From Edaphobacter modestus (lineage in GTDB: Bacteria > Acidobacteriota > Terriglobia > Terriglobales > Acidobacteriaceae), in the NCBI RefSeq assembly GCF_004217555.1, contig NZ_SHKW01000001.1, positions 2,294,001 through 2,358,000 on the forward strand: a stretch of 64,000 bases of DNA. Reading direction: 5' to 3'. Position 1 is the first letter of the stretch; the number at the start of each line of letters is the position of its first letter. A program made the translations under genes and the position numbers. The notes below the pieces were generated by a model. The model ran no database searches. It saw nothing but the letters and a program-made list of their open reading frames with translations, and was not told where the DNA came from. This document shows, one piece after another, positions 1-64,000 of the stretch.

Positions 1-2209
1 GGAAGTTGCCGCGAAGGGAGGTCTTGCCATTGCGATAAGGATCCCAGGCAAACCCAACCGATGGACCAAAGTTGTTCCAATCGTCGTTGTATTCCTTGCC
101 AGGTACGAAGGTGAGCGGTCCATTGATCTGCGCGCCCAGAAGCACATTCTGGTTTGGAACAAGAAGCGGAAAGCCGCGGAAGCGAGGAGCCATGCGCGCG
201 TCGAGACGCAGGCCATAATCGAGAACGAGATTCGGCAGAATCTTCCACGAGTCCTGTATGTAGAAGTCATACTCGGGCCATCGGCTATCCATGATATTTA
301 TCGTTCCCGCCGGATCGAATGCCGTCGAAGCAGAGTTGGACACATACCCAGCGGTTACGCTCCCAACTCGCCCCAGCAGATCGTTGACGGCACTGGTCAA
401 GGTAGGCTGATCGAACGTCGTGTTAATGCCTGTGGTCGGAACGTTGTAGTTCGCTATATCGACAGGATTGTTAGTGGTGCTGAAGGAGACCTGTGGGGTC
501 ACATTCACCGATCCGATGGACCCGCGATTGTCGATCTCGCGGCCGTAACGGAAGTTGATGCCGCCCTTGAAGATGTGCGCACCCTTTACCCACGTGTAGT
601 TATCGACAAGCTGGTAGGTCGTCAGATAACGATTGTTCGAGATGTAGCTGTTACGTGGAAGATAAACTGAGTTATTGAAGTTATACGGTGTGGTTGCCGC
701 CCCCTCGCCAAGCGCGGGATTCACAAAGGCATAGCCAAAGCGATTCATGCCAACTACAACCTCGTTGGTGGTATTGGCCGTCGGATTCAGACGCCAGTTG
801 ATGGCAAGATTGCGAGGCTGACGAAAGGTATTGACCTGCGCAGGCGCACCGGGAAATGTCTGGAGACCTCCATTCAACGAATCGGCGTAGGTGTTCTGGT
901 GGCCCGAGTACCAGCGTCCAAAGATGGCATTTCGATCGGAAAAGATGTGGTCGATCTTTATGGTCTCGTCCACCTGCCTGTCATTCGCCGGAGCGACGAA
1001 GCTGTAACCCGCAGTGTTCAGACCATCGCCGACTGCGAAGTTATTCGGCAGTGGGGTGAGCCCGATGAAGCTCTGAACGCTTGGATCAAGACCCACATGG
1101 AAGGGGTCATTAGCAGCGATATTGTAGGTGCTGACAGGCACGATGGGATTGCCGTTAGCGTCAACCGATGCTCCTGCTGTTCCATAGGGCTGATTGCGGG
1201 CTCCCGCTGCATTCGCATAGCGGATATTTCCAGCGCGGGCGGCGGCTGTATAAACAATGCGATTGACGGATGTTCCCGTGTACGCGTGCAGCAGCTCGAT
1301 ATTGACGAAGAAGAAGGTCTTGTTTTTGAAGATCGGGCCGCCGAGCGATCCACCCGGCATGTTCTGCACAAACTGGGAGCGCGGCTGGCCTAAGGATTTG
1401 TTGACCGGCGAGTTCGCGCGAAGGAACGGCGACTGGTAAAACTCGAAAAGATTTCCATGGTACTGATTCGTTCCCGATTTCGTGACCATCAGCACCTGGC
1501 CGCCGGTATTGCGTCCGTACTCAGCCGTGAAGTTCGAGGTCAGCACGCGAAATTCGGAGAGCATGTCGGGGTTGAGGTGTGCTGGTGAGGAATTCCCTCC
1601 TCCAGAGCTGCTCTCATTGGCGTCGATGCCATCGAGTACATAATTCCATGCACGATCCCGCGACCCATTGACACTGACCTGCCCTCCAGACGCATAAGAA
1701 CCGCTGACAACGACGCCTGGAATAAACGTCGTAAGTGAGATCGGGTTGCGTCCACTCGTGCCAACAATGGGCAGCTGCGTGAGGGTTTCGTTATCGATCG
1801 TGCCGCCGAAGTTGCCGGAAGATTGTGTCTGTACGAGGTCATAGCCTCCGTTCACTTCCACCGTTTGATCCGTCCCGCCGATCTGCATCGCGATATTGAC
1901 GCTGGTTGGAAGACCGATAGAAAGAACGTTCCCGGTAGATACAAACTGCTTGAAACCAGCCAGCTCGGCGCGGACCGCATAGCTTCCGATCTGCAGGCTG
2001 TCAAATGCATAGGAGCCGGAGGAAGAGCTTTTTGTGACATAGCTGACGTGCGTTCCTTCGTTGGTCGCGGTAACACTAACCCCGGAGATAACGGCTCCTG
2101 TCGAATCCGTAACAATGCCCGCGATTCGGCTGGTTGTGCCCTGTGCGAGCGCGAACGACGGAACGAAAGCGACAGAGAGACAACAGAGCAAAAACCTCTT
2201 ATAAGACAT
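1..2209 (-). CDS. TonB-dependent receptor, Oar-like (3' end cut by window)
   Basis: The reverse strand is open from an ATG at 2209 to the window edge (about 736 codons), so the C-terminal barrel strands are missing. Residues 1-23 form a signal peptide (MSYKRFLLCCLSVAFVPSFA then LAQ). Residues about 25-100 are a carboxypeptidase-regulatory-like beta domain (IAGIVTDSTGAVISG ... GSYAFDSLQIGSY). A plug-like domain follows (TLTQLPIVGTSGRNP, then VNGSRDRAWNYVLDGIDANE), and then barrel segments rich in aromatic and Asn residues. This is the Oar/CarboxypepD_reg TonB-receptor architecture abundant in Acidobacteriota, expected in the outer membrane for import of large substrates; the substrate cannot be read from sequence. 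It diverges from an RpiR regulator and peptidase operon, which suggests peptide-type ligands (inference). The reading frame was followed by hand through the visible part without a stop. Confidence 0.9.
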   Translation of the reverse strand, partial: MSYKRFLLCCLSVAFVPSFALAQGTTSRIAGIVTDSTGAVISGVSVTATNEGTHVSYVTKSSSSGSYAFDSLQIGSYAVRAELAGFKQFVSTGNVLSIGLPTSVNIAMQIGGTDQTVEVNGGYDLVQTQSSGNFGGTIDNETLTQLPIVGTSGRNPISLTTFIPGVVVSGSYASGGQVSVNGSRDRAWNYVLDGIDANESSSGGGNSSPAHLNPDMLSEFRVLTSNFTAEYGRNTGGQVLMVTKSGTNQYHGNLFEFYQSPFLRANSPVNKSLGQPRSQFVQNMPGGSLGGPIFKNKTFFFVNIELLHAYTGTSVNRIVYTAAARAGNIRYANAAGARNQPYGTAGASVDANGNPIVPVSTYNIAANDPFHVGLDPSVQSFIGLTPLPNNFAVGDGLNTAGYSFVAPANDRQVDETIKIDHIFSDRNAIFGRWYSGHQNTYADSLNGGLQTFPGAPAQVNTFRQPRNLAINWRLNPTANTTNEVVVGMNRFGYAFVNPALGEGAATTPYNFNNSVYLPRNSYISNNRYLTTYQLVDNYTWVKGAHIFKGGINFRYGREIDNRGSIGSVNVTPQVSFSTTNNPVDIANYNVPTTGINTTFDQPTLTSAVNDLLGRVGSVTAGYVSNSASTAFDPAGTINIMDSRWPEYDFYIQDSWKILPNLVLDYGLRLDARMAPRFRGFPLLVPNQNVLLGAQINGPLTFVPGKEYNDDWNNFGPSVGFAWDPYRNGKTSLRGNF

Positions 2210-2312
2210 GGGCCTCCCACGGTTACAAAATTGAGTTGTATTTGGCTTCTTGCGGGACTAGTTCTCTAAAAACTGGAACTTCGCCGGATTCCCGGTCGCG
2301 AATTCGCAACAG

Positions 2313-2354
2313 GAAATGGAATTTTTATTTCATGCGGTACAAATGTTCCCGGAA
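2313..2354. promoter_or_regulatory. Inverted repeats in the receptor/RpiR intergenic region
   Basis: Two small dyads lie just downstream of the receptor -10: TTCC-C-GGAA at 2346-2354 and GAAAT-N9-ATTTC at 2313-2331. Both are placed where a repressor such as the adjacent RpiR-family protein could act. No sequence match to a known operator is claimed; short dyads also occur by chance. Confidence 0.3.
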
Positions 2355-2365
2355 ATTGTTGTAAC

Positions 2366-2393
2366 CTTATCCCCACTTTCACCTTTGTGTCAA
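2366..2393 (-). promoter_or_regulatory. Candidate sigma70-type promoter of the TonB receptor
   Basis: On the minus strand a perfect TTGACA (2393-2388) is followed after 16 nt by GATAAG (2371-2366; 4 of 6 matches to TATAAT). The start codon at 2209 lies about 150 nt downstream, leaving a long leader. The intergenic region 2210-2516 holds no other gene. Confidence 0.5.
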
Positions 2394-2516
2394 GACATCA
2401 ATTCATAGAGTGGCCTTGACTTACGCTAAGCACGTGCAGAAGGGTTTCTAGCACCCTTGCCCACTCGTTGACTTTTGGAATTACCCAGCTCTACTCCAAC
2501 AGGAATGACTTTTCCT

Positions 2517-3395
2517 ATGCCGACCAGAAAAGAACCGAAGAATCCGCCCGCTCCATCTGCGCCACCTCACCTCCTGGAACATTTGAGCGAGAAGCGCATG
2601 GAAGTCATCCGGCCGGTTTTAGAGAATCCGCGGGAATTCGTTCTACTGAACGTGAGAGACATGGCACATCGTCTTGCCACCGGACAGGCGACGATTATTC
2701 GCATCGTGCAGGCTCTGGGATTTAAAGGCTATAAGGATTTCCAGCACTATCTTCACGATCTATCGGTCACCAGCGCAACGATCCTGGACAGTATGCAGGC
2801 TGTCAGAAACGAGATGCAGCCGCCAAAATTCTTGAAGAGCGCGAGAAAACAACTTCTGCAGAACATGGCATACATTCAGGATCATCTCGATCTGCAGCAG
2901 GTTCTGAGTATCGCGACAAGAATCCATGAAGCAAAGCGGATCTTTCTGTTCGGAGGAGATATGGCCTCTTCGCTCGTCAGCTACATGGAATATCACCTGA
3001 CCATCGCCGGTTTGCCCGTGTTTGCAGCGGTAGCCCCGGGACGTACCACGCACCTCGCGCGTTCCAGTGGTGAGGGGGACATCGTTATTGCGATCAGCTT
3101 TCGCCGCGGCCTTCGCATGACGATCGAAGGTGCTGAGAAGGCAAAGAAGAACGGCGCCTATTGTGTCGGCATCACCGATTCTTCACTGTCTCCCTTAGCC
3201 CGTTTCTCCAACGAACTCGTGATCGTTCCCGTCCATAGCTTGTCGTTCGCTGCAAGTTATGTCGCACCCCTCACATTAATTGACTTGATCACTGCAGCCG
3301 TTGGCAGCCTACGACGCAAAGAGATTGTCGACCGTCTCAAAGAGGCAGACCAGGAACAGAAGCATGGTTACAGGTGGTATCAAACAGAGTCTTGA
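2517..3395 (+). CDS. RpiR/MurR-family transcriptional regulator (HTH + SIS)
   Basis: This is a DNA-binding regulator of the RpiR family, about 292 aa. Residues about 20-85 form the HTH_6 region (VRDMAHRLATGQATIIRIVQ, then LGFKGYKDFQHYL, the typical RpiR signature). Residues about 125-265 form an SIS phosphosugar-binding fold (RIFLFGGDMASSLVSYMEYH ... GDIVIAISFRRG). The family usually senses phosphosugars such as N-acetylmuramate-6-phosphate. The start is uncertain: ATG 2517 has AGGA 12 nt upstream, ATG 2505 and TTG 2475 are in frame upstream. The gene is 19 nt before the S9 peptidase, so it probably heads an operon 2517-8935 and may control both it and the divergent receptor. Because its neighbours are peptide enzymes, the effector may be a cell-wall-derived sugar or something else; that remains open. 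Confidence 0.88.
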   Translation: MPTRKEPKNPPAPSAPPHLLEHLSEKRMEVIRPVLENPREFVLLNVRDMAHRLATGQATIIRIVQALGFKGYKDFQHYLHDLSVTSATILDSMQAVRNEMQPPKFLKSARKQLLQNMAYIQDHLDLQQVLSIATRIHEAKRIFLFGGDMASSLVSYMEYHLTIAGLPVFAAVAPGRTTHLARSSGEGDIVIAISFRRGLRMTIEGAEKAKKNGAYCVGITDSSLSPLARFSNELVIVPVHSLSFAASYVAPLTLIDLITAAVGSLRRKEIVDRLKEADQEQKHGYRWYQTES

Positions 3396-3414
3396 TCTGC
3401 GAAAAGGAAGAACG

Positions 3415-5511
3415 ATGACGGTGCATAAGGTGTTGGTCACGATGACTCTCGTATCACCCGCAAGTCTGGTGGCACAAACCGGAAACTTTACGCTGGAACA
3501 GGCGCTCAGCGCTCCGTTCGCCTCTGATCTGACTGCAAGTCCGCGTCTCAATCGTTTTGCCTGGGCAGAAAACGAAAGAGGCAAGCGAAACCTCTGGATT
3601 GCAGAGCAAAACGCTGATGGCAGATATCAATCGAAGCAGCTCACTTCCTACAATCAGGACGATGGCCAAGAGATCTACCAGATCGCCTGGACCCCAAATG
3701 CAGAAAACCTTGTCTATGTTCGTGGAGGAGACTCCGAATTTCCCGGCAAATCGAATCCAAACCCCGCTCTCGAAACTGCAGGCGTATCGCAGGATATCTT
3801 GCTCATCGCCGCTGCCGGAGGAGAACCGCGCAAGTTGGGTGAAGGATACGATCCTGTCATCTCACCTGTAAGCGATCTGGTCGCCTATATCGATCGCGAC
3901 CAGATATGGTCTGTCGGGCTGACTACGGATGCAGCCAAAACTGCACCTTTGCTTCATACCCGCGGCGATATCTCCGAGTTGACTTGGGCTCCTGACGGCC
4001 ACGCACTGGCCTTCGTCAGCGATCGCGGCGATCATGCATTTGTTGGCGTCTACGATCTTCGCACGCAGACTCTCGTCTATCTCGATCCGTCTACGGCAAA
4101 GGATGACGCACCCACCTGGTCTCCGGATAGCCAGCAAGTAGCTTTTATACGCCAGCCCGGCGAACCTCAACCTTCACCGGCAAACCGGCGTACAGCATCT
4201 CCATGGTTGATCTGCATAGCCAATGCCACCACAGGTGCAGGCCATCCAGTGTGGAAAGCAAGCGAAGGTCGAGGAAGTGCATTCCGCGAATTGCACGGCA
4301 CGCAACTCTTTTGGAGCGAAGACAATCATCTGATCTTTCCATGGGAGGGAGACGGCTGGCTGCATCTCTACTCCATCTTGTCATCAGGTGGCAAAGCAGA
4401 ACTACTTACTCCCGGCAACTTCGAAGTAGAGGACGTTGGTTTTCAGGACCCCAAGAATCTTCTCTACGCATCGAACGAGCAGGATATTGACCGGCGCCAC
4501 ATTTGGTCTGTCTCCACGTCAGGAGGAAAGCCAAAACAGCTCACAAAAGGCAGTGGTATCGAGGTCTCTCCAATCGCCGCCGGGCACAACCTCGCCGTCC
4601 TGCGCTCCGACGAACACACTCCCCTTCGTCCTGCTCTTGTGGACCCGCAGGGAAACCTTCAGGATCTCGCTCCACAGCTTATTCCGGCCGACTATCCCGG
4701 AGCCAACTTCGTCAAACCGGAACAGGTGCTCTTTTCTGCTGCCGATGGACTTCAGATTCACGGACAACTGTTTCTTCCCTCAAACGCAAGGGACGGAAAG
4801 CGTCATCCGGCTTTGGTATTTTTTCACGGTGGCTCACGCAGGCAGATGCTGCTTGGCTTTCAGACCATGGGCTACTACTCAAACGCTTATGCGATGAATC
4901 AGTATCTGGCTAGCCGCGGTTACATCGTCCTCTCCGTGAATTATCGAAGTGGAATCGGATATGGTCTCGATTTTCGAGAGGCCCTCCACTACGGAAGAGA
5001 CGGAGCCAGCGAGTTCAATGACATCGTTGGCGCGGGCCGGTATCTGCGGAGCAGGCCCGACATCGACCCTGCACGTATCGGCGTGTGGGGTGGCAGCTAT
5101 GGCGGCTTTCTTACTGCCCTCGCACTTGCGCGCGCTTCCGACGTCTTCGCAGCAGGTGTCGATATGCACGGCGTTCATCAGTGGCAGATTCCTGCAAGCT
5201 GGCATTCGTCTCACGACCCTGAAGTGGACGCGCAGAGACTGAAGACTGCCTGGGAGTCGTCGCCAATGGCTTACATGTCTAGTTGGCATTCTCCTGTTCT
5301 GCTCATCCAGGGCGACGATGATCGTAACGTCCCCTTCTCGCAAACGGTCTCCCTCGCCAAAGCGCTGCAAAAGCAGCGGGTCGAATTCGAGCAGTTAGTG
5401 TTTCCCGATGAGATTCACGGCTTCTTGCTGCATCGTCACTGGTTGGAAGCGTACAAGGCAGAGGCCGAATTCTTCCAGCACCACCTGCTCTCAACCACTC
5501 AGTCAAAATAA
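3415..5511 (+). CDS. Secreted S9-family prolyl-oligopeptidase-like serine peptidase
   Basis: The protein of 698 aa has an export signal (residues 1-20, cleavage near SLVAQ), a beta-propeller of WD40/TolB-like repeats (about 30-430), and a C-terminal alpha/beta-hydrolase. The catalytic triad can be placed at Ser561 (GGSYGG), Asp636 (GDDDRNV) and His668 (DEIHGF), in the order and spacing of S9 peptidases. These enzymes cleave oligopeptides, often dipeptides from the N-terminus or after proline. ATG 3415 is chosen because GGAAG lies just upstream and a signal peptide follows directly; the frame is open farther upstream but overlaps the regulator. Stop to next start is 12 nt. Its likely role is periplasmic trimming of peptides taken in by the neighbouring receptor (inference). 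Confidence 0.92.
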   Translation: MTVHKVLVTMTLVSPASLVAQTGNFTLEQALSAPFASDLTASPRLNRFAWAENERGKRNLWIAEQNADGRYQSKQLTSYNQDDGQEIYQIAWTPNAENLVYVRGGDSEFPGKSNPNPALETAGVSQDILLIAAAGGEPRKLGEGYDPVISPVSDLVAYIDRDQIWSVGLTTDAAKTAPLLHTRGDISELTWAPDGHALAFVSDRGDHAFVGVYDLRTQTLVYLDPSTAKDDAPTWSPDSQQVAFIRQPGEPQPSPANRRTASPWLICIANATTGAGHPVWKASEGRGSAFRELHGTQLFWSEDNHLIFPWEGDGWLHLYSILSSGGKAELLTPGNFEVEDVGFQDPKNLLYASNEQDIDRRHIWSVSTSGGKPKQLTKGSGIEVSPIAAGHNLAVLRSDEHTPLRPALVDPQGNLQDLAPQLIPADYPGANFVKPEQVLFSAADGLQIHGQLFLPSNARDGKRHPALVFFHGGSRRQMLLGFQTMGYYSNAYAMNQYLASRGYIVLSVNYRSGIGYGLDFREALHYGRDGASEFNDIVGAGRYLRSRPDIDPARIGVWGGSYGGFLTALALARASDVFAAGVDMHGVHQWQIPASWHSSHDPEVDAQRLKTAWESSPMAYMSSWHSPVLLIQGDDDRNVPFSQTVSLAKALQKQRVEFEQLVFPDEIHGFLLHRHWLEAYKAEAEFFQHHLLSTTQSK

Positions 5512-5523
5512 GGAGTCGCAGCA

Positions 5524-7059
5524 TTGAGATCGACCCTGAGCTTCGTCTTTTTGGGATTCACTGCACTGTCTTTGCAAGCTACTGCGCAGAATCTCGACCT
5601 TATTATTCGTGGAGGCTCCTTGATCGATGGGTCAGGTTCACCTGCGATTAAAGCAGATATCGGCATTGCAGGGGATCGCATTGCCTTCATCGGTCCGAGT
5701 ACAGGAAAGAAAGCGAAACGAGTCATCGATGCGTCTGGCCTTGTAGTCAGCCCGGGCTTTATCGATCCACACACTCACACTGCCGGTGATCTCTCCGATC
5801 CCAACCGGAGCCGCAATGCTCCTTATCTCATGCAGGGTGTAACCACCGTTGCGACTGGGAATGATGGAGACAGCCCCACGGCAATCGGCGCTACTCTCGA
5901 AAAATGGAATCATCAAGGGATAGGTACCAACGCCGCGCTTTTTATTGGCCAGGGAACCATTCGACGCGAGGTCATGAACATGTCGGACGAAAAGCCGACG
6001 CCTCTTCAAATGGATCGTATGAAGGCCCTTGTCGCGAAAGCAATGCAGGAAGGAGCCCTCGGGATCTCGACAGGTCTTTACTATGCGCCCGGCAGCTACT
6101 CCAGTACGGAAGAAGTGATCCAGCTTGCGCAGATCGCCGGACAGTACGGCGGTATCTACGACACCCACATGCGCGACGAAAGCTCGTACTCCATCGGCCT
6201 TTTAGGCTCTGTCCGCGAGACGATTCGTATTGGACAGGAAGCGCACCTCCCGGTCATGATCTCGCACATTAAGGCTCTCGGTGCGGACGTCTGGGGAAAG
6301 AGCGCTGATGTGATTGCATTGATCGAAAGTGCCCGGAAGGATGGAGTGAACATCACCGCCAGCCAGTATCCCTACACTGCATCTGGCACCAGCGTGACAG
6401 CGGCGCTGGTACCCCGATGGGCGGAAGCCGGGGGTGCATTGCTCAAGAATCTGCGAGATCCGAGTCTGCACACTCGACTTGTCAGTGAGATGAACCGAAA
6501 CCTGGAACGTCGTGGAGGACCTGATTCACTCCTGATGACGTCTTCACGGGATCAAAGCATCGTCGGTAAGAATCTGGCCACGATCGCGCAGCAACGACAT
6601 GAATCACCGGTAGATGCCGCAATCGAGATCATTGAGGCAGGGGGTTCGGATGTCGCCTCCTTCAACATGAAAGAGGCCGACATCGAAGCGTTCATGCGCC
6701 AGCCCTGGTTGATGACCTGTTCCGATGGCTCCGAAGGGCATCCACGCAAATACGGCACATTTCCTCGCAAAATGCATGAGTACGTCAATACCAGACACGT
6801 CATCTCCCTTGAGTTTGCCGTTCGCTCCAGTACGTCGCTGCCCGCCAAAACTCTGGGCCTGAAAGACCGCGGGCTGTTGAAACCTGGCTATTTTGCAGAC
6901 GTTTTGGTCTTCGATCCGAAGACGTTCAAGGAACGCGCAACCTACGAGCATCCGGAAGTTCTGGCGACCGGCGTTCGCTATCTCTCGGTCAACGGTCAAC
7001 TCGCAATCGACAACGGCTCTCTGACAAAAACGTTGGCTGGCAGAACTCTCAAACATTAA
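5524..7059 (+). CDS. N-acyl-D-amino-acid deacylase (D-aminoacylase family), exported
   Basis: This is an amidohydrolase-superfamily enzyme of 511 aa with an N-terminal signal peptide (about 1-21, ATAQ). Family motifs are visible: the metal-binding PGFIDPHTHT near residue 80, ISHIKA with the metal-ligand His, QYPYTASGTSVTAAL, and SDGSEGHPRKYGTFPR, which is characteristic of D-aminoacylases. The reaction is removal of an acyl group from N-acyl-D-amino acids (or related N-acyl substrates). The start is TTG: a strong AAGGAG (5510-5515) sits 8 nt upstream and overlaps the preceding stop, and no ATG near the signal peptide fits. Translational coupling to the S9 peptidase is likely. Substrate specificity (D-Glu, D-Asp, others) cannot be deduced. 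Confidence 0.88.
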   Translation: MRSTLSFVFLGFTALSLQATAQNLDLIIRGGSLIDGSGSPAIKADIGIAGDRIAFIGPSTGKKAKRVIDASGLVVSPGFIDPHTHTAGDLSDPNRSRNAPYLMQGVTTVATGNDGDSPTAIGATLEKWNHQGIGTNAALFIGQGTIRREVMNMSDEKPTPLQMDRMKALVAKAMQEGALGISTGLYYAPGSYSSTEEVIQLAQIAGQYGGIYDTHMRDESSYSIGLLGSVRETIRIGQEAHLPVMISHIKALGADVWGKSADVIALIESARKDGVNITASQYPYTASGTSVTAALVPRWAEAGGALLKNLRDPSLHTRLVSEMNRNLERRGGPDSLLMTSSRDQSIVGKNLATIAQQRHESPVDAAIEIIEAGGSDVASFNMKEADIEAFMRQPWLMTCSDGSEGHPRKYGTFPRKMHEYVNTRHVISLEFAVRSSTSLPAKTLGLKDRGLLKPGYFADVLVFDPKTFKERATYEHPEVLATGVRYLSVNGQLAIDNGSLTKTLAGRTLKH

Positions 7060-7090
7060 GAGAACGGCGCGTAATCTCGAAAGGGCTTTC

Positions 7091-8935
7091 ATGCTTTTGC
7101 CTTCTCTTCGCATCATGCTCCTGTTTGCCGTTGCTCCGGCACTGGCAGGGCAGGCTCAAACTGTCACCGTCATCACTGGCGCTCGAGTCGTCGATGGTAC
7201 TGGAGCACCCGCTCGTGTCGAGACCGTCGTCATCCGTGACAACCGAATCGTCTCCGTCTCGGATCACGCTGAGATACCCGCGGACGCCCATGTCATCGAC
7301 GCTACAGGGCAGACTCTGCTTCCGGGTTTGTTTGACCTGCACACGCACCTGAACTCCTCCGCAACGAATGCTCCAGACGACTTCGGCAAAAGCCTCAAGA
7401 TGTATCTCCTGTGCGGCGTTACAAGCGTCAATGATTACAGCGTCTACGGCGAGATGCTTGCACCTCTGCGGTCATTGCAGAATACCGGCGTGCTGCCGGG
7501 ACCAAAAGTAAACTTTGCGATTCGCCTGGGTACGCCTCAGGGACATGGAACCGAATTCGGTTGGGGAGATTTTTTCACCCAGATGGTAAGCACTCCTGCA
7601 GAGGCTCACGCGGCCATGAAAAGAATCCTCCCCTATAAACCCGATGTCATCAAGGTCTTTACCGATGGATGGCGTTACGGTAGAGGCAACGATCTGACCT
7701 CGATGAATCTCGAAACGCTCTCTGCAATTGTTCACGATGCTCACAGCGCAGGACTAAAAGTTTTCACCCATACCGTCACGCTGGCGGGAGCTAAGATCGC
7801 AGCCAGAGCGGGCGTAGATGTCCTCGCGCACGGCGTGGGAGATGCCCCTGTCGACGACGAGCTCATTTCACTCCTCAAGACAAGTGGTACCGGTTACGTC
7901 TCTACATTAGCCACCTATGAACCTGCAGGAAACCGAACACCAGCGCCGCATCTCACTGCACTTCTTTCGCCAGGTGATCGTCAATACTTGTCGCGCGCCT
8001 CTGAACGACAGGAACCTCCATCGCCCGATTCGCCCGCGATGCGTCGATGGCATCTCCTGCAAGAGAATGTTCAGCGCCTTTCGCAGGCCGGCATTCCAAT
8101 CGGAGTAGGAACCGATGCCGGTGTTGCTGGAACGTATCACGGATGGTCTACCCTCCATGAAATGGAACTCCTTGTCGCCTCTGGTCTCACGCCTCTACAA
8201 GCGATCACCGCTGCCACAGGCACAAGTGCTCAGCTGGTCGGCGAAGGCGAGCGCGGAACCATAGAACCAGGCAAGATAGCCGATCTCCTTCTCGTGAAGG
8301 GCTTGCCTGACCGGAGCATTGGAGACATCGAAAACACCGAGGCGGTATTTCTCAGTGGCAAGCAATTAGATCTACGGTCACTCGAAGCTGCAATTCAGTC
8401 ACCTGAAATGACCCCATTACCGGCACATCCCATACCGGCTCTCATCGACGACGCCGAGCGCACGGATAGCCGCACAAATCTCGATACGATGCTGGTCAAT
8501 AGCACCGACACTGGCGTCGACCACTCTCAGATACTCTTTACCCGCAGCTTCGGTAAAGATGCTCACGATCTCTCTATCCTGGCCAGAATGAGTCCGAAGC
8601 CTTCCCCATTTGCCGATCTTGTCATCCCACTTACAAAAGGGGGAGTTGAATTGGCGGATATTTCAGCGTTCAAAGGAATCAGGTTCCAGGCTCGGGGCAG
8701 TGGCAGCTATAGAGTTCTTCTTGAGAGTTACGGAATGCGGCGTTCGACTTGGTACGCAGCTTCATTTACCGGCGATGCCAAATGGCGTACGGTACGAATC
8801 CCCTTTTCTGCGTTTCATTCGACCGACACTAAAACACAATTGCCGCTTCGTAGAATCACCGGGCTACACTTCGAGTTGGCAGCAGCTCAGGGTAATGACA
8901 AGTGGTTGAACCTGGATAACCTAAAGCTGTACTAA
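7091..8935 (+). CDS. Exported metal-dependent amidohydrolase with CIA30-like C-terminal domain
   Basis: The protein is 614 aa. A signal peptide (about 1-20, ALAGQAQ) leads into an amidohydrolase domain (about 24-430) with the HxH metal motif in GLFDLHTHLN, later His ligands (KVFTHTV, VLAHGVG) and the terminal Asp in GVGTDAGV. It resembles imidazolonepropionase/prolidase-type amidohydrolases that act on cyclic amides or X-Pro dipeptides. After about residue 460 comes a beta-sandwich-like segment (FADLVIPLTKGG ... WRTVRIPFSAF ... LNLDNLKLY) resembling the CIA30 fold, an uncommon appendage that may bind carbohydrate or protein. It is the last gene of the operon, 31 nt after the deacylase. Confidence 0.85.
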   Translation: MLLPSLRIMLLFAVAPALAGQAQTVTVITGARVVDGTGAPARVETVVIRDNRIVSVSDHAEIPADAHVIDATGQTLLPGLFDLHTHLNSSATNAPDDFGKSLKMYLLCGVTSVNDYSVYGEMLAPLRSLQNTGVLPGPKVNFAIRLGTPQGHGTEFGWGDFFTQMVSTPAEAHAAMKRILPYKPDVIKVFTDGWRYGRGNDLTSMNLETLSAIVHDAHSAGLKVFTHTVTLAGAKIAARAGVDVLAHGVGDAPVDDELISLLKTSGTGYVSTLATYEPAGNRTPAPHLTALLSPGDRQYLSRASERQEPPSPDSPAMRRWHLLQENVQRLSQAGIPIGVGTDAGVAGTYHGWSTLHEMELLVASGLTPLQAITAATGTSAQLVGEGERGTIEPGKIADLLLVKGLPDRSIGDIENTEAVFLSGKQLDLRSLEAAIQSPEMTPLPAHPIPALIDDAERTDSRTNLDTMLVNSTDTGVDHSQILFTRSFGKDAHDLSILARMSPKPSPFADLVIPLTKGGVELADISAFKGIRFQARGSGSYRVLLESYGMRRSTWYAASFTGDAKWRTVRIPFSAFHSTDTKTQLPLRRITGLHFELAAAQGNDKWLNLDNLKLY

Positions 8936-9001
8936 CTACCCTTATTGAGTGCGTGGGACCGTCCATATTAAACTCCAGCAAGGTGCCCCTCGATCGGATA
9001 G

Positions 9002-10327
<1,326 letters not shown>

Positions 10328-10717
10328 TCAGGCCGCAGAGAGCGCGCTGATCGTAACGTAATATCCTTCCGGATCTCGGAGCGAGAACTCCTTGGTTTGC
10401 GTGTTCGGATTCACGTGTGGCTCCTCTTCGAGCCGAGTGACGAGAGAGCGTGCCCTTTGCAGCGCCAGGTCGAAATCATCGACACGGAAGAACAACAGGA
10501 GCCCGTTGCCGGGTGTCCCATGATCGGGGCTCAGTAATGAGGGATGCTCGTGGGCGCCCCACTCGTGGAGGCAGAGCAAGACAGTTCCATCTGAATCGAG
10601 GATTTGCCCAAAGTAATCATGGACAGGAAGGGTACCCGGCTGACCGAACAGCGCCTGATACCATCTCAAGCTGGCCGGCACGTCGCCTACCCCCAGGATC
10701 GTCCACGTGCGCTTCAT
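10328..10717 (-). CDS. Glyoxalase/bleomycin-resistance (VOC) family protein
   Basis: The small 129-aa protein has the VOC beta-alpha-beta-beta-beta layout: TILGVGDVPASLRWYQALFG at the start, a variable middle, then SLRDPEGYYVTISAL at the end, where the Glu of DPEGY is the usual metal-ligand position. Members include glyoxalase I, dioxygenases and antibiotic-binding proteins; the substrate is not predictable here. It is transcribed with, or 54 nt after, another VOC gene upstream on the same strand. Confidence 0.85.
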   Translation of the reverse strand: MKRTWTILGVGDVPASLRWYQALFGQPGTLPVHDYFGQILDSDGTVLLCLHEWGAHEHPSLLSPDHGTPGNGLLLFFRVDDFDLALQRARSLVTRLEEEPHVNPNTQTKEFSLRDPEGYYVTISALSAA

Positions 10718-10771
10718 CGGGTACCCCTCTGCGGATAATTCTTATAAGAAGGACGTGTCAGCGCGTTCACG

Positions 10772-11248
10772 TCAGCCTCGCCACGCTGCCTCGATAGCGG
10801 CGACGTCGATCTTCGCCATCGTCATCATCGCCTCGAAGGCACGCTTTGCCTCACCGCCACCAGCCGCCAGCGCATCGGTCAGCGCGCGCGGGGTAATCTG
10901 CCAGGAGAGGCCCCAGCGGTCCTTGCACCAACCGCACTGGCTCTCCGTGCCGCCATTGCCGACGATCGCGTTCCAGTACCGATCCGTCTCTTCCTGATCC
11001 TCCGTCGCTATCTGGAAGGAAAAGGCCTCGGTGTGCCTGAACGTCGGGCCGCCGTTGAGACCGAGACAGGGAATGCCCAGAACGGTGAACTCCACCGTCA
11101 GCACATCGCCCTTCTTGCCGCCCGGATAGTCACCAGGAGCCTCGTGAACAGCGGTAACTTTACTATCCGGAAAGGTGACGGAGTAGAAGCGCGCCGCCTC
11201 ATGCGCGTCCTTGTCGAACCAGAGGCAGATCGTATTCTTTGGCTTCAT
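10772..11248 (-). CDS. PhnB-like VOC superfamily protein
   Basis: The 158-aa protein resembles the PhnB / '3-demethylubiquinone-9 3-methyltransferase' domain family. It opens with ICLWFDKDAHEAARFYSVTF, has FRHTEAFSFQI in the middle, and CGWCKDRWGLSWQITP near the end, all hallmarks of this family. Despite the historical name these proteins are not proven methyltransferases. It lies upstream of a second VOC gene on the same strand. Confidence 0.87.
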   Translation of the reverse strand: MKPKNTICLWFDKDAHEAARFYSVTFPDSKVTAVHEAPGDYPGGKKGDVLTVEFTVLGIPCLGLNGGPTFRHTEAFSFQIATEDQEETDRYWNAIVGNGGTESQCGWCKDRWGLSWQITPRALTDALAAGGGEAKRAFEAMMTMAKIDVAAIEAAWRG

Positions 11249-11431
11249 GTTCGTGTGCTCCTTGTGCTCGAAAATCGACGTAGCCTTTACCGATCATGCC
11301 AGGATAGTCGGCTATCGGCACTTTACTCCCCTCGGCTCGAACCGACCACATCCTGATCGAACCGCGGTTGCGCCGCCGCCCGCCGTTAGGCGTGGAGGAT
11401 ATTTGCATACCCAACTTTTGGCTAATTCCGA

Positions 11432-11620
11432 ATGGTGGGCATCGCACACGGGCAAGTTGCAGGCGAGCCAACGGACGAGGACGTCAAGGCGAGGACTCTT
11501 GAGGTTCTGAATCATTTGAAACAGGGTGACTATGGCCCCACGACCCCGGAACAGGTTGCCGAAGTACGCACGAAAGAATTGACTCAGCCATGTGCGGCGG
11601 CCAGACAAAAAACACGCTGA
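11432..11620 (+). CDS. Possible small protein of unknown function
   Basis: This is a 62-aa open frame starting at ATG 11432 right after an in-frame stop and ending 1 nt before the -35 box of the ArsR promoter. The product is hydrophilic and probably helical (DVKARTLEVLNHLKQGDY). There is no clear ribosome-binding site and no family was recognised. It may be a chance frame or a remnant of a longer gene. The remainder of 11249-11657 shows nothing else. Confidence 0.25.
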   Translation: MVGIAHGQVAGEPTDEDVKARTLEVLNHLKQGDYGPTTPEQVAEVRTKELTQPCAAARQKTR

Positions 11621-11621
11621 C

Positions 11622-11649
11622 TTGACATATTCCCATATGGGTATGTAAT
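11622..11649 (+). promoter_or_regulatory. ArsR-gene promoter with palindromic operator in the spacer
   Basis: TTGACA (11622-11627), 16-nt spacer, TGTAAT (11644-11649; 5 of 6 to TATAAT). The spacer contains the perfect palindrome CCCATATGGG (11632-11641), extended by flanking AT pairs to ATTCCCATATGGGTAT with one mismatch. An ArsR-type dimer could bind here and block RNA polymerase. The ATG at 11658 is only 8 nt beyond the -10 box. Confidence 0.65.
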
Positions 11650-11657
11650 GTTCCGTC

Positions 11658-12035
11658 ATGGCTAGAGCGACCACGACTTCGGACGCATTCAACGCGGTCG
11701 CCGAGCCCCGCCGGCGGGAGATATTGAGTTATCTCGCCGTAGCCGAGCGGCCTGTCGGAGACATCGTGGCGGCCCTCGGCCTCGAGCAGCCTTCCGTCTC
11801 CAAGCACCTGCGCGTGCTGCGCGACGTGGGGCTGGTTCGGATGCGCTGCCATGGGCGCCAGAAGCTGTACCGAACCAACGCCGAAGCAATCCGGCCGCTG
11901 CATGAGTGGGCCGGAACCTTCGAGCGTTACTGGCAGCACCAGTTGAATCGAGTGAAGGAACGCGCAGAAGCGATGGTCCGCAAAAGCTCAACAGATTCGA
12001 ATTCCCTAGCCCTAACCCTTAAGGAGAAACGATGA
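11658..12035 (+). CDS. ArsR-family transcriptional regulator
   Basis: The 125-aa winged-helix protein has AEPRRREILSYL, VGDIVAALGLEQPSVSKHLR (recognition helix) and VLRDVGLVRMRCHGRQKLYR. It lacks the CxC metal-binding signature of ArsR/SmtB metal sensors, so it belongs to the non-metal group usually paired with SRPBCC proteins. Its stop overlaps the start of the next gene (ATGA), so both are cotranslated. It probably represses its own promoter through the palindrome at 11632-11641. No Shine-Dalgarno is seen before its ATG. Confidence 0.93.
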   Translation: MARATTTSDAFNAVAEPRRREILSYLAVAERPVGDIVAALGLEQPSVSKHLRVLRDVGLVRMRCHGRQKLYRTNAEAIRPLHEWAGTFERYWQHQLNRVKERAEAMVRKSSTDSNSLALTLKEKR

Positions 12036-12487
12036 TTGCTACCGAACAGACCCTCGAAGACCTGTCCCTTACGATCAACCAGGAGATCCACGTCCAGGCG
12101 CCCCTGGATGTAACCTTTGCCGCGCTGCTCGAGCAACTGGGACCGGGCAACGAAACATCGGATGGCAAATCGCTCAACATGCAGATCGAACCGTGGCCCG
12201 GTGGAAGGTGGTACCGCGACCTCGGCGATGGCAATGGGCACTTCTGGGCCAACGTCAAAGCCATCGTGCGGCCCACCCTGCTTGAGTTCGTCGGGCCCTT
12301 GTTCGCCTCGTTCCCCTTACTCTCCAACGTGCAATATCGGTTGACGGAAGCCAATGGTGGAACCTTGATCACCTTCCGGCACACCGCGCTGGGCTTCGTC
12401 GCCGAGGAGCACAAGGCAGGGATGAACAAAGGCTGGACCTCCATGCACGAACGCGTTCGCAGACAAGCCGAGGCCGCGCGCAAATAG
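12032..12487 (+). CDS. SRPBCC (AHSA1/START-like) domain protein
   Basis: The 151-aa protein has the START-like pattern: QEIHVQAPLDVTFAALLEQL near the N-terminus, WPGGRWYRDLGDGNGHFWAN in the middle, and GWTSMHERVRR at the end. The fold binds hydrophobic ligands. The ArsR-SRPBCC pairing with a 4-nt overlap is widespread; the biochemical role of such pairs is generally unknown. Confidence 0.88.
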   Translation: MIATEQTLEDLSLTINQEIHVQAPLDVTFAALLEQLGPGNETSDGKSLNMQIEPWPGGRWYRDLGDGNGHFWANVKAIVRPTLLEFVGPLFASFPLLSNVQYRLTEANGGTLITFRHTALGFVAEEHKAGMNKGWTSMHERVRRQAEAARK

Positions 12488-12584
12488 CAGCACTGCGCAG
12501 AAGCAGCGCTTGCATCACAATCCAGTCAACTGTCATTCCGACCGGAATCGTTCTTCAAGGCACAAACCAGAAAGGAGAACCCCC

Positions 12585-13106
12585 ATGCTCATCGCACAAT
12601 ACTTACTCTCAGAATTTGAAGCTCAGGCTCCTGTCACGCGAAAGTTCCTCGAGCGCCTTCCCGAAGACAAGCTCACCTGGAAGCCTCACCCCAGGTCCAT
12701 GACCGCCGGGCAACTGGCATACCACCTCGCCCTGGTGCCCGGTGGAGTCGTCCAGGGGGCTCAGAAGGACCAGATCCCGCCGCCAGACTTCCAATTCTTC
12801 CCTCAACCTGCAACCGTGCAGGAGGTCCTCGACGCCTTCGACCAGAGCATCGCCACCGTGCGCGAGGTCCTGCCGGGCTTCGATGACGCCGCCATGAATG
12901 CAACCTGGCGCATCGTCGCCGGCGATCAGGAGATCGCAGCCATGCCGCGCGTCGCCTTCCTGCGCAATATTATGCTCAACCACTGGTACCAGCACCGCGG
13001 CCAGTTCTGCGTCTACCTGCGCCTGCTCGACATTCCTGTGCCATCAAGCTGGGGCCCTAGCGCCGACGAGCGTTCAGTACTCCAGCCGGAACCTCAGCCG
13101 GCGTAA
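12585..13106 (+). CDS. DinB-like superfamily protein
   Basis: The four-helix-bundle protein of 173 aa has conserved His residues that form the metal triad: AYHLALVPGG near residue 45 and NHWYQHRGQF near residue 135 (HxxxH). DinB-like enzymes include thiol S-transferases (mycothiol or bacillithiol type) and proteins of unknown role. ATG 12585 is chosen over the in-frame upstream start because AAAGGAG lies 7 nt before it. It follows the ArsR-SRPBCC pair by about 100 nt and may be cotranscribed. Confidence 0.85.
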   Translation: MLIAQYLLSEFEAQAPVTRKFLERLPEDKLTWKPHPRSMTAGQLAYHLALVPGGVVQGAQKDQIPPPDFQFFPQPATVQEVLDAFDQSIATVREVLPGFDDAAMNATWRIVAGDQEIAAMPRVAFLRNIMLNHWYQHRGQFCVYLRLLDIPVPSSWGPSADERSVLQPEPQPA

Positions 13107-13281
13107 CCCCGGTGCCCCATTCATCCTGACCGGATCCCGGAAGACGAACTCCGGAGAATCGGGCAACCGCAAAAAATCCTGTCAAGCGAGAAAACCTGTA
13201 ACTTGCACAAAACAAAAGGAAGATAACTGCCGATTCAACCCTGTTCCTCCTCTATACTTGAAAGTGAGAAGAAAAGAAAGC

Positions 13282-13308
13282 GATGCCTCAGCCAACGGCT
13301 GAGGCATC
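13282..13308. terminator. Perfect 12-bp hairpin, possible terminator
   Basis: GATGCCTCAGCC, loop AAC, GGCTGAGGCATC. On the plus strand it is followed by TCCTTTAG (weak U tract); on the minus strand by CTTTCTTTTCTT. It lies 175 nt after the DinB-like gene, so it may end that transcript or act as an attenuator before mnmA. Confidence 0.55.
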
Positions 13309-13340
13309 TCCTTTAGAAACAATATTTTAGTACCTAAACC

Positions 13341-13362
13341 CTCTAAAATCAATATTTTAGAG
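13341..13362. promoter_or_regulatory. AT-rich perfect dyad upstream of mnmA
   Basis: CTCTAAAAT, spacer CAAT, ATTTTAGAG: 9-bp perfect inverted repeat 100 nt before the mnmA start. The right arm motif AATATTTTAG is repeated at 13321-13330. It has no T tract after it, so an operator or mRNA structure is more likely than a terminator. Confidence 0.4.
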
Positions 13363-13463
13363 ACCCAGCAATCGCTCAAGTACCACAAATAAAACAAGTT
13401 ATCCCGTATAGATAAGGGGGGGACCCCTCCGCCCAAAGCCTGAGAGAATAGAACTGGAGCATC

Positions 13464-14588
13464 ATGCCGGACGAGCCCAACAACACGATCGCAGTCGCCA
13501 TGTCCGGAGGAGTCGACTCCTCCACGGTCGCGGCCATCCTGCGCTCCGAGGGACACTCGCTCGTCGGCCTCACCCTCCAGCTCTGGAACCAGCGCCGTCT
13601 CGCCGGTCACGAGGGCATGCCCGAGAGTGTTCAGGGACGCTGCTGTTCCCTCGATGATGTCTACGACGCGCGTGCCGTGGCCGAGCAGCTCGGAATCCCC
13701 TACTACGTCGTCAACCAGCAGGAGCGCTTCGAAGCTGACGTCGTGAAGCCCTTCGTCAGCGAGTATCTCGCCGGACGCACGCCCATTCCCTGCACCCTCT
13801 GCAACAACCATCTCAAGTTCGATCAGCTCCTGCTGACCGCCCGTCAGATCGGAGCGGATCGCATTGCCACCGGCCACTACGCGCGCAACCGCTTCGACCC
13901 CGAGCGCAACCGCTGGATCCTCTCGCGCCCCGCCGATCACACGAAAGACCAAACGTACTTCCTGTTCGGTCTCACTCAGGAGCAGCTCTCGCGCACCCTC
14001 TTTCCTCTCGGCGAGATGCAGAAGCCCGCCGTCCGCCAGATCGCTCAGGACTCCGGCCTCTACGTCGCGCAGAAGCCCGACTCGCAGGAGATCTGCTTCA
14101 TTCCTGGCGGAGACTACAGCACCTTTCTGAAGGCCTACCTCGACGAGCAGAACGAGCCCATGCCCGATCTCTCCGGCGAGCTCGTCACCACCTCGGGCGA
14201 GGTCATCGGCCACCATCAGGGAATCCACAGCTTCACCGTCGGCCAGCGCAAGGGACTTGGGATCAGCTCGCCCAATCCCCTCTACGTCCTCGCCATCCAC
14301 CCGGACTCGCATCGGGTCACGGTCGGCGCGGACGAAGACCTGCTCTCGCGTGACCTCACCGCCAATCGCCTCAACTGGATCTCCATCGCCAGCATGACGG
14401 AAGGCGAAGAGATTCGCATCACAGCGAAGATTCGTCATCGCCACACGCCCGCTCCGGCAACACTCCTCGGCGCAGGCGACGATCGGGTGCGAGTCGTCTT
14501 CGACGAGCCGCAGCGCGCCATCACCCCTGGTCAAGCCACAGTGTTCTATCAGGAAGATGATGTCGTCGGCGGCGGCTGGATTCTCTAA
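13464..14588 (+). CDS. mnmA: tRNA-specific 2-thiouridylase MnmA
   Basis: The enzyme makes 2-thiouridine at the wobble position U34 of tRNAs for Lys, Glu and Gln, in the cytoplasm, using ATP and a sulfur-carrier persulfide. The 374-aa length is normal. The PP-loop SGGVDSS is at residues 14-20. The two catalytic cysteines are visible: Cys110 in PIPCTLCNN and Cys211 in [11 protein letters not shown]. The C-terminal beta-barrel begins near [17 protein letters not shown] precedes the ATG. No mnmE/mnmG or cysteine-desulfurase gene is in the window. Confidence 0.98.
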
Positions 14589-14651
14589 CAGGACTGCGCG
14601 TGCTTCCAAACGGCGCAGGCAGCAACTGCTGCACCTCAGAAAGAACGCAAC

Positions 14652-15278
14652 TCAGAGACCAGGATCCTCTTCCCGAAAACGTTTCGCCCCGGAGGAAAAT
14701 GGACTTACCACCGGATTCCCGTCCGTCTCCGGAGGAGCCGGGTAATTGTTGTGATTTCGCCGTCGCCCAACCAGGACATCGATTCCAGCCTTGAGTCCGT
14801 TCATCAGACCTTGAAACTCCCGTACCGGCGTCTTGACACTATTCTGGATCGTCGATGCGAGACTTTCTGTGGTGTCCAGTACCGAGGTGACCATCGAGTC
14901 CACCCGAACGGTCTGCGCCCGCGCCCGGCTGTTGACCTCAGAAATAGTGGAATCGAACTCCACCGCCTTGGCACGTACCACGTGACTGGTTTCGACCAGG
15001 TTCTCCGCCAACACCCTGATCTTGGGCTGGAGGTCCTGCGCCAGGCCCTGCGCGCTGTCGATGACCGGGAGGGCCTTCGCCCGTACCTCTTCGGCAATGA
15101 CCAACAGCCGTTTTCCCGCCTTCGCCGCGCCAAGAGCAGCAACAACCACAACCACGGCCTGTGCCACCATGGCCACGGCGACCATCGCTACAAAGAACAT
15201 CAGCAGCCGTGAGTTTCCCGACGAGATTGAGCCCGGATCTTGCAGCCACATCCCAAAGATCATCATGGAGCCTCTCAT
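14652..15278 (-). CDS. DUF948-like membrane-anchored coiled-coil protein
   Basis: The 208-aa protein has one N-terminal membrane segment (about 25-48, LLMFFVAMVAVAMVAQAVVV), then a long helical stretch with heptad-like patterning (about 55-160) and a short disordered tail. This matches the DUF948/Apolipoprotein-like layout found next to YtxH genes. It lies 83 nt downstream of the YtxH gene on the same strand, separated by a weak hairpin. The start could also be the ATG at 15266, which has GAGAGG upstream. The biochemical role is unknown; general-stress or envelope functions are usual for the pair. Confidence 0.72.
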   Translation of the reverse strand: MRGSMMIFGMWLQDPGSISSGNSRLLMFFVAMVAVAMVAQAVVVVVAALGAAKAGKRLLVIAEEVRAKALPVIDSAQGLAQDLQPKIRVLAENLVETSHVVRAKAVEFDSTISEVNSRARAQTVRVDSMVTSVLDTTESLASTIQNSVKTPVREFQGLMNGLKAGIDVLVGRRRNHNNYPAPPETDGNPVVSPFSSGAKRFREEDPGL

Positions 15279-15319
15279 AGAATTAGAGCCCGCGGAACAC
15301 CATCTCCAGCGAGCGAAAA

Positions 15320-15345
15320 GGGTCCAGCCCTAAGCCAGGCTGGAT
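15320..15345 (-). terminator. Hairpin between YtxH and DUF948-like genes
   Basis: On the minus strand GGATCCAGCC pairs with GGCTGGACC (one bulge/mismatch), followed by CTTTTCGC. It may partially terminate or process the YtxH transcript. Confidence 0.45.
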
Positions 15346-15361
15346 CCCTGAGACCGTTTCC

Positions 15362-15757
15362 TTACGACGAAGAGGAAGGCTCCTCGGTGGAGGAGACGTA
15401 TGCCTGTTTCCCGGCATCGATCGCCGCCGCTACCTTGCTCTGCTGATCCTGGACAAGCCCCTTGCCCTTCTCGACATACTCGGACCACTGCGTCCGACCG
15501 CGCTCATAATACTCCTTGCCACGGTCGACGTATTCATTCACCTGCTGCTTGCCCTGCTCCGTCATCTGCGAGACGCGCTCGCGGCCCTCTTGGGCGTACT
15601 CCCCTGCTCGCTCCTTGGCATCCATCGCACTCGCCAGAAGCTCCTCACGCGTCTCTCTGCCGGACTTCGGTGCATAGAGAACGCCTACCAGGGCCCCAAG
15701 GCCAAGACCTGCGAGAAACCAACCTAATCCACTTGCGCCGTTGTCGATATCAGACAT
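15362..15757 (-). CDS. YtxH domain-containing protein
   Basis: The 131-aa protein has a short glycine-rich membrane helix (GLGWFLAGLGLGALVGVLYAP) directly followed by KSGRETREELL, the YtxH (gas-vesicle GvpP-like) signature, and then amphipathic repeats rich in Glu, Lys and Gln (EYVDRGKEYYERGRTQW) ending in a Ser tail. YtxH proteins are small general-stress-type membrane proteins. It is the first gene of a two-gene unit with the DUF948-like gene. Confidence 0.9.
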   Translation of the reverse strand: MSDIDNGASGLGWFLAGLGLGALVGVLYAPKSGRETREELLASAMDAKERAGEYAQEGRERVSQMTEQGKQQVNEYVDRGKEYYERGRTQWSEYVEKGKGLVQDQQSKVAAAIDAGKQAYVSSTEEPSSSS

Positions 15758-16163
15758 TTGCCTCTCTCCTCTTCTCTTTCAATCTCTTTGTCCGGATGCG
15801 GAAGCCATCTTGAACTTCTGTTTTATAACAATATCCCCAAATCCTCGAACACGTTAGGGCATACCGCCCAGGTTGGCTCAGAAATCGGAGCTGCCGTTCA
15901 GGAAGCTTCTTCGCCGACGGTCAACATCTTAGGTGTGGATGCCCTCCCGTGTCATTCGGGTTGCGCGCAGCAGGATTTCGCCGAGTTTAAGCTGTCCGCT
16001 TCCGTCCTGAGGAGTCCTATAGAGAGCAAGCTATTCGAGCAAAGTACGTTGGAAGAGTCGCCGGAATTTCTCATCGCTTTTTATGTCAATCCGCGCGAGT
16101 CTTACTGGTTGGTTTAGAGTTTTCACTAGCAGAGCGTCCCTTTAGACGAAAGTGATAGACCTG
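15758..16163. other. Divergent intergenic region without a supported gene
   Basis: These 406 bases separate the minus-strand YtxH gene from the plus-strand lipoprotein gene. A 119-codon plus-strand frame exists here, but it has no family signature and shares its start region with the YtxH promoter side, so it is not called. No convincing promoter boxes were seen. Confidence 0.5.
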
Positions 16164-17309
16164 ATGAACATTCACGATATTAGTTTTTCCGTACGCAACT
16201 TCGCCGCCATAACGGTTGTATCCCTGGGCCTCGGCCTCGCCGGATGCAAGAGCAACACTGCTGCCGCTCCAGTCCAGGACGACGCCAGCCTGTCGACCGC
16301 GGTGCAAAGCCGCCTGTCGTCAGATGGTGCGCTTGCGTCCGAGTCGATTCAGGCAGGGGTCCAGAATGGCGTTGTCACCCTCAATGGAAACGTCAGCAGC
16401 GAAGCCGCCCGTTCGCTTGCCGCAGCGGATGTCGCCCAGGTAGCCGGTATCAAGACCGTGGTGAACAATTTGTCGGTCCAGACAGCTGCTCCGGTGGCGG
16501 CAGCACCGCCTCCCCCTGAGACCCCTGCACCACAACCTGAGCCAAAAGCGAAGAAGGCTCTGCCCAAGCCCGTGGAGAAGCGGAAGACGGGTCCTGCTCC
16601 GATTGAGCGGCCTGAAGTGGCGCAGACGGTACCTCCACCGCCACCACCAGATCCGGCACCCGCTCCGGCACCCGTTCCCGTAACGCCACCTCCTCCGGAG
16701 TTTAAGACTGTCACCATCCCGTCGGGAACCACGATCCCGATCCGCATTACGCAGACGCTTGACAGCGCCAGTACGCAGCAGGGCCAGAGCTTCTCCGGCA
16801 CCGTGGCCACCGATGTCATGGCGGATGGCCTGGTTGCCATCCGGCAGGGCACAGGTGTAACCGGCCGCGTTTCGGCGGTACAGGAAGCCGCCCACTACAA
16901 GGGCAACTCCCTGCTTACGGTTGAACTGGTCAGCGTCAATCGCCACGGCGATTCGCTGGCGGTGTCGACGCAACCCTATACCGTGCAGGGCAAAGGCCGC
17001 GGTAAGAATACCGTAGCTAAGGTAGGAGGCGGAGCCGCCCTTGGAGCCATTATTGGAGCCCTCGCCGGAGGCGGTAAGGGAGCGGCTATCGGCTCTGTGG
17101 CAGGAGCTGGAGTAGGCGCGGGGGCCAATACCGTCACTCGCGGCGAACAGGTACAGATTCCCTCTGAGAGCCTGGTGAACTTTTCCTTGACCAATACACT
17201 GTCCATTCGGGTCCCCACATCGGACACCCTCAGCACGCACACCGGAGGCCAGCGCCGGCGTCCGATCAATTCGTCCGAACCTCCACCAACGGATCAACCG
17301 CAGCAGTAA
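16164..17309 (+). CDS. BON-domain lipoprotein with glycine-zipper segment
   Basis: The protein of about 381 aa has a lipobox (GLGLAGC, Cys near residue 27) and is therefore a predicted lipoprotein. Next come a BON domain (about 38-95: QSRLSSDGALASESIQAGV ... VVTLNGNVSSEAARSLA), a long Pro-rich linker (about 105-180) that could span the periplasm or peptidoglycan, a beta-rich domain (VTIPSGTTIPIRITQTLDS), and a glycine-zipper of YMGG type (GGGAALGAIIGALAGGGKGA). BON and glycine-zipper modules attach to membranes, so an outer-membrane role is likely. ATG 16164 is preferred to GTG 16152. Confidence 0.8.
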   Translation: MNIHDISFSVRNFAAITVVSLGLGLAGCKSNTAAAPVQDDASLSTAVQSRLSSDGALASESIQAGVQNGVVTLNGNVSSEAARSLAAADVAQVAGIKTVVNNLSVQTAAPVAAAPPPPETPAPQPEPKAKKALPKPVEKRKTGPAPIERPEVAQTVPPPPPPDPAPAPAPVPVTPPPPEFKTVTIPSGTTIPIRITQTLDSASTQQGQSFSGTVATDVMADGLVAIRQGTGVTGRVSAVQEAAHYKGNSLLTVELVSVNRHGDSLAVSTQPYTVQGKGRGKNTVAKVGGGAALGAIIGALAGGGKGAAIGSVAGAGVGAGANTVTRGEQVQIPSESLVNFSLTNTLSIRVPTSDTLSTHTGGQRRRPINSSEPPPTDQPQQ

Positions 17310-17343
17310 CCATAACCGAAATTTCAGCATCTTAGCGTTTAGT

Positions 17344-17376
17344 GAGCGGGCCTCGAGGATCAGGCCCGCTCTTTTT
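17344..17376 (+). terminator. Rho-independent terminator of the BON lipoprotein gene
   Basis: GAGCGGGCCT, 8-nt loop, AGGCCCGCTC, then TTTTT. Perfect 10-bp stem, 34 nt after the stop codon. Confidence 0.9.
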
Positions 17377-17483
17377 ACTCCCTGGTCTCGCTCCTGATGG
17401 AGACTCGGATCTGTTCGAGCTGCCGAAACCCGAGCGAACGGGCCAACTCCACCAGCCTTTCCGAACGACGCGAGGTATCTGTT

Positions 17484-19322
17484 GTGACGCAGGTTTTGAA
17501 GCAATCCTCGAAGCGTACACAGGGCTACCTGACGTTTACCCTGCACGCGCACCTGCCCTATGTCGTCAATCATGGGACCTGGCCTCATGGCATGGAGTGG
17601 CTCCACGAAGCGGCCGCAGAGACCTATCTGCCGCTGCTGCGCGTACTGAGCAATCTGGAGCGAGACGGAATCCGCTTTCAGTGCAACCTGAATCTTTCGC
17701 CGATTCTGCTCGAGCAGCTGTGCCATCCGGTCTTTATCGCCGAGTTTCCGAAGTACCTCACTCGAAAGATCGTCGCAGCCCGGGAAGACGAGGCATTTTT
17801 TATCCAGTCCGGCGACGGCCATCTGGCCGAGATGGCGCGATTCTGGTATCGATTCTTCCAGCAGGCTCTCGACGACTTCCACGATCTCAAAGGCAATATC
17901 ATCGCCAGATTTCGTCACTTCAACGATATCGGTCTTATCGAGGTGATCACATGCGGCGCGACCCACGGCTATTTGCCGCTGCTTGGAACCGATGAGAGTG
18001 TCCGCGCCCAGATTAGGACAGCGGTGAACACCCATACCCGTCACATGGGCCGCCATCCTCGTGGCATCTGGGCTCCGGAGTGCGGGTACCGGCCCGCCGG
18101 GTTCTGGAACTATCCCGTGGGTTTCGCCGACGGTTCTCCCGCGCCTGCTGGTTTCGACCGCATCGGCGTCGAACAGGCTCTCTCGGAGAGCGATATCGAG
18201 TTCTTTTTTGTCGATACTCACCTGGTGGAGCGAGGACAGCGCGTGCCTTCCCCCTATGAGCTTCTCAACGGCGCGGTTCCTACCGACGAGCAGATGATAG
18301 CCATGACCCATAGCAGCCACCGGTCGCTGTACCAGCCCTACTATGTCGACGGACCCTACGATAAGCGCTACGCTACGACGATCTTTCCCCGCGATCCCCG
18401 CACCGGCATCCAGGTCTGGTCAGGCGACTCCGGTTATCCGGGAGACGGTGTCTACCTGGACTTTCACAAGAAGCGCTGGCCTGGCGGACATCGATACTGG
18501 CGCGTGACCGGACCGCGCGTGGACCTCGGTGACAAGCAGCCCTATTATCCGAAGGAAGCCTCGGAACGAGTAAAGTCGCATGCTTCGCACTTCGTTCATC
18601 TTGTGTACGAGGCACTGAAGTCGGGATTCAACGATCCTATCCCGCCGATTCTCTGCGCTCCTTTCGATGCCGAGCTCTTCGGTCACTGGTGGTTTGAAGG
18701 TGGGATGTGGCTGGAAGCGATTGCTCGTACGCTGCACGACTACGACACGGGCATCGAGATGACCTCCTGCTCTGAATACCTCGATCGCTATCCGCGAGCG
18801 GGTTTCATTGCTCTTCCTGGAGGTTCATGGGGGGCGGGGGGCGGGAACGAAGTATGGCTGAACCCGGAGACAACCTGGACCTACACCCACATCTACCCGG
18901 CGGAGATGTTCACCCGCGAGATCGCGAGTAGCGACCTTTGGCGCAGCTCGGAACTCGGCGCTAGAATTGCCCGTCAGTTGTGCCGCGAGCTCCTTTTATT
19001 GGAATCCTCCGACTGGCAGTTCCTGGTAACAACAGGCGCGGCACGTGACTATGCGGAAGCCCGGTTTACCTCGCACAACGATCAGTTCAACGAAGTGAAG
19101 AGCTTCTGGAAGACCTTCGAGGATTCCGGAGAGCTGGCGCTGGCCCAGGAGACCCGCCTCGAAGAGATCGAGCGCCGGGATAGCGTCTTTCCCGACATCG
19201 ATCCCGGATTGTGGGCTGCGGGTGCCAAAGAGGAGAACCATCAGCGCCCGCCAGAGACCACCAGGCCACACATACCGGCTGATGGCCTTCATCCGCTGGA
19301 ACGGACAGAACCCGTCGCCTGA
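17484..19322 (+). CDS. GH57 family 1,4-alpha-glucan branching enzyme
   Basis: The 612-aa protein shows the GH57 motifs: HAHLPY near the N-terminus, WAPECGY with the nucleophile Glu199, and APFDAELFGHWWFEG with the acid/base Asp395. The length and the C-terminal helical domain fit the branching-enzyme type (archaeal TK1436-like) rather than 4-alpha-glucanotransferase. It acts on glycogen-like storage glucan in the cytoplasm. Start chosen at GTG 17484 (CGAGG 8 nt upstream; conserved sequence begins shortly after). An in-frame ATG at 17397 just after the terminator would add 29 unconserved residues. No other glycogen gene is adjacent. Confidence 0.9.
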   Translation: MTQVLKQSSKRTQGYLTFTLHAHLPYVVNHGTWPHGMEWLHEAAAETYLPLLRVLSNLERDGIRFQCNLNLSPILLEQLCHPVFIAEFPKYLTRKIVAAREDEAFFIQSGDGHLAEMARFWYRFFQQALDDFHDLKGNIIARFRHFNDIGLIEVITCGATHGYLPLLGTDESVRAQIRTAVNTHTRHMGRHPRGIWAPECGYRPAGFWNYPVGFADGSPAPAGFDRIGVEQALSESDIEFFFVDTHLVERGQRVPSPYELLNGAVPTDEQMIAMTHSSHRSLYQPYYVDGPYDKRYATTIFPRDPRTGIQVWSGDSGYPGDGVYLDFHKKRWPGGHRYWRVTGPRVDLGDKQPYYPKEASERVKSHASHFVHLVYEALKSGFNDPIPPILCAPFDAELFGHWWFEGGMWLEAIARTLHDYDTGIEMTSCSEYLDRYPRAGFIALPGGSWGAGGGNEVWLNPETTWTYTHIYPAEMFTREIASSDLWRSSELGARIARQLCRELLLLESSDWQFLVTTGAARDYAEARFTSHNDQFNEVKSFWKTFEDSGELALAQETRLEEIERRDSVFPDIDPGLWAAGAKEENHQRPPETTRPHIPADGLHPLERTEPVA

Positions 19323-19357
19323 ACCCCTGCTTCCCGGCCGGACCCTAAAATAAAACA

Positions 19358-20203
19358 GTGTCCGGTAGAACAAACAAGGATGTGTCCGACAGCACAAAGC
19401 CTCCCCTGATTCTGTGGCACCTTCTCTCGCTGGACGCGCCTGTAGTCGCCACTCTGTGGACCTGGTTCATCGCTCGAGCAAACCGGGTTCCGCTCCAGAT
19501 GTCTTCTCTGGTGGCGATGGGAGCGGCAGTCTGGACGCTCTACGCCGCTGACCGGCTTCTGGATGCGCAGTCACCCGGCCACGATGCGCTGGAAGCCCGT
19601 CATTACTTCCATCAGGAGCACCGGTCCGGCTTCATGGCGGGGATCGCGATTGCATCGGTTGTGCTGGCGGTTCTGCTACCTCGGATTCCCGAGACGGCTA
19701 TTCGTCTTTATCTCATTCTCGGCGGACTGGTCTTCGGATATTTCGTGATTATCCATGCCACTCGCAGTGCGCATCGGCTTCCCAAGGAGATTGCCGTCGG
19801 GGTCTGCTTTGCCGCTGCAACGTTCATCCCGACGGTGGCCCGCGTGCCTGAGCTTCGCCTCGTGCTCCTGCCGCCAGCACTGCTGCTGGCCGCGGTCTGC
19901 AGTCTCAATTGCCTGTTCATCTATGCGTGGGAGCACCCGTTGCCGAACGGACAGACCCCTCATCCGATCACGGCCGTGGCGCTGCGTTATCTTCCCGTAC
20001 TCGCTGTTGGAGTAGCGGTCGCGAGCGGCCTTCTAGCTGTATCGGATCGCCACGCACCGCGTCTGCTCTACGTCAGCGTCATGCTCTCGACTCTCTTGCT
20101 GCTTATGCTGCATCTTCGCAGCCACAAATTTGCAGCGCTGGAGCTACGCGCCGCAGCTGACCTGGCGCTGCTAACTCCATTGCTTGCGATCCCTTTTCTA
20201 TGA
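19358..20203 (+). CDS. UbiA-like integral membrane protein
   Basis: The 281-aa protein has about eight hydrophobic segments. The segment YAADRLLDAQ and the later RLPKEIAVGVCFAAATF resemble the two conserved regions of UbiA-type prenyltransferases, but the full NDxxDxxxD motif is not present; only DRLLD is. It may be a divergent UbiA homologue or a family that lost activity. GTG 19358 is the first start; a second in-frame GTG at 19382 has AAGGA only 1 nt upstream. Its stop overlaps the start of a methyltransferase gene (ATGA), which points to a common pathway, perhaps quinone- or lipid-related (inference). Confidence 0.6.
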   Translation: MSGRTNKDVSDSTKPPLILWHLLSLDAPVVATLWTWFIARANRVPLQMSSLVAMGAAVWTLYAADRLLDAQSPGHDALEARHYFHQEHRSGFMAGIAIASVVLAVLLPRIPETAIRLYLILGGLVFGYFVIIHATRSAHRLPKEIAVGVCFAAATFIPTVARVPELRLVLLPPALLLAAVCSLNCLFIYAWEHPLPNGQTPHPITAVALRYLPVLAVGVAVASGLLAVSDRHAPRLLYVSVMLSTLLLLMLHLRSHKFAALELRAAADLALLTPLLAIPFL

Positions 20204-20871
20204 GCAGTAAGCCAGGTTTCGACCGCATTGCGAAGCGCTATCGCCTGCTCGAATATCTCACGATGGGTCGCATGCTTGAGCAGACGCGGCTGCACTTTCT
20301 GCCTCGGCTGCTTACAGCACGCAACGCGCTCATTCTCGGCGACGGTGACGGGCGATTTCTTGCACAGCTGCTGGCGGAGAATTCCAATCTTCACGTTACT
20401 GCGGTGGATTGCAGTGCAACGATGCTCAACCTTCTGCGTCAACGCTGCACGCCTTATGGCGATCGGCTTCATACGGTCCTCACTGATGCGCTGAGTTTTA
20501 CTCCGCCTGCCGGGACGGGCTATGACCTGGTTGTAACCCATTTCTTTTTCGACTGCTTCACTGAGCCTGAGATTGACGAACTTCTGAGGCGAATCGGCCC
20601 GGAGCTTGAGCCCTCTGCCCTCTGGCTGGTCTCCGACTTTCGTATTCCTGCCGGCTTGATGAGGCTTCCCGCGAAGATACTGGTTCGCGCCCTTTACCTC
20701 GCATTTCGTGTGATTACGGGGCTGTGCATCACCAGGCTTCCGGATCACACATCGTGCCTCTCGACCCGGTTCAGGTGTCTGGAGAGGAAACTGTTTCTTT
20801 CGGGAGTGCTCACGACTGAACTATGGCAGGGAGCCGATCTCTTCCTGGAGGCACAAGCGCAAAAGGAATGA
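20200..20871 (+). CDS. Class I SAM-dependent methyltransferase
   Basis: The 223-aa protein has a Rossmann methyltransferase core: motif I ALILGDGDGRFLAQLL (GDGDG in place of GxGxG), acidic loop VTAVDCSATML, and motif IV YDLVVTHFFFDCF, followed by LWLVSDFRIP. The substrate is unknown. It overlaps the UbiA-like gene by 4 nt and is followed 60 nt later by an M1 peptidase. Pairing with a UbiA-like protein recalls quinone biosynthesis (prenylation then methylation), but this is inference only. Confidence 0.8.
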   Translation: MSSKPGFDRIAKRYRLLEYLTMGRMLEQTRLHFLPRLLTARNALILGDGDGRFLAQLLAENSNLHVTAVDCSATMLNLLRQRCTPYGDRLHTVLTDALSFTPPAGTGYDLVVTHFFFDCFTEPEIDELLRRIGPELEPSALWLVSDFRIPAGLMRLPAKILVRALYLAFRVITGLCITRLPDHTSCLSTRFRCLERKLFLSGVLTTELWQGADLFLEAQAQKE

Positions 20872-20931
20872 AGGCGCGCCACCCTCGGACGTCTTTTCGC
20901 ATCCTATTGAAAGCATTCAGAATTCCTGCCT

Positions 20932-23085
20932 ATGCCGCGACCGATCTTCGCCGCCACTCTTTTGCTGTTCGCTGCCCCGATGCTGCGCGCCCAGCCTGCG
21001 ATCGCGACGAACTCTCCAAATGGCCGACCGCTTTCAGAACGTGTGGTGGACTACACGATCGATGCGCGGCTGGACACCGATAAAAAGACACTCGATGCAA
21101 CCGAGACCCTGACCTACCGCAATCTGACCGGCCAGCCCCTTACCACCTTTCCCTTTCACCTCTATCTCAATGCTTTTCGTCCGGAGTCAACTTTCACGGC
21201 CGAGACTCGCGCGGGCGGCGGTGTCCGCGCTTCGGTGGAGGATACCTATCCCGCAGAAAAGATCGGCGGCATTACCGTCTCGCACGTCGACGCAGACGGC
21301 TACGGCGATCTGACGGCAACGCTTCACTTCACGGCACCTGACGACGGCAACCTGCAGGACCACACGGTCGCCGAGATCGTGCTTCCGCGTCCGCTCGCTC
21401 CGAACGAATCCGTTACCTTCCATCTCACCTTTCACGATAAGTTTCCGCTCTCCGTGGCGCGCAACGGATACAAGCGGGACTTCATGATGGGTGGACAGTG
21501 GTTCCCCAAGGTGGGCGTCTTCTGGCACGGCGCGTGGAACTGCCACCAGTACCACGCGACCACTGAATTCTTCTCCGACTTCGGAACCTTCAATGTCCGC
21601 CTGACGGTTCCACGTCGGTATACGGTAGGTGCCAGCGGAGTCCCTACTGGAAATCAGCCGAACTCCGACGGGACGAAGACGTTGAGTTTTTATGGCGAGG
21701 ACATTCACGACTTTGCCTTCGCGGCCAGCCCACACTTCGTCGTCACCGACGCGATCTATCTTTCTTCGCTGGGTCCGGTGCAGATTCACGTGCTGGCTCT
21801 TGCCGCCCACCCGCACATCGCGCAGCGCTATCTCGACATCGCACGCGGCTCTCTCGCCGAGTATGAACGCCGCTATGGCCCTTATCCTTACAAGGTCCTC
21901 ACCGTGGTCGACCCGGAGCCTGGATCGGAGATGCAGGGCATGGAGTATCCAACGCTCGTCACCGGCGATGGTTCATGGACGGGCATCCTCGAAGATGCCG
22001 AGATCACCGTCGAACATGAGTTCGGTCACCAGTACTGGTATGGAATGGTTGCCACTAATGAGTTCGAGGAACCCTGGCTCGACGAGGGTATCAATTCTTA
22101 TACCGAGGTTAAGGTATTGGCCGCGCTTCTCGGTGGCGGGACATCAGCCATACGTCAGCGCTATGCGAATCTCGGCGACGGCTCGCTACAACGCATCTCG
22201 TACCTTTCGGCTCCCGATCTCGACCCCGTCACCCGCTTCGGCTGGAAGTTCCGCAGCGAGCAGTCGTACGGTGCTGTCACCTATGGAAAATCGTCCACAC
22301 TATTGATGACCCTGGAAGGAATCATCGGCAAGGAAACGATGGACGAAGCGATGCGTATCTACTTTGAACGCTATCGCTTCAAGCATCCGACGACGGAAGA
22401 CTTTCTGCGCACCATCGAGCAGGTGGCAGTCGCTCGCGGCAAGGCTACGACGTTATCCCGTGGCGAAGCTGCTTCTCCAGCCTCCGGGCTCGCCTGTTCC
22501 CCTAACGAACCTTCTGCCTCAAGCGCAAATCAACTCGTCCCCACGACTCCGTTTACACATCTCAGCCCGTTTGTACAAGGCCCGACCAGCGCCGCCCCGT
22601 GCATCCCCTTGCCTCCGGCCTCCTCCGAGCCGACGTATGCGCCAACCAGTCTGCGTCCGTTCATCAATCAGGCGGTCTATGGCACGGAAGTTCTTGACTA
22701 CGCGGTCGATGACTTCTGGTCGGAGCCGGTGCGCTGGTGGGAGCCGAGGCCGCGAGGCTCAATCAGAACCCAATATCTTTCCACCGTTGTCCTGAGACGC
22801 AGAGGCGACTTCATCCTGCCCGTCACGGCTGAGGTCGTGTTCGACGACGGAAGCCGCGTGCGCGAATCCTGGGACGGCACGGATCGATGGACGCGCTTTA
22901 CCTATACACGCAACGCGAAGATCGTTTCGGTCGAGCTTGACCCGGATCACCTCGTCCCGCTCGATCGCGACCTGTTCAACAACAGCATCACGGATCGCAT
23001 CGACAAGGTGCCTTCACACAAGCTGACTGCGATCTGGGAGGTCTTGCAGCAGATGGCGGCACAACTCGCAGCGTGGATCGTCTGA
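20932..23085 (+). CDS. Exported M1-family metallopeptidase with Pro/Ser-rich insert
   Basis: The 717-aa protein begins with a signal peptide (about 1-20, APMLRAQ). The zinc site is complete: HEFGH (His362, His366) and Glu385 in PWLDEG, the HExxH-x18-E spacing of M1. The exopeptidase-like loop is GMEYP (residues about 335-340). M1 enzymes remove N-terminal residues from peptides. Unusual is a low-complexity stretch at about residues 505-580 (rich in Ser, Ala, Pro, with two Cys), inserted between the catalytic domain and a conserved C-terminal part that resumes at INQAVYGTEVLDY. It is probably an extracytoplasmic enzyme for peptide use. Confidence 0.9.
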   Translation: MPRPIFAATLLLFAAPMLRAQPAIATNSPNGRPLSERVVDYTIDARLDTDKKTLDATETLTYRNLTGQPLTTFPFHLYLNAFRPESTFTAETRAGGGVRASVEDTYPAEKIGGITVSHVDADGYGDLTATLHFTAPDDGNLQDHTVAEIVLPRPLAPNESVTFHLTFHDKFPLSVARNGYKRDFMMGGQWFPKVGVFWHGAWNCHQYHATTEFFSDFGTFNVRLTVPRRYTVGASGVPTGNQPNSDGTKTLSFYGEDIHDFAFAASPHFVVTDAIYLSSLGPVQIHVLALAAHPHIAQRYLDIARGSLAEYERRYGPYPYKVLTVVDPEPGSEMQGMEYPTLVTGDGSWTGILEDAEITVEHEFGHQYWYGMVATNEFEEPWLDEGINSYTEVKVLAALLGGGTSAIRQRYANLGDGSLQRISYLSAPDLDPVTRFGWKFRSEQSYGAVTYGKSSTLLMTLEGIIGKETMDEAMRIYFERYRFKHPTTEDFLRTIEQVAVARGKATTLSRGEAASPASGLACSPNEPSASSANQLVPTTPFTHLSPFVQGPTSAAPCIPLPPASSEPTYAPTSLRPFINQAVYGTEVLDYAVDDFWSEPVRWWEPRPRGSIRTQYLSTVVLRRRGDFILPVTAEVVFDDGSRVRESWDGTDRWTRFTYTRNAKIVSVELDPDHLVPLDRDLFNNSITDRIDKVPSHKLTAIWEVLQQMAAQLAAWIV

Positions 23086-23140
23086 GTCGAATGCAACGGA
23101 AGGAAATCGCACAAGTTCCTCTTCCCGAAAGGCCACCTTC

Positions 23141-24409
23141 ATGCCCCGAACCCGCAACATCTTCTTTCATGGTCTCGGCATTGCGCTCCGCCGTTTCCCG
23201 GCCTTTCTGTGGACGTATGTCTTCAATCTCGGCCTGGCGGTTGCATTCTGTTTTCCGCTGTACACCCAGCTCTCGAAGCTGCTCGACGATTCCCTGGCTT
23301 CGCAGCGGCTCTCGTCCGGTTTCGATGTCTCCGTCCTCGTCACCGCCGCAACGCGACTCCATGGAGATCACACGGGAAATGCAATTGCCATGACCAGTAA
23401 CGGTTCGCTTGTGGCGTATCTTCTGCTGTATTTTTTTCTCGTTCCAGGAACACTCTTCAGTTACGTGACTCGCACACCTGCAGGGATCAGCAACCTTCTC
23501 CGTCAAGGCATGCTGCACTTCTGGCGTTTTGTTCGTATCACCGTTGTCGCGCTCATCGCCGCACTGGTGATCCTCGGGCCGCTGTTCGCTCTACAGAGAC
23601 GATGGGCTGCCTTCGTCGACGATCGCTTCGTCGGAAGGACCTCACTGTTTCTCACTCTTGGCGGTCTTCTTATCGTCCTTCTTGTGGCGTCGCTGCTGCG
23701 CCTTTACTTCGACCTGGTCGAGGTCTACACAGTCCAGCTTGGAACTCACCAACGACTCTCCGGCCGCCCGGACCGCCGTGTTCGCCGTACCTTCCGCCCG
23801 GCGTTTCGCCTGCTGCGAACGCATCTTGTTCGTACCTGGATCATCTTTCTGCTGCTGGCACTTCTTGGAGCCGCGTTTAGCTTCTTCGCCACGCGAACCG
23901 CGATACACATGCTTGCCCAATCGCAGGTGTGGCCCATGTTTCTCGTGGCGCAGCTCGGTCTCTTCGCGATGCTATTCACCCGTTTCTGGCAACGCGGCGT
24001 CGAAGCCTCCCTCGTTCTCCAAAATCCGATCATGCCTGAGGACAGCCCTGTCCTGGAGCCCGAGGGTTATCCCTACACCCGTTCGGCACCCAAAGTTGCA
24101 GCCGTAACTCCGCCAGCGGCGGCCGCCAACCCTGATCGTCCCCATCACGTCGAGATGATCTATAACTCGGATCCGCTGGTTTCGGTCTATCCGGCGCCGT
24201 TTTCACCCGATGATCCTCTCTCCTCTCCACCCCTCGCTGAGCTCCTCACTCCAGCCGATCCCATCCCTAACCCGGAGCCCGCTTCACCTTCACTCGACGA
24301 GCCGGACCCCGGCGTCTTCCACCACGAACCAGGCAAATCTCGTGATCACCGCGATGAACCGTCTCCGGACGTCCCGGGAGCACCCTCCGGGAAGCCCCCT
24401 CATGAATGA
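23141..24409 (+). CDS. Integral membrane protein of unknown function, Pro/Asp-rich tail
   Basis: The 422-aa protein was not recognised. It has about six hydrophobic segments between residues 10 and 285, among them FLWTYVFNLGLAVAFCFPLY, LLYFFLVPGTLFSYV and LFLTLGGLLIVLLVASLLRLY. It ends in a roughly 130-residue cytoplasmic-type tail rich in Pro, Asp and Ser (from about residue 295). ATG 23141 has CGAAAGG upstream. It sits 55 nt after the M1 peptidase and 70 nt before sixA on the same strand. Confidence 0.7.
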   Translation: MPRTRNIFFHGLGIALRRFPAFLWTYVFNLGLAVAFCFPLYTQLSKLLDDSLASQRLSSGFDVSVLVTAATRLHGDHTGNAIAMTSNGSLVAYLLLYFFLVPGTLFSYVTRTPAGISNLLRQGMLHFWRFVRITVVALIAALVILGPLFALQRRWAAFVDDRFVGRTSLFLTLGGLLIVLLVASLLRLYFDLVEVYTVQLGTHQRLSGRPDRRVRRTFRPAFRLLRTHLVRTWIIFLLLALLGAAFSFFATRTAIHMLAQSQVWPMFLVAQLGLFAMLFTRFWQRGVEASLVLQNPIMPEDSPVLEPEGYPYTRSAPKVAAVTPPAAAANPDRPHHVEMIYNSDPLVSVYPAPFSPDDPLSSPPLAELLTPADPIPNPEPASPSLDEPDPGVFHHEPGKSRDHRDEPSPDVPGAPSGKPPHE

Positions 24410-24479
24410 CCTGGTTCCTGCGCAGGGCTCTTCCACACCCAACGGGGTAACCAGGACTGTTCTAGAATCTGGGGAGATT

Positions 24480-25016
24480 ATGAACCTCTACATCCTTCGG
24501 CACGCGTCAGCAGGCGAGCGGCGCCCTAATCCCGTTCTCGATCGCAACCGTCCTCTCGATAAGGATGGCAAGCGTTACTGCCTGCACCTAGCACAGGTAC
24601 TAAATGAGTTGAAGCTCCAGTTCGACCTCATCGTCTCCAGCCCCTTGAAGAGAAGCGTTCAGACAGCGTCGCTGGTTGGAACCGAAACGGGTTACGAGTC
24701 CCAGATTCTGATCTCGAACGGGCTGTCTCCCGGAGCTACCTTCCAGGATTTTCAGCGATTGCTCTCCGAGTGTCGCGGATATGAGAATCTGCTGGTTGTC
24801 GGGCATAACCCCAACATCAGCCAGTTTCTCTCCGGCATGCTCGTCTCTCCCGACACGACCATGCTCCCTCAGATCCGGCTCCGCAAAGGATCGATCGCGC
24901 GCGTCTCGCTGGATCGGGGCCCGGCCATACTACAGTGGCTGCTCGATCCGCGACCCGTTCGTGCCCTCTACACCACTTCGACGAAGAGCTCGCGCCGGAA
25001 GACCTCGCGGAAGTAA
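24480..25016 (+). CDS. sixA: Phosphohistidine phosphatase SixA
   Basis: The 178-aa histidine-phosphatase-fold protein starts MNLYILRHASAGE, where His8 of the RHG-type motif is the phosphoacceptor. Other signatures are LIVSSPLKRSVQTA and LLVVGHNPNISQ (second catalytic His). SixA dephosphorylates phosphohistidine on HPt domains or PTS proteins. ATG 24480 has GGGGAG upstream; the frame is open farther left inside the previous gene but that part is not conserved. Its last 49 nt overlap the 3' end of the convergent Ppx/GppA gene, and its basic C-terminal tail (KSSRRKTSRK) is encoded there. Confidence 0.88.
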   Translation: MNLYILRHASAGERRPNPVLDRNRPLDKDGKRYCLHLAQVLNELKLQFDLIVSSPLKRSVQTASLVGTETGYESQILISNGLSPGATFQDFQRLLSECRGYENLLVVGHNPNISQFLSGMLVSPDTTMLPQIRLRKGSIARVSLDRGPAILQWLLDPRPVRALYTTSTKSSRRKTSRK

Positions 25017-26539
25017 CCCGCCTCTTTCTTCACGGACCAGGCTTCAAGCTCCGCTCCACCTCGGCCAGGAACCAGCTCCAGCACAATCCGCTTCGGATAA
25101 ACATGCACGCGGATACGAACCACTGCGCTCGCCCGATCCTGATTAAGCGCTACCGCCAGCCGCAGCAACACGATTGCGCGTACGACGTTGGTATGCTCCT
25201 CGAGCGGAAGAGTGCGCATCACGCGATCCATCGCATCCGGCGAGGTCTTTCCCAGATATCGAGCCAATGCACTTACGATCGCTCTTTGCTCGGGAGAGAA
25301 ACCGAAGATCTCCGAGTTGGCGATGATGTACTGGGTATGCCGATGGTGTCCCTGGTGGTTCATGAACTTGCCCACCTCCTGCATCATGGCGGCGGACTCC
25401 AGCCAGAGCCGGTACTCTTCGGGGAGTTCATGGACACGGGTCAGCGCATTGAACAGCTCGACGACATGCTGTCTTACCGGCTCGACCTGTCTCTGCTCGA
25501 TGCCGTAGCGCCGGCATACCTCCAGAACCCCAGCCCAGCGTTCGCTCTCGATCTTCTGATGCACGGATGCGCGCAGGTCTACATCTCCAAGCATCTGGGC
25601 CAGGATTCCATCCCGCAGCCCCAGGGCGGAGTAGCGAAAGGACTTCAAACCGAATCGCTCCATCAGATTCGCATAGACCAGAGCGCCGCCAACGATAATC
25701 TCCGAGCGCCGCGGCCCGATGCCAGGCACTGCCGCCCGCTGCTCATCGCGCATCTTCACCATGCGGTCAGCAAGCGCACGCACCTCGTGAACCTCGGCCG
25801 TCATCGCTCCCACGTGTTCCACTCGCCGCTTCGCCAGTGACTTTTTCCTGGTCTTGGCATCGGCCTTCTTGCGTGCATAGCCGCTAGCCTCGGCCAGTGC
25901 CGCCGCCGTTCCCGAGGTCGCAATGACGAGGCCCACCCGCGGCATTCCGATCTTTCTCGCAGCCTTCTTCAATTCGCGATCGATGTATTGCTTCAGCCGT
26001 ACGACGTCTTCTTTTGCCGGGGGGTCGGTGGGGAGGAACTCCTGCTGCAGCCGGACCGCCCCCAGAGGCAGGCTGGCCATCGCCTTAATGCGCCCTCCAT
26101 CCGAGATAGTCACCTCGCAGCTTCCGCCACCGAGATCGATCAGCACGCAGCGTCCTCGCGCTCCCACCTCGTGCGTCACCACACCCAGTTGAATCAGTCT
26201 TCCCTCTTCAAGGCCCGAGATCACCTCGACCCGCCACCCGGTCGCGGACCGTACCCACTCGGTGAACGCCTCGGCATTGCGGGCGTCCCGCATGGCACTG
26301 GTGGCCACAACCCGCACTGTATCCGTTACATGGAGCTGCACGGCCTTGTGAAACCGCTTCAGTGCACGGATCGTCGCTGCCATCGCCTCCGGAGAGATCG
26401 CTCCGGTCTGGAAGACGCTCTCGCCCAGACGCGTCACCTCCCGGTCCTCGTGCAGCGTCTTCAGCCTATGCATCTGCACTTCGGCGATCTTCAACCGACA
26501 GGAATTGGACCCAATATCAATCGCAGCAAACGTCGGCAT
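24968..26539 (-). CDS. Ppx/GppA family phosphatase (exopolyphosphatase type)
   Basis: The 523-aa protein has an ASKHA-type N-terminal domain (IDIGSNSCRLKIAEV at the start, DLGGGSCEV near residue 150) and a C-terminal HD-like helical region (about 330-500, ESAAMMQEVGKFMNHQGHH). Such enzymes hydrolyse polyphosphate or pppGpp. ATG 26539 is chosen; a GTG codon directly before it could also start. It converges with sixA and overlaps it by 49 nt. Which of the two activities dominates cannot be decided here. Confidence 0.9.
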   Translation of the reverse strand: MPTFAAIDIGSNSCRLKIAEVQMHRLKTLHEDREVTRLGESVFQTGAISPEAMAATIRALKRFHKAVQLHVTDTVRVVATSAMRDARNAEAFTEWVRSATGWRVEVISGLEEGRLIQLGVVTHEVGARGRCVLIDLGGGSCEVTISDGGRIKAMASLPLGAVRLQQEFLPTDPPAKEDVVRLKQYIDRELKKAARKIGMPRVGLVIATSGTAAALAEASGYARKKADAKTRKKSLAKRRVEHVGAMTAEVHEVRALADRMVKMRDEQRAAVPGIGPRRSEIIVGGALVYANLMERFGLKSFRYSALGLRDGILAQMLGDVDLRASVHQKIESERWAGVLEVCRRYGIEQRQVEPVRQHVVELFNALTRVHELPEEYRLWLESAAMMQEVGKFMNHQGHHRHTQYIIANSEIFGFSPEQRAIVSALARYLGKTSPDAMDRVMRTLPLEEHTNVVRAIVLLRLAVALNQDRASAVVRIRVHVYPKRIVLELVPGRGGAELEAWSVKKEAGYFREVFRRELFVEVV

Positions 26540-26703
26540 CACACCTCACCTTCAGAACCCAGGAAATCACCCACCACAAGCAAGATACATCTCTGAATCC
26601 CCGATCACATCGGGACTAGCCAGTATTCGCCCAGCTTCTGCGAAGTGGCTTTAGATGCAGGTTTTTGGGTGGGCCATTTATCCTAGAGGAAGCACCCTCA
26701 CCC

Positions 26704-28602
26704 ATGACCACACCAACCCTTTCCGCGCCGCTGGTCTCCACTCCATTCTCTCCGCCCGAGCTTTCTTCCGGACCCCGCCGGGCCACCGCGCTGGCGACGC
26801 TTCTCTCCCTCTGGCTTGTCATCTTTTTTACTTCCTTGTTTGCTCCCCCTCTCTTGGATGACGCGGATGCCACTCACGCCAATGCGGCGCGCAACATGGC
26901 TCTCACCGGCGACATGGTGACCCTCAAGGTCAATGGAATACGCTACCTTGAGAAGGCCGCGCTTCCCTACTGGCTCGACGCGATCAGCTTCCGCCTCTTC
27001 GGCTTCAATACCTTCGCGGCCCATCTTCCCGAAGCCATCGGCGTGCTGCTGCTTGCGCTACTGGGCTACCACTGGAGCCGCCGCGCCTACGGGGACCGCG
27101 CCGGATTCTATACCGGCCTCGCCGTGCTCACCGCCGCCGGAGTGTTTCTCTTTACCCGCATCTACATCCCCGAGGTGCTGCTGTCGCTCTTCCTCTCGAC
27201 AGCCCTCTACTGCCTTCTGCGGGCGCTCGACCCGGCGACGATTCTATCTGGCCGGTACGCCTACGCCATCTGGGCGGCTCTTGCCCTTGCCGTTCTCACC
27301 AAAGGTCTCGTCGCTCTCGTCTTCTTCTTCGGAGCAGCCACGATCTATCTGGCGCTTACCGGGGAATGGCGCAATCTCGGCAAACTCAAACCTGTTACCG
27401 GCTTCTTTCTTTTCTTCGCCATCGCCGCACCGTGGCACATTCTTGCCAGTCTGCGAAACACAGGGGGGATGAATGGCCATGGATTCTTCTGGTTTTATTT
27501 CGTCAACGAACACTTTCTGCGTTTTCTCGGCAAGCGCTACCCCAGGGACTACAACAAACTTCCGGGCTACCTGTACTGGAGCCTTCATCTGGTGTGGCTC
27601 TTTCCCTGGAGTCTCTTTGCTCCTGTAGCGGTGATCCAGGGCTGGAGATTGCGCAATCGGCAGCAATCCGTGGAGGGCAGCAGCTTTCCGGCGAAGACCA
27701 CCCTGCTCCTCTCTGCGTATGCGGCTCTCGTTCTCGTCTTCTTCTCTCTCTCGACCAACCAGGAGTACTACACCTTTCCCGCATATCTTGCGCTGCTGAC
27801 CCTTTTGACGGCGGCACTGGTTCAAGCGGAGCGGCTGTACAACGACGATGCCATCCTGCGGCGATGGATTGTCGCAGCGCATGCCATCTACACGGGTATC
27901 GGAGTCGCTGCAGCCGCTGCACTTGCGTTCGGCCTCTGGAGCTCTCGCAAACTGCCATTCAATCACGACATCGGCGGACTGCTTGCGCATCGAGGAGTGG
28001 GCGACTATACGCTTTCGATGTCGCACTTTTTCGATCTTACGGACTCCAGCTTCGCTGCTCTGCGGCTTCCCGCTGCGCTTGCGGCTGTTGCCTTCGCCAT
28101 AGGTCCTGCCGTCGCATGGTGGCTCCGCACCCGACGACGTCATCTTGCATCGACTACGACGATCGCGCTTGCCTCGACGGTCTTTCTCGTTGCTGCTCAC
28201 ATCGCGCTGGTCCGGTTTGCGCCGATGCTTTCGTCCGCCGATCTCGCACAGAGGATTCTGAAACTCGAAGACGATCACCTCGTGTCGCGCGACAGCGAAG
28301 TTCTGATCTTCGGCGACCAGGCCTACGGTTCTTCGATTCCTTTCTATCTCGGCAAAGTCGTTCCTCTGGTGGATGGACGTTCCACGTCGATGCTCTTCGG
28401 CTCCACCTTCCCCGATGCCCCGCACATCTTTCTCACCCACGACGAGCTTCTTAAGGATTGGGGCACAGGACAGCGCAAGATTCTCTTCGTCCCGCTCGAA
28501 AAGCGAGACGAGGTCGACCGCCTTCTCGGCAACAAGAAGATCCCGCTCGCAGAGACCTCCGGCAAGGCACTTTTCACAGACCGCCCATTGGACCGTCCTT
28601 GA
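26704..28602 (+). CDS. GT39/ArnT-like membrane glycosyltransferase, copy 1
   Basis: The 632-aa polytopic protein belongs to the GT-C (dolichyl-phosphate-mannose/ArnT) superfamily. The first periplasmic loop carries the acidic motif LLDDADATHANAARNM followed by LEKAALPYWLDA, where ArnT-type enzymes have DE/DD and KPPL motifs. About 11-12 membrane segments follow, then a soluble C-terminal part. It should transfer a sugar from a polyprenyl-phosphate donor to lipid or protein in the periplasm. Note EKAALPYW in place of the usual KPPLxYW. ATG 26704 has AGAGGAAG upstream. Confidence 0.87.
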   Translation: MTTPTLSAPLVSTPFSPPELSSGPRRATALATLLSLWLVIFFTSLFAPPLLDDADATHANAARNMALTGDMVTLKVNGIRYLEKAALPYWLDAISFRLFGFNTFAAHLPEAIGVLLLALLGYHWSRRAYGDRAGFYTGLAVLTAAGVFLFTRIYIPEVLLSLFLSTALYCLLRALDPATILSGRYAYAIWAALALAVLTKGLVALVFFFGAATIYLALTGEWRNLGKLKPVTGFFLFFAIAAPWHILASLRNTGGMNGHGFFWFYFVNEHFLRFLGKRYPRDYNKLPGYLYWSLHLVWLFPWSLFAPVAVIQGWRLRNRQQSVEGSSFPAKTTLLLSAYAALVLVFFSLSTNQEYYTFPAYLALLTLLTAALVQAERLYNDDAILRRWIVAAHAIYTGIGVAAAAALAFGLWSSRKLPFNHDIGGLLAHRGVGDYTLSMSHFFDLTDSSFAALRLPAALAAVAFAIGPAVAWWLRTRRRHLASTTTIALASTVFLVAAHIALVRFAPMLSSADLAQRILKLEDDHLVSRDSEVLIFGDQAYGSSIPFYLGKVVPLVDGRSTSMLFGSTFPDAPHIFLTHDELLKDWGTGQRKILFVPLEKRDEVDRLLGNKKIPLAETSGKALFTDRPLDRP

Positions 28603-30551
28603 ACGCAAGCGCGCAATTCGTCGTTGCCCCGTCCGGTGTTCCGGCTGCGATTCGGCCTGCCTCTGCGCCTATCGAAAGTAAGGCTCCAGCCAGAAGATCC
28701 TGGAGTCCAGCCTCGATCGCGATCATCGTCCTGGTCTGGTGCATTCTTCAGATTGGCGGCCTATTTACTCCGGGCCTGCTCGACGATGTTGACTCCATTT
28801 ACACCGAGATCGCGCGTGAGATGCTCGCGCGACACGACTATGTCATTCCCTATATCAACGGAGTGCGCTTCTTCGACAAACCTCCATTGATGTACTGGAT
28901 GGCAGCCGCCTCCATGCGCGTCTTCGGTCCTCATGACTGGGCTGCCAGGCTACCTTTAGCGCTTGGAGTACTCGCTCTCTTCTTAGCGGTCTACGCTCTT
29001 GGCATTCGGTTCTTTCGCACTCTTTCTCCAGATCGCTCCCCGGATCGCGGAGGCTTCTATGCCGCCCTTGCTCTGGCCACCAGCATTGGACCCTATCTCT
29101 ACACCCGTTTCTACATCCCGGATATCCTGCTCGCACTCTGGATGACTCTGGGAGTCCACCTCTTCCTGATTGCCCGGGATCGAGTCCATCAAAATCGCTC
29201 TGCCCTGTTGCCCTGTGTGACCTTTGCCGCAGTGATGGCGCTCAACGTTCTCACAAAAGGGCTCATCGGCCTGATCTTTCCTCTTGGGTTCGTCCTCGCT
29301 TTCCTGGCGCTGACGGGTGAGCTTCGCCTCCTGGCCCGCTTGAATCCCGTGATCGGAACCACGATCTTTCTGTTGATTGCCGCGCCGTGGCATGTTCTTG
29401 CAGCGCTACGAACACCTTCCATCCCTCTGCCGTCCGGCCTCGGACTTCCATCACACGGCGGCTGGGCCTGGTTTTATCTGTACAACGAACACATTGCACG
29501 CTTCCTGGGACGGAGAATCCCGCACGATTACGGGCAGGTCCCGATTCCACTCTTCTGGCTTCTGAGCGCCCTGTGGATCATGCCCTGGACCGCATTCCTC
29601 GTCCCTGCAATCATCAGGCACATTCGCGATCTTCGATCCGGTGCGATGGTCGCCGCTCGCCGCCACGAAGCCGCTCTCTCGCTGCTTTTATGGGCAGCCC
29701 TTGTGCTGGGGTTCTTCACCCTTTCCAGTCGGCAGGAGTACTACAACCTGCCCGCGCTTCCGGCCCTGGCACTGATGGCCGCTGGCCTGCTCACGCGGGC
29801 CGACCGCGGCAGCAGTTCCGAGAATGTCTCCGCTCGCTCAAGTGCGCTTCGATGGACGCTCTTTTTCCTCGTCCCCCTGACGACGATCATCAGCGTGGTG
29901 TGCGGCTACTTCGCTGTTACAGCCCCGCACCCGGCGCCGGGGACCGACATCGCCTCGCTGCTGGCCGCCAATCCTCAGTTTTACAACCTCTCCCTTGGCC
30001 ACATCTTCGATCTCACGGGAGCGGCGATGGGATTGTTTCGAGGACCTTTGGCAGCCGTCGCGCTCAGCATGCTCACCATCGGCGCCGGGAGCTATCTGCT
30101 CCGCCGTCGCGGTCTTCTTTATGCCGCGAATCTGATGCTTGCCGCCGGGATGAGCGTTACTCTGCTGGCGGCCCACGAGGGGCTTGCCCGCTTCTATCCC
30201 ATCCTTGGCTCGAAAGACCTCGCGCTCGCCATCAATCAAGCTGCTCCTCAGCCAACAGACCAGATCATTCTCGACGGCGAACTTACCTCAGGTTCTTCGC
30301 TGATCTTCTACACCCATCAACAGCTTCACCTCATCAACGGAAACGTCAACGGTCTCTGGTACGGTGCTTTCTGGCCGGACTCCCCACATATCTTCGAGAC
30401 CGAAAAGACGCTCCGCCGCCTCTGGTCGGGCCCCGGTCGCATCTTCCTGTTCACGTACACCCCCTCAGCACGCACGCGCGATCTCACACCCTTCGGTCCG
30501 GTGCGGGTCCTTGACTCCGCTGGAGGCAAGACGGTCCTGACCAATCGCTAA
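28599..30551 (+). CDS. GT39/ArnT-like membrane glycosyltransferase, copy 2
   Basis: The 650-aa paralogue of the preceding gene has the loop LLDDVDSIYTEIAREM, then FFDKPPLMYWMAAASM, which matches the ArnT/PMT motif better than copy 1. The start is best placed at TTG 28599, which overlaps the preceding TGA in a TTGA arrangement (4 nt) and matches where conserved length begins. The frame extends farther upstream inside copy 1 but without conserved content. Tandem copies suggest two sugar transfers or two substrates in the same envelope glycan pathway. Confidence 0.87.
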   Translation: MNASAQFVVAPSGVPAAIRPASAPIESKAPARRSWSPASIAIIVLVWCILQIGGLFTPGLLDDVDSIYTEIAREMLARHDYVIPYINGVRFFDKPPLMYWMAAASMRVFGPHDWAARLPLALGVLALFLAVYALGIRFFRTLSPDRSPDRGGFYAALALATSIGPYLYTRFYIPDILLALWMTLGVHLFLIARDRVHQNRSALLPCVTFAAVMALNVLTKGLIGLIFPLGFVLAFLALTGELRLLARLNPVIGTTIFLLIAAPWHVLAALRTPSIPLPSGLGLPSHGGWAWFYLYNEHIARFLGRRIPHDYGQVPIPLFWLLSALWIMPWTAFLVPAIIRHIRDLRSGAMVAARRHEAALSLLLWAALVLGFFTLSSRQEYYNLPALPALALMAAGLLTRADRGSSSENVSARSSALRWTLFFLVPLTTIISVVCGYFAVTAPHPAPGTDIASLLAANPQFYNLSLGHIFDLTGAAMGLFRGPLAAVALSMLTIGAGSYLLRRRGLLYAANLMLAAGMSVTLLAAHEGLARFYPILGSKDLALAINQAAPQPTDQIILDGELTSGSSLIFYTHQQLHLINGNVNGLWYGAFWPDSPHIFETEKTLRRLWSGPGRIFLFTYTPSARTRDLTPFGPVRVLDSAGGKTVLTNR

Positions 30552-30614
30552 TGGCTGAACCGAGACGTTCCTGGTGTCGAAAGCGACGTGGGGCATGGAG
30601 CAGCAAGAGCGGTC

Positions 30615-31805
30615 TTACGGGGCTTCTACCCGCCCGCCCTCGCGCAGCCGGTAGGTCTGGCCACGATAGTAGAAACGATCCCCGCCGTAGCTTCCAAGCC
30701 AAAGCAGGCTTCCGAGCAGGTCACGCAGGGGATAGATCAACATTCCACGAATCCACCCGGAGTCGCCCATCACCTGGAGCACCGCTCCGGCCTGCACCCA
30801 GCGATTCATCACCATGGCGCCCAGCCATAGAACTCCGAGCGCAACGTGCCCACTCAGCAGGCCCCACGACAGGCCAAGCAAGCCAAAGGGCATGGCGAAG
30901 GTAAGTCCGCTGCCGAGATGTCCCCATGGCCGCGAGCGCCGGGTACTCTGCATCCAGCGGAGCTGATTTCGGAACGACACCCAGAACGGAGTATCCTCCA
31001 CCAGCAGCCGGATCACATGAGTCGCCAGCAGCACACCCACTCCACGCGTCGCCAGACGGTTCCCCAGCACGAAATCGTCGGCATAGAACTGCCCCAGCTC
31101 CTCAAAGCCTCCCGCCTCCGCAAAAGACCTCTTTCTTACCGCCATCGTGACTCCGAGAGCGAACTTCGTGCCCTCGAGCATATCCGCTACCATCACGCCC
31201 GAGCTCATCTCCACGCTCTTGCCTACCGCGTCCAGCTGCGACGAAAACCGTGCTTCAGCCCCGCGATGCAAGGTTCCGAGATAGATGCTCGAAGCCAACC
31301 CCACCTTTGGATCCTTCAGGTTCTGCACCATCTTTCGCAGATAGTCCGGCGCTACCCGGGCATCGGCATCGCTGGTGACGTAAAGATCGTAGCTCGCCGC
31401 CGAGTCCATCTTTGCCAGGGAGAAGACCTTTGCGTTATGAAACCGGGGCGGCGGCTCGCCGCACGTCATGTACTTGGCACTAACATGCGGATATCTCTTA
31501 CCGATCTCCTGCGCGAGCTGCAGACCTGCATCGCTGTCGTGCCGCGCGCAGAACAACAACTCAAACTCGGGATAGTCCTGTTCAAAGAAGGTTTCGAGAT
31601 TACGTTGAAGACCTTCCTCGGTGCCATGGAGCGGCTTCAGGACGCTTACGGGAGGCAGGAAGCTGGACACACTGGCGGCACGGTCTTCGCGTCGTCTTCG
31701 CAAACCAAAACGAATCGCTGCCACGATGACCATCATGCAGTAGATCGTCGACGTCAGCGAGCCGACCGCCGCGATCCAAAACAAAAGCTGTACCAACAAA
31801 TTCAT
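30615..31805 (-). CDS. HpnI-like / ceramide-glucosyltransferase-type glycosyltransferase
   Basis: The 396-aa GT2/GT21-type enzyme has an N-terminal membrane helix, VSVLKPLHGTEEGLQRNLET, DLYVTSDADARVAPDYL (DxD-like), FYADDFVLGNRLA and the QLRWMQSTRRSRPWG motif (QxxRW-like). Several C-terminal membrane segments follow. This matches hopanoid-biosynthesis HpnI, which adds N-acetylglucosamine to bacteriohopanetetrol, and related ceramide glucosyltransferases. No other hopanoid gene lies in the window, so the name is tentative. ATG 31805 is preferred to TTG 31826. It converges with the GT39 pair across a 63-nt gap. Confidence 0.78.
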   Translation of the reverse strand: MNLLVQLLFWIAAVGSLTSTIYCMMVIVAAIRFGLRRRREDRAASVSSFLPPVSVLKPLHGTEEGLQRNLETFFEQDYPEFELLFCARHDSDAGLQLAQEIGKRYPHVSAKYMTCGEPPPRFHNAKVFSLAKMDSAASYDLYVTSDADARVAPDYLRKMVQNLKDPKVGLASSIYLGTLHRGAEARFSSQLDAVGKSVEMSSGVMVADMLEGTKFALGVTMAVRKRSFAEAGGFEELGQFYADDFVLGNRLATRGVGVLLATHVIRLLVEDTPFWVSFRNQLRWMQSTRRSRPWGHLGSGLTFAMPFGLLGLSWGLLSGHVALGVLWLGAMVMNRWVQAGAVLQVMGDSGWIRGMLIYPLRDLLGSLLWLGSYGGDRFYYRGQTYRLREGGRVEAP

Positions 31806-31906
31806 CCCGTACCTGCAGATCTGCAACCTGCTCGCAAACTTCGAGTTTATCGCAGCCGGTAGGGAGGATCCGGCAAATACTCTTCGTGCAACAAGCTTTC
31901 AGATGC

Positions 31907-33493
31907 CTAGTGGGCTCCGACCGGGCCCTTACCCGGCCTCACTTTTTTCAGCATCCAGACAGCAGCCACACAACCAAAGCTTAGCAGCGAAAGCCACCTA
32001 AAGACATCAACAAAAGCCCAGGTGGAGGCCTGGCGCAGCAACTCGCGATAGAGGGTGGCTTGCGCAGGTGCCGCCGCGTTTGCCGGGCCGAAGTAGCCGG
32101 AGAGAAAAGCGGTCGTGTGCTGAACTGAATTCTGGAACTGCTGCCCGGTAATCGGGACCGAGTTGAGGATCAGGTTCTGATGCACAGCCGAACGGCGCGT
32201 CAGCAGCGTCTGCGCCACCGAGATGCCGATCGATCCTCCCACGTTGCGCATCAGGTTGAACAGGCCGCTGGCATTGCCGATCTGTTCGTTAGGAAGCGTA
32301 CCGTATGCGGCGGTCGTAATCGGCACGAAGACAAAGCTCAACCCAAAACCGGTAATCAGGATGGGAATCAGAAGCGTCGTCGGCGATATGTCCAGCGTGA
32401 CATTGCCGAAATAGAGAGTAGTAAATCCGAAGATGATGAACCCGAAGGTCAGCAGATACCGCGGATCGACCTTGTTGGAAAGATAGCCGATCACAGGCAT
32501 TCCGCAGATCGCCCCCAACCCGCGCGGGGCGACCACAATTCCGGCTGTAAATGCCGTATAGCCCAGCAGCTCCTGGAAGAAGAGCGGAAGTACCGTGACG
32601 GTGGAGTAAATCGCGACTCCGAAGAGGAAGATCAGAAGGCAGCCGATTGCGAAGTTCCTGTCTTTCATGACCTTCAGGTTCACAAGCGGATCCTTCTTCT
32701 TCCAGGAGATCCACACCCACCACAGAAACGCCGTAATCATGAAAAGGAATGCCCAGCGGATCCAGGTTGCGCCGAACCAGTCATCCTCCTGCCCCTTGTC
32801 CAGGATCACCTGCAGACAGCCGGTCCAGACCACCAGCAATCCAAACCCAAGATTGTCAAAGGGCGGAACCCTGGCATTCTTGATATAGGGCGGATCATGG
32901 ACGAACCGGCTGATCATGAAAACCGCCAGGATGCCGACCGGGATATTGATGTAAAAAGCGTAACGCCATGAATAGGTGTCGGTGAGCCAGCCTCCCAGAG
33001 TCGGCCCCAGAACGGGAGCCACGACCACACCGAAGGCGAAGACCGCCGCAGCAGCTCCTCGCTTCGCCGGCGGAAATGACTCAAATAGAATCGCTTGCGA
33101 AAGAGGCTGCAGTGCGCCTCCGCCCGCCCCCTGTACGATACGGGCCACCAACATCAGCCCGAGACTGGGAGCCGCTCCGCAGGCGAAGCTGGCGATCGTA
33201 AAAACAATGACGCAGGTGATCAGGAACTTCTTCCGCCCGAACCGCAGCGAACACCAGTTGCTCGCCGGCAGCACAATCGCGTTGGAGACCAGATAGCTGG
33301 TGAGTACCCAGGTCGCCTGGTCATTGGACGCTGACAAGGACCCCGCGATGTAAGGCAGAGCCACCGAGGCAATGGCGGTGTCGAGCACCTCCATGAAGGT
33401 GGCGAGCATCACCGAAGCGGCAATGAGCCACGGATTAACCCCCTGCGTAACCTCTCCAGAGTGATCGGCTGGTACGGTCGAAGTACTGGACAT
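31907..33493 (-). CDS. DHA2-family MFS efflux transporter (EmrB/QacA type)
   Basis: The 528-aa protein has 14 predicted membrane segments. Family motifs include ATFMEVLDTAIASVALPYIA (DHA2 motif D1), WVLTSYLVSNAIVLP, LRFGRKK (motif A) and PVLGPTLGGWLTD (antiporter motif C). Drug/H+ antiport is expected, normally with an EmrA-type adaptor, which is absent from the window. ATG 33493 has GGGAAGG upstream. Confidence 0.93.
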   Translation of the reverse strand: MSSTSTVPADHSGEVTQGVNPWLIAASVMLATFMEVLDTAIASVALPYIAGSLSASNDQATWVLTSYLVSNAIVLPASNWCSLRFGRKKFLITCVIVFTIASFACGAAPSLGLMLVARIVQGAGGGALQPLSQAILFESFPPAKRGAAAAVFAFGVVVAPVLGPTLGGWLTDTYSWRYAFYINIPVGILAVFMISRFVHDPPYIKNARVPPFDNLGFGLLVVWTGCLQVILDKGQEDDWFGATWIRWAFLFMITAFLWWVWISWKKKDPLVNLKVMKDRNFAIGCLLIFLFGVAIYSTVTVLPLFFQELLGYTAFTAGIVVAPRGLGAICGMPVIGYLSNKVDPRYLLTFGFIIFGFTTLYFGNVTLDISPTTLLIPILITGFGLSFVFVPITTAAYGTLPNEQIGNASGLFNLMRNVGGSIGISVAQTLLTRRSAVHQNLILNSVPITGQQFQNSVQHTTAFLSGYFGPANAAAPAQATLYRELLRQASTWAFVDVFRWLSLLSFGCVAAVWMLKKVRPGKGPVGAH

Positions 33494-34045
33494 CAAGCCT
33501 TCCCGTTGGCGCGAAATGACGAATGGTTTTTCTTATTCAACCTATATTGAAGGGTCGTAATCCCCAGGCTTAAGATAAGACGCACAATCGATCGTCGTGG
33601 GTAGATCGAGCAGGCCGGAGACACAGAATCTCAGCAGCACTCAAAACTTTCATCAAACACTTCGCACTGAGCATGCCGGGCATTGACTGGATCTGATGCG
33701 GAGCATACTATGCGATGAATTGTCGCGAATCCATCGCGGTTGCAACTCCCCGTTTTTTGGTCTCCTTCCTCTCTATTGGCCTTGGGCTCTTTTCGCATTG
33801 TCTACGGGTCCCGTCCATAGCTGACTCAGCTTCTTGAAGCTTTCTTATAGGTGCCTACGATGGCGTCCGCGCATCGAGGCATCCATATAGCCTCGGGCCC
33901 GCCAGCACTCAGTGGATGCTTCTGCAGCCTGGTAGCGCGTCTCTCCCGCATGCAGGTGCTCCACAAGGTGAAGTTGACATGGATGTCTCCGGCCTCTGTG
34001 AGGCCTCCGGAAGAGCGACGCATTTCAACCGAATGGAGAACAAAG
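33494..34045. other. Long divergent intergenic region (MFS / sulfatase)
   Basis: Over 550 bases hold no supported gene. Contents seen: a candidate promoter for the sulfatase (33683-33711) and a small hairpin GGCCTC-TGT-GAGGCC near 33993-34007 shortly before the sulfatase start. The sulfatase frame is open back to 33851, but the extra 65 residues are not conserved-looking and precede a typical Tat signal. Confidence 0.5.
33683..33711 (+). promoter_or_regulatory. Candidate promoter of the sulfatase gene
   Basis: TTGACT (33683-33688), 17-nt spacer, TACTAT (33706-33711; 4 of 6). It would leave a leader of more than 300 nt before the ATG at 34046. Confidence 0.45.
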
Positions 34046-35923
34046 ATGAAGCGCAGAGATTTCCTGAAGTCCACTGCCGCACTCTATGGTGCCGGCGTAG
34101 CTTCCCGCCTTGGCCTCGCTGAAAACGTGGTCGAGCCGGGGCCTAAACCAAATATTCTTTTCATTCTTGTCGATGAGCTGCGTTATCCCTCTGTCTTCCC
34201 CCATGGCATCAATGATGCAGACGGATTCTTCAGGCGCTTCATGCCGAACCTTTATAAAAACATCTGGAAAAAAGGAGTGAGGTTCGGCAACTACCATACA
34301 TCCTCCAATGCCTGCACGCCCGCCCGAGGCACCATCATCTCCGGCCTCTATTCACAACAAAGCTGGCTTCTGACCACGATCCTCGATACGCCCAATGTCC
34401 CGGTACTGAATCCCGCGTTTCCGACTTACGGAAAGCTGCTTCAGCAGGCAGGTTATCAGACACCCTATCGCGGGAAGTGGCACGTCTCCATACCGGATCC
34501 ATCCGACAACCTGAATAGTTACGGGTTCCAGTACGATACGTATCCCGATCCGACCGGAAGCAACCTCCAAGGAACCTATGGAGATGAGAGCGCGGATCCT
34601 CCGTACCACAACGATGCCTACACAGCGAATCAGGCCATCGACTACCTGAAGACCGTCCAGCCAAACGCCGCCCCCTGGTGTCTCACGGTGGGATTCGTCA
34701 ATCCTCACGACAGAGAGTTCTTCCCCGCAGGAACCGAGTTCCAGACCGTAACCGATGTCTTCAACAGCAAGATAATCAACCCACGCAAACTGAAACAGAA
34801 CATCGACTACTCCACCAGCGGCCCCCGTGTTCCCTGGACGGAGAACAAACTCAAGTCTCCACCCGACTACGGCTTTCCCCTTTTGCCGCCGAACTGGGAG
34901 ACGCCGGAGTTGTGGAAGCTTCGCAATAAGCCTACGAGCCAGACCTTCATCCGCGAATTCTCAGCGCTCGTCTGGGGTGGCGTCACAAACGACCCGCTTC
35001 AATTCGGCTTCAGAGTAAGACCCTATGGCAATGGAGACCTGGGCATGGGCGTCGCCAAAGCCCCATTCCGCTATTGGAAACGCGGCCTGGATAGTTATGC
35101 CCAAATCATCAAAGTCGTCGACGATCAGATCGGAGCCGTCGTCGATCAGCTGAACAGCCTCCCCCAAAGCGTGATCGACAACACGATCATCGTCTTCGCT
35201 TCGGACCACGGCGAATACGCCGGCGCTCACGGTATCCTCCAGGGCAAGCTGGCCACGGTCTACGAAGAATGCATACACATTCCACTGATCGTGATGGATC
35301 CCAGTGGCCGCTTCACCGGCGACACGAACACCATCCGGACGGGTCTTTGTTCCTCGGTAGATCTGCTGAAGATGCTCGTCACCCTGGGGAACAAGGGAAG
35401 CACAGACTGGCTGAACTCAAACAACTACGCGCAGATCTATGGCCAACGGCACGATATGTACTCCATGCTGAAATCCCGATGGGCACCCGGGCGGCCTTAT
35501 CATCTGTTCGCTACCGACGAAATCGCCCCCGATTTCTTCAACTTCAACAACTCCCCAACGAATGTGCTGGGCCTGCGAACCGACGACACCAAGCTGGGAG
35601 TCTATGCGAATTGGAGGCCGCTGACGACCACCATCGACCCCAGCACGGTGCAATTGGAGTTCTACGATTACTCGACCAAGGCTGGCAGACTGGAATTGGA
35701 CAACAAGCCCAATGACAATCGCGCCGAAGGGGGCTACAACGAGCTGACGCAAAATCTCATTCCCAATGAATTGCAGCAAATCCTTCCCGGAAGCCTGGCA
35801 GCGGAGCAAGAAAAATCGAAGATCGCCCACATAGCATTCCGCGATCTGATGAAAAATCTGCCGGAGAGTGTATGGGAAGGAGACGGGCTTCGGACCCAAC
35901 TCGGTTATGGAGGACCGTTCTAG
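34046..35923 (+). CDS. Tat-exported sulfatase-family enzyme (formylglycine type)
   Basis: The 625-aa protein starts with a twin-arginine signal (MKRRDFLKSTAALYGAGVA). The sulfatase domain begins at KPNILFILVDELR (metal-binding Asp residues) and carries the CTPAR motif, where Cys90 would become formylglycine. Later signatures are YRGKWH and FASDHGEYAGAHG. It should hydrolyse sulfate (or phosphonate) esters in the periplasm. ATG 34046 is preceded by GGAG. No formylglycine-generating enzyme is in the window, so activation depends on a distant gene. Confidence 0.9.
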   Translation: MKRRDFLKSTAALYGAGVASRLGLAENVVEPGPKPNILFILVDELRYPSVFPHGINDADGFFRRFMPNLYKNIWKKGVRFGNYHTSSNACTPARGTIISGLYSQQSWLLTTILDTPNVPVLNPAFPTYGKLLQQAGYQTPYRGKWHVSIPDPSDNLNSYGFQYDTYPDPTGSNLQGTYGDESADPPYHNDAYTANQAIDYLKTVQPNAAPWCLTVGFVNPHDREFFPAGTEFQTVTDVFNSKIINPRKLKQNIDYSTSGPRVPWTENKLKSPPDYGFPLLPPNWETPELWKLRNKPTSQTFIREFSALVWGGVTNDPLQFGFRVRPYGNGDLGMGVAKAPFRYWKRGLDSYAQIIKVVDDQIGAVVDQLNSLPQSVIDNTIIVFASDHGEYAGAHGILQGKLATVYEECIHIPLIVMDPSGRFTGDTNTIRTGLCSSVDLLKMLVTLGNKGSTDWLNSNNYAQIYGQRHDMYSMLKSRWAPGRPYHLFATDEIAPDFFNFNNSPTNVLGLRTDDTKLGVYANWRPLTTTIDPSTVQLEFYDYSTKAGRLELDNKPNDNRAEGGYNELTQNLIPNELQQILPGSLAAEQEKSKIAHIAFRDLMKNLPESVWEGDGLRTQLGYGGPF

Positions 35924-35938
35924 GCTACGGCCTCACCC

Positions 35939-35982
35939 CTGAAGGGGGTACACAGCCTCGCGACTGTACTCCCTTCAGTTTC
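35939..35982 (+). terminator. Terminator of the sulfatase gene
   Basis: CTGAAGGGGGTACACAG pairs imperfectly with CTGTACTCCCTTCAG (one mismatch, one bulge), followed by TTTCATCC. Confidence 0.7.
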
Positions 35983-36273
35983 ATCCTTCGCGTCGTAGTC
36001 GCCAGCGACTAAAAAAATGACTCCCGGAGTCGATCAAAGTAAGTGCAGGCCGACAGACCGCATCGGACAACGGCTCGCGCCTTGGCAGGACAGACCGAAC
36101 CTGCTAGGCACCTGGGTGTAACTGGTCCCCGTCCAGCGGTTCAACATGGAAAATGATCAGCGAAACCAATTCCCGCACTTCTTTTCCATATAGCCGCCTG
36201 CATCCAATAGGAAAGGGTTAGCCATCCCTAGAATCCAGGGGCTCAATACACATATCCCAACCCGCCAGTCATG

Positions 36274-36306
36274 TTGACAAACCCTTCATTTAGCAAGGGT
36301 TATAAA
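36274..36306 (+). promoter_or_regulatory. Upstream TTGACA element with AACCCTT/AAGGGTT dyad
   Basis: TTGACA at 36274-36279 and TATAAA at 36301-36306 flank the perfect inverted repeat AACCCTT (36280-36286), N8, AAGGGTT (36295-36301). The spacing of 21 nt is long for a sigma70 promoter, so this may be an operator or a binding site for another regulator rather than a working promoter. Confidence 0.4.
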
Positions 36307-36373
36307 CGGAATAGTTTCACCATGGAGGATTGATTGGTAGATGAATCCTCGTGAATGGAATTACATCATATAG

Positions 36374-36404
36374 ATTGACAGTAAGTGACTCAAGGTGGGA
36401 TCAT
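36374..36404 (+). promoter_or_regulatory. dnaK promoter overlapped by a HAIR-like HspR operator
   Basis: ATTGACA (36374-36380), 7 nt, ACTCAAG (36388-36394). The known HAIR consensus is CTTGAGT-N7-ACTCAAG; the right half is identical and the left half shares TTGA with exact spacing. The same TTGACA (36375-36380) is a perfect -35, with GATCAT (36399-36404; 4 of 6) as -10 at 18 nt. An HspR-type repressor is encoded at 44028. Confidence 0.6.
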
Positions 36405-36459
36405 CCACTAAGTCAAAGAGATTCAGGGCCCTCCATGGCCCCGACGGGAGAGATTAGCG

Positions 36460-38370
<1,911 letters not shown>

Positions 38371-38411
38371 CCGTCGTAGATAGTTTTAGTGGTTAGCCGT
38401 TTTGCAGCAAA

Positions 38412-38451
38412 AAGAGGGGCAATCCTCTGGCAGGTTTGCCCCTCTTGCTTT
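38412..38451 (+). terminator. dnaK terminator
   Basis: AAGAGGGGCAA, 13-nt loop, TTGCCCCTCTT, then GCTTTAT. Perfect 11-bp stem, 41 nt after the stop. Confidence 0.88.
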
Positions 38452-38600
38452 ATAGGCCCCGATGGATCGTAGGTATGCACCACTTACTTCCAGGAAAGGT
38501 GTTTGAGGTGAATAGCAGTAGAAGCCGCAATGAAGAAGAAGTCTCCGATCTGATGTGGTTAGAAAACCTGGAACTCAATCGATTGACAGGAGGAAGGGCG

Positions 38601-38771
38601 ATGACCGAGACGATGTGGAGATGTGATCAGGTCCGTGCGGGACGACTTTACAACCGCATGATGTTCGATACGCGCGAAGAGGCAGAACACTTTGTGCGAC
38701 GGATGCAGCAGATGGAGCCGGACCAGATGTTTTCGATCGAGGCGATCGAGGCCAAACAGGTCTGGAACTAA
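38601..38771 (+). CDS. Small conserved-looking protein of unknown function (56 aa)
   Basis: The start at ATG 38601 is strongly supported by AGGAGGAAGG a few nt upstream; the open frame extends upstream to 38436, but that part runs from the dnaK terminator and is probably untranslated. The product starts MTETMWRCDQVRAG and contains MMFDTREEAEHFVRRMQQME, a compact alpha/beta pattern. It was not recognised. It is flanked by its own terminator (38820-38859), so it is a monocistronic unit. Confidence 0.75.
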   Translation: MTETMWRCDQVRAGRLYNRMMFDTREEAEHFVRRMQQMEPDQMFSIEAIEAKQVWN

Positions 38772-38819
38772 GCAACCGAACTGGTTAGGACAGGGTTTCT
38801 GAAATCCTGTGATGTTTTC

Positions 38820-38867
38820 AGGCGACGGTAGTCTCTGGTTTGGGCCAGTACCGTCGCCTTCATTCGT
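38820..38867 (+). terminator. Terminator of the 56-aa protein gene
   Basis: AGGCGACGGTA (38820-38830) pairs with TACCGTCGCCT (38849-38859); an inner CTGG/CCAG stem fills the loop; then TCATTCGTT follows. Confidence 0.8.
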
Positions 38868-38895
38868 TCAGGTAGGTTTGGAGGCTTAAAAGCTG

Positions 38896-39780
38896 ATGCC
38901 GGAGGGAAATGAGATTCACCGGTGGGCCGCACGTCATCAGGTGGCTTTCGCCGGTAGACCAGTCCGAGTGGATGGCCCCCAGGGCCGCTTCACCGATGCA
39001 GATGTAATCGACGGCAGAAAGCTCGAGCGCGTTCTAGCCGTGGGTAAGCATCTTGGCTATGACTTCGGTAAGGACAGGATCCTTCATGTGCACCTTGGGC
39101 TGCAGGGCGATTTCACGGAAGGCTCAGGACCATTGCCGCCGGTAAAGGGTGCGCTTCGTCTGCGGATGTGGAATGCGGCCGCGATCAGGAAGCCCGCGGT
39201 CCCCGGTGAGAGCAAGCGTCACGCATGGTACTCCGAGGACGACGGCACCGGTCATCTCGATCCAGAGCAGATCGCCTGGGTGGAGCTGCGCGGCCCGATG
39301 GACTGTTCCCTTTACACCCAGGAGAAATGGGACGAGCTGGTGAATCGCCTCGGCCCAGATCCTTTGAACGGTGACGGCCCCGACAAGATGATTGCCAAAG
39401 TGCGCAAGAGCCGGAAGTCGATTGGCGAGCTGTTGATGGACCAAACCTTGTTTGCAGGAATCGGAAACATCTTCCGCGCCGAGCTGCTCTATCGGGCGCG
39501 GCTAAGTCCATTCCGATCCGGCAGGGATGTAGAGGAAACGACGTTGCAGTCGATATGGAAGGATGCGGGCCTATTGATGCCGGCAGCGATGATCGACCGG
39601 AGGATTGTAACGACGAAGCCGGCGGACCGGCCCCACAAGCGTGGGAAGGTGCTCAAGGAAGAGGCGCATTATGTCTATCGACGCAACGGACTTCCCTGCT
39701 TCGTCTGTGACACGACCGTAAAGAAGGAGGAGGTCGCAGGGCGGAATCTCTTCTGGTGCCCGACGTGCCAGGCGGAATAG
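38896..39780 (+). CDS. Fpg/Nei family DNA glycosylase (endonuclease VIII type)
   Basis: The 294-aa base-excision-repair enzyme starts MPEGNEIHR; after Met removal Pro and Glu are the catalytic residues, as in Nei. AVGKHLGYDF supplies the conserved Lys. The H2TH region is MDQTLFAGIGNIFRAELLYR. A C-terminal zinc finger is complete (CFVC ... WCPTC, C-x2-C-x16-C-x2-C). It removes oxidised pyrimidines and cuts the strand. It lies between dnaK and dnaJ, unrelated to chaperones by function. Confidence 0.93.
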   Translation: MPEGNEIHRWAARHQVAFAGRPVRVDGPQGRFTDADVIDGRKLERVLAVGKHLGYDFGKDRILHVHLGLQGDFTEGSGPLPPVKGALRLRMWNAAAIRKPAVPGESKRHAWYSEDDGTGHLDPEQIAWVELRGPMDCSLYTQEKWDELVNRLGPDPLNGDGPDKMIAKVRKSRKSIGELLMDQTLFAGIGNIFRAELLYRARLSPFRSGRDVEETTLQSIWKDAGLLMPAAMIDRRIVTTKPADRPHKRGKVLKEEAHYVYRRNGLPCFVCDTTVKKEEVAGRNLFWCPTCQAE

Positions 39781-39785
39781 AAGCT

Positions 39786-41486
39786 TTACCGCAGCACGAG
39801 GTAGGAACGAAAGCGCTGGTTAAGCGCGTAGTCCACAGGGAGGTAGGGATAGGGCGCGTGAGAACGTCGAAAGGCCTCCAGCTCGGACTCCTGGGGAGAG
39901 CCGTCAGGACGGAACACTGTTTCGATCAATCGCGACGGAGGAATCGCTGAGAGAAATTGGCGACGCAGAAAAAACCGTATTCCATGGATGTAGACGGGGC
40001 GGTACTGTTCGAGGAATTCGGGGTAGGTTGCCAACTTTGTAGCCTGAGTGAACACTTCATGCACCTCGATAATCTCAGGCTGTCTCTTTTGAAGCACGTA
40101 CGGCTGGATGGCTGCAAATCGCTCGTGCGCGAGTACGCGATCGCAAAGCAGCCCTAGGTCGATGACACGAACGTCGTTTGAGTAGAGCATGACCGCACCC
40201 ATATCGGGAGCAGCGTAGTTGAGGACACGCTGACCGGTCAGCTGTTGCAGCTCGGTCAGAATTGGTACTGCAACGCCGACTCTCTCCACCGTAATGCGTG
40301 GCATATAGACCGGTGCCTTCTCGGATCGCAGAGGCTGAATACGGGCTCCCATTCGCAGAGCTGCCATTAGACAGAGCAGAACGGTCACCCAAGCCAGGCC
40401 GCTAGGACGGAGATTGGGAAGAACCGGAAGGAGAAGCAAGGCGATCAGAAAAGGCCACGCACTGTAGAAGGAACGAAATTCAGGTCCCCAGTTAGGACCA
40501 ATTGCAGTGGTCAACACGAAGGAGAAGAGGAGAAACAGAAGTGTGAACCGCAGCTGCCACGACTCGCGCAGTGCCTGCTTCACACGCTGGATGGAGACGA
40601 GCGAATCGCCGAGGACAACCCACTTGTACAAGGCGTATCCCGCAAGCAGCAACAAAAGGGCCTTGCAGGAGTAGAGAATGAGGACTGGTTCCAGGAGGTG
40701 GCGTGCGATTCCCAGCCGAAGGCTCGGCGCCGAATATGGGAAGCTCTGCTTGGCGATCACGGTGTTTGGCAGAAGGTCGCCAAAGTAGAGCAGGCGCGCA
40801 ACGTTGGAAGCGATGAACAGAAGAGTCCAGCACAATACGGGAAGAACGGCACGCCGCCGACTTTGCTCGGCCAATACAAACGGGACGAGCAGCCACGCAG
40901 CTTCCCAGCGGGTTAGAAGAAGCGCCGACCCGGCAAAGATGTACCCGAAGCGTCCGAGGCGGCTGACGGAAGCAAAAAGAATCAGCAGCACAAGGACGAG
41001 CGTCAGGATGAGGGGGGTTTCCATGCCGTTGATGGTCTCGTAGAACATCAGCGTGCAGCCAACGGTTCCGGCAACGAGGTTTGCGAGCGGCTCTGTGGTC
41101 CAGGTTCCGAACCAATGCCGGATGAGCAGGATGTTGATGAGATTCAGAAGGAGGGTGGAGATCTTGGCAAACGCGAGCAATGCGGCAGGACTGGCGATGA
41201 CTTTGGCTGCCGCGGCCATAAGCAGCATCCACAGCGTGGTGGAATATCCTTCGACGATTCCGGAGCCGGGAGTTGGCTCAATGCGGCCCGTAGACGCGAA
41301 GGTCCGCGAAAAGCCGAGCGTAATGGCCGAATCGTCCCAGGTGAGTGCCCAGAAGCGCCACGCCACGAAGATCTGGGCCAGCAGAGCCAGTACGACGAGC
41401 ACTCTCGAAGCCCGGAGAGCAAGCGAACTGCCCAGGCTGTCCGACCGGTCGGCGACGGGATCGACAACGGTTTCGGCGAAGCGCAT
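39786..41486 (-). CDS. GT-C family membrane glycosyltransferase (AftB-like architecture)
   Basis: The 566-aa protein has 10-11 hydrophobic segments. The first external loop contains WDDSAITLGFSRTFAS, GSGIVEGYSTTLWMLLMA and ETINGMETPL, a pattern seen in GT-C enzymes of the AftB/arabinofuranosyltransferase group that use polyprenyl-phosphate sugars. Its C-terminal ~140 residues are soluble. Its 3' end is 5 nt from the Nei stop (convergent). The substrate is unknown; a lipid or cell-surface glycan is likely. Confidence 0.72.
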   Translation of the reverse strand: MRFAETVVDPVADRSDSLGSSLALRASRVLVVLALLAQIFVAWRFWALTWDDSAITLGFSRTFASTGRIEPTPGSGIVEGYSTTLWMLLMAAAAKVIASPAALLAFAKISTLLLNLINILLIRHWFGTWTTEPLANLVAGTVGCTLMFYETINGMETPLILTLVLVLLILFASVSRLGRFGYIFAGSALLLTRWEAAWLLVPFVLAEQSRRRAVLPVLCWTLLFIASNVARLLYFGDLLPNTVIAKQSFPYSAPSLRLGIARHLLEPVLILYSCKALLLLLAGYALYKWVVLGDSLVSIQRVKQALRESWQLRFTLLFLLFSFVLTTAIGPNWGPEFRSFYSAWPFLIALLLLPVLPNLRPSGLAWVTVLLCLMAALRMGARIQPLRSEKAPVYMPRITVERVGVAVPILTELQQLTGQRVLNYAAPDMGAVMLYSNDVRVIDLGLLCDRVLAHERFAAIQPYVLQKRQPEIIEVHEVFTQATKLATYPEFLEQYRPVYIHGIRFFLRRQFLSAIPPSRLIETVFRPDGSPQESELEAFRRSHAPYPYLPVDYALNQRFRSYLVLR

Positions 41487-41572
41487 GCTGGCCTCTCTTG
41501 TAGATTATCGAAGATGCGTGGATTTGGTGCTCAGAGCGAACTGATAAATCAGATAATCAAGTAAAGAAAACT

Positions 41573-42814
41573 ATGGCGACGACGAAGACAAAGGACTACT
41601 ACGGAATTCTTGGCGTAAAGAAGACGGCGACCGCGGATGAGATTCGCAAGGCGTTTCGCAAGGCCGCGCGCAAATATCACCCCGACGTCAACCCCGGTGA
41701 CAAAAAAGCCGAAGAGAAGTTCAAGGAGATCTCCGAAGCCAACGACGTTCTCAGCGACGAGAAGAAGCGGAAGATCTACGATCAGCTCGGTTTCTACTCC
41801 GACTCCATCGATCCGGCTGCGGCTGAAGCCGCGGCACGGGGTGGCTACGGTGGTCCCGGAGGATTTGGAGGGGGCGCACATGGCGGCCGCGGATCCGCGC
41901 AGGAGGTACCCTTCGACTTCTCAGGATTCGACTTTTCGGACTTCAACTCCGGTGGCGGGCATCAGGAACCGGCTGGCGGCGGATTCGGCGGTGGATTCCG
42001 CGATATCTTCAGCCAGATGTTCTCTGGAGGTCGCAATGCTGCCTCGCGTGGACCGCAGCCCGGCACCGATCTTGAATATCAGGTCAGCGTCGACTTCTGG
42101 ACTGCGGTCCGGGGCGGCGTCACCCGGCTCGAGATCCAGAGGCAGGAGGTCTGCCCCACCTGTAAGGGTAAATCCACCACCGGCGGAAGCATGGAATGCC
42201 CCGAGTGCCATGGCTCCGGCCAGGTGACGCAGATGGGCGGCCGCATGAAGTTCAATATTCAATGCCCCCGCTGCGGAGGGTCAGGTAAGGTACAGAACAC
42301 TTGCCCCACCTGCGATGGCGCAGGCGTGGTCGTTAAGAAGGAGCAGCTGGAGTTCCGGATCAAAGCGGGCACCCGCGATGGCCAGAGAATCCGCCTGGCT
42401 GGCAAGGGCAATGCTGGAACCAATGGGGGCCCGGCAGGCGATCTCTTCCTGATCATCAAGGCGGGGACTCACCCCGTCTTTACCCGAACTGGCGATGACA
42501 TCTACGTAACGGTACCCGTCACCATCTCTGAAGCCTCGCTGGGCGCAAAGATCGATGTGCCAACTATCGACACCCACGAAGGCGGAGGAAGAACGCAACT
42601 CAAGATTCCACCCGGTACCCAGAACGGCCAGAAACTTCGCCTGCGCGAAAAAGGCGTGCCGTCGGCTGTTCACGAAGGCAAGCGTGGAGACCAGATCGTG
42701 GAAGTCAGGATCGTCGTTCCGAAGATCCAGGACGAGCGTTCCAAGGAGATTCTGCGCGAGTTCGCCAAATTGAATCCCGAGGACCCGCGAGAAGAGCTTT
42801 TCACGAAAGCCTGA
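41573..42814 (+). CDS. dnaJ: Chaperone DnaJ (Hsp40)
   Basis: The 413-aa type-I DnaJ has a J-domain with HPD (YHPDVNPGD, residues about 33-36), a Gly/Phe-rich region ([12 protein letters not shown] and following), four zinc-binding CxxCxGxx repeats ([31 protein letters not shown]) and two C-terminal beta domains. It stimulates DnaK ATPase and delivers clients. The first Cys repeat ends in GK rather than GxG. No clear ribosome-binding site or HAIR element was seen upstream. It ends 3 nt from the stop of the convergent SDR gene. Confidence 0.98.
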
Positions 42815-42817
42815 TCG

Positions 42818-43885
42818 CTACATCACCGGTTCATTTCCTGGAGACGCCCAGGGAGCAGTGGTCCCGATGTGCCGTGGCCTTCCAGCGTCTTCGTCTGCAT
42901 GGGCCGGCGTGCGACTCGCAATAGAACCAACCGGAGCCGGCAGCACGAATTCGTTCACCAGCGAGGCCAACCGCTGCGTGGTCTCCGGCGCCAGCGCTGC
43001 CATACGTGCGGCAAGCCACGCCTGGGGTGTAATGATGACCTCCGCGCGCCCCTGGGCAACCGCTTTGTAGATATGGTTTGCCGCTCGCTTCACAGAAGCT
43101 GCGACGATCGGTGTCGTGGCTCCGAGATTGAACCAGCGCGCTTCCTTGTTTCGATCACCTACGAACGAAGCACGGGCGTGGCCGCCTGTTCGCATAAGCC
43201 CCGGACACACCGTAGTCACGCGAACCCCCTTATGCCGCATCTCGGCGTGAAGCCCCTGGGAAAATCCAACCAGAGCAAACTTGCTCGCCGTGTAAGGAAG
43301 CATGTGCGGCACGGCGACTTTTCCGCCAATGGAGCAGATATTGACGATCGCCGGCGATTTCCCACCATTGCGATGAAGCATGTGCGGTAATGCGGCCTGT
43401 GTCATATGAAGCGCGGCAAAGAAATTTGTATTGATAGCCCTTTGATAGGCTTCGAGCGGCTGATCTTCAAATGGACCTACTTCCATGATTCCCGCATTGT
43501 TGATCAACACGTCGATACGTCCGAAGTGGGAGATGGCATGTTCGACGAGGCTTGCCGCCTGAATCGGATCCGTAAGGTCGGCGGGGATGAGCAGGATCTC
43601 CTCGGGAGCGCGAGCCGCCTTACGCTTCAGCAGGGTGGCGCGCGCCTCCGTGAGCTCATTCAAGTCGCGTGCAGCCAAGACTAACCTGTTGCCCGCTCTG
43701 GCGAATCGTTCGGCCAGTGCCAGGCCTAAACCGCGCGAGCCTCCTGTAATGAGTACGACTCGATTCTCGGAACGTCGCCGCGATTCGCTTCCCCGCCTCC
43801 GGGAATCCAGCGCAAAGGCTACCGTAGCGGCGGCCACTCCAGTAAGCATCTGAAGAACAAGAGGGGTTCGCTTCATGATGGGCAT
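42818..43885 (-). CDS. Short-chain dehydrogenase/reductase with N-terminal extension
   Basis: The 355-aa SDR has an N-terminal hydrophobic stretch (about 8-24, LVLQMLTGVAAATVAFAL) before VVLITGGSRGLGLALAERF (cofactor site), INNAG, NICSIGG (catalytic Ser) and PYTASKFALVG (YxxxK). The extension may anchor it to the membrane. The start is chosen at ATG 43885 (CGGATCGG upstream); the frame is open to 44050 into the hspR leader. It lies between dnaJ and hspR on the opposite strand, so dnaJ and hspR are not one operon. Confidence 0.88.
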   Translation of the reverse strand: MPIMKRTPLVLQMLTGVAAATVAFALDSRRRGSESRRRSENRVVLITGGSRGLGLALAERFARAGNRLVLAARDLNELTEARATLLKRKAARAPEEILLIPADLTDPIQAASLVEHAISHFGRIDVLINNAGIMEVGPFEDQPLEAYQRAINTNFFAALHMTQAALPHMLHRNGGKSPAIVNICSIGGKVAVPHMLPYTASKFALVGFSQGLHAEMRHKGVRVTTVCPGLMRTGGHARASFVGDRNKEARWFNLGATTPIVAASVKRAANHIYKAVAQGRAEVIITPQAWLAARMAALAPETTQRLASLVNEFVLPAPVGSIASRTPAHADEDAGRPRHIGTTAPWASPGNEPVM

Positions 43886-44027
43886 CCGATCCGGTGCGTT
43901 AGTCTGGTAAGCATAGCTGATGTTGTTTGACGCCAATCGGAGCTGGCAGGCTAGACTTCTTCTAAGAAAAATAAGAGATACAGGAATCCCTCGACGGACA
44001 AGGTAAAACGGAAGCAGGGACAAAGCC

Positions 44028-44447
44028 ATGGCGACGAAACGTAAGAGCAAAGGGGCCTATATGATCTCGGCAGTCGCCGAGATGTACCAGATTCATCCCC
44101 AGACACTGCGACTCTATGAACGGGAAGGACTTTTACGCCCCTCTCGCAGTGAGGGAAATACTCGCCTCTACACCGATGAAGACCTGGAGCGGCTGGAGTT
44201 TATCCTCAATCTCGCCCGGGACCTGGGAGTGAATATCGCCGGCATCGCCGTCATCCTCCAGATGCGAGAGCGCATGGAGGAGATGAATCGTCAGATGCAG
44301 GGATTTGTCGACTATGTCAGAAGCGAGATGCTGGCAAGGATGCAGCAGCAGCAGCAGGGACCCTCGGCAGGGCTGATTCCGATTCGGCGTCCGGTGGTAG
44401 TGCCTTCATCCGGCATCGGGAAAAAGAGAAGAACAACCGCAGAATAG
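44028..44447 (+). CDS. hspR: Heat-shock repressor HspR (MerR family)
   Basis: The 139-aa protein has a winged MerR domain with the HspR pattern GAYMISAVAEMYQIHPQTLRLYEREGLLRP (in parts) and VNIAGIAVILQMRERMEEM. Its C-terminus is Gln- and Arg-rich. HspR represses dnaK operons by binding HAIR, with DnaK as corepressor in actinobacteria (established there). A HAIR-like site precedes dnaK 7.6 kb away, consistent with the same circuit. It is transcribed in the same direction as dnaK and dnaJ. Confidence 0.88.
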   Translation: MATKRKSKGAYMISAVAEMYQIHPQTLRLYEREGLLRPSRSEGNTRLYTDEDLERLEFILNLARDLGVNIAGIAVILQMRERMEEMNRQMQGFVDYVRSEMLARMQQQQQGPSAGLIPIRRPVVVPSSGIGKKRRTTAE

Positions 44448-44561
44448 TCCACAGGCCACAAAATATTCGGAAATTCACCATAGGCTCCCTTCAGGTCTGA
44501 CGCGGGCAGGAGTAGCATGGACCGCATCTGTTATTTCGCCTCTTGAAAAAGGAGACTTCCG

Positions 44562-44921
44562 ATGGCACAGCCCTTCGTTCACATGGAGCTCAACACCCCA
44601 GACCTGGCCAAAGCCAAGGATTTCTACAGTCAGCTCTGCGGCTGGAGCTTTGACGATATCGATATGGGATCTGCTGGAACCTACTCCCTCTTCAAACCTG
44701 TCAGCGGCCCGGGCGGCGGAATGTACAGCATGGAAGGCCCCGCCACGGCGTGGCTTCCCTACATCGGCGTCGAAGACCTCAAGGTCGCAACGGACAAAGC
44801 GATCGCGCTCGGAGCAAAGGTTCTCATGCGAGACCAGGAAGTTCCAGGCCACGGCTGGTTTTCCATGCTGGTGGACCCGACAGGTGCCTCGATCGCTCTG
44901 TGGCAGGCCAAACAAGCCTGA
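44562..44921 (+). CDS. VOC (glyoxalase-like) family protein
   Basis: The 119-aa protein is a compact VOC domain: VHMELNTPDLAKAKDFYSQL at the N-terminus and MLVDPTGASIALWQ at the end, matching the single-domain glyoxalase-like family of Streptomyces and soil bacteria. AAAAAGGAG precedes the ATG. The substrate is unknown. Confidence 0.9.
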   Translation: MAQPFVHMELNTPDLAKAKDFYSQLCGWSFDDIDMGSAGTYSLFKPVSGPGGGMYSMEGPATAWLPYIGVEDLKVATDKAIALGAKVLMRDQEVPGHGWFSMLVDPTGASIALWQAKQA

Positions 44922-44949
44922 AATCATACGCGCGAGCGTCAGTAGCTGA

Positions 44950-44983
44950 ATGATCTGCGTCGTCCGATGAGGACGCAGATCAT
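44950..44983. terminator. Hairpin between the VOC gene and the pseudopilin gene
   Basis: ATGATCTGCGTC, 10-nt loop, GACGCAGATCAT: perfect 12-bp stem between convergent genes, including the last codon of the pseudopilin gene. No T tract on either side, so termination strength is uncertain. Confidence 0.5.
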
Positions 44984-45978
44984 TGCGGACTCGTTGAGGA
45001 AGGGCTTCCTGAGGTGCCCGAACCATAGCCCGTGGGAGAACCGAGGGCTGGAGAATTCGAGCCGGGGGACGTCGGGCTTGAGGGCGAGCCAAATCCCGGC
45101 GATGATCCGAATCCTGAAGAAGAGCCGGAGCCCCCGCTCGCGGCCCCTCCCAACATAGCCCCAGCGGCTTTCAATTGCTCGATTCTGGGGTCGTAGATAA
45201 ATTCCCAGGTCTGGTAAGTCGACTGCTCATTCAAAATCGTAATGGACGATCCCGAACGTGAGCTTCCGATGCCGACGATCGGAGCTCCGCCGCCGGAAAA
45301 GCTGGTCGCCGACTGGCTTCCCGTTCCGTTCGAGGATCCGCTGGAAACGGTGCCTCCAGGGGTTGAACTCGGCGATCCCGACATCGGACTCGAACTTGAG
45401 CTACTGGAACCGAGGCTGAAGGCTGACGAAGAACCGCTGGAGCCGGAAGATCCAGAGGGGCTCGAGGAGGAGCCAAAGCCGCCAGTCATGCCCGACGTCG
45501 GCGCTCCGCCCATCGTCGAGCCGCCCACCGTCGATCCACCCTGCCCCGAAGACACCATCGAAGACGCTGCTCCAAGCCCCCCTGCCCCCCCCGAAACCCC
45601 CGCCAGCGGCTGACCAAAGAAACCCTTCACCGTGGTCTTCGCCTCACCGATGTGGATCAGTCTCCAGTCAGGCTTACCAGTCATTGGATCCGGGTACTTT
45701 TGGCGGAGGAAGCGGATATTGGTGGATTTTTCGAGCTGATCCACTGTTCCCGGATAGCGCCCGAATTTACGGTAGTAGAGCTGAACCGCCCTCACATATT
45801 CGTTCCCACGGTGAATCGCCTCCACTTCCCGATCTCGCTGCAAGTTGCGCGCGACCTTCGGAGCCGCGATACTCAGCGTTAGCATCACAAGAAAAACCAG
45901 CACGATGACGCCGATGAGCATGAAGCCCTCTTCGCCCTGTCGTATCGCGCCATTCTCCCTGGATTGCATCGCCTTCAC
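44980..45978 (-). CDS. Type II/IV-like pseudopilin with long Ser/Gly-rich tail
   Basis: The 332-aa protein has a prepilin-type N-terminus: GEEG followed by FMLIGVIVLVFLVMLTLSIA, then an alpha-helix and a pilin-like region up to about residue 125 (YYRKFGRYPGTVDQL). The usual Glu at position 5 after the cleavage site is Gly here, as in minor pseudopilins. From about residue 135 to 330 it is almost all Gly, Ser, Thr and Pro, interrupted by a short segment (SITILNEQSTYQTWEFIYDP). It is the last gene of the PilMNO cluster, and starts immediately after the preceding gene's stop. Confidence 0.8.
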   Translation of the reverse strand: MKAMQSRENGAIRQGEEGFMLIGVIVLVFLVMLTLSIAAPKVARNLQRDREVEAIHRGNEYVRAVQLYYRKFGRYPGTVDQLEKSTNIRFLRQKYPDPMTGKPDWRLIHIGEAKTTVKGFFGQPLAGVSGGAGGLGAASSMVSSGQGGSTVGGSTMGGAPTSGMTGGFGSSSSPSGSSGSSGSSSAFSLGSSSSSSSPMSGSPSSTPGGTVSSGSSNGTGSQSATSFSGGGAPIVGIGSSRSGSSITILNEQSTYQTWEFIYDPRIEQLKAAGAMLGGAASGGSGSSSGFGSSPGFGSPSSPTSPGSNSPALGSPTGYGSGTSGSPSSTSPQ

Positions 45979-46572
45979 CTAATGAACAATCAGCGGGAGC
46001 GACTGCCGGTTGTTGTTTGTCATATCTTCTACCAGCACGGAATTCGCCGAGACGGTAAGAATGCGATAGCGGCGCTGTACAACTTCGCCGTCCTGCGCCA
46101 GGAAGACATCCTCTCCATGCAGCAGAAAGGCCAGCCGTTTCCCTTTCGATGTAGTTTCAGTACCAAAAAACTTCAGATCGATCGGGGGCGGCGGGGGCGG
46201 CCCAGGGGGAGGAGTGTACACCGGAGCAGACACCTTTGGCCGTGCCGATGCGACCGGCTTCGGGATATCGATGGGCGCCGACGATGCGGAAAAGATATTT
46301 CGTCCTGTGCCGGAGTAGACCAACTGTTCGGCTACCAGCATTGGTCCCATCTTCAATGTAGGATCCAGCTGCGTCGAGGCTGTTCCGACCTCCCTGGCCA
46401 CCCCCGCCGAACTTCGCGAAGCTGCCGGACGGCTCGTCTGGACTGCGACCGGCTGCTGAGCCCGAGGCGCAGGACTGTCGTCAGAAAGCTGGTAGTACAG
46501 GATTCCGGCTGCAAGCGCAACGAATCCACCGATGGCGATCGCTTTCTTCTGGACGTCGGGAGTCCGTTTCAT
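45979..46572 (-). CDS. PilP/GspC-like protein of the pilus/secretion cluster
   Basis: The 197-aa protein has one N-terminal membrane helix (about 10-28), a Pro-rich linker ending in a run of prolines (about 128-140) and a small beta domain (LKFFGTETTSKGKRLAFLL ... RRYRILTVSANSVLVEDM), the pattern of PilP and GspC, which connect the inner-membrane complex to the secretin. It overlaps the PilO-like gene by 4 nt (ATGA). Confidence 0.7.
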   Translation of the reverse strand: MKRTPDVQKKAIAIGGFVALAAGILYYQLSDDSPAPRAQQPVAVQTSRPAASRSSAGVAREVGTASTQLDPTLKMGPMLVAEQLVYSGTGRNIFSASSAPIDIPKPVASARPKVSAPVYTPPPGPPPPPPIDLKFFGTETTSKGKRLAFLLHGEDVFLAQDGEVVQRRYRILTVSANSVLVEDMTNNNRQSLPLIVH

Positions 46573-47243
46573 CGCGCCTTGCCTCCGCCTGCCGCGTCCG
46601 AGGGTGAGGTATTTTGCGATCCTGTTGCGGGGATGAGGCCTTTCGTCGACCGTAGGTAGGTGGTCAGACTCAGACGCAGGCCGACCGTGCCGCTCTGCTG
46701 GCCGGTCAGCGTCACACCCCGGATGAGGAAGAACATCTTGTCGCGTTCGAGCGAGTTGATGAAGAGAACGAGAGGACGGTAATCTCCGCTGAGGCTCGCA
46801 TCCATGCGAACCTCGGTAAGGGCGCCGGTAGCGCCCTCGAGCACTGGCGAATCGGCATACTGCACTCGCGTCAACTTCACGCCCTGCTTCTTCGTCAGTT
46901 CGCCAAGCTCGGCGACAACGTCGGAGTATGCAATGGGAAGGCGCTTCGCATAGAACTGATCCGAATCGGCAGTTGCCTCCGACAACTTGCCATCGAGCCC
47001 CTCGAGAGGCTTTGTAGCAATCTCAGCCGTCTTCATCGCAATGGTCTGCTGCTCCAACGCGGTGGCGTTCTGACTGTTCGCCGCCCTCCACGCCAGCGCC
47101 ATCTGAGCCAGAAGATAAAGATTGACCACCGTGAGCAGCGCAACAGCTGCGTAGTAGAGGTTCAGCCGCGTCATCAGGACGCGCGCTCTGTCCGAAAGAG
47201 TCTGCAGGTTCCCGGCAAATCTGGCCTGGCTTGTTGTGGTCAT
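46569..47243 (-). CDS. pilO: PilO-like inner-membrane assembly protein
   Basis: The 224-aa protein has a short N-terminal cytoplasmic part, one membrane helix (about 30-50), a coiled coil and a ferredoxin-like periplasmic domain (ALTEVRMDASLSGDYRPLVLFI ... FLIRGVTL), as in PilO/GspM. It should pair with the PilN-like protein. It overlaps neighbours on both sides by 4 nt, which supports a single translational unit. Sequence similarity in this family is low, so the assignment rests on architecture and order. Confidence 0.78.
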   Translation of the reverse strand: MTTTSQARFAGNLQTLSDRARVLMTRLNLYYAAVALLTVVNLYLLAQMALAWRAANSQNATALEQQTIAMKTAEIATKPLEGLDGKLSEATADSDQFYAKRLPIAYSDVVAELGELTKKQGVKLTRVQYADSPVLEGATGALTEVRMDASLSGDYRPLVLFINSLERDKMFFLIRGVTLTGQQSGTVGLRLSLTTYLRSTKGLIPATGSQNTSPSDAAGGGKAR

Positions 47244-47977
47244 CGCGACGCTCCCATCCGGGGACGCCGCGGAGAAGCTTTGGTTCCGCGTCCTGACGGT
47301 GCGGTCTTCGCAGGAGCCGAGCCCGTTGATTGAGACTCATCTTTACTGCCAGATGACGCTGCTTTTGTAGTTTTCACTGGAGTTTCGGGGAGCGGGTTGT
47401 ATCCGCTATAGATCTCGAACTCAACCGCTCCAGGAGAGAGCGCGGGAGAGCCCATACCATGTCCCTCCTGTGCCTGCGCTGCCTCTCCGGCCAGGCGGGG
47501 CGCAACAAAGCGTTGCGACTTTTCGAGATTTCTAACCAACTCGACCGCACGTTCGCGTTCGCCGCTCACTCGCAGCCGGATGTTTACCTCGCCGGCTTTA
47601 TTCGTCGCAGGCTCAATACTGGTCACCTGGACGCCGGCAGGAAGGACACGCTCCAAATCCATCATCACCGCGGTCCAGCTAAAGCCTTTCTTCGCGAACG
47701 AGGCGTTCAGAAACTGGCTTCGCTCAAGGACCGCCATATTCTGCGGTTGCCGCATCCGTGTCTCATTTCGTTGCCGCTGCTGCTGATACTGGAGCGTTTT
47801 TTCCTTGAGAGCGTTCATCTGCGCCTGAGCAACTCGCGCTTTTGCGTCGAGGGAGTGCAGCGCAACGCCAAAGACGATTGCGAGAAGCGCCAGAGCAATT
47901 ACCGCAAGGCGCAGCCTGGCGTAGAGAGGACGCAGCTCGACGAAAGGGCGTGTCGCAAGATTGATCGAGATGCGCAT
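47240..47977 (-). CDS. pilN: PilN-like fimbrial assembly protein
   Basis: The 245-aa protein starts MRISINLATRPF, close to the conserved INLLP-type N-terminus by which PilN docks on PilM. One membrane helix (about 25-43), a coiled coil and a periplasmic domain (SIEPATNKAGEVNIRLRVSG) follow, then a Ser/Lys-rich tail of about 60 residues that is unusual. Its start overlaps the PilM stop by 1 nt and its stop overlaps the PilO start by 4 nt. Confidence 0.82.
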   Translation of the reverse strand: MRISINLATRPFVELRPLYARLRLAVIALALLAIVFGVALHSLDAKARVAQAQMNALKEKTLQYQQQRQRNETRMRQPQNMAVLERSQFLNASFAKKGFSWTAVMMDLERVLPAGVQVTSIEPATNKAGEVNIRLRVSGERERAVELVRNLEKSQRFVAPRLAGEAAQAQEGHGMGSPALSPGAVEFEIYSGYNPLPETPVKTTKAASSGSKDESQSTGSAPAKTAPSGRGTKASPRRPRMGASR

Positions 47978-49020
47978 CAGTTTCTCAACGCTCCCCGGAC
48001 GCCGGCCAACCAGCCTCGTGACAGATGAGTGGTCGCTGTGCCCGCCGCCAGAGCTTCCGCTCCCACGATCTCTTTCACATTGGCTCCCTCGAATCCATTC
48101 TCTTCGAGGACTAAGCGCAGAGTCTCCGCTCCCATGGTTCCTGCGGACAGCATTTCGGCGGGTGCAACGGCTAACGTGTCCTCAAAGTAAGCTGCAGCGA
48201 CGCTCACGGCCTGAGCGATCTCGCGTCCTGTCATGGCCGCCTCCGCCGATGCGAGTACCTGCGCTTCAATCGCCGCCTCTGCATCGATGCGATCATAACC
48301 TTCTTCGCCGACCCTGACGTGCAAGATGGCATCGGGATCCTCAGTGCCAGGAACATCATTCGCGAGCTCGAGCGAGCGATGCAGCAGAAGCACTCCCGCG
48401 CGCACGATCGCCGTCGTAATCCCGCCGTGTCCCGCATTGACCACCAGGACTGCAGCCTGCTGTTCGTCCAAGCCAGCCAGTGCGGCCAGCGTGCTTGGAA
48501 GTACCGCACCAGGGGTATAGCCGGCAGCGATCACGGCCTGCTCATACTCCGCCACAACCTCATGAGGCATGGCGACAGCGAGAACTCGCACCATGTTCTT
48601 ATCGGTCGACATCACCTGGTAACTCAGCGCCGCATGATCGCTGTCAAACGGCAAAAGCTTCTTCAAGCGGAACCGGACCACGGCCAGGGCCTCGACCGGC
48701 TTTGCAGGCAGGGCGTCGAACTCCAGAAGAAGGACTCGTGCGGCAGCGTCTGGCACGATGACCGTAACAGCCAGCCCCCTGTCGCCCGATCGACCAGAGA
48801 CTGCGTCAAGTGTCTCGCGCAACGCGGAGACAACCCGATTGAGATCGGAAAAGTTACCAGCCTTCAGGCTGATCTGCAGCGCCCTGCCATCCAGTGGGCT
48901 TCCAGCAACCGCAGTCAACAAGGCTGCGGCATCTTCCGCGCGCGCCGCAACAACGCCATCCGGCCTCAGCTCAACTGCAAGCCGGGGACGTGAGCCCAAA
49001 GTTTTCGGGAAAATCTCCAT
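47977..49020 (-). CDS. pilM: PilM-like actin-fold protein (degenerate ATP motif)
   Basis: The 347-aa protein matches PilM/GspL cytoplasmic ATPase-fold proteins in size and position. The middle has LPAKPVEALAVVRFRLKKLLPF, as in PilM, and AAVLVVNAGHGGITTAIVRAGVLL. However, the N-terminal phosphate-binding DIGSxxIK motif is replaced by RLAVELRPDGVVAARAE, so nucleotide binding may be lost. It starts 46 nt after the ATPase gene. Confidence 0.8.
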   Translation of the reverse strand: MEIFPKTLGSRPRLAVELRPDGVVAARAEDAAALLTAVAGSPLDGRALQISLKAGNFSDLNRVVSALRETLDAVSGRSGDRGLAVTVIVPDAAARVLLLEFDALPAKPVEALAVVRFRLKKLLPFDSDHAALSYQVMSTDKNMVRVLAVAMPHEVVAEYEQAVIAAGYTPGAVLPSTLAALAGLDEQQAAVLVVNAGHGGITTAIVRAGVLLLHRSLELANDVPGTEDPDAILHVRVGEEGYDRIDAEAAIEAQVLASAEAAMTGREIAQAVSVAAAYFEDTLAVAPAEMLSAGTMGAETLRLVLEENGFEGANVKEIVGAEALAAGTATTHLSRGWLAGVRGALRN

Positions 49021-49066
49021 TCCGTCTCAGCTTATCCTGTTCTTATCGTGACCCTTTGCCCTGAGA

Positions 49067-50701
49067 CTACCGTCCCGCCTCGATGAAGGTCACCTTATTA
49101 ATCTCTTTGAGGGTCGTGATGCCATCGCGAACCCGCTCAAGCGCCGAATCGCGCAGAAATGCCATCCCCTTCTCCCTGGCCTTCTTGCGAATCTCGCTTC
49201 CCGGCTTCTTCGCCAGCAACATCTCGCGAATCTCGTCGTCGAGCTCCAATAGCTCATGAATGGCCGAGCGACCACGATATCCCGTCCCTCCGCACTCGAT
49301 GCATCCGGCTCCCTCCCGGAAGCGAAAGTTACGCCACTCGTCGACATCGAGCCCACTTGCAAGCAGCTCCGCTTCATTGTAGCGAACATCCCTCACACAG
49401 AAATCACATACCTGGCGAACCAGCCGCTGCGCGAGAATGCAGTTCAGCGCCGAGACGAAGTTGTAGGGCTCGACTCCCATGTTCAGGAATCGGCCCAGAA
49501 CGTCGACCACGTTGTTGGCGTGCACCGTCGTGAAGACCAGGTGACCCGTGAGTGCGGAGTTGATTGCGATCTGTGCCGTCTCAGCATCTCGAATCTCACC
49601 GACGAGTATCTTGTCCGGATCGTGACGAAGGATGGAACGCAGACCACGGGCGAAGGTGAGGCCCTTCTTTTCGTTCACCGGAATCTGCGTGATCCCGCGA
49701 ATCTGGTACTCGACCGGGTCTTCGATGGTGATGATCTTGTCCTCTTCGCTCTTGATCTCATTAAGCGCGGCATAGAGCGTCGTGGTCTTGCCTGAGCCGG
49801 TCGGGCCGGTGACCAGCACCATGCCGTATGGCTCCTTGATGTAGCGACGAAAGCGTTCAAGATCGTGAGCGGCAAACCCCACGACATCCAGCGAGAGCTT
49901 CTTGAACTTCTCGCTCATCGACTCCTTGTCGAGCACGCGAAGCACTGCGTTTTCGCCGTGAACCGTAGGCATGATCGAGACGCGGAAGTCGATCAGCCGT
50001 CCCTTGTACCGCACACGGAAGCGGCCGTCCTGCGGAACGCGGCGTTCGGCGATATCAAGCTCACTCATGACCTTGATGCGGGACAGAATGGTCTGGTGGT
50101 GCTCCCGCGCAATGGGAGCCATAGCCTGCTGCAGCACGCCGTCGATACGGTACTTCACCAGCAGAGAGTCATCGAAGGTCTCAAGGTGAATATCCGATGC
50201 ACGGCGCTCGAGCGCAGTGTAGATCGTCGTATCGACCAGGCGAATGATGGGCGAGATATCGTCTTCGCTCGTCAGTCGTTCGATTGAGATATTCTCGTCC
50301 TGATTCTCTTCACTCAAGAGAACGTCAAACGCGAGTCCCTCACTGGCCTCATCCAGTACGCGTTGCGACTGCTCTGTCTTTTTCAGCAGCTCGGTAATCT
50401 GCGACAGCGTAGCCACACGCGTGACCAGGCGCATGCCCAGAAGGCCCGAGATCTCGTCGAGCACCATCAGCTTCGACGGGTCCGAGACTGCAATTGCGAG
50501 ACGCGATCCCATCTGCTCCAGTGGCACGAAGTTGTAACGGAACATCATGTCCACCGGCACGCGCTTGAAGAGATCGTGCTGAATCTTGAAGTTTTTCAGA
50601 TCGATAAAATCGGCATGGTATCTCCGCGCCAGAGACTGTGCGCGCTCGAATTCGTCCATTCCCAGTTCATTGACTGGGATCGCCAGCGGAAGATTTGCCA
50701 T
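49067..50701 (-). CDS. gspE: GspE/PilB-type secretion/assembly ATPase
   Basis: The 544-aa cytoplasmic ATPase has an MshEN-type N-terminal domain (YHADFIDLKNFKIQHDLF), Walker A GPTGSGKTTTLYAAL, the Asp box (ITIEDPVEYQI), Walker B ILVGEIRDAETAQIA, and the tetracysteine CDFC ... CIECGGTGYRGR that marks the GspE/PilB group. It drives pseudopilin assembly together with GspF. It heads the operon 50701-44980. Confidence 0.95.
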   Translation of the reverse strand: MANLPLAIPVNELGMDEFERAQSLARRYHADFIDLKNFKIQHDLFKRVPVDMMFRYNFVPLEQMGSRLAIAVSDPSKLMVLDEISGLLGMRLVTRVATLSQITELLKKTEQSQRVLDEASEGLAFDVLLSEENQDENISIERLTSEDDISPIIRLVDTTIYTALERRASDIHLETFDDSLLVKYRIDGVLQQAMAPIAREHHQTILSRIKVMSELDIAERRVPQDGRFRVRYKGRLIDFRVSIMPTVHGENAVLRVLDKESMSEKFKKLSLDVVGFAAHDLERFRRYIKEPYGMVLVTGPTGSGKTTTLYAALNEIKSEEDKIITIEDPVEYQIRGITQIPVNEKKGLTFARGLRSILRHDPDKILVGEIRDAETAQIAINSALTGHLVFTTVHANNVVDVLGRFLNMGVEPYNFVSALNCILAQRLVRQVCDFCVRDVRYNEAELLASGLDVDEWRNFRFREGAGCIECGGTGYRGRSAIHELLELDDEIREMLLAKKPGSEIRKKAREKGMAFLRDSALERVRDGITTLKEINKVTFIEAGR

Positions 50702-50935
50702 ACCCGTAAGACTCCTATGCCAATGGAAGCGTCACCTGAAGGCCTCGAACGGCTTTCAGACAACCTGAAACCTTTTCTTTGCAACAAAATAAACAACTAT
50801 CCTCAGATTTACCGTGCGCCAGACCGCAATTGGCCCGACCCGTGCCGACCCTGATAGTTCAATCGTACTATTCGGCCCCCTCGCTTTGTTTGAAGTATTC
50901 GGTCCTAAAAACTCACATCTTTGGAGAACTTCGAT

Positions 50936-51499
50936 ATGAGCGACACGATTCACCCCATCTCCGATTTCGCCCGTGGGACCCTCAACTGGTCGATCTTCCT
51001 CAGCATCCTACTGATTCTGGCTGGCTTTTGCACCCTCTTGGTTCCTGCTCTCGGCGGAATCGGCGTCACCATCTTCGTCGGCTGGGCACTGATCGTCAGC
51101 GGCATCACGCACTTTGTCTTCGCCTGGAAGAGCCACACCACGGGAAGCCGGATCTGGGAGGTTCTTGTTGGGCTTGCATACCTTTTCGCCGGTATTTACC
51201 TCATCCTTCATCCGGTCGCCGGCCTTGCTTCTCTGACCCTTCTTCTGGCCTTTTACCTGCTCTTCGAAGGAATCTTTGAGATCATCTCCTTCTTCCAGAT
51301 CCGACCCCGCCATGGAGCCGGGTGGCTTCTCTTCGACGGGCTCGTCACCCTTCTGCTCGCGGTGATGATCTGGCGTCAATGGCCTTCCAGCTCACTCTGG
51401 GCTATCGGCACACTCGTAGGCATCAGCATGCTCTTCAGCGGATTCTCTCGCCTCATGCTGTCGCTCAGCGCGAAGCGCTTTCTAAAAGCCGCACTATAG
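50936..51499 (+). CDS. HdeD-family membrane protein
   Basis: The 187-aa protein has six hydrophobic segments in two repeats of three (WSIFLSILLILAGFCTLLVP, GVTIFVGWALIVSGITHFVF, LVGLAYLFAGIYLIL and the corresponding second half). The HdeD/DUF308 family is acid-stress related in enterobacteria; the role here is unknown. ATG 50936 is chosen because GGAG is 9 nt upstream; TTG 50921 overlaps that site. It is the only plus-strand gene inside the pilus cluster. Confidence 0.85.
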   Translation: MSDTIHPISDFARGTLNWSIFLSILLILAGFCTLLVPALGGIGVTIFVGWALIVSGITHFVFAWKSHTTGSRIWEVLVGLAYLFAGIYLILHPVAGLASLTLLLAFYLLFEGIFEIISFFQIRPRHGAGWLLFDGLVTLLLAVMIWRQWPSSSLWAIGTLVGISMLFSGFSRLMLSLSAKRFLKAAL

Positions 51500-51528
51500 C
51501 TGCCGACAAGAGAATTTGTCGCGGATAC

Positions 51529-52197
51529 CTACGCGCTGGACGAATCGAGAGATTGAATCAGCGCATCTGCCTGCGCCATCGATCCATCAAGGCTGGTCAG
51601 CAGGACATCGACGTCTGTTGAGATCTTCGCCGAGGTTCCCTTCAAGGACCCTATCGCTCGCGCGTTCAGGTTGTGCTTGAGAAAGATCACCTGATCGTGG
51701 AAGGCAGCAACTACAGGCGTCATACGGGCCTCTGTCTGGCGCATCGATTTGATGTAACCGGCCTCTTGCAGGCGTGATTTGCGCAGCATCTCGACGGACT
51801 GCTGCTTCAGCTTGCGATTTTCCATTCCATCGATCTCCTTCTGCCATTCCCTGAAAAGATCGTTGGAAACCTTATCGATCGAATCGATGCGGTCGTGAAG
51901 CTTCTTTGCCGAGTCTTCGGCCTTCTCATACTCACTATTCAATTTCTTGTAATTCTTCTCCAGTTGACCGCCCTGAAAACCGGTGAGCGCCTGGAAGGAT
52001 TCCATCGTCGTCTTGATTTGCTCCTTGGCTTGCTGCTGCTCCTTCTTCGAGTCCTTCACTCGCGAGACCAGAATGTCTCGCTTCTCCTTGCCCAACGTGG
52101 CCATCGCCTTGTAGTACGTCCTTGTGCAGCCGACAGCCATCAAAAGGAGCAGGAGTGCGCAAGCCGTTGCGCAACGAGCCTTACCAGCAGAGTTCAT
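51529..52197 (-). CDS. DUF2959 coiled-coil lipoprotein
   Basis: The 222-aa protein has a lipobox (LLLLLMAVGC) and a long helical region with YYKAMATLGKEKRDILVSRV and LFREWQKEIDGM, matching the DUF2959 family. ATG 52197 with GAGAGG upstream is preferred. It lies 46 nt after the GspF gene and may be cotranscribed with it. DUF2959 has no assigned function; the position suggests an envelope role. Confidence 0.82.
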   Translation of the reverse strand: MNSAGKARCATACALLLLLMAVGCTRTYYKAMATLGKEKRDILVSRVKDSKKEQQQAKEQIKTTMESFQALTGFQGGQLEKNYKKLNSEYEKAEDSAKKLHDRIDSIDKVSNDLFREWQKEIDGMENRKLKQQSVEMLRKSRLQEAGYIKSMRQTEARMTPVVAAFHDQVIFLKHNLNARAIGSLKGTSAKISTDVDVLLTSLDGSMAQADALIQSLDSSSA

Positions 52198-52243
52198 CGA
52201 CAACCTCTCAGAAGGATGAGTTGAATTCCAACGGGGCCCGACC

Positions 52244-53443
52244 CTAATGACCACTCATTCCGCTGGCTCCCAGGCTGAAGATCGGGAGATAGAGCGCAAT
52301 CAGAATGGTTACAACGACAACACCCATCACGACGAGGATGAGAGGTTCAATCAGGCTCATCGCAGCGGTGAGGTTTGTCTGCACATCCTCTTCGAAGAAC
52401 TCGGCAACCGAGTTCAGCATCTGAGGGAGCGCTCCTGTGGACTCGCCCACCTCAATCATCTCGATCGCGAGCTCCGGAAATGCCTTGGTTTGCTCCAGGC
52501 TCTTCGACAGTCCCTTGCCCTCGCGAACAGTCTCAACCGAGCGAAGAATGGCATTTGCCACCTGCCGCGAATCGATGGATCGCGCCGCCGTCTCGAGCGA
52601 AGGGACGAGAGGGAGGCCCCCGGTAAGCAGCGTTGAAAGCGTTCTGGAGAATAGACCCACCTGGTACTTCAGCCACACATCCCCGAAGACTGGAATGGCA
52701 ATGCGGACGCGGTCGATCACCGTCGCGCCCGAATCAGTTTTGGTCCAGCGATAGAAAAGATATCCCAGACCGCCCAACGCGGCCGCGAAATAGATTCCAT
52801 AGTGCTGGGCGTTTCTGCCCAGATCCATCAGAAATACCGTGAGCGCGGGCAATTCTGTTCCCAGCTGCTCATACAGCTGGGCGAATCTTGGAACCACGAA
52901 GGTGATCAGGAAGATGAACAGCCCGATGACCATGAAAATCAGGAGTGCAGGATAGATCAGGCTGGCTTTGAGCTTCTTGCGAAATGTGAGGGAGACGCGC
53001 TGGAAATCAAGATAACGCTGCAGAACTTCTTCAAGATTCCCGGAGCGTTCTCCTGCCAGGAGAGTCGTTGTGTAGACCAGAGGAAAACCGCCCTGCGCCT
53101 CGAACGCCTGCGAGATCGACTCACCCGTCTTCACGCGGGCGGCAACGTCCTCGAGCTGTGCGCGAAATTGAGGCAGCTTCTGCCGGCGACCCAACAGGTC
53201 GAGAGAGCCGAGGATCGGAAGCCCGGCACGGATCAAGGTCAGGAACTGCTGATTGAAGATGAGAAACGTCTCGAGCTTGACCTTCTTGCGGTTACCCCCA
53301 AGATTTCCCCGCGTCTTCACCGAGTACACGTAGTAACCGGCCTGAGTAAAGCGAGCCCGCAGTTCATCGGCGGTAGCCGCCATGTGGGTCTGCTCCAACA
53401 CCCTTCCTCGCTCATCCGCCAGCCGAATTACAAACTCATTCAT
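52244..53443 (-). CDS. gspF: GspF/PilC-type inner-membrane platform protein
   Basis: The 399-aa protein has two T2SSF domains. The first (about 70-190) contains FLIFNQQFLTLIRAGLPIL and GERSGNLEEVLQRYLDF; the second (about 270-390) contains FSRTLSTLLTGGLPLVPSL and VGESTGALPQMLNSV. Three membrane helices follow the family layout. It is the platform on which the GspE ATPase acts, but is separated from gspE by a DUF2959 gene and a plus-strand HdeD gene. Confidence 0.95.
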   Translation of the reverse strand: MNEFVIRLADERGRVLEQTHMAATADELRARFTQAGYYVYSVKTRGNLGGNRKKVKLETFLIFNQQFLTLIRAGLPILGSLDLLGRRQKLPQFRAQLEDVAARVKTGESISQAFEAQGGFPLVYTTTLLAGERSGNLEEVLQRYLDFQRVSLTFRKKLKASLIYPALLIFMVIGLFIFLITFVVPRFAQLYEQLGTELPALTVFLMDLGRNAQHYGIYFAAALGGLGYLFYRWTKTDSGATVIDRVRIAIPVFGDVWLKYQVGLFSRTLSTLLTGGLPLVPSLETAARSIDSRQVANAILRSVETVREGKGLSKSLEQTKAFPELAIEMIEVGESTGALPQMLNSVAEFFEEDVQTNLTAAMSLIEPLILVVMGVVVVTILIALYLPIFSLGASGMSGH

Positions 53444-53502
53444 AGCAAATACTGAACCCTGTTCATTTCATCTTAGACGTTCAAGAGACGGCTTTACGCA
53501 GC

Positions 53503-53529
53503 AAAAAAGCCCCGGATGACCGGGGCTTT
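53503..53529 (-). terminator. Terminator of the IscA-type gene
   Basis: On the minus strand AAAGCCCCGG, loop TCAT, CCGGGGCTTT, continuing into TTT. Perfect 10-bp stem, 20 nt after the stop. Confidence 0.9.
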
Positions 53530-53549
53530 CCGAAAATCTAAATCGTCCC

Positions 53550-53936
53550 TTAGACGCTGAAGCTCGATCCACAGCCGCAAGTCGACTTCACAGCGGAGTT
53601 CTCGAACTTGAAGCCGGCGGCCTCGAGCGTTTCTACGTAGTCCACAGTGCAATTGATCAGGTACGCCGCAGAGGTAGCATCGACAAATACCTTCAAATCG
53701 TCAAACTTAAGGACTTTGTCCATCATGCCCGCCTGGTTCTCGAACGACATCGAGTACTGAAAACCGGAACATCCGCCCCCAACCACACCGATACGCAGAC
53801 CGGCGGGAACCGGATTCTGAGATGCCATAATCTCCTTAACCTTCGCAATTGCGTTGGGGGTCAGGGTCACAGGCTGGCTGGAAACAGGTGTGCCAGTAAC
53901 AACTTCAGCGGTAGGGGTGACGGTGGCAGTGGACAT
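53550..53936 (-). CDS. IscA/ErpA/SufA-type iron-sulfur assembly protein
   Basis: The 128-aa A-type carrier has GVVGGGCSGFQYSM (first Cys) and STCGCGSSFSV (CGC pair) at the C-terminus, the three ligand cysteines of the HesB/IscA fold. It delivers Fe-S clusters to apo-proteins. The N-terminal ~20 residues are Thr/Val-rich and not conserved. No other isc/suf gene is in the window. Confidence 0.95.
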   Translation of the reverse strand: MSTATVTPTAEVVTGTPVSSQPVTLTPNAIAKVKEIMASQNPVPAGLRIGVVGGGCSGFQYSMSFENQAGMMDKVLKFDDLKVFVDATSAAYLINCTVDYVETLEAAGFKFENSAVKSTCGCGSSFSV

Positions 53937-54125
53937 TGAATCTCCTTGTCTCTCTCAGACTCTTTAAGTGTATGCTCCCTCAATCCCAGCGGCAAGCCTC
54001 TAGAGGCGTCCTGGCGGAACATCAACTTATTGGATGTCTCCGCACTGTTCCGGATGCAGTCTCGAAAGGAAAAGAGAAACTGGTAACATCACCCACGGGG
54101 CTAGCAAGGTTAACCCCGGAAACCT

Positions 54126-54299
54126 ATGAAGCCCCTTCTATTCCTCGCGAACGCCTTCATCAATACCTTTGGAATTACGCAACCTTCTGAAGCTGCAGCC
54201 AAACGCGCCTCGCAGTTCATCGCATTTCTGATCGGCATGGTCCTTCTCATTTTTCTAGCCGTCATTGGTTTTGGCTTATATATGATCGCCCGTCGCTAA
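54126..54299 (+). CDS. Small membrane protein (57 aa)
   Basis: The ATG at 54126 opens a 57-codon frame ending in TAA at 54297. The product starts MKPLLFLANAFINTFGITQP, then SEAAAKRASQFIAFLIGMVL and LIFLAVIGFGLYMIARR: an amphipathic N-terminal part and one strong membrane helix, ending in two Arg. A GGAA lies 7 nt upstream of the start. No family name was recognised. It diverges from the IscA-type gene. Confidence 0.65.
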   Translation: MKPLLFLANAFINTFGITQPSEAAAKRASQFIAFLIGMVLLIFLAVIGFGLYMIARR

Positions 54300-54630
54300 A
54301 GCACCAGAAAAATCAGCCCTCCCAGCCGTGATTCACATATGCCCAAACGCATTGTTTTGAAGATTTTACGTTCGCGCATATATGTAAGCCATACATGCAA
54401 TTCAACTTGCAGTCGTATCGGGCTTGCGGCCCGAGCCATCGAACAGGTGCGCCTGCCACCCGAACCTGACAGAGAACAACTCCTCACAAAAAGCTGGTTG
54501 ATCTTTTAGCGGGAAGCGTATTATGCCCTCGGACGGCCCTCGCTGCCATCCGAGCCTGCTGCCGGCCCGCAAATGGCCCAGCCCGGATCGCCCAATTTTG
54601 CTGGCCCTGCAAAGGGTGGAGGGACAACCT
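54300..54630. other. Intergenic region with no supported gene
   Basis: These 331 bases lie between two small membrane-protein genes on the same strand. A frame continuous with the downstream gene is open back to 54523 but is not supported by start signals. No promoter or repeat stood out. Confidence 0.5.
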
Positions 54631-54903
54631 ATGAGCGCAATACCCATCATGCTCATCGTATGGGGAGTCGTGGCAGCCTGTTTTCTGGCGCTGCTCGCAT
54701 ATCGCGGCCAACTCACTCGTTATGAGGAAGACCAACTCTTCCTGAACGAGCGAGAGACTCACGAACAGCAGGAACAGAACGAGATCATACGAAAGGTAAA
54801 CAAGATCGGTCCTGCAATCCGGGTTCTGGGATTCGCCGCAGCTGCCATGACGATAAGTATTGTTGGCATCTTTACCTACGATGCCTGGCAGCGGCTGAGA
54901 TAA
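54631..54903 (+). CDS. Two-helix membrane protein of unknown function (90 aa)
   Basis: ATG 54631 is chosen because GGAGGG lies about 8 nt upstream. The product has two membrane segments (about 5-24, IMLIVWGVVAACFLALLAY, and about 66-84, VLGFAAAAMTISIVGIFTY) linked by a charged, Glu/Gln-rich helix (RYEEDQLFLNERETHEQQEQ). No family name was recognised. It ends with a strong terminator. Confidence 0.72.
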   Translation: MSAIPIMLIVWGVVAACFLALLAYRGQLTRYEEDQLFLNERETHEQQEQNEIIRKVNKIGPAIRVLGFAAAAMTISIVGIFTYDAWQRLR

Positions 54904-54934
54904 AGACCTCGAGCCGAAACTTTCACTCCCCAAG

Positions 54935-54976
54935 ACGGAGGGCAAGCAAATATGCTTGCCCTCCGTTTTACATTTT
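54935..54976 (+). terminator. Terminator after the 90-aa membrane protein
   Basis: ACGGAGGGCAAGCA, loop AATA, TGCTTGCCCTCCGT, then TTTACATTTTTT: perfect 14-bp stem. It also separates the convergent gnd gene. Confidence 0.92.
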
Positions 54977-54997
54977 TTCTTCGTTATCCCACTTCCA

Positions 54998-56458
54998 TCA
55001 AGCGTTATAGGTCGTTGAAGAAACACGACCTCCCTGACCGGTCCAATTGGTATGGAAGTATTCGCCGCGTGGTTTGTCGACGCGCTCATAGGTATGGGCG
55101 CCAAAGAAGTCACGTTGCGCCTGCAGCAGGTTCGCCGGCAGACGCTCGGTACGATAACCGTCGTAAAACGCCAGAGCGGTGGAGAAAGCCGGCGTGGGAA
55201 CACCGATCTCGATCGCATGAATGATCGCCTTGCGCCACGACCATCCATACTTGTTCAACGCGCTCGAGAAGAAGTCGTCGAGCAGAAGGTTCTGCAGCTT
55301 CGGATTCTTATCGAAGGCCGCCTTGATATTGCTGAGGAAGACGCTGCGAATGATGCAGCCGCCGCGCCACATCAATGCGATTCCTCCCATGTTGAGCTCC
55401 CACTTCTGCTCCTGCTCGATGGCTCGAAGCAACATGTAGCCCTGCGCGTAACTTACCATCTTCGAGCAATAGAGAGCCCGCCGCACGTCCTCGATGAACT
55501 CTTTCTTCTCCGAGATCGTCAGAACCTTCTTCGGACCCTCGAGGATCTTTGAAGCGGCGACTCGCTCATCCTTGAGCGCCGAGAGGCAACGAGCGAAGAC
55601 GCTTTCGCCGATCAGGGTGACTGGCTGACCAAGATCGAGCGCGGAGATCGCCGTCCACTTGCCGGTTCCCTTCTGACCGGCCGTGTCCAGGATCTTGTCG
55701 ATCATGGGCTTGCCATCGTCGTCCTTCTTGGCGAAGATCTTGGTCGTAATCTCGATCAGATAGCTGTCGAGCTCGCCTTTGTTCCACTCAGCGAAGATCT
55801 CGCTCAGCTCATCCGGCGTCATCCCAAGCGCGTCTTTAAGAAGCTGATAGGCCTCGCAGATCAGCTGGATATCGCCGTATTCGATGCCGTTATGCACCAT
55901 TTTGACGTAGTGGCCGGCGCCGTCCGGACCTACCCAGTCGCAGCAGGGTGAACCATCTTCTACTTTGGCGGCAATTGCCTGAAAGATCTCTTTCACATGA
56001 GGCCACGCGGCGGGATCTCCACCAGGCATGATGGAGGGACCGAAGCGCGCTCCCTCCTCGCCCCCCGAGACGCCGGTGCCGATGAACAGAATTCCCTTCT
56101 CCGCAAGCTCTTTCCGACGCCGGTTCGAGTCGGTAAACAGTGAATTTCCGCCGTCGATAATAATGTCGCCCTTTTCAAGATAAGGCAGCACATGATCGAT
56201 GGTCTGATCGACGACATCGCCGGCCTTCACCATCAGCATCACGCGGCGCGGACGTTTCAACAGCTTGCACAGCTCTTCGGCCGAGTGCGCTCCAACAACC
56301 TGGGTTCCCTTCGCTTCGTGGTTGATAAATTCATCGACCTTCGAGGTCGTGCGGTTGAACACGGCGACCTTGTATCCGTGATCATTCATGTTCAGCACAA
56401 GGTTCTGGCCCATCACCGCCAGACCAATCAAGCCAATATCGCAAGTTCCGTCAGCCAT
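54998..56458 (-). CDS. gnd: 6-phosphogluconate dehydrogenase, decarboxylating
   Basis: The 486-aa enzyme of the pentose-phosphate pathway converts 6-phosphogluconate to ribulose-5-phosphate with NADP+. The N-terminal Rossmann domain has GLIGLAVMGQNLVLNMNDHG; the 6PGDH signature region is GPDGAGHYVKMVHNGIEYGD with the catalytic Lys and substrate-binding His/Asn; the C-terminal helical domain ends in HTNWTGQGG. The length is that of the long (E. coli/eukaryotic) type. It is transcribed alone. Confidence 0.98.
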   Translation of the reverse strand: MADGTCDIGLIGLAVMGQNLVLNMNDHGYKVAVFNRTTSKVDEFINHEAKGTQVVGAHSAEELCKLLKRPRRVMLMVKAGDVVDQTIDHVLPYLEKGDIIIDGGNSLFTDSNRRRKELAEKGILFIGTGVSGGEEGARFGPSIMPGGDPAAWPHVKEIFQAIAAKVEDGSPCCDWVGPDGAGHYVKMVHNGIEYGDIQLICEAYQLLKDALGMTPDELSEIFAEWNKGELDSYLIEITTKIFAKKDDDGKPMIDKILDTAGQKGTGKWTAISALDLGQPVTLIGESVFARCLSALKDERVAASKILEGPKKVLTISEKKEFIEDVRRALYCSKMVSYAQGYMLLRAIEQEQKWELNMGGIALMWRGGCIIRSVFLSNIKAAFDKNPKLQNLLLDDFFSSALNKYGWSWRKAIIHAIEIGVPTPAFSTALAFYDGYRTERLPANLLQAQRDFFGAHTYERVDKPRGEYFHTNWTGQGGRVSSTTYNA

Positions 56459-56625
56459 TCAAATCTCTCCACGGTCGACATCCTTCATGAGGTGTCGAAA
56501 GTAAAATCAGGTTTAGCGCAAGATGCACTTTAGGCCCGGCACAATCTGTGCCGGTCTCGCATTTCTATCACATGGAGATAACCGCAGGACAGTACGAGCG
56601 GTCTCCCCTTATTGCTCCAATGGGT

Positions 56626-56651
56626 AAGGGCACCGCATCTGCGGTGCCCTT
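56626..56651. terminator. Hairpin downstream of the second TonB receptor gene
   Basis: AAGGGCACCGCA pairs with TGCGGTGCCCTT (12 bp, tight loop), 22 nt after the receptor stop on the minus strand. No clear T tract follows on the minus strand. Confidence 0.6.
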
Positions 56652-56673
56652 GCCTTGTTATTGTGCTCAGTGT

Positions 56674-59600
56674 TTAGAAGTAAAGCCTTGCTCCCAATTG
56701 CACCAATCGCGGGAAACCCAACGTACCGGTTATCTGGCCCGCGCCGGAGTTGTATGATGTGGTGCCCGAGCTCGTGTTGTAAGAACCAATCGAGAGATTC
56801 GGAGTGGCGAATTGCGGTGTATTGAAGGCGTTCAGGGCTTCCGCGCGGAATTCGGCGTGCACGCGCTCTGAGACGCGGAAGTCCTTGTTAAGCGACAAGT
56901 CGGAGTTGAGGTAACCCGGACCATAGCAGTTGCTGGCGCGAGGCTGGTTGCCGTAAGGGAGAGCTCCACCGGCGGTTGGGGGCGGTGTCGCCGCAAACGC
57001 CAAGGGGTTGAAGTATTGTGGGATACGACCTTCCGGACTTCCAGACTTGCAGGGGTTGATACCCGGGACGATCGTCGGACGCTGCGTGCTATTGCCATAA
57101 CCGCTGATGTTGCTGGTCTGCGTGATTGCCAGCGGGCCGCCATTCTGGATGATCATGACGTCGTGGAAGCGCCAGCCCCCAACAGCCATGTCTACCCAGC
57201 GGTTCGCCCCGCCAAGGAACCTCTTTCCGCGGCCAAATGGCAGCTCATACGTACCCGCAACGGTGAAGCGGTTGGGCATGTTGTTCGTTGCGCGAGCATA
57301 CTCACTGGACAGGTTATAGATGTCCTGCGGTCCGTTGTTCCCACTGTTGAGGCTGTTCGACGATCCGTAGGCGCCCCAGATGTTGTCCCAGTTAGACGAC
57401 CAGGTGTATGCCGCGAGCACCATGATGCCCTTGGTAAACCGCTTCTGAACCTTCACGTTGAGTGCGTTGTAGGTTGAGACGCCAGAGCTCTGCGCCATCG
57501 TGATGCCCTGATATTGCGGGAATGGAAGCAGCGACTGGTAGAGAGGTTGAGTACCTGTCTTCCATTGGCCTACACCCGAATAGGCGAAGGGGGTTTGGAC
57601 TGCAAGGGCAGTGGCCCCTTTTGAATACTGACTGTCGGGCAGTTGATTGATGTTGAGGCTGTTTGGAAGGTTACGGCCATGACCGCCCACGTAGCCCATC
57701 TTGAATGCGATTCCCATCGGGAACTCGCGCTCCACCTCCAACGAATAGGACTGGAACAACGGCGATCGCCTGCCCTGATCGATCAGCGACAGCGTAGTGC
57801 CAATACTTGTGCCGTATCCGTTGGCATTGCCCGTAGGCTGTGTTTTGATAGACGGGTATGGATTGCTCAGAGTGATGGACGCATTGCCAATTCCCTGAGT
57901 GGCAATCGAGTTGGTCAGAATATAGCCCGGAGCATAACCATTGGTGTTGGTGTAGTAGAGCGGGGCATAGAAGACGCCGTAGCCGCCTTTTACGACGGTG
58001 TTGTTGTCGACCGCGTAAGCGAAACCACCACGCGGATTGATCTTGCTGCCCATGTTGCCGGTGTTCGTGCCATAGCCGTTTTGATTGGCGAACTCAACGC
58101 CGCCCTTGGCCTGAACGCCGGAATTAAGCGCGTTGTACGTAGCATTGCGGTCGAACCCGACAGAGATGTTGTTATTTCGCTCGTGAATACCGGGCTCAAA
58201 CTCATATCGCATCCCAAGGTTCAGCGTCAGTCGCTGAGTGGCACGCCAGTCATCGTGAAAGTAGCCCGCCTGATACGCCGTGTTGTAAGCCAACTGCGAA
58301 GGAACGATCAACGCTCCAGTCGTGGGAATGCCCTGGAGGATATCAGCCGCAGCAGCGCCGGAGAGCGCATTGAAGCTGAACGTGCCCGAGGTATCGCTCA
58401 AGCTGGTAAAGGTTTCGCTGATCGACCGGTAGTTATAGCCAACCTTGAAGCTGTGCTTTCCCCAGCTCTTTGCCACACCAACGACAAAGTTACGCGAGAA
58501 GAATACGACGGGCCCGGAATTCGATGTGCCTTCACAGACGAGAGTGGTTCCTGGGCAGCTTCCCTCGGTCGTGATGCGAGGGAATGCCTTCTTGGATTGA
58601 GCAGCGAGATAGTAGCTTGGGAAGCCGAGGGTAGCTTGATCGAAGCCGTTGCTGATGTCCTGCGTGTCGTTAGGGAAACGGTTGAAACCGAAGCCCACTG
58701 TTAACACCGTCGTGGGGTTCACTGTGACGGTGTTCTGAATACCCATGGCATCGACTTTGCGGTACAGCAGGTACGAACCGGAAGAACCGGCCACGTTCCC
58801 CAGCGGGTTACCACCAGGTTCCTTGCTGCCGTAGTGCATATAGTAAAAGTCCGCCAGCCAGCTGCTGAAGAACTGGTGAGTCAGCTTGCCGTTGAACTCG
58901 TCAGCGCGATCGCCGAGTGTGTCATATCCGTTGTAGTTCGCCTTGCCAAGCGCTGTGATGCTGGTGTTGGGATGAGGATACGAGTTGATCAGTTGCTGGC
59001 CGATAGGGTTGATGTTCGTGATCTTATTTCCCGCGTAGTAAACGGGATTCGTCGACGTCGACAGTGCCAGATTCTTAATGCACACGCCGCTGGTGCAGGC
59101 GCCTCCGACTACTGTGCCAATCTCAGAAAAATCACCGCCGCGTTGAAGCTCCGTTGGGACCACAAACTGAGTGCTGTTGACGTAAGGCGAACGCTGCCGG
59201 TATCCCTCTTCCGTGATCGCGAAGAAGGTCTTGTCCTTGCCGCCGAGCCACTTGGGTAGAGGGATAGGACCGGACAAGCTGCCTACATACGAGTAAAACT
59301 CCGCCGCTCCTCGAGGAGTCTGGGGGTACGACACACCGTCGATCGTAGTTGGGCTCCGGTTATTGAAGAAGGTGTTTGCGCCCCAGTTCGTCTGTCGTGT
59401 CTCGCCCTGCAGCACACCGTGCAGCGCCCCTGAACCGGACTTCAATGTCGTGTTGAACATACCGCCGCTGGTGCGTCCGATCTCGGCGTCATAGGTGTTG
59501 GCTTGTACCCTGACCTCTTCAACCGCTTCGATACTTGGAATGATCACAGCGCGATTGCTGAAGTCAGTAATCGGCACGCCATCGACTGAGTAGTTGTTCG

Positions 59601-60186
59601 AACTCATCGGGCCGCCGGCAATTGAAATGGTCGAGGAACCGCTCTGATCCTGAAAGCGGACGAAACGAGGATCTCCAACAGGTGTCACGCTGTTGTCGAG
59701 CTTCGAAAACAGAAATGGATTTCGGCCAGGATTCGGCAGGTTCTGCAACTTCTGTGAGTCGATCGTCTGCCCGTTGTAAGACGTCGTGTTGTCAACGACA
59801 GGATCGGCTGCTATGACTTCAATACTTTGACTCGTTGAACCCAACTCGAGTTTGACATCGTGGCCGATCGTGTTACCTGAATCAACCGTCAGCCCGATCG
59901 CCTGGGATTTCTTGAATCCATCGCTCGTCACGGTTACGGTGTATTTTCCTGGATCCACTGCGCTGAAGACATATTCGCCTGATCCGTTGCTCACCGTGCT
60001 TCTCGAGATCTTCGTTGCGTCCGAGGTCAGAACGACGGCCGCACCGGGAATTCCCGCGCCCTGAACATCTGTCACGATTCCGCGGATCGCTCCATAGTTC
60101 GACTGCGCCTGCACTGTTGTTCCAGCCACAACCAAGAACACGACGAGTAGAACAAAACTGTAAATCTTCTCTTGTAAGCGATACAT
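56674..60186 (-). CDS. TonB-dependent receptor, Oar-like (full length)
   Basis: The 1170-aa outer-membrane receptor has a signal peptide (about 1-28, VVAGTTVQAQ), a carboxypeptidase-regulatory-like domain (about 33-110: AIRGIVTDVQGAGIPGAAVV ... GEYVFSAVDPGKY), a plug (LQNLPNPGRNPFLF ... NNYSVDGVPITDFSNRAVI) and a large barrel that ends in an aromatic C-terminus (QLGARLYF), as needed for BAM recognition. ATG 60186 has GGAGG upstream; the frame extends 13 codons more. It diverges from the M19 dipeptidase gene; peptides are a possible ligand (inference). Confidence 0.93.
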   Translation of the reverse strand: MYRLQEKIYSFVLLVVFLVVAGTTVQAQSNYGAIRGIVTDVQGAGIPGAAVVLTSDATKISRSTVSNGSGEYVFSAVDPGKYTVTVTSDGFKKSQAIGLTVDSGNTIGHDVKLELGSTSQSIEVIAADPVVDNTTSYNGQTIDSQKLQNLPNPGRNPFLFSKLDNSVTPVGDPRFVRFQDQSGSSTISIAGGPMSSNNYSVDGVPITDFSNRAVIIPSIEAVEEVRVQANTYDAEIGRTSGGMFNTTLKSGSGALHGVLQGETRQTNWGANTFFNNRSPTTIDGVSYPQTPRGAAEFYSYVGSLSGPIPLPKWLGGKDKTFFAITEEGYRQRSPYVNSTQFVVPTELQRGGDFSEIGTVVGGACTSGVCIKNLALSTSTNPVYYAGNKITNINPIGQQLINSYPHPNTSITALGKANYNGYDTLGDRADEFNGKLTHQFFSSWLADFYYMHYGSKEPGGNPLGNVAGSSGSYLLYRKVDAMGIQNTVTVNPTTVLTVGFGFNRFPNDTQDISNGFDQATLGFPSYYLAAQSKKAFPRITTEGSCPGTTLVCEGTSNSGPVVFFSRNFVVGVAKSWGKHSFKVGYNYRSISETFTSLSDTSGTFSFNALSGAAAADILQGIPTTGALIVPSQLAYNTAYQAGYFHDDWRATQRLTLNLGMRYEFEPGIHERNNNISVGFDRNATYNALNSGVQAKGGVEFANQNGYGTNTGNMGSKINPRGGFAYAVDNNTVVKGGYGVFYAPLYYTNTNGYAPGYILTNSIATQGIGNASITLSNPYPSIKTQPTGNANGYGTSIGTTLSLIDQGRRSPLFQSYSLEVEREFPMGIAFKMGYVGGHGRNLPNSLNINQLPDSQYSKGATALAVQTPFAYSGVGQWKTGTQPLYQSLLPFPQYQGITMAQSSGVSTYNALNVKVQKRFTKGIMVLAAYTWSSNWDNIWGAYGSSNSLNSGNNGPQDIYNLSSEYARATNNMPNRFTVAGTYELPFGRGKRFLGGANRWVDMAVGGWRFHDVMIIQNGGPLAITQTSNISGYGNSTQRPTIVPGINPCKSGSPEGRIPQYFNPLAFAATPPPTAGGALPYGNQPRASNCYGPGYLNSDLSLNKDFRVSERVHAEFRAEALNAFNTPQFATPNLSIGSYNTSSGTTSYNSGAGQITGTLGFPRLVQLGARLYF

Positions 60187-60625
60187 ATTGGCCTCCAGCG
60201 GGTATTCAACACATGTGTAGGTCACAGCCTGTGCGTCCAGGCCACGGGAGAAAGGTCTTCAAAGAGCAGACAAGTAAGAATCAGGATCCGGAAAGACGTC
60301 GAGCAGAGCCGCACCGTGAAGTGCAACGACCGTCATAGAAAAACGGAGAGGCTATCGCCTGAGATCTTCGGACGAGGAAATGGCTTTTCGTGATCGCTGT
60401 AGATAGCTGCGGGGGTCTCTACAATCTGCTCACCGGCTGCGTCGCCGGAGTTCTATAGAAGGCAAATTGGACTACGAGAAACATCGAACAGACTGACAGA
60501 CATTGTCTCTGCTCTTCCCTTGCATCGCTACGAAAGGGAGCTAAATATACACTTCTAAAAGCAGGGCCCTAGGAAATCCGTGACCCCACCCAACGTGAAA
60601 AATAGCCTTTGTGGTATTGGGTTCG

Positions 60626-60654
60626 AGCCTAGCCGACCAACTTTGAAGTGTCAA
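60626..60654 (-). promoter_or_regulatory. Candidate promoter of the second TonB receptor
   Basis: On the minus strand TTGACA (60654-60649), 17-nt spacer, TAGGCT (60631-60626; 3 of 6). The -35 is perfect, the -10 weak, as for activated promoters. Confidence 0.4.
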
Positions 60655-60662
60655 TAAAAATA

Positions 60663-60690
60663 TTCACGTGACGTTAAAATTCACTGTGAA
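60663..60690. promoter_or_regulatory. Tandem palindromes between divergent genes
   Basis: TTCACGTGA (60663-60671) and TTCACTGTGAA (60680-60690) share the TTCAC/GTGA arms, with centres about 17-18 bp apart. They lie just upstream of the receptor -35 box, a plausible activator or repressor site. Confidence 0.4.
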
Positions 60691-60845
60691 CAGGAGGCAG
60701 GATCAACGTCCTTCTGGCGTCCCGTTCCTCTGTCGCATCCATACGATTCGCACATCTCTCCGTCGCGTTCCCCAGGCGTTTGCCTTATGGTGTAAGGAAC
60801 GGAATCCAAATTTCAACTCGTTCGAAAGGGCGCCCCTCTTTGCTT

Positions 60846-62093
60846 ATGCAACGTGTGTCTGTCGCCGCCGCTCTTGTTCTCCTTGCACTTCCTCTTGCCG
60901 CTCAACAGCACAAGGCTACGCAGGCTGAGGTCGATCGCATTACCCGGGATGCCATTCTCATCGACACGCATAACGATGTGACCTCGCTAACCGTTGAAGG
61001 CTATGACATTGCCACGCCGAATAAGCGCGGTCAGACCGACCTTGCCAGGATGAAGGGCTTCCTAGGCGCTGAGTTCTTCGCAGTCTATGTCGGCGCAGAG
61101 TATGGGAACGGCAACCACTCCGCCAATCGCGCGCTGCAGATGATCGATACCGTGCGTACAGACGTCATCGCGGCACATCCCAGGGACTTCGTCTTTGCCA
61201 CGACAGCAGACGATATCGTTCGCGCACACAAGGAGCACAAGATCGCGGCGCTGATGGGGATCGAGGGCGGCCACGCGATCGAAGATTCGCTGCGCCTGCT
61301 GCGCGACTACTATGCGCTCGGCGTTCGCTACATGACTTTGACTCACTTCAACACGAATAACTGGGCAGACTCCCAGGGCGACGCAGAGAACCCCAAAGTC
61401 GCTCATCACGACGGCCTCACCCCGTTTGGAAAAGATGTCGTGCGGGAGATGAATCGCCTGGGCATGATGGTCGATATCTCTCACACCGCCGATAAGACCT
61501 TCTGGGATGCTCTTGAGACCTCCTCGGCTCCAATCATCGCCTCGCACTCCGGCTGTCGCGCAGTCACGAGCTACACCCGCAACATGACCGACGAGATGAT
61601 CAAGGCACTGGCAGCCAAGGGAGGAGTGGTTCAGATCAACTTCGGCTGCGAGTTCCTTTCCCAGCGCTACTTCGATGAGGCAAAGCCGCTCCAGGCTTCG
61701 ATGCGCGAGCAGTACATGGCCGCGATGAAGCTCGAAGACCCGGCGGCCAAAGCTGCGGCAATCGAAAAGCTACGTTCCGAGTTCACAAGCAAGGTCCCCC
61801 CAGCCACATTGGCCGATGTCGTGGCTCAGATCGATCATGCAGTCAAAGTTGGAGGAGTCGACCACGTCGGCCTCGGCACGGACTTCGACGGCGTCGCATG
61901 CGTTCCGCCAGAGCTGGATTCTTACAACAAGTTTCCGGCTCTTACCCGCGCACTCCTGAAGAAGGGATACAGCGCCGAGGACATCAAGAAGATCTACGGA
62001 GGCAATCTTCTGCGTGTGATGCGCGCTGTAGAACAGCGTGCACGGGAGCTTGGCTCCACTCCTGCGATTCATTCGGAGATCTCGAAAAAATAA
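60846..62093 (+). CDS. Exported membrane-dipeptidase-type peptidase (M19)
   Basis: The 415-aa protein has a signal peptide (about 1-20, LALPLAAQQ). Zinc-site motifs of M19 renal-dipeptidase-like enzymes are seen: DTHND (His and Asp ligands, residues about 38-42), GIEGGHAIED (bridging Glu), DISHTAD (His) and ASHSGCRAV (His). M19 enzymes split dipeptides, including those with a C-terminal D-residue. ATG 60846 is chosen because the signal peptide begins there. It converges with the RidA gene over a shared terminator. Confidence 0.92.
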   Translation: MQRVSVAAALVLLALPLAAQQHKATQAEVDRITRDAILIDTHNDVTSLTVEGYDIATPNKRGQTDLARMKGFLGAEFFAVYVGAEYGNGNHSANRALQMIDTVRTDVIAAHPRDFVFATTADDIVRAHKEHKIAALMGIEGGHAIEDSLRLLRDYYALGVRYMTLTHFNTNNWADSQGDAENPKVAHHDGLTPFGKDVVREMNRLGMMVDISHTADKTFWDALETSSAPIIASHSGCRAVTSYTRNMTDEMIKALAAKGGVVQINFGCEFLSQRYFDEAKPLQASMREQYMAAMKLEDPAAKAAAIEKLRSEFTSKVPPATLADVVAQIDHAVKVGGVDHVGLGTDFDGVACVPPELDSYNKFPALTRALLKKGYSAEDIKKIYGGNLLRVMRAVEQRARELGSTPAIHSEISKK

Positions 62094-62116
62094 GCCACTC
62101 TTCAATCGACGCCCGC

Positions 62117-62151
62117 AAGAAGAAAGGGACCTATCGGGTCCCTTTCTTCTT
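62117..62151. terminator. Bidirectional terminator between dipeptidase and ridA-like genes
   Basis: AAGAAGAAAGGGACC, loop TATCG, GGTCCCTTTCTTCTT: perfect 15-bp stem whose arms end in A- or T-rich runs, serving both converging genes. Confidence 0.88.
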
Positions 62152-62167
62152 ATCTTCCTTCGCAGTG

Positions 62168-62650
62168 TTATTTGCTCTTCACGGCAATCACTTCGATCTC
62201 AAGCACCGCCCACGGAGCCGCAAGCGCTGCAACCTGAAAGGCCGAGCGCGCCGGCTTGTTCGGCTGTTCTTTGGTCCCGAAATACTTCACATACTCCGAC
62301 TGCATTCCGGCGAAGTCCAGCTTGCCGGTGTTGGGATCAGGTCCGAGGAAGACCGTCATCTTCACGACATCCTTCATGTCGAGCCCCTGCTCCTTCAGAG
62401 CTGCCTGAATTTTAGGGAAGATGCTTGCCGCCTGTACCTTGGTGTCGCCGTAATCGGCCTGCGTTCCCTTTGCCGGATCGGCTGCGGTAACAGGTGAGGC
62501 AAGCTGTCCGCTCAGGTAATACGTATCGCCGACCCACACGCCCTTCGCGATGGCGGCCTTCTCGTCCTGGATATGTTTCACAACCGTCTGTGCCTGCATG
62601 GAGCACGCGCAGGCGGCCATCATTGCTGCTGCCAGTAAACTCTTCCTCAT
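62168..62650 (-). CDS. Exported RidA-family (enamine/imine deaminase) protein
   Basis: The 160-aa protein has an N-terminal export signal (about 1-21, MRKSLLAAAMMAACACSMQA) followed by a RidA/YjgF domain: GDTYYLSGQLA, ALKEQGLDMKDVVKMTVFL, and PARSAFQVAALA, with the conserved Arg that binds the substrate carboxylate. RidA hydrolyses reactive imines/enamines. RidA proteins are usually cytoplasmic, so export is notable. It lies 31 nt after a flavin amine oxidase gene on the same strand, and shares an operon with it. The 'CAC' in the signal could also make it a lipoprotein, though the lipobox is poor. Confidence 0.88.
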   Translation of the reverse strand: MRKSLLAAAMMAACACSMQAQTVVKHIQDEKAAIAKGVWVGDTYYLSGQLASPVTAADPAKGTQADYGDTKVQAASIFPKIQAALKEQGLDMKDVVKMTVFLGPDPNTGKLDFAGMQSEYVKYFGTKEQPNKPARSAFQVAALAAPWAVLEIEVIAVKSK

Positions 62651-62681
62651 CCAACAGTCTCCTTATCGATCTCTTTCGCTG

Positions 62682-64000
62682 TTACGCCGAAACCGTCTGA
62701 CGATGGTTGCCCTCAAGCCGCGCCGCCTTCACCTTGTCGCAGATCATCTGGACGGCACGCCTTCCGCTCTCCGCAGCGCCCTCCTGCCACCCCACGACGT
62801 GGCTGGTGTGATCGCCCGCAAAGTAGATAGGTCCATCCGGTGCGGTAATCACGTCGTAATCTTCCTTAGGCGTTTGCCCAATCCATGAGCCCTCGTTCCA
62901 CTTGATGTGTTTCCATCCGCAGAAGATTGGCTTTTCGAGCTCCTTGCCATGGCCCGGGTGCAGCTTCTCGATCGAAGCGCGGGAGGCTTCAAACTTCTGT
63001 TCTATGGTGAGCTGGTCAAAACCGCCCATCGCCTCGTCCATATAACCGGAGACGATGATGCCACGATCAGAGAACATCGACGCGCTGGGATACCAGATCG
63101 GGCTCGGCCCCTGAGACAGGAAGGAGAGACCACCATAGATGTTGTAGTCCGTCTCCCAGAACCGACGCGACTCCCACGGCACCTTACAGGAACCGCGGTA
63201 CGACGCGCCTCCGCGGTCGACCACAGCACGATGCGCCGGATCCAGATCGGCCTTGATCTTCTTGAGGATCGTCAGGGGCATTGCGCACACCGCATAGTCG
63301 GCCTCGATATGTTTGCCGTTGCCATACCCCACACGGACTCCCTTGGCCGTCTTCGCAATCTCCGTTACCGGAGCGTCGTAAACAACGACCGGTCCCAGGC
63401 TCTTGGCGAGCGCGATAGAGATCTGCTGCATGCCATTCACCGGCTGGAACATCGTTGCCTGCCAGTCCCACGCCTCCTCGTAAAGCTCAGCGCTCCAGAA
63501 GTTCGCATCCAGTAACTCATGAACGCTAAGCGGATGATCATCAACAATCATCGTCTTGGGCCCGGCGCCGGGATAGCGCTTGATGTCGGCGCGATCGGAG
63601 CCGACATACTTTCCACTCTTATCGAGCGGACCATAAATCTTCAGGACGTCGACCATCTTCTGCCGATCCTCGGTACTCAGTTCCTGGTCGAGTGCGCCGC
63701 CGGCAATTGCCTTTGTCAGCAGTTCGCTGACCTGCCCGCGCGTATCGTTGATCGCCTTGCGCTGGCATATCGCCTTGCCGCCATTTATCTTGTCGCTCTG
63801 CAGCAGCGACGAGCGCGACGTGTTGACCTCAACCTCGAGGGGAACCTTCAGTTCCCGGCAATAGCCAAGCATCGTTCCATGCACCGATGGAAGCCGTGCA
63901 GGTCCCATGTTCTGATAGAGTCCTTCACTCCAACTGATGGATTGCTTCGTTCCATCGACGAACTCGACCACATCACCATTTCGAGCGCTCCAGGCCCTTC
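62682..64000 (-). CDS. Flavin monoamine / L-amino-acid oxidase family protein (5' end cut)
   Basis: The reverse frame is open to the window edge; the N-terminal FAD-binding motif lies outside. In the visible ~438 residues: the frame enters at RAWSARNGD, typical of the region after the GGR motif, then substrate-domain segments (FQPVNGMQQISIALAKSLGP), and the C-terminal FAD motif IYFAGDHTSHVVGWQEGAAE. This fits L-amino-acid oxidases and related amine oxidases, which produce imines, H2O2 and then keto acids. The next gene encodes an exported RidA, a natural partner. Whether this enzyme is exported cannot be judged without its N-terminus. Confidence 0.87.
   Translation of the reverse strand, partial: RAWSARNGDVVEFVDGTKQSISWSEGLYQNMGPARLPSVHGTMLGYCRELKVPLEVEVNTSRSSLLQSDKINGGKAICQRKAINDTRGQVSELLTKAIAGGALDQELSTEDRQKMVDVLKIYGPLDKSGKYVGSDRADIKRYPGAGPKTMIVDDHPLSVHELLDANFWSAELYEEAWDWQATMFQPVNGMQQISIALAKSLGPVVVYDAPVTEIAKTAKGVRVGYGNGKHIEADYAVCAMPLTILKKIKADLDPAHRAVVDRGGASYRGSCKVPWESRRFWETDYNIYGGLSFLSQGPSPIWYPSASMFSDRGIIVSGYMDEAMGGFDQLTIEQKFEASRASIEKLHPGHGKELEKPIFCGWKHIKWNEGSWIGQTPKEDYDVITAPDGPIYFAGDHTSHVVGWQEGAAESGRRAVQMICDKVKAARLEGNHRQTVSA

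Follow-up and report, generated by a model that had tools for sequence, protein, structure and literature searches.

A conserved gene pair predicted to encode an exported amino-acid oxidase and an exported Rid3-type imine deaminase in Acidobacteriota and Pseudomonadota

Introduction

Can a Rid-family protein work outside the cytoplasm, together with an amino-acid oxidase? Two adjacent genes raise this question at the end of the window, by which we mean the whole 64,000-nucleotide stretch of Edaphobacter modestus DNA that was analysed. A preliminary description of this DNA had proposed that a RidA protein with a signal peptide hydrolyses the imine made by a flavin amino-acid oxidase, and had called such an exported protein unusual. 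The pairing of an oxidase with RidA and an extracytoplasmic role for it have already been proposed, as the available sections of two papers state (PMC5053998, PMC10805672). The lao-cccA-ridA locus of Gluconacetobacter diazotrophicus, described in 2016, encodes, in one operon with a Rid, an LAO with a Tat signal, for which a periplasmic location was proposed, and the same arrangement was reported in Caulobacter, Xanthomonas and other genomes (available sections of PMC5053998). In the periplasm of the alga Chlamydomonas, LAO1 and LAO2/RIDA were proposed in 2023 to deaminate amino acids jointly (available sections of PMC10805672).

Results

Gene layout

The pair and its neighbour in the window are as follows.

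62168–62650, minus strand: Rid gene, encoding a predicted exported Rid3-type imine deaminase of 160 aa, ATG start
62591–62650, minus strand: Rid signal peptide (residues 1–20), Sec type, with cleavage near the SMQA/QT junction as judged by eye
62651–62681, minus strand: gap of 31 nt separating the oxidase stop from the Rid gene; AAGGAG precedes the start codon of the latter by 8 nt
62682–64000, minus strand: putative L-amino-acid oxidase (PF01593), of which the C-terminal 438 residues lie in the window; the gene runs off the window end
60846–62093, plus strand: M19 (membrane-dipeptidase family) gene, PF01244 with E 1.3e-105, export-type N-terminus by eye

The spacing given in the preliminary description proved correct: the oxidase stop codon ends at 62682, and 31 nt separate it from the signal-bearing Rid ORF (62168–62650) on the minus strand. 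The full oxidase gene continues for about 260 nt past the window end, covering approximately 62682–64260 in window-equivalent numbering (L004:6683-8260 in the source genome). A DNA search of this genome returned one full match, plus two short matches within a second oxidase gene. Upstream of the oxidase lies a divergent gene, MgtC-like by eye, and downstream of the Rid lies the convergent M19 gene, so that the transcription unit consists of the oxidase followed by the Rid; the M19 gene is not counted in the operon because it converges on the Rid gene. We consider it likely that the oxidase and Rid genes are an operon-like pair whose products deaminate amino acids outside the cytoplasm, with export and imine hydrolysis as proposed below.

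The oxidase

The preliminary description had suggested looking beyond the window for an export signal on the oxidase, and one was found there. With the sequence past the window end taken from the genome, the whole oxidase comprises 525 aa and begins with MGITRRDFLMR (MGITRRDFLMRVGQAGG; MGITRRDFLMRVGQAGGYSAAF), an N-terminus of the twin-arginine (Tat) type, and a TatC gene is present in the same genome. Because of the Tat-type signal on the full gene, we rejected a cytoplasmic oxidase.

The in-window part of the protein matches the Pfam Amino_oxidase family (PF01593, E 5.7e-27), and its best solved relative is the Rhodococcus opacus L-amino-acid oxidase (2jae; E 1.4e-76, 261.6 bits), followed at 76.9 bits by a protein that is likewise an LAAO. 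The window oxidase thus shares with the R. opacus enzyme its sequence family and, by alignment, the carboxylate-site Arg. It contains GGGVGG at position 57, Arg122 within GPARLP, Tyr375 and Trp491, the first being the FAD motif and the second the carboxylate-site Arg. Three features of an R. opacus-type LAAO, the Amino_oxidase domain, the FAD motif and the carboxylate-site Arg, are therefore all found. All 116 distinct oxidases from the surveys below have the substrate-carboxylate Arg motif, and simple pattern searches detected the FAD, Tyr and Trp motifs in 104, 104 and 100 of them, respectively; these 116 oxidases and the 133 paired Rids come from sample sets that share species. Matches to carotenoid or protoporphyrinogen enzymes in NCBIfam were far below their cut-offs, and these identities were rejected. 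Judged by its sequence, the oxidase probably oxidises amino acids.

The Rid protein

The Rid matches Ribonuc_L-PSP (PF01042) with E 1.1e-18 and 67.9 bits, against a cut-off of 27.3. Its catalytic residues, Arg135 and Glu151, are invariant in our alignments, one of which includes the canonical RidA of the same genome. In that alignment, Ile34 stands at the Tyr column of canonical RidA, as does Ile in four other pair-type Rids. The archetypal RidA model (TIGR00004, Rid detoxifying hydrolase) scored 63.3 bits, below its cut-off of 106.25. The name RidA used in the preliminary description therefore does not fit; with a Rid domain, the catalytic Arg and Glu kept and the RidA Tyr replaced by Ile, the protein resembles the Rid3 subfamily, which was reportedly defined by Niehaus in 2015. 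Its closest PDB entries are PSPTO3006 (9bka, E 1e-28) and PFL1385 (9bkc, E 2.1e-22). Both are assigned to Rid3, and their activity on LAAO-made imines has been published (available sections of PMC5619798). The window protein is of the Rid3 type, and on sequence grounds we predict that it is an imine deaminase. A context resembling that of the catalytic Arg is present in 131 of 133 paired Rids.

The N-terminus of the Rid (MRKSLLAAAMMAACACSMQAQ) is a Sec-type signal peptide according to inspection by eye and a home-made hydropathy score, the two means by which signal peptides were judged here in place of SignalP. We also considered a lipoprotein, and rejected this because the Cys is absent from the near orthologue L056. 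Both gene products are thus predicted to be exported.

Conservation in Terriglobales

With the window Rid as query, a search of 150 genomes of the order returned 68 places in 51 genomes, 43 of which were strong matches (E <= 1e-50); 41 of these 43 loci were fetched together with flanks of about 6 to 7 kb. An oxidase gene on the same strand adjoins 40 of the 43 (38 of the 41 fetched loci, plus G029 and G049 by coordinates). In all 38 fetched pairs the oxidase lies directly upstream of the Rid, 9 to 126 nt away, and carries an RR motif, and 37 of the 38 Rids, that of the window included, passed the signal score. The two genes overlap by 8–11 nt in some relatives, which suggests translational coupling. 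Given this conservation, adjacency by chance is very unlikely. The three strong loci lacking an adjacent oxidase (G053, G147 and G123) have one elsewhere in the genome.

Among the 25 weaker matches, 20 were fetched: three were paired, 12 were of the export type by score and unpaired, and the remaining five had neither a signal by score nor an oxidase nearby. Within this last group, four look like canonical RidA, and the fifth is L091, whose start could not be placed. Unpaired export-type Rids thus occurred at 3 of 41 strong and 12 of 20 weaker loci. Conversely, the oxidase was found in 53 of the 150 genomes, 46 of them with a Rid beside it or elsewhere among the matches and seven without. At 10 of the 41 strong Rid loci, counting the window's own, the roughly 14 kb fetched contained an M19 match. 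At L048:8856-10220, a gene that looks by eye like a flavin oxidase, with no obvious signal, lies about 1.4 kb from an unpaired exported Rid.

Pairs beyond the order

We then looked at named genomes, a scan that covered the best 80 of 476 loci, is no census and shares species with the order sample. Among these best 80 loci, an oxidase lay within 1.5 kb of the Rid in 65 and on the same strand in 63. Some of the paired loci carry the labels Caulobacter segnis, Sphingobium, Aminobacter, Solimonas and Psychrosphaera; of the 15 unpaired loci, at least L121 and L152 are close to a contig end. The signal score was passed by 61 of the 65 paired Rids, and the RR motif was present in 63 of the 65 oxidases, the other two (L100 and L123) being cut by contig ends.

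A strong match to the wide profile A2 (E <= 1e-22) was found in 22 of 349 Pseudomonadota genomes sampled with G150 as the chosen centre, and in 20 of the 22 an oxidase lay within 1.5 kb. Twenty loci were fetched together, of which 19 were paired within 1.5 kb and one at 3.3 kb; as for the remaining two genomes, G150 has a pair (L160), and G468 has a partial Rid with no oxidase nearby (L250). Among the 19 pairs, the Rid passed the signal score in 18 and looked exported by eye in 17, and the oxidase carried the RR motif in 14. The survey of co-occurrence that the preliminary description had advised thus bears out the pairing, with an oxidase beside 40 of 43 strong Rid matches in the order and in 20 of 22 Pseudomonadota genomes. 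These results show that the pair is conserved across Acidobacteriota and Pseudomonadota; the possibility that it is unique to this genome is refuted.

In 14 of the 19 Pseudomonadota pairs, an open frame with a CxxCH motif lies between oxidase and Rid, the arrangement published for Gluconacetobacter (available sections of PMC5053998). An intervening CxxCH was flagged in 5 of the 65 pairs from the best 80 of 476 named loci; in one of these five, L168, the two genes are on opposite strands. Because the CxxCH frames suggest electron transfer to cytochrome c, and because PF01593 is functionally broad, the oxidase could instead be a dehydrogenase of other amines or a part of the respiratory chain, with the Rid removing a different imine, such as that of a polyamine or an amino sugar. 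We regard this as unlikely. The R. opacus LAAO is by far the best solved relative (261.6 versus 76.9 bits), with the carboxylate-site Arg aligned, and the gaps of 9–126 nt in the 38 fetched pairs of the order are too small to hold a cytochrome gene between the partners.

Compartment of the two partners

In the Pseudomonas family (the family of G444), a Rid match was present in 17 of 148 genomes, and 15 of the 17 were paired; five of these genomes also belong to the Pseudomonadota sample. Among the pairs of this family, the signal score was passed by 11 of 11 Rids, 9 of 11 looked exported by eye, and 9 of 11 oxidases carried the RR motif. The Rids of four loci (L207, L208, L243 and L244) lack the N-terminal extension of their exported relatives, their starts lying about 20 residues further in. 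The partner oxidases at these loci begin MGLTRREALSSIAAVGGE.. (MALTRREA.. in L244) and carry charged residues within the Tat h-region, a stretch that is uncharged in exported relatives. The hydropathy score wrongly passed these four Rids, the scored stretch lying within the mature fold, and it rejected L198, which appears to begin with a lipoprotein signal. L139, L153 and L168 failed as well, and L045/L143 lack a credible start codon.

Read by eye, as this whole comparison is, the N-termini suggest that the two partners share a compartment, both being exported or both retained, and that four Pseudomonas-family genomes appear to have lost export jointly. The apparent joint change of compartment was probably one evolutionary event. 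Three other Pseudomonadota oxidases (L195, L209 and L210) miss the RR pattern, yet their Rids look exported.

PSPTO3006, which the four Rids without an extension resemble, has no signal peptide, unlike the window Rid, and aligns end to end with the L207 Rid. The N-terminus of PFL1385 is signal-peptide-like, and its alignment with the exported L245 Rid begins at residue 3 and so takes in the signal peptide. The Rids closest to PFL1385 (L245–L248) are encoded about 90 nt behind a Tat-type oxidase gene; the gene contexts used here for both proteins are those of close relatives rather than their own. This suggests that PFL1385, already crystallised and assayed, is an exported partner of this kind.

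Oxidase genes without a Rid

Three genomes of the same genus as the source (G045, G006 and G033) encode an oxidase 77–83% identical to that of the window, adjoining an M19 gene. No Rid lies between these two genes, and tblastn and blastn searches (E <= 10) returned only short, chance-like matches; in G045 a gap of only about 10 nt separates the oxidase gene from the M19 gene. Since three relatives have kept the oxidase and the M19 gene without it, the Rid is dispensable rather than essential, in keeping with an enzyme that accelerates a spontaneous reaction. Four other genomes (G024, G059, G143 and G025) have the oxidase and no Rid match in the search of the order; the G025 contig ends just behind the oxidase. 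The source genome itself has a second Tat-type oxidase (L005:8962-10524), which is 46% identical to the window oxidase; the 16 kb fetched there contain no Rid match.

The losses also bear on whether the Rid3 protein is mainly a non-catalytic partner that stabilises the oxidase, rather than an imine hydrolase. Such a subunit is known from Chlamydomonas, where a periplasmic complex contains a catalytic oxidase subunit and a RidA-like non-catalytic one (cited in the available sections of PMC5053998), and tight gene linkage would fit an oxidase–Rid complex. The persistence of oxidase genes without a Rid in three relatives argues against a stabilising role, as do the catalytic-Arg-like context in 131 of 133 partner Rids and the imine-deaminase activity of two Rid3 relatives (available sections of PMC5619798), and we think this role improbable, even less likely than a different substrate. 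The Rid probably hydrolyses the reactive imine made by the oxidase.

Other exported Rids

The rarity that the preliminary description had ascribed to exported Rids did not hold, since five of the eight Rid genes of the source genome have export-type N-termini by eye and three do not. The window gene, L251 and L255 are of the Sec type, and L252 and L253 are of the Tat type. Besides the window and L253 genes, these are located at L251:6199-6669, L252:5764-6219 and L255:6118-6567. The L251 Rid gene adjoins a luciferase-like monooxygenase gene, and by eye its product has Ser at the expected catalytic Arg. The fifth gene lies in a cluster:

L253:4672-9765 (G000:C1 ~394671-399770): Tat PLP enzyme, Tat Rid, second Tat PLP enzyme and amidohydrolase, in a row

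The two PLP proteins are related to the DgaE ammonia lyase (NCBIfam selA_rel, E 6e-51 and 1.6e-41, neither reaching the curated cut-off). When the first is aligned with 7lc0, the SGxK lysines fall in register. A Rid of the L253 type occurs in 39 of the 150 genomes of the order (E <= 1e-22), and at the best place in each, a related PLP gene on the same strand stands no more than 300 nt from the Rid in 35 of the 39; a PLP gene lies upstream in 31 and downstream in 32. None of 16 further, weaker places has a related PLP gene within 1.5 kb. In 20 of the 39 best loci, the source genome's included, an N-terminal RR was present in 20 of 20 Rids and in 17 of 17 first and 17 of 17 second PLP genes found there; in four of these 20 loci, a PLP gene is more distant and in the opposite orientation. 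We found no description of an exported PLP–Rid cluster in the available sections of the literature searched, and this cluster may be more novel than the oxidase–Rid pair.

Discussion

We propose that the oxidase would fold with FAD in the cytoplasm and then be exported by Tat, and that Sec would export the Rid3 protein. The oxidase would convert an L-amino acid to a 2-imino acid outside the inner membrane, passing its electrons to O2 or a respiratory carrier, and the Rid3 protein would rapidly hydrolyse the imino acid to a 2-oxo acid and ammonium. With quick removal, the imine would neither linger nor react with nearby amines, and the benefit could be nitrogen scavenging or the avoidance of imine damage. 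The substrate, location, benefit and electron acceptor are those that we infer for the window pair. Our guess is that the M19 neighbour could supply amino acids from dipeptides, although its gene is convergent.

By analogy, published work on Rid3 proteins in vitro supports the proposed imine chemistry. PFL_1385 and PSPTO_3006 are imine deaminases on imines produced by snake-venom L-amino-acid oxidase, and PFL_1385 is also active on iminoarginine. With the leucine imine made by LAAO, both strongly cut semicarbazone formation, from 46 to 2; with the histidine imine the cut was smaller, from 22 to 9 and 8. Four of six Rid1–3 proteins replaced RidA in Salmonella, the two that failed not being named in that section (all from the available sections of PMC5619798).

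The overall interpretation in the preliminary description is partly supported. Neither outcome that it named as counter-evidence was seen, since the oxidase has a Tat-type signal and the pair is conserved far beyond this genome; the RidA label and the rarity of exported Rids have to be given up. Compared with lao-cccA-ridA, the window likewise has a Tat-type oxidase gene adjoining a Rid gene on the same strand, but the two are separated by 31 nt, with no cytochrome c gene between them; the available sections of PMC5053998 contain no mention of a signal peptide on the Rid, whereas the window Rid has one. Chlamydomonas LAO1 and LAO2/RIDA resemble the window pair in that an extracytoplasmic oxidase and a Rid are proposed to act together, and differ in belonging to a eukaryotic alga and a context of nitrogen scavenging and auxin (available sections of PMC10805672). 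Nowhere in the available sections of the literature searched did we find a signal peptide described for an oxidase-linked Rid from a bacterium. What we did not see in those of PMC5053998 and PMC10805672 is the bacterial Rid signal, a survey of this extent, the apparent joint change of compartment and the natural losses.

These findings make a broad and consistent genomic case for a Rid-family protein that works outside the cytoplasm with an amino-acid oxidase. The natural losses of the Rid provide ready comparisons for what it contributes, as does the one Pseudomonas-family lineage in which both partners apparently lost export. It is possible, though we put this forward tentatively and with some doubt, that imine chemistry outside the cytoplasm is a dedicated activity, in which each of several exported enzymes that produce imines is served by an exported Rid of its own, with one branch pairing an FAD oxidase with a Sec Rid3 and another pairing two DgaE-like Tat PLP enzymes with a Tat Rid. 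If so, Rid proteins would not function solely in the metabolism of the cytoplasm, and members of this order would routinely carry out PLP catalysis beyond it. The ammonium and oxo acids released could matter for nitrogen scavenging in soil.
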